Source: a virus
DNA: 20,071 bases
Strand: one strand, 5' to 3'
IMG/VR virus record: IMGVR_UViG_3300021178_000169
Span: 1 to 20,071 of that record
The position numbers and the translations under genes were made by a program. The notes below the pieces were generated by a model. The model did not search any database. It saw only the letters and a list, made by a program, of their open reading frames with translations, and had not been told where the DNA came from. Each line of letters begins with the position of its first letter. The stretch's first letter is position 1. Shown here piece after piece: positions 1-20,071 of this stretch.

Positions 1-165
1 TTGGGCTACCATATGATAATGGACTATTGGAGAGTATATGGTGAGCTTGGCTCGCGTCAAAACAGAGACAGCATTCAAGTGTTGCTGGTAACGCTCCTCT
101 ATGTTGTCGGAGTATGGACCGGCCATATACCAGTAGCCATCTCCGGGTGTTGGCTGATCATTCAT
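1..165 (-). CDS. DUF1937 / deoxyribosyltransferase-like protein, N-terminal part (partial)
   Basis: Only the first 55 residues lie in the window; the gene runs off the left edge. Residues 13-19 read YMAGPYS and residues 44-52 read YSPIVHYHM. This is the pattern of DUF1937 proteins, which are related to nucleoside 2-deoxyribosyltransferases and common in phages, where a role in nucleotide metabolism is presumed but unproven. The ATG (163-165) overlaps the stop of the glycosylase-exonuclease gene by 8 bases in the form ATGAATGA, which indicates translational coupling. Substrate unknown. Confidence 0.72.
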   Translation of the reverse strand, partial: MNDQPTPGDGYWYMAGPYSDNIEERYQQHLNAVSVLTRAKLTIYSPIVHYHMVAQ

Positions 166-1324
166 CTAATTTTTCTCCTTTGACTTTGGTTGTGCGGTGT
201 CGGCCAAGCAGTTTCCAGCTGGCCTCATTGGTGTAGATGGAGCCAAGGAAACCGAGACTCTTCTGCACTTCGGGGTAGAGGGAATGGTGCAGGAGCATAG
301 TGTCTTCGCGCGCATTGCGCAGGTTGAAGCCCATGCGGATTAGATACTGCATGTCATACATACCGTTCTGGAAGAGGAGTGGGCGGCCACCCGTTAAGAG
401 TTCATGGACATAGAACCAGGCAGTCATTTCTTCTTCTATTGTTGGCCAGTAGTTGCGGGTACCGTCTTTAGATCGGAAAGGGATTGTGAGGGCGGAGGTA
501 GGTGAGTCTGCGAAACTGATACAGGTGATTAAAGGGCCTGCTGTTTCACAATCCACTCCAAGCATGGCTGTTAAGCTGTTTTTAGATTGGAGGTACCACT
601 CTCTTATCTCTGAGATGGTGGGGTTGATAAGGACTTGTCGAGTAGGCCGGACAACGTCAGGCCGCTCGGACTCTCGCCAAGCCTTGATGAAGTCGGCCAT
701 GCAGATAATGCGCCACTCTCGTCTCCCTCTCCCAGGTAAGACGGCGGAGGGGTGATAGGTAGGGAGAACTTTCACTCCCGGAGCAACCCCTCCTGACGAA
801 CCCACTGTCGCAGTGCCACGGACATTGCTAATGTCAGTTCTTCCAAGGAGGGCCCAGGTCGCGATAGCTCCAGCCGCCACGATACAGACTGGTCTGGCTT
901 GTTCAATTTCGGCTCGGAGACGGTCAAGCTCACCCAGATACTGCGGCTTGAGGTAGGCAAGCCTCCCTCTTCCGAGTGGGGGAATTGCAGGATAGTCATC
1001 TGGAAGCTCCTTCTTTGAACAGAGGAGGAAGTCAAAGTCGTTGTTTGGCGGACGGAGGGCGGCCACGTTGGTAAAGGCAATCCCGGCCTCTTTGGCCCAC
1101 ACGTTCCGCATCTGGTGCCATCCAGAGCGCCCAAGTGCAAAGCGGAAGTCAGCCGTATAACGGTTATTCGGGATGGTCTCGATCAGGATGCGGGATAGCT
1201 CGGCTCCGGCTACCCCGCAGAATGGGATGCCGCCGGATTGCTCCTCGGACTCACCCCACGCCTCGCCAACCACGACAAGTCGTGGTTGGCGAGAACCAGC
1301 CCATCCGACAAACGGAGGCCTCAT
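158..1324 (-). CDS. Uracil-DNA glycosylase superfamily domain fused to DnaQ-like 3'-5' exonuclease domain
   Basis: 388 aa. Residues 19-31 (VGEAWGESEEQSG), then PFCGVAG, match the first motif of family 4/5-type uracil-DNA glycosylases; TYHPS at 189-193 matches the second. I see no clear four-cysteine iron-sulfur set. From about residue 232 the protein resembles the proofreading domain of family A polymerases: ExoI D258xE260, ExoII N320xxxD324, then DTMLLHH at 341. The chain stops at 388, about where the ExoIII YxxxD motif and the polymerase domain should follow, so the exonuclease looks incomplete. The role would be uracil removal or proofreading at the phage fork. The start codon lies in a 41-base perfect hairpin, three bases after the upstream stop. 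A second hairpin (1262-1293) encodes the strand leading into the first glycosylase motif. Confidence 0.8.
   Translation of the reverse strand: MRPPFVGWAGSRQPRLVVVGEAWGESEEQSGGIPFCGVAGAELSRILIETIPNNRYTADFRFALGRSGWHQMRNVWAKEAGIAFTNVAALRPPNNDFDFLLCSKKELPDDYPAIPPLGRGRLAYLKPQYLGELDRLRAEIEQARPVCIVAAGAIATWALLGRTDISNVRGTATVGSSGGVAPGVKVLPTYHPSAVLPGRGRREWRIICMADFIKAWRESERPDVVRPTRQVLINPTISEIREWYLQSKNSLTAMLGVDCETAGPLITCISFADSPTSALTIPFRSKDGTRNYWPTIEEEMTAWFYVHELLTGGRPLLFQNGMYDMQYLIRMGFNLRNAREDTMLLHHSLYPEVQKSLGFLGSIYTNEASWKLLGRHRTTKVKGEKLDE
1262..1293. repeat. Perfect hairpin, 15-bp arms, loop AA, in the glycosylase motif region
   Basis: Left arm ctcgccaaccacgac (1262-1276), two-base loop, right arm 1279-1293. 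It is translated as SRQPRLVVVG, the strand leading into the first glycosylase motif. Confidence 0.9.
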
Positions 1325-1361
1325 GAGTCAAGTTCCCGCAAAGCGGGAACTTGACTCATGA
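1321..1361. repeat. Perfect hairpin, 19-bp arms, over a stop-start junction
   Basis: Left arm tcatgagtcaagttcccgc (1321-1339), loop aaa, right arm 1343-1361. It holds the last residues and stop of the ParB-methyltransferase and the ATG of the glycosylase gene, with the GGGA that could serve as ribosome binding site inside the stem. Confidence 0.92.
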
Positions 1362-2749
1362 TGGGAGAGCGACTCCATTACACGGGAGTTGAGAAGGGCT
1401 TCGCGGGCAACAGACACGAAGCGCTCCTCAATTTCTAAGCCGAGGACGTTCTGTGGGAGAGCGCCAAGACTTTCGGCTGCGCGGAGGGAGGAGGCGGCTC
1501 CGCAGGTGGGGTCTAGGAAACGGGTGTTTCCATCAACGAGGGCTGCGAAAAAATGGCGAAGCATAGGCTCTGGTTTACATGACGGATGCAGCTTGCGGTC
1601 GCCGGGACCAGAGTAGGAGTCAGCAACAGTCCGAATGAGGGGACGGCGACCTCGGTAAGCCAGAAGGGCTGCTTCATAGGTGTGGCGGGGCCACCGTTGG
1701 CTGTCGCCAACGATACCTGAATTGTCGGATTTGTGCCAAATGAGTGGATATGGATAGAACTCAATGGAGGGGCCTTCCTGCTCAAAGAGTCGCATTGTTT
1801 TCAGAAGGACTTCTGGCTTAGGACTGAGCCAGAACATTAGATGACCAAGTGGAGACAGCAGATGATCCAGATTTTTGACTAGGCACTCCGTGAGAGTCCA
1901 GTAGTCGGCGGCTTGGTCTGAATAGGCGCCTTCTTGATCTTCTGGTTTGAACTGGCCGGCTCCGTCGAAGACGTTTGCCCCATACGGGAAGTCGCAGTGG
2001 ATCAGATTGAAAGAGATGCCTGTGTAGGTTGGTGCCCATTCGAGAAAATTCTCCTGCCTGATTGAGCGCTCCACGGCTGCTCGTGACCAGACAGGCGAGA
2101 CAAGCTCGCCTGTCTGGTCAAGCACATGCACCTGAGTCTGCTGAGGGGTTACTACTCCTTGTAGGGGGGACGACTCGTCTGGCTTAGGTTGTGTTTGCAC
2201 GATCATTGATCGTGCAAACACAGCCATATCATTTATTTCTGTTTCGTCCTCGCGCTCTTTGCGCCGCCTTATCAGGTTGCGAGCCTCATTGATGTTAGTC
2301 GCCTTATTCACTCGCGGCTCTTTGAGATGGGCCGCCACAAGGAGGATGGTGGAGATGTAGCCTGCATCGATTGAGAGAGCCTCCGCTGTCATGCGCTGGT
2401 TCCAGGAGGGGTCGGCCTTCCCATAGAGGTAGTGGAGTTCGGCAATGGCTCGGGCGGAGTCCTGCCATGGGAGGTCTTTCCGCTTAACATTCTCTTCAAG
2501 CTCAATGACTTTCAACTCGTCAGTGTTTAGGTCATCTACCCAGCGGACTGGAATGGTTGGAAGGTTAAGCGCCTTGAATGCTTCCCACCTGCGCTCACCC
2601 GCAATCAGCTGGTAGTCCTTAGTCACAATTATCGGGTTGATGAGGCCCACCCTCTTAATGCTGGCCTGGAGAGCGGGGTCCGGCTCTAGCTTCCGTCTTT
2701 GACGAGAGTCTCTTTTAACCCAGATGAGGGATAGTGCAATGTCAGGCAT
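1328..2749 (-). CDS. ParB-like N-terminal domain fused to DNA N6-adenine/N4-cytosine methyltransferase
   Basis: 473 aa. The N-terminal half is a ParB/Spo0J-like domain: LIAGERRWEAF at 48-58 (the GERR motif), ENVKRKDL at 86-93, then a helix-turn-helix-like stretch to about 165. The C-terminal half is a beta-class methyltransferase: catalytic motif IV appears as DFPYG (253-257) ahead of the S-adenosylmethionine motif DPTCGAASS (413-421). Such fusions are known in phages and probably methylate phage DNA for protection or control; the target site cannot be read. The linker (about 168-235) is low in complexity and carries two perfect hairpins (2084-2120 and 2190-2222). A third covers the last codons, the stop and the next start. 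Only two bases separate this ATG from the upstream stop. Confidence 0.85.
   Translation of the reverse strand: MPDIALSLIWVKRDSRQRRKLEPDPALQASIKRVGLINPIIVTKDYQLIAGERRWEAFKALNLPTIPVRWVDDLNTDELKVIELEENVKRKDLPWQDSARAIAELHYLYGKADPSWNQRMTAEALSIDAGYISTILLVAAHLKEPRVNKATNINEARNLIRRRKEREDETEINDMAVFARSMIVQTQPKPDESSPLQGVVTPQQTQVHVLDQTGELVSPVWSRAAVERSIRQENFLEWAPTYTGISFNLIHCDFPYGANVFDGAGQFKPEDQEGAYSDQAADYWTLTECLVKNLDHLLSPLGHLMFWLSPKPEVLLKTMRLFEQEGPSIEFYPYPLIWHKSDNSGIVGDSQRWPRHTYEAALLAYRGRRPLIRTVADSYSGPGDRKLHPSCKPEPMLRHFFAALVDGNTRFLDPTCGAASSLRAAESLGALPQNVLGLEIEERFVSVAREALLNSRVMESLSHHESSSRFAGT
2084..2120. repeat. Perfect hairpin, 16-bp arms, in the ParB-methyltransferase linker
   Basis: Left arm tgaccagacaggcgag (2084-2099), loop acaag, right arm 2105-2120, translated as DQTGELVSPVW between the two domains. 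Confidence 0.9.
2190..2222. repeat. Perfect palindrome, 16-bp arms, in the ParB-methyltransferase linker
   Basis: Left arm 2190-2205, one central base, right arm 2207-2222, extendable by a G-U and two G-C pairs to 2187-2225. Translated around FARSMIVQT, 67 bases from the other linker hairpin. Confidence 0.9.
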
Positions 2750-2751
2750 GA

Positions 2752-2997
2752 TCAGCTCTTCATTTTGGGGTCGATGTGGACTTTGGTATCTGGACCGATG
2801 AAGGAGCTTACCATCTCCATCAGCTTCATTTCGGTCTCGCCAGAGAATAATAGGATATCAAATGGAAGGTTCATTTCCTTGCCATCTATTCTGATGTACG
2901 TTTCGCCAGGCTCTGCGCGAAACTTGTCGAGGTTGCCGAAGCTCAGGCCAAGCATGACCACAGTACGGCCATCCATCTCTGCTGTCGCTTTAATCAT
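2752..2997 (-). CDS. Hypothetical phage protein, 81 aa
   Basis: 81 aa, unrecognised. The predicted product is beta-rich (TYIRIDGKEMNLPF, DILLF) with an acidic helical part ending in FIGPDTKVHIDPKMKS. I start it at 2995-2997 because the longer open frame to 3240 would run through the neighbouring gene and yields an arginine-rich sequence typical of an out-of-frame reading. It lies between the DUF669-like gene and the ParB-methyltransferase, two bases before the latter. The upstream 100-base gap holds two hairpins. No function can be assigned. Confidence 0.6.
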   Translation of the reverse strand: MIKATAEMDGRTVVMLGLSFGNLDKFRAEPGETYIRIDGKEMNLPFDILLFSGETEMKLMEMVSSFIGPDTKVHIDPKMKS

Positions 2998-3098
2998 ACC
3001 AAGTCCCCGAAGATTTAGGGGGAGGCTCGCTCTCCTCCCCCAAGGACCGTAGCCCTCCCACGGCCCTATCGGATCAATCGAGCTTTGCTCGATTGATC
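2998..3098. other. Intergenic gap with two hairpins
   Basis: A gap of about 100 bases, rare in this packed region, between the DUF669-like gene (upstream) and the 81-aa gene. It contains the GC-rich inverted repeat at 3018-3041 and the 13-bp perfect hairpin at 3071-3099. I see no convincing small gene or promoter. Confidence 0.6.
3018..3041. repeat. GC-rich hairpin, 8-bp arms
   Basis: Arms gggggagg and cctccccc with an 8-base loop (ctcgctct). It lies about 20 bases upstream of the 81-aa gene's start in the transcript. No U-tract follows on either strand, so it is not a standard terminator. Confidence 0.6.
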
Positions 3099-3099
3099 C
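3071..3099. repeat. Perfect hairpin, 13-bp arms, loop TTT, after a stop codon
   Basis: Left arm ggatcaatcgagc (3071-3083), loop ttt, right arm 3087-3099. It starts on the last base of the DUF669-like gene's stop. The tcgagc half-site also occurs in the 9256 and 14569 hairpins. Confidence 0.9.
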
Positions 3100-3530
3100 T
3101 ATTCCGTTCCGATCAGGGCCTGGGCGACGGCCCAGACTTCGCCAGTCTTCTTGCTGATCTGGTGTTTTACGGTAGCGAGGACGTGTTTGCCGACCAACTC
3201 GTAGTTGGTTTGCTCGGAGATTTCTCCGGTGATCCCGCACTGCTGACAGAGGCGGCCATACCGATAATCAAGTGGCAGCCAGTAGTCACAGTTGACGGAG
3301 CGCTGGGCAATGTTCTCAATGAGGGCCTTCTGCGACTCCTCAATGGAGTCGTCTTGCGGCCAATCGAGGATGCGGGCCGTAAACCGCAGGATGGGAGTCT
3401 GCTCCGCATTGCGGGCTGTTGTCAGCTCGAACTTGGAGATGACTGCTGGGTAATCTCCAATCGGGAGGGTTGGTGGACCCTTCACTAAGTCTTCGACGCG
3501 TCCTTTCATCAGTTCTGCTAGATTTGCCAT
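3099..3530 (-). CDS. DUF669-like phage protein, probable single-stranded DNA-binding protein
   Basis: 143 aa. The opening (MANLAELMKGRVEDL), the LPIGDYPAVISKFE segment at about 22-35, the central ILRFTARILDWP strand and the late ELVGKHVLATVKH strand follow the order of the DUF669 family, whose members are encoded beside recombination genes and are thought to bind ssDNA with an OB-like fold. The Sak4-like ATPase and Cas4-like nuclease upstream fit a replication/recombination set. An AAGGAG precedes the ATG at good distance. The stop touches the hairpin at 3071-3099. The family call is by eye and the binding role inferred. Confidence 0.6.
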   Translation of the reverse strand: MANLAELMKGRVEDLVKGPPTLPIGDYPAVISKFELTTARNAEQTPILRFTARILDWPQDDSIEESQKALIENIAQRSVNCDYWLPLDYRYGRLCQQCGITGEISEQTNYELVGKHVLATVKHQISKKTGEVWAVAQALIGTE

Positions 3531-3573
3531 TTACTCACTCCTTGGGCATCTGCCCTGCTTACATCACTCCCAG

Positions 3574-3602
3574 ATTTTTTTCCTCTGGAAATGAATTTAC
3601 AA
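3574..3602 (-). promoter_or_regulatory. Weak candidate sigma70-like promoter before the DUF669-like gene
   Basis: On the minus strand, TTGTAA (3597-3602) and AAAAAT (3574-3579) are separated by 17 bases, each matching four of six consensus positions. It lies in the 79-base gap upstream of the DUF669-like gene, just after the previous stop. It is offered mainly because gaps of this size are uncommon here; the match alone is not strong. Confidence 0.25.
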
Positions 3603-3609
3603 AACTCTT

Positions 3610-3942
3610 CTATGAATCTGATTCAACGCTTTGCGTTGAATCAGATTCAATTGGAAGTCCAAGATCCAGCTCTCGAAGCATGGATGGGCTATTTAAAAGC
3701 TCCCATAGCCATGGCGGAATGTCAAGTAGAGTGACTGTCCGGTATGTGCGCCAGGCGAGAGTTTTTTCTTTCTGGTTGAAGTACTCTTCCTCGATTTTAA
3801 GCTCGATTTTGTCAACATGGAGGTCTTTGACGTCTGGTCCGTCATGTTTGCTCGTGTATGGCACCTCGATGCGATAGTCGTAAATTGCCTTGATGCGGTA
3901 GGGGCCGAACTTGGCGATTGTCACTGTATCTTGCAGTCTCAT
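3610..3942 (-). CDS. Hypothetical phage protein, 110 aa
   Basis: 110 aa, unrecognised. It begins MRLQDTVTIAKFGPYRIKAIYDY and is rich in beta strands and charged residues (LHVDKIELKIEEEYFNQKEK). The start at 3940-3942 overlaps the upstream stop as ATGA and has AAGGAG eight bases before it, better than the longer start at 3972. The C-terminus is odd: the last dozen codons are made by a perfect 17-bp hairpin, giving the near-repeat ESDS-TQSV-ESDS right before the stop. Confidence 0.7.
   Translation of the reverse strand: MRLQDTVTIAKFGPYRIKAIYDYRIEVPYTSKHDGPDVKDLHVDKIELKIEEEYFNQKEKTLAWRTYRTVTLLDIPPWLWELLNSPSMLRELDLGLPIESDSTQSVESDS
3613..3649. repeat. Perfect hairpin, 17-bp arms, loop TTT, coding the C-terminus
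   Basis: Left arm 3613-3629 (tgaatctgattcaacgc), loop ttt, right arm 3633-3649. It ends exactly beside the stop codon of the 110-aa gene, so the whole palindrome is translated. No U-tract. Confidence 0.9.
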
Positions 3943-4604
3943 TGCTTTGCTCCTTCTGGTAGTAACTTCCATGCGGCTTCGCGCATACGTTCAAGCTCGT
4001 GAACTGCCTCAGGTCCCTCCTCCTTCGCCATTTTATATAGGAGCGGATAACCAGTGGTAATTGACAGTTCTATTTCTGCTCGGGTGGCGCGCCGACCCGA
4101 GCTATACCAGTCTATTCGGTCTGGTAGACCAAGATTGAACAGGTAGCCATCTCCAGCCCTGAAAGCCTTCACTGTGCTGGTCTCATAGAGACAGACTGCG
4201 CCGGGGTTGCGGTCGATGTGGTTCCCCGCTATGAAAGTCTCCTCTGGCATATCTTTCTTGTCGCGCTTCTGTCGGGGGCGGGTGAGGAATGGACAGGCTA
4301 TAGCGGCGAACTCAGCACACTCCCTGTGGGAGGGCGGCTCACTCGTGACTCGGTTGATGACGCACATGGGGCCAATCACATAGACTTTGTGCTGGCCGAG
4401 CGGATCGCCACAGACCCAGCAGCGATGGCGGGTGTAGGCTGTCCAGAGTTTGCCGGGTCCGATGATGCGGAAGTCTGGTTCGCCTTGGCCGGGAGGACAC
4501 GGCTCGCCTGCATACATCCAGGCGACGAACCACGGCACTGGATAGCCCCGCTCATCTTTGGGGAGCCTTGCAATGCGCTTAGGGAGTGCTGGCAGGTCGA
4601 TCAT
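3939..4604 (-). CDS. Conserved phage hypothetical protein, cysteine-rich, 221 aa
   Basis: 221 aa. The first part (RLPKDERGYPVPWFVAWM, then PDFRIIGPGKLW) and the CWVCGDPLG motif at 62-70, followed by IGPMC, SEPPSHRECAEFAA and CPFLTRP, form a pattern I recognise from hypothetical proteins of many actinobacterial and proteobacterial phages. Cys62, Cys65, Cys81, Cys96 and Cys104 could bind a metal. Function unknown. It overlaps the Sak4-like gene upstream and the 110-aa gene downstream, both through ATGA, so the three are probably co-translated. Confidence 0.75.
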   Translation of the reverse strand: MIDLPALPKRIARLPKDERGYPVPWFVAWMYAGEPCPPGQGEPDFRIIGPGKLWTAYTRHRCWVCGDPLGQHKVYVIGPMCVINRVTSEPPSHRECAEFAAIACPFLTRPRQKRDKKDMPEETFIAGNHIDRNPGAVCLYETSTVKAFRAGDGYLFNLGLPDRIDWYSSGRRATRAEIELSITTGYPLLYKMAKEEGPEAVHELERMREAAWKLLPEGAKQ

Positions 4605-5464
4605 TGGGGGCTCCGCACGGCTGCGAAGTAGTCGGCTAGGCCGGTCTCGATTGGATAGGTCTGTTTGATCTTACCAGGAGCCGCAGACTTTAGCTCCACT
4701 ACACCGTCCGACTGGGTGACAATAGAATGTTTGCTTCCGATGGTGGCTGCCCGGATGGTGTGGTTAAAGTAGGTGCCGATCTCTCGGTTAAGGGCACGAC
4801 CTGGCCCAGCTGGGAGACCGTGAAGGATTTCGTTCTGGTCGGTGTCGTAGGCGATGTGAGCGCAAACAATAACGTTACACTTGATTGAGGCGTCGAAGAA
4901 GGTTGAGAGGACGTCGAGGATCATTCCCTGCACAGTGCCCCACTCGGGCTGGGTGGGGTTCTGACCGAGGCGGTTGTTGATTGCAAGAATGAAGTTCAGC
5001 GCTGTGCGCCAAGCGTGGGTGAGGGAGTCGAAGACGAGGATGTCCTGGCATGTCCAACTGTAGACGTTTCCAAATGACTTGTCGCCATCCTTCCAATCTG
5101 TACAGATTAGGTCTACGGCTTTTTGCCAGGCTTCTGCCTTAACAGGAATGGCACTGACTTTGTATCCGCGAATATTCTGCCCCTCCATGACTGGAATTTT
5201 TTTAGCAAGGCGTCGATCTTGAAGGGGAATTATAGAGCAGGTTGCATACTGCTCAGGTGTGAGGAGATTGCGCAGAATTTCTGTTCCGTTGTCGAAGTCC
5301 ATAATGCGGAGGTTGTAGCCAGCCTTAACGAGGGAGGCCAGACTCCCTGTTTTTCCGCTACCAGGGTCGCCCAGTAGGAGAATTTTCACTGGAGAGTGTT
5401 TTTGGACAGGCTCAGGCTCTGTCTGAGCCTGTCCAAATAGATCTTTTTTGACTTCCTCGTTCAT
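4601..5464 (-). CDS. Sak4-like RecA-fold ATPase
   Basis: 287 aa. Walker A is GDPGSGKT (32-39), Walker B DILVFDS (141-147); IMDFDNG (54-60) and VIVCAHIAYD (198-207) are typical of phage RecA-core ATPases of the Sak4 type. Sak4 proteins promote single-strand annealing with a partner SSB; the DUF669-like protein three genes downstream could be that partner (inference). Both ends overlap neighbours by ATGA. The N-terminal tail (about 10-22) is encoded by a perfect 15-bp hairpin and looks dispensable. An unspecified AAA NTP-binding protein remains the alternative. Confidence 0.78.
   Translation of the reverse strand: MNEEVKKDLFGQAQTEPEPVQKHSPVKILLLGDPGSGKTGSLASLVKAGYNLRIMDFDNGTEILRNLLTPEQYATCSIIPLQDRRLAKKIPVMEGQNIRGYKVSAIPVKAEAWQKAVDLICTDWKDGDKSFGNVYSWTCQDILVFDSLTHAWRTALNFILAINNRLGQNPTQPEWGTVQGMILDVLSTFFDASIKCNVIVCAHIAYDTDQNEILHGLPAGPGRALNREIGTYFNHTIRAATIGSKHSIVTQSDGVVELKSAAPGKIKQTYPIETGLADYFAAVRSPQ
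5401..5437. repeat. Perfect hairpin, 15-bp arms, in the N-terminal tail of the Sak4-like gene
   Basis: Left arm tttggacaggctcag (5401-5415), 7-base loop gctctgt, right arm 5423-5437. It is translated as the FGQAQTEPEPVQK segment, before the folded ATPase core. Confidence 0.9.
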
Positions 5465-5673
5465 TTGGTTTGTCCCTGGCTGTCTTTCTCTGCTGTTTTT
5501 CTTCTTATTTCATATTCGCTGAGTTCGACTTCACGGCAGGCGTCTTCGCAAGCGGTCTGAATGATGCCTGCAAGCTCCCAAATGTCGTCTTCTGTCACGC
5601 CTGGGATTTCACTAAGAAAATGTTCTGCCAAGTCGTATGACATGGGATCTACTGATGGGCGTTCTTTTTTCAT
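5461..5673 (-). CDS. Hypothetical acidic protein, 70 aa
   Basis: 70 aa, starting MKKERPSVDPMSYDLAEHF. It is predicted helical and acidic (GVTEDDIWELAGIIQTACEDAC) with a charged tail. The start at 5671-5673 overlaps the preceding stop as ATGA; the longer frame to 5805 would read the neighbour out of frame. It overlaps the Sak4-like gene by ATGA. No family recognised. Confidence 0.65.
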   Translation of the reverse strand: MKKERPSVDPMSYDLAEHFLSEIPGVTEDDIWELAGIIQTACEDACREVELSEYEIRRKTAEKDSQGQTK

Positions 5674-5912
5674 TTGGACGTTTCCTTGCTTTCTTCTTCT
5701 TCTGGAAGCTGGTAATGGCAGGTTATGGGGATGCAGTGGAGGCCGTTCTGTTTGGCTTCCATAATCTCTCCAGCAGTGGGCCATCCGAGATAAATCTGCC
5801 AGCATTGCGGAATGCCCTCATAGAGGCCAATGTGGACAAGAGCGCATTGACGAGTACTGTAAATCCCGTAGGGCTGTCTCATGCGGACAAATTCCTTGCT
5901 ATATTCGATCAT
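5670..5912 (-). CDS. Hypothetical protein, 80 aa
   Basis: 80 aa, unrecognised. The sequence (YSKEFVRMRQPYGIYSTRQCALVHIG..., then WQIYLGWPTAGEIMEAKQ) suggests a small mixed alpha/beta protein with an acidic tail (EEEESKETSK). ATGA overlaps at both ends place it in the nuclease-to-Sak4 operon segment. A recombination role would be guilt by association only. Confidence 0.62.
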   Translation of the reverse strand: MIEYSKEFVRMRQPYGIYSTRQCALVHIGLYEGIPQCWQIYLGWPTAGEIMEAKQNGLHCIPITCHYQLPEEEESKETSK

Positions 5913-6877
5913 CTTGGCTCCCCGGCTGGGTCCCAGCGCCTAATCTGGAAGGTGGCGTCCATAATCGGCTTACGCGCCATCGGGCTGCGCCCGCAGATCT
6001 CGCGGAATTGACAGCCGCCGTATAGGCCGCAGGCTTTATCATTCTGGGGGTAAGCTTTTTCGGGGTTAGGCTCTTTCTCGGCTACTATGGCGCAGCTTTC
6101 CATAAGAGATGTCCAGTATGGGAGGGCTTGGAGCCACTCATCCAGGACTGGTTGGGGGCGGTAGACGGGAAAGCGCTGGAAACGGACGAAATTGACGCCG
6201 ATCTGTGCGGCGTCCAAAAGAACGCCTCGGGCAGGCACGCCTAAGGCTACGCGGCCTGCAATAGTGTAGAGGGTGAATTGGTTGTCAGGGGTGAAGCGCT
6301 CTGCGTACTTGGAGCCGATCTGCTCGTAGGTTGTCTTGAGGTCGGCTATATAGATGTCTGAGTTGAACTCGACGAGGCGGTCTATGTGCCCGCACAGGAG
6401 GATTGTTTCGTCGGTCATGGAGCGAAAGCCAGCGTCGAAAAGGAAGGTCAGTTCGACTGCTGGCTTACCGTTGTCCAGCTGGAGGGTTTTGAGGGGGGAG
6501 CCCTGCTTCTCATAATGGTCTAGGTATTCGACAGCAAATCTTATGAGAGATAGCCGGTTTTTCTGAGGATCATCAAACGCAGGAGTGTTAGCTTCGTAGT
6601 TCCAAGTGCCGGATAGGGCTTTGACGATTGTGGCTTCCAAGGCTGCTTCGTGCTCGATCCCTTGGGATCGAGCACGTTGATAGTTCTCAGAAACATGATG
6701 GGCTGCTGAACCGAAGTCCAGATTGATCTGGACGCCGATTTTTGTGTAACCACAGATAATTGAATAGTAGTAGTAGCGGGCGCATTGTTTGAACGCGCCC
6801 AGGCTGGTCGAGTCGATTGCCGTCTGAAAGCGTGGGAGCTTCTGTGAGAAGCTTTTATTATTCTCCCAATTTTGCAC
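5909..6877 (-). CDS. Cas4/RecB-like PD-(D/E)XK nuclease with four-cysteine Fe-S motif
   Basis: 322 aa from a GTG at 6875-6877. Motifs: FGSAAH (55-60), Glu142, CGHIDRLVE (162-170) with Asp166, then IADLKTT (177-183) giving the DxK pair, and Gln200. Cys32 near the N-terminus and Cys283, Cys289 and Cys295 near the C-terminus are placed as in Cas4 and AddB nucleases, where four cysteines hold a 4Fe-4S cluster. It probably resects DNA ends for the Sak4-like annealing system. The open frame extends to an ATG at 6937, but that would run through the 55-aa zinc-ribbon gene; GGGGGAAG sits just before the GTG, which overlaps the upstream TAG by one base. Confidence 0.82.
   Translation of the reverse strand: MQNWENNKSFSQKLPRFQTAIDSTSLGAFKQCARYYYYSIICGYTKIGVQINLDFGSAAHHVSENYQRARSQGIEHEAALEATIVKALSGTWNYEANTPAFDDPQKNRLSLIRFAVEYLDHYEKQGSPLKTLQLDNGKPAVELTFLFDAGFRSMTDETILLCGHIDRLVEFNSDIYIADLKTTYEQIGSKYAERFTPDNQFTLYTIAGRVALGVPARGVLLDAAQIGVNFVRFQRFPVYRPQPVLDEWLQALPYWTSLMESCAIVAEKEPNPEKAYPQNDKACGLYGGCQFREICGRSPMARKPIMDATFQIRRWDPAGEPR
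6649..6676. repeat. Perfect hairpin, 13-bp arms, loop TT, inside the nuclease gene
   Basis: Left arm cgtgctcgatccc (6649-6661), two-base loop, right arm 6664-6676. It encodes part of ARSQGIEHEAA, a segment between helices after the FGSAAH motif. Confidence 0.88.
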
Positions 6878-7044
6878 TACTTCCCCCACTTCTCTTTTGT
6901 TGGTGCGTAATGTTTCACTGCGCCGCATGTGCGACATTTCCAGCCTGTCCAGAGGGTGCCGTCATGCCAGCCGGAGACGACGTCTCCGCCACACCAGCCC
7001 CAACGGCATTTAAGGGCTCGGAAGAATGTCCAAACAGCCATCAT
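6877..7044 (-). CDS. Zinc-ribbon microprotein, 55 aa
   Basis: 55 aa: MMAVWTFFRALKCRWGWCGG, then SGWHDGTLWTGWKCRTCG, ending KEKWGK. Cys13 and Cys18 pair with CRTC (37-40) to form a probable zinc ribbon; the aromatic-rich layout resembles small phage hypotheticals of the CTRCGAV type. AAGGGAAAATTA precedes the ATG at 7042-7044 (a second ATG follows at once). Its TAG overlaps the nuclease GTG by one base. It lies antisense to a longer, spurious plus-strand frame, which makes it easy to miss. Confidence 0.72.
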   Translation of the reverse strand: MMAVWTFFRALKCRWGWCGGDVVSGWHDGTLWTGWKCRTCGAVKHYAPTKEKWGK

Positions 7045-7057
7045 TAATTTTCCCTTC

Positions 7058-7255
7058 TTATAGGTTTGAGCTCTGGCTCAAACCTATTTGCTCGATTGCG
7101 AATGTGATAACGATCCGGCCAGTGTTAGGATCATGAGCGATCAGAAAATCGCCTCCTACAATGATCAGACCATGTTTTTCGATATGAGCGCTGATAGGTG
7201 CATACAGCGTTTTGGCGAACTGCTTAGTCGAGATCACTAACTCTTCGATGTCCAC
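7058..7255 (-). CDS. Hypothetical protein, 65 aa
   Basis: 65 aa from a GTG at 7253-7255, supported by AAGGGG seven bases upstream and a 19-base overlap with the preceding gene. The sequence (FAKTLYAPISAHIEKHGLIIVGGDFLIAHDPNTGRIVITFAIEQIG) suggests a small beta-rich fold. The C-terminal codons and stop reach the hairpin at 7060-7087. No family recognised. Confidence 0.55.
   Translation of the reverse strand: MDIEELVISTKQFAKTLYAPISAHIEKHGLIIVGGDFLIAHDPNTGRIVITFAIEQIGLSQSSNL
7060..7087. repeat. Perfect hairpin, 12-bp arms, at the gene end
   Basis: Arms ataggtttgagc and gctcaaacctat with a four-base loop (tctg). It covers the last codons and the stop of the 65-aa gene, 16 bases before the next start. 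In the transcript it is followed by AAGAAGGGAAAA, not by a U-tract. Confidence 0.88.
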
Positions 7256-7422
7256 GTAGTTGCCCCTTGGTTTTTGAGATATTCGGCCAGTTCTTTTTCA
7301 GCGGCTAAACGCCATCGTTCATGATAGTCATGTTTCACTGGATTATTCCAATACTTGTGCATCATCTCGCGGTGATGACGTATCTGCCGATCCAGTCTGG
7401 CTACGAGCGGCGGCTTAGCCAT
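7237..7422 (-). CDS. Hypothetical basic protein, 61 aa
   Basis: 61 aa, basic and mostly helical (LVARLDRQIRHHREMMHKYW, then HERWRLAAEKELAEYL), with a stop-start TAATG overlap to the SLOG gene upstream. It might be a nucleic-acid-binding or coiled helical protein, but no family is recognised. Confidence 0.6.
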   Translation of the reverse strand: MAKPPLVARLDRQIRHHREMMHKYWNNPVKHDYHERWRLAAEKELAEYLKNQGATTWTSKS

Positions 7423-7826
7423 TAGTTACCCCAATCTGTGCCGTCAGGATAGATTATTATGACTTTCTTGCTCTGTTTCTTTGCGTAGCGGATGGTTGCC
7501 CATGTGCCTGAACGTAACTGCTCTTCGTACTCTCCGGGAGCTGCGAGAAGGAGATCAGTGCGGTCTACTATGGCGCGGTTGCGATCCAAATAGTCGAGAG
7601 GAGACAAAACTGTGTCAGCGTTTGGACACCAAGCCCTCTTATAGGAGTTTAGGGGCGGGTGGATGACAATACGACAAGAGCCATTTGATTTGGCAAGGTT
7701 GTGGGCTTGCTCATCGGCTCCTATGCAGTCACCATGATGCAGTTCTATGTGGTGGAAATAGCTGCCTATTATGGAAGCCTGCGTGCGGGGCATCCCGCGC
7801 TGCGTTCCAGTGAAGCCGATTTTCAC
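7422..7826 (-). CDS. SLOG-superfamily nucleotide-binding protein (DprA/TIGR00725-like)
   Basis: 134 aa from GTG at 7824-7826 (GTGA overlap with the upstream stop; GGAG eight bases before). GFTGTQRG at 4-11, HHGDCIGADEQAH at 30-42, HPPLNSYKRAW at 56-66, RNRAIVDRTDLLLAAP at 82-97 and SGTWATIRYAKK at 106-117 form a compact Rossmann-like SLOG domain of the kind often found in phages. SLOG proteins bind nucleotides or nucleotide-derived ligands; ligand and role here are unknown. DUF1937-type proteins share a related fold, so the phage may carry two such enzymes. Confidence 0.78.
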   Translation of the reverse strand: MKIGFTGTQRGMPRTQASIIGSYFHHIELHHGDCIGADEQAHNLAKSNGSCRIVIHPPLNSYKRAWCPNADTVLSPLDYLDRNRAIVDRTDLLLAAPGEYEEQLRSGTWATIRYAKKQSKKVIIIYPDGTDWGN

Positions 7827-8095
7827 TTATCATCTCCGAAGAGCAGCTCTTCGGCGGTGAGGAGGGTCTTCACTGGGAGGGCGTCGGCCATTTTGGCTGC
7901 GCGGGGGATGCGCTTGCCAGCTTCCTCGGCGGCCCGGTTGCGCTCGGCCTGGGCGCGCAACTCCAGGATGAGGCGCTTAAACTGTTCGGGATGCTGCTGG
8001 TAGAGGGCGAGCGGCTCCCTGTTGAAGAGTTCGGCCATTGACCACTCGGGGTCCGCCGTGGTCAGGAGAGAAGATTGGGGAAGCTCGTCAGTCAT
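7823..8095 (-). CDS. Hypothetical helical protein, 90 aa
   Basis: 90 aa, beginning MTDELPQSSLLTTADPEWSM. The middle (LYQQHPEQFKRLILELRAQAERNRAAEEAGKR) is a long charged helix and the end (LLTAEELLFGDDK) is acidic. The start at 8093-8095 overlaps the upstream stop by 8 bases (ATGACTGA); a TTG start at 8110 is possible but less likely. The hairpin at 7836-7854 encodes the acidic tail. No function recognised. Confidence 0.65.
   Translation of the reverse strand: MTDELPQSSLLTTADPEWSMAELFNREPLALYQQHPEQFKRLILELRAQAERNRAAEEAGKRIPRAAKMADALPVKTLLTAEELLFGDDK
7836..7854. repeat. Near-continuous palindrome, 9-bp arms
   Basis: Arms ccgaagagc and gctcttcgg around a single base. It lies in the last codons of the 90-aa gene, about 10 bases before the SLOG start. 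The real RNA loop would need to be larger than one base. Confidence 0.7.
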
Positions 8096-8513
8096 TGAAC
8101 CACTCGCCAACCGGGATATATTTGAACTCTCTTCTTAGTATTTTAGGATTGAATTTTACATTTGTTGTAACAATAAATGTAACTCCGGAATTTATAGGAT
8201 TTTTTGCAAGTTGTAATATTTTTTCCTGCTGCTCTTTGCTTTTTACAACAGAAAAAAATTCGGAAATTTCTGCGAATTGCCATCCACTGAAGTTTTCATC
8301 CCCATATATTTTATCCATTGCTGATTTTTCAATGTATCTTTGATGTCCTGCCAAAGATTTTATCCAGTGTGTTTTGCCACATCCTGGCGGACCACAAAGT
8401 ACAGGTACAAGGCCATCCTCAATGATACTAAGGACAGCACTGTGAGTTGGAAACTTGGACATCATTCTCGCAAACTTCTCCTCGAACATTTCTATTCCCC
8501 TTTCGTCAGTCAT
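8088..8513 (-). CDS. Small AAA-type P-loop ATPase, AT-rich
   Basis: 141 aa. Walker A is GPPGCGKT (41-48) and FIVTTNVKFNPKILRREF (113-130) looks like sensor 1 followed by an arginine-containing helix of AAA+ proteins. The protein is about half the length of a normal AAA+ module and has no obvious Walker B acidic pair (AEISEFFSVV at about 81-90 is the nearest). The DNA is much richer in A and T than the neighbouring genes, and codons such as AAA and ATT dominate, suggesting separate acquisition. Start and stop overlap neighbours by 8 bases each (ATGACTGA). Role unknown. Confidence 0.75.
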   Translation of the reverse strand: MTDERGIEMFEEKFARMMSKFPTHSAVLSIIEDGLVPVLCGPPGCGKTHWIKSLAGHQRYIEKSAMDKIYGDENFSGWQFAEISEFFSVVKSKEQQEKILQLAKNPINSGVTFIVTTNVKFNPKILRREFKYIPVGEWFND

Positions 8514-8778
8514 TTTTGAGTATCTCCATGAGCATTTTTCTCAGTCTCAGACCTTCCATCATGGAGATGAGGTCTGGATCGCCTGCTATGTCGATCATCT
8601 CTTCGTCAGTTAGGTTGCGCACTTGCATGTCGTCTGCATAAGCGCCGAGATGATGGCAGCCCATGCATATGGCGATGTCGCCTGGCTGAGGAGGGCGTTC
8701 ATTGTCTGGCGTGGCACCAGCATTCAACAGCTGGTTGCAGTTGGGACAATGGGACTCTCTGTAGCGGTGGATGTCCAT
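8506..8778 (-). CDS. Zinc-ribbon phage protein, 90 aa
   Basis: 90 aa. CPNC at 11-14 and CMGC at 38-41 make a zinc ribbon. The spacing, the PPQPGDIAICMGC stretch and NLTDEEMIDIAGDP match a family of phage hypotheticals I recognise by pattern, possibly involved in transcription or protein-nucleic-acid contacts. TAATG overlap with the upstream gene; 8-base overlap with the mini-AAA gene. Confidence 0.72.
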   Translation of the reverse strand: MDIHRYRESHCPNCNQLLNAGATPDNERPPQPGDIAICMGCHHLGAYADDMQVRNLTDEEMIDIAGDPDLISMMEGLRLRKMLMEILKND

Positions 8779-9035
8779 TATGGAAGCTCATCCTCATGAG
8801 TCGGAACAAGCTTTGCTTGTTCCGACTCAACGTGCTCCCACAGCTTCGCCGCGGTCTCACTCTGGAGGTAACGCTCCTCGCGGAGCTGGAGGACTATGCG
8901 GTGGAGCATTTCGCGCACCCAGGAGCCGGGAGGCAAGCGGGTGCGCGATGCTACATGATTTATGACAAAATCCCAGTCCTCATCGTAGAGCCATAAATGT
9001 CTACGAGACTGCGGTCTTATAACTCTACGCACCAT
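8778..9035 (-). CDS. Possible ribbon-helix-helix protein, 85 aa
   Basis: 85 aa. The core HLWLYDEDWDFVINHV, then RLPPGSWVREMLHRIVLQLRE, has a strand-helix-turn-helix layout like ribbon-helix-helix DNA-binding proteins, though the match is loose. The ATG (9033-9035) has AAAGGAG as a very good ribosome binding site, but that site is the base of a 20-bp perfect hairpin (9042-9084) in the leader, so translation may be controlled by RNA folding. It is the first gene after the hairpin array. A second hairpin (8797-8829) encodes its EQAKLVP segment near the C-terminus. Confidence 0.65.
   Translation of the reverse strand: MVRRVIRPQSRRHLWLYDEDWDFVINHVASRTRLPPGSWVREMLHRIVLQLREERYLQSETAAKLWEHVESEQAKLVPTHEDELP
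8797..8829. repeat. Perfect hairpin, 15-bp arms, loop TTT
   Basis: Left arm tgagtcggaacaagc (8797-8811), loop ttt, right arm 8815-8829. It is translated near the C-terminus of the 85-aa gene. Centre GC-TTT-GC as in several other copies. Confidence 0.9.
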
Positions 9036-9041
9036 CGGCTA

Positions 9042-9084
9042 CTCCTTTGCCATCCCCGCCCAATGGGCGGGGATGGCAAAGGAG
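9042..9084 (-). promoter_or_regulatory. 20-bp leader hairpin that covers a Shine-Dalgarno sequence
   Basis: Arms 9042-9061 and 9065-9084 pair perfectly around loop aat. On the transcript the 3' arm ends in AAAGGAG, the ribosome binding site of the 85-aa gene, six bases before its ATG. Folding would hide the site, so this may be a translational switch or simply a coupling device. It is the longest stem in the window. Confidence 0.75.
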
Positions 9085-9255
9085 GGCCGAGTCCTAGAGG
9101 TTGCGGCCATGAGGACTCGGCCCTGGCTTGGCCTTGCGGCCAAGCCCCTTAATCAGGTCGGCGAACTTGTTTCGCCGACCTGACCCGTCGCAGTCCCAAC
9201 CGGGGGGATCGTGGGCTGCGACTATGAGGTGTGGCTTGACGATCACACCTCAATC

Positions 9256-9292
9256 TTGAAGTTTGATCGAGCATTGCTCGATCAAACTTCAA
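9256..9292. repeat. Perfect hairpin, 17-bp arms, loop ATT
   Basis: Left arm ttgaagtttgatcgagc, loop att, right arm to 9292. It overlaps the stop of the 76-aa membrane ORF and closes the array. Its core gtttgatcgagc recurs in the hairpin at 14569-14603. Confidence 0.92.
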
Positions 9293-9519
9293 ACCTCAAT
9301 CACAAAGACGCGCCACAGTCCGATGAGGGTGAAGATATGACCTGGAACTGATAAGATGTCATAGGCCAAACCATTCTGGAGGATGTGGCGCGCAAACAAC
9401 GCTAAGAGAAGAGCAGCTGCGCCGATGGTTAGAAAATCGAACGTAGACCAGCTGCGGAACGGCCTCGATAGAAGGCGGCAAGCCCCATTAAGCCAAACCC
9501 AGTGAGGAGCATTGCCCAT
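9289..9519 (-). CDS. Small membrane protein overlapping the PEP-CTERM gene, 76 aa
   Basis: 76 aa with two hydrophobic segments (about 28-45, FDFLTIGAAALLLALFA, and about 58-75, VPGHIFTLIGLWRVFVI). It starts inside the 3' part of the PEP-CTERM gene in another frame and shares 91 bases with it. GGAG lies eight bases before the ATG at 9517-9519, and this is the only ATG in the frame. Most of the second half, including both segments, lies beyond the PEP-CTERM stop. It could be a holin-like or anchoring partner, but no family is recognised and the long overlap lowers confidence. Confidence 0.5.
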   Translation of the reverse strand: MGNAPHWVWLNGACRLLSRPFRSWSTFDFLTIGAAALLLALFARHILQNGLAYDILSVPGHIFTLIGLWRVFVIEV

Positions 9520-10085
9520 GTAGAAGGCTCCGGAACGTTGGTCGTCAATTGGGCCGAACCTCCGAACGACTGACGAGCTGCCGTAAAGTCCACAGCGAAC
9601 TGGATCTCGTCTGAAGTGAACGGACCAGTTGCCGCCGAGACGGGTCCGAAAGAGCCGTCAAGCAGCGCTACTGGGAAGGTATGGGTGGCGAGGAGCCCTC
9701 CGTTGGCGAACGTGCTCTCAGTGGTTGGGCCGGGATCGTTGGTCAGCCCATTAACCGTGAAGGTTGACAGGGTATTGCCGAGTCCGGTGATAGCGCTTTG
9801 CAGAATGTCCACTGTTAGGGTGTGTGAGCCGGTGAAGCCTGCCGAGGCCGTAGCGTCCAGAGTGACGCTGGAGAGGTCGGCGTTCGGTAGGATCGGCGAG
9901 CCCTGGGCGGCGATGGTGATGTTAGCGAAGTTCGCGTCATTGGCTGTCAGCGAGGCTGCGCCGGTTGTGATCCCCGAGATGTTATCGATCAAAGTCCCAT
10001 TGTCGAAGACTTCGATCTGAAGAGTTGCCACGGCGGGGGCAAGTCCCGCTGCAAGGAAGGTTGAGGCTAGTAGGAGTTTTCTCAT
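9429..10085 (-). CDS. Secreted PEP-CTERM (PEPxxWA-type) sorting-domain protein
   Basis: 218 aa. A Sec signal peptide (MRKLLLASTFLAAGLAPAVA) is followed by a Thr/Ser/Ala/Gly-rich beta-type region, then VPEPSTWAMLL at 184-194, a hydrophobic helix and a basic end (YRGR). This is the tripartite sorting signal that exosortase recognises; the PEPxxWA form is known from alphaproteobacteria. Cellular PEP-CTERM proteins are tied to the outer surface and polysaccharide. In a phage region it looks like a moron that changes the host surface. It has a promoter (10132-10160), lies next to an Arc-type repressor gene and is followed by the hairpin array. The tail after the arginine cluster (SAAGLRSIF) is longer than usual, where the overlapping membrane ORF begins. 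Confidence 0.85.
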   Translation of the reverse strand: MRKLLLASTFLAAGLAPAVATLQIEVFDNGTLIDNISGITTGAASLTANDANFANITIAAQGSPILPNADLSSVTLDATASAGFTGSHTLTVDILQSAITGLGNTLSTFTVNGLTNDPGPTTESTFANGGLLATHTFPVALLDGSFGPVSAATGPFTSDEIQFAVDFTAARQSFGGSAQLTTNVPEPSTWAMLLTGFGLMGLAAFYRGRSAAGLRSIF

Positions 10086-10131
10086 AAGACTGTCCGCCTG
10101 TTTTCGTTGAGACTGGTATTGTCCCGCCTTA

Positions 10132-10160
10132 ATTTTGTCATATTCGGTGGGTCATGTCAA
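10132..10160 (-). promoter_or_regulatory. Sigma70-like promoter for the PEP-CTERM gene
   Basis: On the minus strand TTGACA (10155-10160) matches the -35 consensus exactly, and CAAAAT (10132-10137) follows after 17 bases with four of six matches. It lies in the 87-base gap before the PEP-CTERM ATG, giving a leader of about 40 bases. The Arc-type gene just upstream may act on it. Confidence 0.55.
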
Positions 10161-10172
10161 TGGGTTGATACA

Positions 10173-10364
10173 TTAACTTTTCGTAATGTACCGTTGGCGT
10201 TTGGTGTTTATGGCAGTCGGGCATTCTAAGTGGCGCTCGATTGCTACGATGATCTCCGTGTTGAGTGAACGTCCGCTGACTTGGGCGCGGAGCCTGATAC
10301 GCTCGCGCAATCCAGCGGGTAGATGCAGCATGTATTGGTCGTCACCTCTGCTCGCTATGCTCAT
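10173..10364 (-). CDS. Arc-family ribbon-helix-helix repressor, 63 aa
   Basis: 63 aa. After a short N-terminus the sequence QYMLHLPAGLRERIRLRAQ, then SGRSLNTEIIVAIERHLE, matches the Arc/MetJ-type ribbon-helix-helix fold closely: a strand that enters the major groove, then two helices, with the classic SLNTEI turn. Arc proteins act as dimers on operator DNA. The start at 10362-10364 overlaps the upstream stop as ATGA. The gene ends 13 bases before the TTGACA of the PEP-CTERM promoter, so control of that unit is a reasonable guess. Confidence 0.82.
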   Translation of the reverse strand: MSIASRGDDQYMLHLPAGLRERIRLRAQVSGRSLNTEIIVAIERHLECPTAINTKRQRYITKS

Positions 10365-10690
10365 TTGACTGTCCTTAGGAAGTAACGCCAGGCATCTGCT
10401 TCGTAGTTCCAATCCACTCGCTTAGTCTTGTGGTGTTCCAAGGAGTAGGGCGGTTCATCAGGAGACGAACTCTGTTCGTCTCCTGATGACCCACCATTGG
10501 AATTTCCATCACATGCCAATTCATGCTGCTTGTGCGGCGGGCAGATGATAGTGCATTCATCGAAGCGGCCATCTGGCAGCATGCGGGAGCAGTTGAAGTA
10601 CATGCCCCCGTAGATGATGTCTATGTGCCATCGGACTCCGGCGCGGCAGATGTAGGTGTGCGCTGCACCGCGGTCAAATCTATGCGTCAT
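10361..10690 (-). CDS. Hypothetical protein, 109 aa
   Basis: 109 aa, unrecognised. The first half (HTYICRAGVRWHIDIIYGGMYFNCSRMLPDGRFDECTIICPP) is beta-like and contains four cysteines (Cys15, Cys34, Cys46, Cys50). Then comes a low-complexity Ser/Gly/Asp/Pro linker encoded by the hairpin at 10455-10489, and an aromatic C-terminus (VDWNYEADAWRYFLRTVK). ATGA overlap with the Arc-type gene. The start is preceded by GGGAAC. Confidence 0.6.
   Translation of the reverse strand: MTHRFDRGAAHTYICRAGVRWHIDIIYGGMYFNCSRMLPDGRFDECTIICPPHKQHELACDGNSNGGSSGDEQSSSPDEPPYSLEHHKTKRVDWNYEADAWRYFLRTVK
10455..10489. repeat. Perfect hairpin, 16-bp arms, loop TCT, inside a linker
   Basis: Left arm tcatcaggagacgaac (10455-10470), loop tct, right arm 10474-10489. 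It is read in frame as the GDEQSSSPDE linker of the 109-aa gene. Confidence 0.9.
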
Positions 10691-10749
10691 CTTGTAGTTC
10701 CCATTATGGACACAAGCAAGCTCTGCTTGCTTGTGTCCCTATGCGTCAT
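10680..10749. repeat. 11-bp direct repeat flanking a hairpin
   Basis: ctatgcgtcat occurs at 10680-10690 and again at 10739-10749, on both sides of a 48-base segment that holds the hairpin 10708-10738. The first copy is the start region of the 109-aa gene, the second the stop region of the 65-aa gene. It resembles a target-site duplication but could be chance. Confidence 0.6.
10708..10738. repeat. Perfect hairpin, 14-bp arms, loop TCT
   Basis: Left arm ggacacaagcaagc (10708-10721), loop tct, right arm 10725-10738. It lies in the 48-base gap between two genes, directly after a stop codon. The transcript flank is AUAAUGGGAACU, so there is no U-tract. Confidence 0.9.
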
Positions 10750-10936
10750 TTTTGTCCGGCTTTGGCTGGGTGAGGATGTCGCGCTTGACCAGTTTGATGG
10801 CCCTGAAGAGGATGCCGATTGCTTCACCAGTGGCGAATGCAGTTTCGTCTGTCAGATCGCCTTCCAGTTGGCCTCGCATTGGAATTATTGTTTCGAGGGC
10901 GGTCTGGAGTCGCCAGAGGATTTCGTCACTTTTCAT
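10739..10936 (-). CDS. Hypothetical helical protein, 65 aa
   Basis: 65 aa, starting MKSDEILWRLQTALETIIPM. It is mostly helical (EAIGILFRAIKLVKRDIL) with a basic tail. The ATG at 10934-10936 overlaps the winged-helix gene's stop as ATGA; an ATG at 10951 is an alternative. No family recognised. It sits within the block of regulators. Confidence 0.6.
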   Translation of the reverse strand: MKSDEILWRLQTALETIIPMRGQLEGDLTDETAFATGEAIGILFRAIKLVKRDILTQPKPDKNDA

Positions 10937-11337
10937 GTGGACAAGCTCCATAGGCCGTCACCGTGTTGGGTGACTACGCCTCTTTTTGCCAGCCTTTGAA
11001 GACGGGAGCCGACTGAGTTGGGAGAGTAGCCTCCCTCTTTCAGATGGTCGCGTAGCTCGATGGCACGATGTGGGCGCTTGGCCAGATTATCGAGGAGGAT
11101 TTTGTTTATCCCCTTGTCTGGATTGAAGGGCATGGAGGCCCTCACTTTCTTATATTTCGGTGAAGTCTTCGTGAGCAATGCTCGCTTAGCCTTCGGAGCC
11201 AAGGTATGTAGAGCTGCTTGAAGTTCTGCTTCATCAAGCTTCTCTTCCACCTTTAAGTCCTCGATGGGGAGCATTTTGGACATGATTAGGAAGAGTGTCT
11301 TCGCGTCCATGGTGAAGGCGACTTTGAACTTTGTCAT
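10933..11337 (-). CDS. Winged-helix-like DNA-binding protein, 134 aa
   Basis: 134 aa. The C-terminal 50 residues (PHRAIELRDHLKEGGYS, then SVGSRLQRLAKRGVVTQHG, DGLWSL) have the helix-helix-wing layout of a winged helix that reads DNA. The N-terminal part is helical (AKTLFLIMSKMLPIEDLKVEEKLDEAELQAAL) with a basic middle (KRALLTKTSPKYKKVRAS). It is probably a regulator, co-translated with the XRE-like gene through an ATGA overlap. Targets unknown. Confidence 0.7.
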   Translation of the reverse strand: MTKFKVAFTMDAKTLFLIMSKMLPIEDLKVEEKLDEAELQAALHTLAPKAKRALLTKTSPKYKKVRASMPFNPDKGINKILLDNLAKRPHRAIELRDHLKEGGYSPNSVGSRLQRLAKRGVVTQHGDGLWSLST

Positions 11338-11684
11338 CGGCGTGCTCCTTTCTTCTTATATTTGTTCATCTGGATGATGTGCCGGACTGCTGCAGGCCGA
11401 GGCTTTGGTTCAGGCTGAGGCATTGGTGGCTCGATATGGATAATGGCTTTGAAGGGGACGAAGCCCAGCTTGTATCCGAGGGAGCGGGCTACCGCGTTGA
11501 TGGTTGCAGCTTGCGGTTTCTTAGTTTCCCCGTAGAACCAGGCTCGGAGGGTTACGGCTGTAACGCCGGACTCCTCCTCGATCCATTTGTGTGAGACGCC
11601 GCACTCCTTGATGACAGTGCGGATCTCGTCGATGATCGGGTCTTTGTCAAGGAAGCTGTAGGATTTGTAGGTGAAGCCAGCCAT
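11334..11684 (-). CDS. XRE/HTH-like transcription regulator, 116 aa
   Basis: 116 aa. Residues about 17-75 (IIDEIRTVIKECGVSHKWIEEESGV, then VTLRAWFYGETKKPQAATINAVARSLGYKL) form a helix-turn-helix of the lambda-repressor type, as in many phage small regulators. The tail is proline-rich (PPMPQPEPKPRP) and very basic at the end. AAAGGA precedes the ATG. It heads a regulatory run with the winged-helix and Arc-type genes. Confidence 0.75.
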   Translation of the reverse strand: MAGFTYKSYSFLDKDPIIDEIRTVIKECGVSHKWIEEESGVTAVTLRAWFYGETKKPQAATINAVARSLGYKLGFVPFKAIIHIEPPMPQPEPKPRPAAVRHIIQMNKYKKKGARR

Positions 11685-11708
11685 TTATTTTTCCTTTGCA
11701 GTTTATGC

Positions 11709-11726
11709 CGTGAGCTTTAGCTTACG
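11709..11726. repeat. Short hairpin, 7-bp arms, between genes
   Basis: Arms cgtgagc and gcttacg with one G-U pair and loop ttta. It lies in the 43-base gap between the 117-aa gene's stop and the XRE-like start. Confidence 0.5.
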
Positions 11727-11727
11727 A

Positions 11728-12081
11728 CTAGATTAAATCCTCAATGGAGATTGGAACACGGAGTTGGACTTGCTCGGGCTTTGGCCGCCCTTCTTTGATT
11801 TTGGTGCGGTCGTACTCATGGGGCCAGTCGGTGAGGCCGAAGAGTGACATGAAGGTGCCCTCTGGGTCTTCCTCCCAGAAGTGGAGGATTTTGTGGAGTT
11901 CTGTTTTGGGGATGTCCTTGTTCATCCAGATACCGCGGGAGCCGTGGCAGATTGTGAGACTGATTAGGGATGGGTCTGTTTCGTGGGGCTCTAGCTGGAT
12001 GGGTGGGAGGGCGATGCAGGAGTTGAGCCAGCATGGACGCCAGTTACCCAGGCGAGTGCGGGTGGGATCGTGGAAGTTCAC
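11728..12081 (-). CDS. Hypothetical protein, 117 aa, GTG start
   Basis: 117 aa. The start is GTG at 12079-12081, with CGGAGG six bases before it and a GTGA overlap with the upstream stop; the longer open frame to 12297 would read the zinc-ribbon gene out of frame. The sequence NWRPCWLNSCIALPPIQLEP, then ICHGSRGIWMNKDIPKTELHKILHFWEEDPEGTF, suggests a globular enzyme-like or structural protein, but I do not recognise it. Confidence 0.65.
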   Translation of the reverse strand: MNFHDPTRTRLGNWRPCWLNSCIALPPIQLEPHETDPSLISLTICHGSRGIWMNKDIPKTELHKILHFWEEDPEGTFMSLFGLTDWPHEYDRTKIKEGRPKPEQVQLRVPISIEDLI

Positions 12082-12320
12082 TGAATGCCTCCGATAGGTC
12101 TTGGTGCGCCCCAGATGACCATGTAGTTGCAGCCTCGTTTGGCTATGTCGGTTATCTGGTTGCATTTTTCGCACTTGCCTTGTGTAAAGAACTGGTTGGC
12201 TTCGGCGATGGCCTGGCGAGCATTGCAATGGGAACAGGTGAATTTTTGGTGGATGGTTGCGCCAAGCCTGATTAAGGGTGCAGCGGTTGCAACGCACTCG
12301 TGGAGGGGGTAATCAGACAT
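12078..12320 (-). CDS. Zinc-ribbon protein, 80 aa
   Basis: 80 aa. CSHC at 29-32 and CEKC at 50-53, with further cysteines at 9 and 64, make a probable zinc ribbon between a hydrophobic N-terminal part and an MVIWGAPRPIGG tail. It overlaps the upstream gene by 8 bases (ATGTCTGA). Function unknown. Confidence 0.7.
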   Translation of the reverse strand: MSDYPLHECVATAAPLIRLGATIHQKFTCSHCNARQAIAEANQFFTQGKCEKCNQITDIAKRGCNYMVIWGAPRPIGGIQ

Positions 12321-12606
12321 TTTCTTCTTTAAACTCCGTTGGTTGGCGTTTTTGGATGGCTTGCCAAATGAGAGAAGAGTTTGAGTTGGAGGTGGTTATG
12401 AAGAAGTCGTATGGGTTGTCACGGAACTTCTCCCACTCGGCGTCGGTTAGGAAATGCACTTCGTGGAAGTCGAGAGCGCGGAGGATGCGCAGGGCGTTGT
12501 GGAAGGCGTGGTATGGTACTCGCATGGACTTTCTCTTTCCAAAGTAAAATTCGTAGGAGGCGTAGAGGCTCGCAGCCTGGACGCCGACTGAGCGGCAGTC
12601 TTTCAT
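12313..12606 (-). CDS. Hypothetical protein, 97 aa
   Basis: 97 aa: ASLYASYEFYFGKRKSMRVP, then HNALRILRALDFHEVHFLTDAEWEKFRDNPYDFFITT. A mixed fold is likely; no family recognised. The start overlaps the upstream stop by one base (TGATG) with no obvious ribosome binding site, because the hairpin at 12606-12639 occupies that place. Translation is therefore probably coupled to the gene before. Confidence 0.62.
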   Translation of the reverse strand: MKDCRSVGVQAASLYASYEFYFGKRKSMRVPYHAFHNALRILRALDFHEVHFLTDAEWEKFRDNPYDFFITTSNSNSSLIWQAIQKRQPTEFKEENV

Positions 12607-12639
12607 CAGGATGAGGCGGTCAAGTCCGCCTCATCCTGA
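12606..12639. repeat. Perfect hairpin, 14-bp arms, over a stop-start junction
   Basis: Left arm tcaggatgaggcgg (12606-12619), loop tcaagt, right arm 12626-12639. It covers the last codons and stop of the 82-aa gene and touches the start of the 97-aa gene. Confidence 0.9.
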
Positions 12640-12854
12640 ACTTGATCTACGATCAAATGGCAGGCGAGGAAGATATTGTGGAGGTGATCGGCTGCTTCGG
12701 CGGTGCTGGGAAAGAAGGCTACTTTGTCTGGCTGGGTTGCACCATGAGAGTAGATACGGAGCTGGAGATATGAATATGTAGGGTCCGACTCGCATGGTTG
12801 GAACTCCGCCTCGATGCGGGAGATTTGGTAGTAGGTTAGGGTTGAGATGGCCAT
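12606..12854 (-). CDS. Hypothetical protein, 82 aa
   Basis: 82 aa, beginning MAISTLTYYQISRIEAEF. It contains a beta-rich middle (YSYLQLRIYSHG) and a helix (STAEAADHLHNIFLACHLIV), and ends in hairpin-encoded residues (EADLTASS). AAAGGA precedes the ATG, which follows the upstream stop directly. No family recognised. Confidence 0.62.
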   Translation of the reverse strand: MAISTLTYYQISRIEAEFQPCESDPTYSYLQLRIYSHGATQPDKVAFFPSTAEAADHLHNIFLACHLIVDQVQDEADLTASS

Positions 12855-13190
12855 TTACTTTCCTTTCAGTTCACTGGTTGTCAGCTCTTTTTGGAGGAGG
12901 GTGTTTAGCTCATCGTCTAGCTCGTCATGGTGGAGGGATAGAGCTATGTTATGCTGGATGAAGTCTTTGATTTGGTCGGGTGTGCGGGTGTCGGGCTCTG
13001 TTGGGCCTGGAACGACTTCTGTTTCGGGCTTTATCTCAACGTACCAGTTGGAATCGTTGCGGGCTGCGAGGGCTGCCCGGCCGCATGAGGGCTGAGGATA
13101 GGGATAGTTCCATGTGGAGTAGTGATGACAGGCAGCTTGCGCTGGTACAGTGTAGAGAACTAGCCCTATTAGGAGTTTCCTCATTTTCAT
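12855..13190 (-). CDS. Small secreted protein with signal peptide, 111 aa
   Basis: 111 aa. MKMRKLLIGLVLYTVPAQA is a clear Sec signal peptide with a likely cut after AQA, so the product is periplasmic or secreted. The mature part has two cysteines (ACHHYSTWNYPYPQPSCG) that could form a disulfide, a proline/glutamate segment and a helical tail (DQIKDFIQHNIALSLHHDEL). Spanin or other envelope roles are possible but not shown. The start overlaps the upstream stop as ATGA. Confidence 0.7.
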   Translation of the reverse strand: MKMRKLLIGLVLYTVPAQAACHHYSTWNYPYPQPSCGRAALAARNDSNWYVEIKPETEVVPGPTEPDTRTPDQIKDFIQHNIALSLHHDELDDELNTLLQKELTTSELKGK

Positions 13191-13381
13191 TTTTCTTTTT
13201 CCTTCTGGATGAGGGTGTCGCTTTTGTCGATTAGCTTGTGTTCGATGGCGGCGGCGAGGTTGACATACTCGTGTGGGTGGACTTCGACCATGGTGGCTGA
13301 AGTCTTTATGGCGCGTGTGCGGCCTTCACGCATGGTCTCGTCGTCGAAGATCTCGCGGAGATAGGTTTTACGCTTAATCAT
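13187..13381 (-). CDS. Hypothetical protein, 64 aa
   Basis: 64 aa: MIKRKTYLREIFDDETMREG, then a strand-like TSATMVEVHPHEYVNLAAAIEHKLID and a charged tail of Lys and Glu. GGGGAG lies six bases before the ATG. ATGA overlap with the secreted-protein gene. Function unknown. Confidence 0.6.
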   Translation of the reverse strand: MIKRKTYLREIFDDETMREGRTRAIKTSATMVEVHPHEYVNLAAAIEHKLIDKSDTLIQKEKEK

Positions 13382-13390
13382 TGGACTCCC

Positions 13391-13585
13391 CTAGAAGCAG
13401 GTGTCGCAGGTGCAGTGAGGGCGTTTGCCACTCTCGCAATGGGGGGATGGGTCGTGAGATGGGCCGAGCTGGCCATAGTGGTCGCAAGAGGAGCACTCGC
13501 CGAATGGGAGACGTCGCCGCCGCGGAGTGGGGTTAGCTACTAGAGGCTTACCTTCTTTCTTAAATCTTCTTCTTTGGTAGGTCAT
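13391..13585 (-). CDS. Cysteine-rich CTCDTCF phage microprotein, 64 aa
   Basis: 64 aa. After a basic N-terminus (YQRRRFKKEGK, PTPRRRRLPFG) come CSSC (31-34), HCESG (49-53) and the ending HCTCDTCF. This cysteine arrangement, with GPSHD between, resembles a small-protein family in many phages, notably actinophages, and probably binds zinc. Role unknown. TAATG overlap with the gene before. Confidence 0.72.
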   Translation of the reverse strand: MTYQRRRFKKEGKPLVANPTPRRRRLPFGECSSCDHYGQLGPSHDPSPHCESGKRPHCTCDTCF

Positions 13586-13761
13586 TACTTTGCCTTTATT
13601 GCTTTTATGATTGCGAGGAGGAGATATTTGCTGGAGCCGTATTTGAGGTGGGCTCCGTTGGAGAGGGTGACTTCGTAGGTGTAGATGGGGCCGTTGTCCC
13701 AGGAGGTTTGGGATAGGATGATGCGCTGGATGCGCCAACGGCGAGGTCGGAAAAGGAACAT
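13585..13761 (-). CDS. Hypothetical basic protein, 58 aa
   Basis: 58 aa, starting MFLFRPRRWRIQRIIL at 13759-13761 (TAATG overlap); the longer frame to 13827 is a shadow of the neighbour. The middle TYEVTLSNGAHLKYGSSKYLLLAIIKAI is beta-hairpin-like followed by a helix. No family recognised. Confidence 0.6.
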   Translation of the reverse strand: MFLFRPRRWRIQRIILSQTSWDNGPIYTYEVTLSNGAHLKYGSSKYLLLAIIKAIKAK

Positions 13762-13976
13762 TATGACTTGTCTTCTTCCTTGGGCTTGATAGTGGTATTG
13801 CGAATGGTGTCGGCGGCTTCTTTCCATGCATCCATTTTTGCTCTGATTATGTGCCGTTCCTGCTGAGTGGTGCGACCTGAGGCAAGAAGGCGCTCATTAT
13901 AGCGGTCTGCTATTTTGTCGAAGTGGTCGGCTATATCGTCAAGGGATGTGGCTGTGTAGCTGATGCGATTGTCCAT
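13761..13976 (-). CDS. Hypothetical helical protein, 71 aa
   Basis: 71 aa: MDNRISYTATSLDDIADHFD, then KIADRYNERLL and MDAWKEAADTIRNTT, largely helical with charged ends. The start at 13974-13976 overlaps the previous stop (TAATG). Short helical proteins of this style are frequent in phages; function unknown. Confidence 0.62.
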   Translation of the reverse strand: MDNRISYTATSLDDIADHFDKIADRYNERLLASGRTTQQERHIIRAKMDAWKEAADTIRNTTIKPKEEDKS

Positions 13977-14197
13977 TACTTGTCCTCGAAGTTGAGTGGG
14001 GTGCGTCGGCCGGGCTCGCGGCCGATGGGGTTCTCGTGTTCGTACTCGTCTACTGGTGCGAGGGGGTTGCAGTTGATTATTACGAAGGAAGTGTGATATT
14101 GGGAGCCGAGACGGTGGTTGCAATCGCTGCAGATGAAGAAGCCGCTCTGCTTTTTCCATTTACCTCCGCATTTGGGACAACCTGTTTGGGTAGTCAT
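13976..14197 (-). CDS. Zinc-ribbon protein, 73 aa
   Basis: 73 aa. CPKC at 7-10 and CSDC at 23-26 form a classic short zinc ribbon, followed by a polar tail (EYEHENPIGREPGRRTP). A strong AAGGAGG precedes the ATG, so it probably begins a translation block; the hairpin at 14223-14249 lies in the gap before it. Function unknown. Confidence 0.7.
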   Translation of the reverse strand: MTTQTGCPKCGGKWKKQSGFFICSDCNHRLGSQYHTSFVIINCNPLAPVDEYEHENPIGREPGRRTPLNFEDK

Positions 14198-14222
14198 TGT
14201 TTCCTCCTTCTGAGTTCGCGGA

Positions 14223-14249
14223 TGACAGTCGGCCGTAGGCCGACTGTCA
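14223..14249. repeat. Perfect hairpin, 12-bp arms, loop GTA
   Basis: Left arm tgacagtcggcc (14223-14234), loop gta, right arm 14238-14249. It lies in the short gap between two genes. The stem shares gtcggcc with the hairpin near 19670-19697. Confidence 0.88.
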
Positions 14250-14258
14250 GACGCTAAC

Positions 14259-14516
14259 TCAGACTGTTTCTGCGTTGAAGGATAGGGATGTGAGGCGGGT
14301 GGTGCGGCTTTCGAGGATTTTCGCTGCCTCGGCTAGGAGGGCGTCTTGATGTTTGTAGAATACCATGTCGGCCAGGTCGTCTTGTGTGAGGGCGCGGCCT
14401 GCGAATGCTACCATAGCGCCGTCTTCGTCAGTTGGCCAGTAGTTTTTTGGCTCTAACATTTTGCGCGCTTCGTCGAAGGCTAGGATCATAGCGAGGTCTT
14501 CAATTATACGTGTCAT
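14259..14516 (-). CDS. Hypothetical protein, 85 aa
   Basis: 85 aa: MTRIIEDLAMILAFDEARKM, then NYWPTDEDGAMVAFAGRALTQDDLADMVFYKHQDALLAEAAK. Helical and acidic, unrecognised. A strong AAGGAG lies seven bases before the ATG. It is flanked by hairpins on both sides (14223-14249 and 14537-14603). Confidence 0.6.
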   Translation of the reverse strand: MTRIIEDLAMILAFDEARKMLEPKNYWPTDEDGAMVAFAGRALTQDDLADMVFYKHQDALLAEAAKILESRTTRLTSLSFNAETV

Positions 14517-14536
14517 TTTACTCTCCTTGGTGTTGA

Positions 14537-14558
14537 CAGTGGGCTGTGATGCCCACTG
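14537..14558. repeat. Hairpin, 8-bp arms, between genes
   Basis: Arms cagtgggc and gcccactg with loop tgtgat, in the gap between the 76-aa and 85-aa genes and 10 bases from the larger hairpin at 14569-14603. Confidence 0.65.
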
Positions 14559-14568
14559 CTTCTGCTTT

Positions 14569-14603
14569 TAAGGTTTGATCGAGCTTTGCTCGATCAAACC
14601 TTA
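14569..14603. repeat. Perfect hairpin, 16-bp arms, loop TTT
   Basis: Left arm taaggtttgatcgagc (14569-14584), loop ttt, right arm 14588-14603. It covers the last codons and stop of the 76-aa coiled-coil gene. The core resembles 9256-9292. The transcript flank is AAAGCAG, so it lacks a terminator U-tract. Confidence 0.92.
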
Positions 14604-14824
14604 GCGTCGTTGAGCTTTGAGAGGATGCTGTCGCACTCGTCGAGGGACTCTTCGAGAGCTGAGGCTGATGCGTCTATCTTGAGACCTTTTTCGGACTCCT
14701 GGGCTTTTTCGGGGAGTTCGTCGAACTCTTCGCGCTCCTCGCTGGAGACTGTTTCGAGGATTGTGCGGGCTTCCTCGATCTGGGAGATGGCCTGCTCGAT
14801 TTCTTTTCGGCGTGCTTCGTTCAC
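14594..14824 (-). CDS. Coiled-coil protein, 76 aa, GTG start
   Basis: 76 aa from GTG at 14822-14824 (GTGA overlap; CGGAG seven bases before). Nearly all residues fit a charged coiled coil (RRKEIEQAISQIEEARTILE, then EEREEFDELPEKAQESEKGL), followed by ALEESLDECDSILSKL. Perhaps a scaffold-like or oligomerising small protein; no family recognised. Confidence 0.65.
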   Translation of the reverse strand: MNEARRKEIEQAISQIEEARTILETVSSEEREEFDELPEKAQESEKGLKIDASASALEESLDECDSILSKLNDAKV

Positions 14825-15282
14825 TGCTTTTCTCCGTCTGGTTTCTCCTCTGGGGAGCCTTTGAAGAGGTCCATAAGATCGTTTATGGACTCCTGATGCT
14901 GGTCTGAGCTATGGGCAAGCTCTGCTTGCCCATAGCTCTCGCGGAAGATGCGGGCGCGCCTTTCCATGAGGGACTCGGATGTGTCGATCTCGGGGATCTC
15001 GGCGCGGCGGTGAAGTGCGCGAAAGTGGCGACGAGTGTTCTTGGCTTTAGTGATGCGGATATTTTCAAGCTCCCGTGCGAGGACTGTGGCGGCGGTTAGG
15101 TATTCGTCTAGGAAGTCTTCTGCGAGGGTTTGGGGTGTCATGGAGGCGAGAATTTGAAGGTTTGGATCATCTGGATTTTCAGAGAGCCGGAAGGCAATGC
15201 GGCGCATTGCCTCTTTGAGAATTTTCTCCCAGGTGAGGACGGCATTGGTTAGGTCTATTATACGCTGTTGAGTGATACCCAT
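14821..15282 (-). CDS. Hypothetical helical protein, 153 aa
   Basis: 153 aa, mostly helical (LTNAVLTWEKILKEAMRRIA, then EDFLDEYLTAATVLARELEN) with a basic middle (KAKNTRRHFRALHRR) and an acidic end. AGGAG lies seven bases before the ATG. The hairpin at 14906-14938 is translated as YGQAELAHS in a flexible part. Unrecognised. Confidence 0.62.
   Translation of the reverse strand: MGITQQRIIDLTNAVLTWEKILKEAMRRIAFRLSENPDDPNLQILASMTPQTLAEDFLDEYLTAATVLARELENIRITKAKNTRRHFRALHRRAEIPEIDTSESLMERRARIFRESYGQAELAHSSDQHQESINDLMDLFKGSPEEKPDGEKQ
14906..14938. repeat. Perfect hairpin, 15-bp arms, loop TCT, intragenic
   Basis: Left arm gagctatgggcaagc (14906-14920), loop tct, right arm 14924-14938, read in frame within the 153-aa gene. 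Confidence 0.9.
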
Positions 15283-15291
15283 TGTGGACTC

Positions 15292-15540
15292 CTACTGAGT
15301 CAAGAAGTGGCAAAGGGCGATGAGGGTCATGAAGGAGGCCCAGATAGTCCAGAAGATGATGGTGTTGCGGCGAGCGCGGACTGGTGAGGTGTTGCGCGGA
15401 TGGCGCTGGCGGTAGTTGAAGTGGATGCGGGCGAGGACTTCTATGGTGGACATGTAGAAGGCGCGCATGGCTAGGAGGGTAAGGAGGGTAAACCACATAC
15501 CGCTGCCTGCGAAGAAGCCGATGAGAGCTGCTCCGGCCAT
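15292..15540 (-). CDS. Two-helix membrane protein, 82 aa
   Basis: 82 aa. Hydrophobic segments at about 3-27 (GAALIGFFAGSGMWFTLLTL) and 60-80 (IIFWTIWASFMTLIALCHFL) are separated by a basic loop (ARIHFNYRQRHPRNTSPVRARR). This hairpin topology is seen in phage holins and other inner-membrane proteins, but no lysis gene is next to it. The start at 15538-15540 overlaps the previous stop (TAATG). Confidence 0.68.
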   Translation of the reverse strand: MAGAALIGFFAGSGMWFTLLTLLAMRAFYMSTIEVLARIHFNYRQRHPRNTSPVRARRNTIIFWTIWASFMTLIALCHFLTQ

Positions 15541-16004
15541 TAGTAGTTCCTCTTGAGCATGGGACTGCGACGCAGCTGCTCTTTGGTAATTGAGGGGAGG
15601 TTGTGCATCTGGAATGGTTTCCACTGCTCTACCTCCAATAGGTGGCCTTCGATTGAGTACTGTTTACGGAGGCAGGCGAGGAAGAAGCGATGGCGGCCAT
15701 CTACGAGGATGCAGTTTGGTGCGCCGTTAGTCTCGGTGCCGTCTTTGGCCATTATGATGGGATCGAGGTGTTTGCGCTTTGAGAGTTCGCGGACTCGGTC
15801 GAGGGTGATGCAGTTGTCGGGGATGAAGGTGGCGGCGAATGCGTAGTTGAGGGGGAGGTTGAAGACTTCGGGCTTGTTGGCGAGACACCACTCGCGCAGG
15901 CCGTCTGTGTCGATGTGGACGTTCTCGCCATTGTTGTCTATGAATGTGAAGACTGGTTTGAGAAGGCGGCGTAGGAGGGCTTCAACTTCGTTTGGGTCAG
16001 TCAT
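15540..16004 (-). CDS. ParB/Srx-fold-like protein, 154 aa
   Basis: 154 aa. LDPIIMAKDG (80-89), a variable loop, then NCILVDGRHRFFLA (97-110) is the pattern of ParB-like nuclease or NTP-binding folds, in which the GRHR motif binds nucleotide. It lacks a helix-turn-helix or methyltransferase part, unlike the 473-aa ParB fusion in the same window. The ATG at 16002-16004 overlaps the previous stop by 8 bases (ATGACTGA) and has AAGGAG upstream. Role unknown, perhaps CTP or DNA binding. Confidence 0.7.
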   Translation of the reverse strand: MTDPNEVEALLRRLLKPVFTFIDNNGENVHIDTDGLREWCLANKPEVFNLPLNYAFAATFIPDNCITLDRVRELSKRKHLDPIIMAKDGTETNGAPNCILVDGRHRFFLACLRKQYSIEGHLLEVEQWKPFQMHNLPSITKEQLRRSPMLKRNY

Positions 16005-16242
16005 CTGTGGGCTCCTTCTGGCTGGGTAGGCCGAATACAATGCCGCGATCATACTGCCATTCGAGGGCGATGCAATCGCCGCCGTCTGTTATGATGACGC
16101 GGTGGGTAATGCCAAGGCGGGATGCGACATTACGAGTGTAGTGGTTAAATGCGTTCATGGCTTCTTCGGCTGAGACGAATGTGCGAACCTTCTCGTAGGA
16201 GCCGTCTTTGAAGAATTGGATGACACTGAACTCGTTAGCCAT
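15997..16242 (-). CDS. Conserved phage hypothetical protein, 81 aa
   Basis: 81 aa: FSVIQFFKDGSYEKVRTFVS, then FNHYTRNVASRLGITHRVIITDGGDCIALEW. I recognise this layout (DG.YE.VR.FV, RVIITDGGD) from hypothetical proteins of many tailed phages, always small and without known function. It is coupled to the VWA-like gene through TAATG and to the ParB-like gene by an 8-base overlap. Confidence 0.72.
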   Translation of the reverse strand: MANEFSVIQFFKDGSYEKVRTFVSAEEAMNAFNHYTRNVASRLGITHRVIITDGGDCIALEWQYDRGIVFGLPSQKEPTDD

Positions 16243-17165
16243 TAGTCGATTGTCTCCTCGAGTTTTAGTGGGTCGTGCTCGGCCAGCTCACGTTTGAGCC
16301 ATGCTTCGGGGTTGGTCATGGACTCGTCGGCGAGATGCAGGCCGGGCAATGCTAATGTTTCGGTGACGTGGGGCCACATGGGCGCGCAGAGGACTTCCAT
16401 TTCGTGACGCGAGAGGGCGCGGTTGATGCCGAATGGCCACCTGCCTATGAAGTCGTGGTACTTGGACTCGAGGCCGAAGAGGATGTTGCGCACGAAGGCT
16501 GGGTGCGTGAGGCAATAGGAGGCTGCGGATAGGTCTAGTGGGCTGGTTTCGATCTTGGCGGCTACGCATACGGCGTTGGGACCGCGGCTGTAGGACGCGG
16601 TGCTCTCATCGGCTGCGCCAAAATCCATTGCCCACAGTTCTATGGGGCGGTGCGCGGAGAGAGCACGGACCAAGGCCAGGATTGCAATCCCTCGAGCGCG
16701 CACCTGCGCGCTCGAGATGCCGCCTGAGATGCCGAGATCTACCATGATTGCGAGGGGGGCTGAGTCCACTTGGTGCTTTGTCCGGGTGCGCATGTTGAGA
16801 GGCTGGCCCGCGATGTAGGCGGGGATGTTTGGGAATGCGCCGGAGACGTCATCGGTCCAGATGGCGCGGGTGGAGGGCATGGTGATGTGCTCCTCCATGC
16901 GAGATAGGAGTGCGTCTGAGGCTGCTACGGCGGACTGGTCGCCGGTGAAACAAAGATTAATTGCGGCTTCGGTGTCAATATTCATGTTCCAGTCGGCAGA
17001 GGTGTATTTGTTTGGCAAGTTGCTTCTTCTGGCGAAATCGCCCAGCTCGCTGGGTGATTGAGCCAGAATGTAGTGGACGCTACGGCCGACGAGGCCAGGG
17101 ATGGTTGAGATCCCCCGCCCGTTTAGGACGGGGGATAGAGAGCGGGTGTGGCGGATTATGGTCAT
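16242..17165 (-). CDS. VWA-like / DUF7192-type protein, probable partner of the AAA+ ATPase
   Basis: 307 aa. The core APLAIMVDLGISGGISSAQV at 136-155 is where a von Willebrand A domain has its metal site (DxSxS). Here it reads D143-L-G145-I-S147, so the first serine is glycine, and metal binding may be altered. Downstream ILALVRALSAHRPIELWAMD fits the next VWA helix and strand. The N-terminal part (SVHYILAQSPSELGDFARRS) resembles phage DUF7192 proteins. It follows a CobS-like AAA+ gene through three small genes, as MoxR/CobS ATPases pair with VWA/CobT partners. ATGA overlap upstream. Two hairpins lie inside the gene. Confidence 0.68.
   Translation of the reverse strand: MTIIRHTRSLSPVLNGRGISTIPGLVGRSVHYILAQSPSELGDFARRSNLPNKYTSADWNMNIDTEAAINLCFTGDQSAVAASDALLSRMEEHITMPSTRAIWTDDVSGAFPNIPAYIAGQPLNMRTRTKHQVDSAPLAIMVDLGISGGISSAQVRARGIAILALVRALSAHRPIELWAMDFGAADESTASYSRGPNAVCVAAKIETSPLDLSAASYCLTHPAFVRNILFGLESKYHDFIGRWPFGINRALSRHEMEVLCAPMWPHVTETLALPGLHLADESMTNPEAWLKRELAEHDPLKLEETID
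16691..16716. repeat. Perfect hairpin, 11-bp arms, within the VWA motif region
   Basis: Left arm ctcgagcgcgc (16691-16701), loop acct, right arm 16706-16716. It is translated just after the metal-site loop as SAQVRARG, a conserved part, so it may be partly codon-driven. Confidence 0.8.
17110..17136. repeat. Hairpin with one mismatch near the VWA-like gene start
   Basis: Arms of 11 bases with a single C-A mismatch (17118 and 17128) and loop gttta, 29 bases inside the gene, encoding the PVLNGRG segment. Confidence 0.65.
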
Positions 17166-17377
17166 GGGAGCTGGGTGCTGACTTTGTAGGATTTGCCTCG
17201 GCCGGTTGTGATGAGGCTGGAGTCGTCGTCGAATATGTAGATTATTGCGCTGGAGAAGAATGAGCGCGTGATTTCTGCTTTGCGACGGCGGGCGAGAGTG
17301 GAGAGGGCAATTGTTTTGGTGGAGGAGTTGAACTCCGTCAAAACTTGCTCGGCGATGGTGGGGAATGTGAGGGTCAT
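17162..17377 (-). CDS. Hypothetical protein, 71 aa
   Basis: 71 aa, beginning MTLTFPTIAEQVLTEFNSST. A helix, then ALSTLARRRKAEITRSFF, then a beta part (AIIYIFDDDSSLITTGRGKSYKV). The ATG at 17375-17377 overlaps the previous stop as ATGA; the long open frame to 17749 is an out-of-frame reading. Part of the CobS-VWA cassette by position only. Confidence 0.62.
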   Translation of the reverse strand: MTLTFPTIAEQVLTEFNSSTKTIALSTLARRRKAEITRSFFSSAIIYIFDDDSSLITTGRGKSYKVSTQLP

Positions 17378-17736
17378 TGGGCTTCTCCGATGGCCGCAGC
17401 CATTGCGGCTTTCATGGCTTTGCGGGGGTGGTAGGAGCGGTGAAGGGCGGTGACGCCGGAGCCGTTTGCGAGGAGGGCGACTCGTGCGCCGGTGGAGAAT
17501 AGGTAGACTTGCCACCACTCGCCGTTTATTTTTGTTGCGCCTGTGCGGCGTGCGCCGAGGATGGTGGCGGTCTTGACGGCGTTGTGGTAGGCCTCGTAGG
17601 TGTCGAGACCGCGAGTGTGGTAGAGGGTGATAGAGTTGTCGTCGGGGTTGTGGACGGCTGTGTCGCCCCAGACTGAGACCATGAAGGACTCGAATGATGG
17701 GGCGGTGATGGTGGCTGGGTTGGGTAGGCTGATCAT
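17374..17736 (-). CDS. Hypothetical protein, 120 aa
   Basis: 120 aa: SFESFMVSVWGDTAVHNPDD, then NSITLYHTRGLDTYEAYHNAVKTATILGARR and GEWWQVYLFSTGARVALLANG. It looks like a compact beta-alpha domain and recalls small phage proteins of unknown function. The start at 17734-17736 has GGAG before it and an ATGA overlap. A cofactor role for the ATPase-VWA pair is only suggested by position. Confidence 0.65.
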   Translation of the reverse strand: MISLPNPATITAPSFESFMVSVWGDTAVHNPDDNSITLYHTRGLDTYEAYHNAVKTATILGARRTGATKINGEWWQVYLFSTGARVALLANGSGVTALHRSYHPRKAMKAAMAAAIGEAQ

Positions 17737-17984
17737 TCTTTTTCTCCATTTTGCGGACATGTCGCCCGAAGGGCGACTGGCTGCTCTCCCCAATTGGACT
17801 GGATGCCGTTGATGTCGGTTATGATGGTTTCGCCGTAGCGAGTGTGCTTTTGGAAGCGGCGAAGAAGGGTGTTGATTGTATAGTTGGGACGCTTGGAGAT
17901 TGGGGAGGTGGTTATGCGGACGTACCAGTAGGGGGCATACCATGTGGCCTCCAGGCGGCCTTTTGGGCTGGTGAGGAGGATCAT
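17733..17984 (-). CDS. Hypothetical protein, 83 aa
   Basis: 83 aa: MILLTSPKGRLEATWYAPYW, then YVRITTSPISKRPNYTINTLLRRFQKHTRYGETIITDING. It is beta-rich with basic loops and no known family. The start at 17982-17984 overlaps the CobS-like stop as ATGA. The small hairpin at 17761-17777 is encoded near its C-terminus. Confidence 0.62.
   Translation of the reverse strand: MILLTSPKGRLEATWYAPYWYVRITTSPISKRPNYTINTLLRRFQKHTRYGETIITDINGIQSNWGEQPVALRATCPQNGEKE
17761..17777. repeat. Short perfect hairpin, 7-bp arms, loop GAA
   Basis: Arms gtcgccc and gggcgac around gaa, within the last codons of the 83-aa gene. The shortest member of the group I list with confidence. Confidence 0.6.
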
Positions 17985-19186
17985 TGTAGGAGACTCCGCT
18001 TGTCTTGTGGGATGTTGGCGAGATATGTGAGTTCGGCGGCTTGGTCTGGGGTGAAGCCGGACTGGATTAGGGCCGCACCCGCGATGGTGTGGCGGGGATC
18101 TATGATTACCTTTAGGCCAGCCTTTTGGACGGCGTGGCGCGCTGCTTGCACGCGACGGGTCCATGCGGGGTTGCCGCCGATTAGAAGCTCGAAGGGCTCG
18201 TCGTAGGGCCATGAGATTTTGACGGGGAAGCGGGAGAGGAATGCTGCGTCTATTTTGACGCGGCCGACGTAGTCGGCTGTTGCGCCTAGGCCCCATGTGT
18301 TGGCGGTGGCTAGGATTATGGAGTCGGGATGACGGGGCATTAGGCGGTCGGCGAAGTCGCATTCGCCGTTGGCGAGGGCTGCGTTGAGGGCGAGGAGGGC
18401 TGAGTTTTCGGAGGAGTCGACATCGTCGAATTGGTAGACGGCTGGGATTGTGTAGCCCTCGCGGAATGGGGTGCTGTGGTAGGTGCCGCCTGCGTCGCGG
18501 AAGCCGATGAGTTTGTGTTCCATGCTGACCGCGCCGTTGAAGAAGAATGGCAAATTCAATGCCTTTGCGAGCTGGCGGCCGCCCGTGGTTTTGCCCGATC
18601 CGGCTGGGCCAGCTATCCAGATGTTGGGATGGTAGCCATCGGACTGGCGTGATGCGGCGGCGCGGAGGAGGGTCTCGAATTTGGGATGCTTGTGGCCTTC
18701 GGGGACTGACCATGTGTCCAGGCCGTTGTTGATTGTGATTTGAACAGCTCGAGCTTGCGAGAGCTGTGCAAGGGCTTCGTCCACTGAGGCTGATAAGGAG
18801 TCGATCTTTTCTTCGAGGGATGAGATTGCGTTGGCGTGGGCCAGCTGCTCGTTTCGCAGGGATGTGGACATTTCGGCTTTAAGCTTGCTTAAGGACGAAA
18901 TGGCCACGACGTGGTTGGAGCCGATTTGGGCGATGGCTGCGTCGAGGCGGTTTTTGAGCTTGAGGAGTGCGTCGGACCCACCAATGGAATTTCCATCCTC
19001 GGGGGTTGAGAAGTTGGGGATGGGCAGGTCGTCGTCGAGGAGGCCGAGCATTTCCTCGGCTGATTTGTGGGTGCGAGCTTGGGGTTTGTTTAGGGGGTCG
19101 CGGCCGGTGCCGCTGCAGCGATAGCAGGTTTCGCCGTATTTTTTGCCGAGTCCGTTGCAGCGGACGCAAAGTTTGGGAGGTGACAT
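17981..19186 (-). CDS. CobS/MoxR-like AAA+ ATPase with DnaJ-type zinc-finger N-terminus
   Basis: 401 aa. Residues 7-14 (CVRCNGLG) and 21-28 (CYRCSGTG) are two CxxCxGxG zinc motifs as in DnaJ. A coiled coil follows (about 73-145), then an AAA+ core: Walker A GPAGSGKTT (193-201), VYQFDDVD (250-257) in the Walker B place, sensor 1 TAN (294-296) and an arginine finger in DAAFLSRF (313-320). MoxR/CobS ATPases work with VWA proteins, and one lies three genes downstream. Phages often encode proteins annotated as CobS; whether this one inserts metal, remodels proteins or acts on DNA is unknown. Start and stop overlap neighbours by TAATG and ATGA. Confidence 0.82.
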   Translation of the reverse strand: MSPPKLCVRCNGLGKKYGETCYRCSGTGRDPLNKPQARTHKSAEEMLGLLDDDLPIPNFSTPEDGNSIGGSDALLKLKNRLDAAIAQIGSNHVVAISSLSKLKAEMSTSLRNEQLAHANAISSLEEKIDSLSASVDEALAQLSQARAVQITINNGLDTWSVPEGHKHPKFETLLRAAASRQSDGYHPNIWIAGPAGSGKTTGGRQLAKALNLPFFFNGAVSMEHKLIGFRDAGGTYHSTPFREGYTIPAVYQFDDVDSSENSALLALNAALANGECDFADRLMPRHPDSIILATANTWGLGATADYVGRVKIDAAFLSRFPVKISWPYDEPFELLIGGNPAWTRRVQAARHAVQKAGLKVIIDPRHTIAGAALIQSGFTPDQAAELTYLANIPQDKRSLLQ

Positions 19187-19638
19187 TAGATTAGGTCCTC
19201 AATTCTTTTGTTTACGGACTTTACTACGTTGGAGTGGGGTGTTGTGCGTTTGGCGTAGGCGTCTTCGTAGGCGCGGAGCTGTGCGCCACTGATGCCGGAT
19301 TTGATGCGGCGGACTTCTACGCGCCCGCCCGTGTGGGCGCGGGATGCGATTATGCGGTCAGCCTCTGAGACTGTGCGGCGGCCTGATGCGGTGAGGGTTC
19401 GGCCCTCGAGTTTGCAACATGGACAATGGGGGCCGATCACTGTTGAGGATTGATGGTCGCGCAGGTGTTCGCATATGCGGGCTGGTGCAATGTTGCAACG
19501 GATGTGCATGAATAGGTTTATGAGAGTCTTTTCCGCTTGGCCTTGGGATAGTGGAAATGACTGGTGGTTGAAATGGGCGATTAGACCGTGAGGGCCATCT
19601 GTGATTTGTAGAGCGTCTGAGATCATTAACTGGATCAT
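19186..19638 (-). CDS. Hypothetical protein with a Cys-rich motif, 150 aa
   Basis: 150 aa. Residues 71-79 are HCPCCKLEG, then TASGRRTVSEADRIIASRAH and SGISGAQLRAYEDAYAKR. The N-terminal half is mixed (LIAHFNHQSFPLSQGQAEKT). It might be a small metal-binding regulator, but I do not recognise it. GGGAG lies before the ATG; ATG at 19624-19626 is an alternative start. It is the gene just before the CobS-like ATPase (TAATG overlap). Confidence 0.6.
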   Translation of the reverse strand: MIQLMISDALQITDGPHGLIAHFNHQSFPLSQGQAEKTLINLFMHIRCNIAPARICEHLRDHQSSTVIGPHCPCCKLEGRTLTASGRRTVSEADRIIASRAHTGGRVEVRRIKSGISGAQLRAYEDAYAKRTTPHSNVVKSVNKRIEDLI

Positions 19639-19656
19639 GGTGTGGCTCCCTTTGAG

Positions 19657-19711
19657 CTTCGCCTTTAGAAGATAGTCGGCCGTTAGGCCGACTATCTGAT
19701 TAAAGGCGAAG
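19657..19711. repeat. Two-tier hairpin: 12-bp inner and 11-bp outer stem
   Basis: The inner stem is 19670-19681 / 19686-19697 (agatagtcggcc, loop gtta). The outer stem is 19657-19667 / 19701-19711 (cttcgccttta), separated by a small internal loop. It covers the stop (19700-19702) and last codons of the 78-aa gene and the gap before the 150-aa gene. Confidence 0.88.
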
Positions 19712-19936
19712 ATCTAGTCCGATTGAGGATAGGACGGCGTTGGCGTTGGCCACGTCGGTGCCGCGAGGGATCTTGATTGAGGTTGCGCCGTTTGGTGTAA
19801 CCTCAAGGATTGCGACTGGCCAGAGGGATGGCTCGTCGCCGTCGGGACGGAGGGCCCAGATTGATTGGGTTGTGGGACCATGCCATTGGAAGACTAGACC
19901 GTCTTCGAATTGTTTGAGGATTGACATGAAGGGCAT
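19700..19936 (-). CDS. Hypothetical protein, 78 aa
   Basis: 78 aa from ATG at 19934-19936, chosen because AAGGA lies eight bases upstream; the longer frame to 19978 has no such site. MPFMSILKQFEDGLVFQWHG, then SIWALRPDGDEPSLWPVAILEVTPNGATSIKIPRG, suggests a small beta-rich fold. No family recognised. It is the first gene of the visible operon on the right edge. Confidence 0.58.
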   Translation of the reverse strand: MPFMSILKQFEDGLVFQWHGPTTQSIWALRPDGDEPSLWPVAILEVTPNGATSIKIPRGTDVANANAVLSSIGLDLRL

Positions 19937-19990
19937 TGGCAGTTCCTTGTGAGGGTGAATAGGATAACTCCAGAACATGATAACTTAACA

Positions 19991-20020
19991 TGGCAATGTG
20001 GCGGGATTGTGGCATTGTGG
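19991..20020. repeat. Near-identical 11-bp direct repeats, possible operator or iteron
   Basis: tggcaatgtgg (19991-20001) and tggcattgtgg (20010-20020) differ by one base and are 19 bases apart, about two helical turns, in the otherwise gene-free right end upstream of the 78-aa gene. I see no convincing promoter with them; no complete gene is visible from 19937 to 20071. Confidence 0.4.
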
Positions 20021-20071
20021 TATATGAAAGATATGTGGGTCTATGCTTTTTTGATATGGGGGGTACATGAG

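Follow-up and report, generated by a model that had tools for sequence, protein, structure and literature searches.

What would a bacteriophage do with an AAA+ ATPase and a VWA-like protein, and do the three small genes lying between them belong to the same machine? The question is raised by a five-gene run in IMG/VR record IMGVR_UViG_3300021178_000169, of which we analysed positions 1 to 20,071 (20,071 nt, hereafter the window), from a virus of bacteria. All five genes are on the minus strand (Table 1) and, as a first reading made from the sequence alone had described, they are coupled by four-base ATGA overlaps, which occur at 4/4 internal junctions. Both outer junctions consist of one shared base (TAATG), at position 19186 with the upstream gene and at 16242 with the downstream gene. 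The recognisable neighbour genes in the window are replication and recombination genes, while the gene directly downstream (P0006) had no match in phage records and has relatives only in loci L002 and L003. A megablast search of GenBank found no near-identical phages.

Table 1 Features of the five-gene run, in window positions
Feature	Position	Strand	Basis
MoxR-clade AAA+ ATPase, phrog_249, 401 aa	17981..19186	-	profile match and motifs
Small ORF 1, orphan, 83 aa, in the ATPase-VWA slot	17733..17984	-	codon usage, homologue search
Small ORF 2, orphan, 120 aa	17374..17736	-	codon usage, homologue search
Small ORF 3, orphan, 71 aa	17162..17377	-	codon usage, homologue search
DUF7192 / phrog_1909, predicted divergent NorD/midasin-type VWA with degenerate MIDAS, 307 aa	16242..17165	-	profiles and predicted fold
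Strand-helix-strand element, VWA codons 101-130, read as AAA+-pore finger	16776..16865	-	model and conservation
Degenerate MIDAS motif D-L-G-I-S, VWA codons 143-147	16725..16739	-	alignment

The ATPase and its conserved partner

The ATPase and the VWA-like gene, a member of the family DUF7192, form a true conserved and co-oriented unit across many phages. In 85 of the 89 ATPase loci left after de-duplication, the ATPase is followed on its own strand by DUF7192 as the next gene, and in the remaining four the contig ends at most 316 nt past the ATPase stop, i.e. the pairing holds in every locus with enough downstream sequence (85/85); the contigs found in bacterial genomes also carry the pair (3/3). 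These 89 loci include nine from phage records, hand-picked from tblastn lists and thus not a random sample, as well as 80 from IMG/VR retrieved via one conserved ATPase pattern (92 passed, 80 kept). Rows removed before counting were L001 (the window), L004 and L015 (on the contig of L003), L030 (the same as L005) and L081 (an IMG copy of the L011 phage), and L002 was left out as its contig begins at the VWA gene and carries no ATPase. The nearest relative, L003, is 76-78% identical to the window VWA protein and ATPase.

The window ATPase is matched by the phrog_249 profile (E 4e-42) and, among PDB chains, its own profile matches midasin (E 5e-45), CobS (2e-17), CbbQ (1e-10) and NorQ (1.5e-7), the MoxR-clade proteins with which it groups by sequence. 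These profiles, together with the conserved pairing and the fold matches below, bear out the proposal that a CobS/MoxR-like ATPase is paired with a VWA protein. The protein carries the MoxR-clade set of Walker A, Walker B, sensor 1, arginine finger and sensor 2 (GPAGSGKT, D-D, N296, R319 and R365), except that in the window protein Asp replaces the Walker-B Glu (E255D). The key residues of Walker A, as well as D254, N296, R319 and R365, are kept in at least 87 of the 89 loci and T200 in 83, while G228 (89/89) and G234 (88/89) fall at the putative place of the MoxR-clade helix-2 insert. Walker B reads D-D only in the window and L003 (2/89) and D-E in the other 87, and E255D may slow ATP hydrolysis in the window lineage. 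This replacement of the catalytic Glu (residue 255) was absent from the features listed in the sequence-only reading.

At the N-terminus of the window ATPase there are two CxxCxGxG motifs, CVRCNGLG and CYRCSGTG. The DnaJ central zinc domain consists of four such repeats forming two zinc sites, and the Pfam DnaJ model scores below its cut-off of 32.7 bits here (13.9 bits, E 0.066). Of the DnaJ-type zinc domain proposed earlier, the two motifs stand, but they amount to half of the repeats, and a zinc knuckle of the DnaJ type is the likely prediction. Motifs at ATPase N-termini were counted in the whole open frame reaching back to the preceding stop codon, where some CxxC may lie ahead of the true start. 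PADLOC gave only IetA and VakA matches on three ATPases, at E 4e-4 or weaker, and none on the other five proteins submitted, and on these values a known defence or counter-defence system was dropped as an explanation.

Fold, putative finger and metal motif of DUF7192

The window VWA protein has DUF7192 (PF23822) as its sole Pfam match at E ≤1 (E 5.6e-18, 65.7 bits, cut-off 27) and also matches phrog_1909 (E 2.5e-30). The DUF7192 profile found nothing in 14 control genomes, and a literature search for 'DUF7192' returned no paper. The AlphaFold model (pLDDT 87.7), compared with solved structures using VIA, matched the NorD VWA domain best (Z 8.8, rmsd 6.7 over 203 residues), and the Rea1 MIDAS domain scored Z 7.2. 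For a second modelled member, 18% identical to the window protein, the top nine VIA rows were all NorD, Rea1 or human MDN1 (Z 5.6-6.7), although Z values near or below 8 lie in the tool's range for possibly just a common arrangement. We nevertheless assign the VWA fold because the matches are consistent across the models, the best solved matches of both being VWA domains of AAA+ partners; the alignments behind the two models have some sequences in common. Identity in the fold alignments with NorD is 8-10%, Foldseek against the PDB gave no match reaching E 0.001 (best 0.025), and the VWA profile against PDB sequences gave chance matches only. In a viral structure library, phage CobT-like VWA proteins come after DUF7192 as fold neighbours. 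DUF7192 proteins are predicted to have an alpha/beta Rossmann-like VWA fold nearest those that dock on MoxR-type rings.

Directly before beta-1 of the predicted VWA domain sits a strand-helix-strand element (residues 101-130), which by position and secondary structure we read as a putative AAA+-pore finger; the strands on either side of its helix are just two residues long in the second model. Across 49 family members, picked by eye for diversity, G109 is invariant (49/49) and G120, P122 and M125 are each kept in 48. Conservation amounts to 2.43 bits per position at residues 105-126, compared with 1.63 for the DxSxS pentapeptide and 1.52 overall, and because residues 206-230 are nearly as conserved (2.24 bits), the finger contrasts with the DxSxS motif rather than with the whole domain. 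According to two NorQD papers, the NorD finger enters the NorQ pore, and the NorD MIDAS is required for target activity but dispensable for NorQ binding (PMC13036017, PMC9976466).

The metal motif itself reads D-L-G-I-S at residues 143-147, and the canonical MIDAS (DxSxS...T...D), judged on its DxSxS part, is missing from the window protein. The altered site noted in the first reading is therefore confirmed as a sequence, but as a general DUF7192 trait: only 2/49 members have DxSxS and 9/49 DxTxS, for which reason the idea of a metal site peculiar to the window phage was dropped and the loss is, at the sequence level, a family-wide decay. Residue D211 is Asp or Asn in 48/49 members and, given this conservation, DUF7192 may have an unorthodox metal site.

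A probable remodelling machine and its possible targets

We consider it probable that the cassette encodes a phage-borne MoxR-clade AAA+/VWA remodelling machine in which the finger is kept and the metal-dependent grip is largely lost. The ATPase would assemble as a hexamer with the VWA protein seated in the C-terminal mouth of the ring, the finger would enter the pore as the NorD finger does in NorQ, and ATP turnover would twist or pull the VWA protein along with anything bound to it. As several of the most strictly kept residues lie in the finger while the metal-dependent grip shows poor conservation, target binding probably proceeds via other surfaces or attached modules. Candidate modules are the DnaJ-like zinc knuckle on the window ATPase and, in other phages, further CxxC N-termini or VWA proteins bearing a DUF5710-like domain. 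As a first guess, the pair could act on a protein or complex of the host that is changed in the course of infection, since the genome positions of the pair shift in a moron-like manner; the gene neighbourhoods vary between phage groups and indicate neither a capsid, a host complex nor a cofactor target.

NorQ-NorD, the MoxR AAA+/VWA pair for nitric oxide reductase maturation, resembles the phage pair in AAA+ clade and VWA fold, and the window element before beta-1 matches the place of the NorD finger, the positions being aligned by range only; DUF7192, however, is without the NorD N-terminal domain and long linker, and its DxSxS is degenerate. Midasin/Rea1 (MDN1) is the best PDB sequence match of the ATPase and the second-best fold match of the VWA protein, whereas the phage pair is split over two genes, with a single AAA module in each ATPase chain and no conserved DxSxS. 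Phage MoxR-vWA and CobST pairs have been published before, and AAA+ and VWA genes lie side by side or close together in the genomes of CRP-810, 0305phi8-36, Hardycor1, HVTV-1, ATV and group 2.2 jumbo phages; compared with these as a group, DUF7192 differs in its length of ~300 aa, degenerate DxSxS, own Pfam family and varied N-terminal modules. Sinorhizobium phage phiM5 (genes 64/63) agrees with the window in both families and their order, but has neither annotated slot genes nor the DnaJ-like N-terminus. Rhizobium phage P106B (genes 25-22) shares families and order. Its slot contains two overlapping small genes that bear no relation to the window trio, and the P106B VWA protein has a DUF5710-like N-terminus. 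MoxR-vWA ternary conflict systems feature further components such as VMAP, iSTAND, FtsH and beta-propeller proteins (PMC7159879). We found no gene common to the slot across loci that could be a third core component; outside the pair, the survey covered genes that recur within 9 kb. Pfam detected no effector domain at the C-terminus of the window VWA protein.

The pair could alternatively be a chaperone for virion assembly, of tail or head, like ATV p618/p892. Precedent and similar proposals are given in PMC7911831 and PMC7824862; the cassette is also found among head-connector and tail-connector genes in up to 17/62 clusters, a figure that counts the clusters in which the commonest neighbour families occur and is an upper bound for flanking on both sides. 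We nevertheless regard this as unlikely: the structural neighbours in the connector group are on the opposite strand in all members of those families, outside this group the pair has terminase or recombination genes close by, the genes of recognisable function around it in the window serve replication and recombination, and a fixed assembly role would be expected to show steadier linkage.

Considerably less plausible is a viral cobaltochelatase CobS-CobT that aids cobalt insertion by host CobN for vitamin B12, i.e. an auxiliary metabolic function. The 'porphyrin biosynthesis' label of phrog_249, the presence of CobS among the closest solved relatives of the ATPase and the CobT-like fold neighbours of DUF7192 would fit it, and cobST clusters are described in PMC8651126 as widespread in tailed viruses, with a proposed CobN hijack. 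The VWA protein, however, has 307 aa compared with 607-733 aa for those phage matches that carry a CobT or cobalamin biosynthesis name, Pfam matches it to DUF7192 only (E ≤1), DxSxS is missing in the window and 47/49 members, and midasin outscores CobS as ATPase match. A literature search on cobS in phages as an auxiliary metabolic or porphyrin biosynthesis gene found no paper.

Orphan small genes between the two partners

By codon usage, the three small ORFs are coding: their own frames score 0.39, 0.52 and 0.45 log-odds per codon, similar to the flanking genes (0.43 and 0.33), compared with -0.49 to -0.03 for their other five frames, and GGAG-type ribosome sites lie upstream. Homologues of the three proteins were found neither in phage records nor in IMG/VR, and the genes are lineage-specific. 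The ATPase-VWA spacing is 815 nt in the window and 37 nt in L003, and the gap, which was taken up to the first possible VWA-frame start codon and may be slightly underestimated, reaches at least 250 nt in only 10/85 loci. In the nine of these besides the window, the contents of the same slot are unrelated between loci, save one pair (L011, L012).

The fixed set of small partners claimed in the sequence-only reading did not survive this comparison, as the nearest relative has a 37-nt gap, most loci lack room and the small proteins have no relatives; what stays together in other phages is the ATPase/DUF7192 pair, and L003 and the locus survey rule out a fixed five-gene set. The trio was found only in the window and its members are therefore not fixed parts of the AAA+/VWA machine. 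That all five proteins form one complex, as first suggested, is highly improbable: the ATGA overlaps at all four junctions, shared codon usage and a slot of at least 250 nt in nine other loci would suit it, but the small genes are missing from the nearest relative and all other loci examined, homologues were lacking in both collections, and slot contents differ apart from L011/L012. The three genes would more readily be cargo co-translated with the pair than required parts.

A broader reading, which we offer as speculative and on balance doubtful, is that DUF7192 is a family of MIDAS-poor VWA co-chaperones that kept the docking finger and passed target recognition to exchangeable modules, the phage pair being a generic motor re-targeted by adaptor swap and the window trio one adaptor or payload set. 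Such modules would comprise small slot genes as well as fusions of zinc knuckles or DUF5710-like domains to the ATPase or the VWA protein.

If the remodelling-machine reading is true, DUF7192, a 'domain of unknown function', would gain a fold, a partner and a testable mechanism, and the common 'porphyrin biosynthesis' label of phage phrog_249 genes, including those of mycobacteriophages and Staphylococcus phages for which laboratory hosts exist, would become doubtful. Further, if the finger works with the MIDAS dispensable, the two functions of VWA domains that partner MoxR ATPases, as discussed in the NorQD papers (PMC13036017, PMC9976466), would be separable.

Conservation and setting of the ATPase-VWA pair

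The window is a virus record of 20,071 bases in IMG/VR. Its five genes all lie on the minus strand and, as the sequence-only reading had described, overlap by ATGA, at all four internal junctions; that reading's pairing of a CobS/MoxR-like ATPase with a VWA-like protein is borne out by family and structural matches. The ATPase matches phrog_249 at E 4e-42, a family labelled 'porphyrin biosynthesis'. In the PDB, a profile built from twelve members of the ATPase family matched midasin (E 5e-45), CobS (2e-17), CbbQ (1e-10) and NorQ (1.5e-7). For the VWA-like protein the family matches are DUF7192 in Pfam (E 5.6e-18) and phrog_1909 (E 2.5e-30).

A survey with the ATPase alignment alone as query yielded 80 viral loci, to which nine phage records, the window and earlier IMG/VR loci were added, leaving 89 loci after removal of duplicates. 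A same-strand DUF7192 gene comes next after the ATPase in 85 of these, and the contig ends within 316 nt in the remaining four; with the ATPases clustered at 90%, DUF7192 is present in 59 of 62 clusters and the contig ends too early in three. ATPase N-termini vary, with CxxCxGxG motifs in 3/89 loci (the window, its nearest relative L003, and L088) and other CxxC stretches, some of which may precede the true start, in seven. The Walker-B catalytic Glu is replaced by Asp (codon 255 in the window) at two of the 89 loci only, the window and L003.

The window's recognisable neighbouring genes encode proteins resembling a DNA polymerase, ParB/methyltransferase and Sak4, together with an exonuclease. 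In a group of up to 17 of the 62 clusters the cassette sits among genes for head and tail connectors and runs antiparallel to them; a terminase-like gene is nearby on the opposite strand in seven clusters and an exonuclease downstream in six. Because position varies between clusters, we infer a moron-like cassette, of which an unfixed position is expected.

Features of the window and of related viral loci
Location	Feature	Remarks
Window 19186-17981 (-)	ATPase	401 aa
Window 17984-17733 (-)	small ORF	83 aa
Window 17736-17374 (-)	small ORF	120 aa
Window 17377-17162 (-)	small ORF	71 aa
Window 17165-16242 (-)	VWA-like protein	307 aa
Window 15997-16242 (-)	downstream gene	81 aa; RVIITDGGD stretch; kept in L002 and L003
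Window 1328-2749 (-)	one protein	ParB-like N-terminus, DNA-methyltransferase-like C-terminus (PHROG matches)
L002:927-1130	ORF after VWA gene	67 aa
L003:676-918	ORF before ATPase	80 aa
L003:2129-2159	perfect 13-bp inverted repeat, 5-nt loop	across ATPase stop codon, in short ATPase-VWA junction
L006:1349-1546	phiM5 gene 65	inside ATPase gene, other frame; annotated as detected in particle proteome
L010:7485-8336	second DUF7192 copy	Faith1; 3.9 kb downstream of ATPase
L016:6681-7577	second DUF7192 copy	tandem with first

Turnover of the small genes

Codon usage and ribosome sites mark the three small ORFs as coding, and their products had no match better than E 0.07 in Pfam and PHROGs. No relatives were found in IMG/VR, among the phage records (best E 0.4) or among six-frame ORFs of 95 sources outside the window, except for one protein (P0004) against the other strand of locus L068 (E 0.4). 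Of 85 loci, 75 have an ATPase-VWA gap below 250 nt and ten, the window included, have one of at least 250 nt; candidate ORFs in these ten are mutually unrelated, save one gene common to two Rhizobium/Sinorhizobium phages. In L003 (76-78% identity to the window) the two genes are 37 nt apart. The proposal of a fixed set of small partners thus fails: in other phages the pair stays together and the small genes do not. Because no relatives of the small genes were found, the wide-gap ORFs are unrelated and L003 has so short a junction, the inter-gene space behaves as a slot for small passengers. Other small ORFs occur beside the pair, at other junctions, in the close relatives L002 and L003, and small-gene turnover is therefore not limited to one slot. 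Until shown otherwise, we regard the three genes as ordinary phage turnover. The inverted repeat in L003 might act as a signal for processing or mark a scar at the slot. The 81-aa downstream gene had no family match in Pfam or PHROGs and none among the phage records.

Fold and metal site of the VWA-like protein

The window protein was modelled with AlphaFold2 from 49 aligned sequences (mean pLDDT 87.7). Compared with solved structures by VIA, the model was closest to the NorD VWA domains (Z as high as 8.8) and to the Rea1 MIDAS domain (as high as 7.2), ahead of other VWA and integrin-type domains. Foldseek alone gave no significant match (best E 0.025), and therefore a remote second member, L069 (18% identical), was modelled (pLDDT 87.6) from an alignment sharing some sequences with the first; its top nine matches, with Z 5.6-6.7, all belonged to NorD, Rea1 or human MDN1. 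Our main argument that DUF7192 would resemble the VWA domains of AAA+ partners is that both models, of remote members, point to domains of this kind. In a viral library the window model matched other DUF7192 proteins, then CobT-like phage VWA proteins.

The altered metal motif noted earlier is real but not peculiar to this cassette: full DxSxS occurs in 2/49 members and DxTxS in 9/49, with D, E and N at the first position in 23, 10 and 9. Conservation reaches 2.43 bits over residues 105-126, 2.24 over 206-230 and 1.63 over DxSxS. G109 is invariant (49/49) and G120, P122 and M125 are each kept in 48/49, all in a modelled strand-helix-strand element (101-130) just before beta-1. Conservation of 206-230, with Asp or Asn at D211 in 48/49, leaves room for a non-standard metal site, which DUF7192 may possess. 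In NorD, two accounts describe a helix-bearing finger (residues 403-448) entering the NorQ pore, and MIDAS mutants that abolish target activity and keep NorQ binding (PMC13036017, PMC9976466). By residue numbers this finger would lie directly before the NorD DxSxS, an order that fits the VIA alignment of model residues 74-299 with NorD 382-645.

Known viral pairs and a possible shared target

AAA+/VWA pairs of phages or archaeal viruses have been noted under several names: cobS/cobT in CRP-810 phages (PMC11288001), cobST in eight orders of tailed viruses (PMC8651126) and a pair of MoxR subunits in 0305phi8-36 (PMC2147016). Such pairs are also noted in Hardycor1 (PMC7911831) and in group 2.2 jumbo phages (PMC7824862), and the general MoxR-vWA mechanism is described in PMC7159879. 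No paper on 'DUF7192' was found in the open-licence literature. The present pair is thus a variant of a known arrangement. By motif search, a TGRTFDHRDRLKQLGGRW-like module, named DUF5710 by Pfam in one protein at 19 bits (under the 26.5 cut-off), is attached to the VWA protein in 16/89 loci and, in L005 alone, to the ATPase; its presence on either partner hints that ATPase and VWA protein serve one target.
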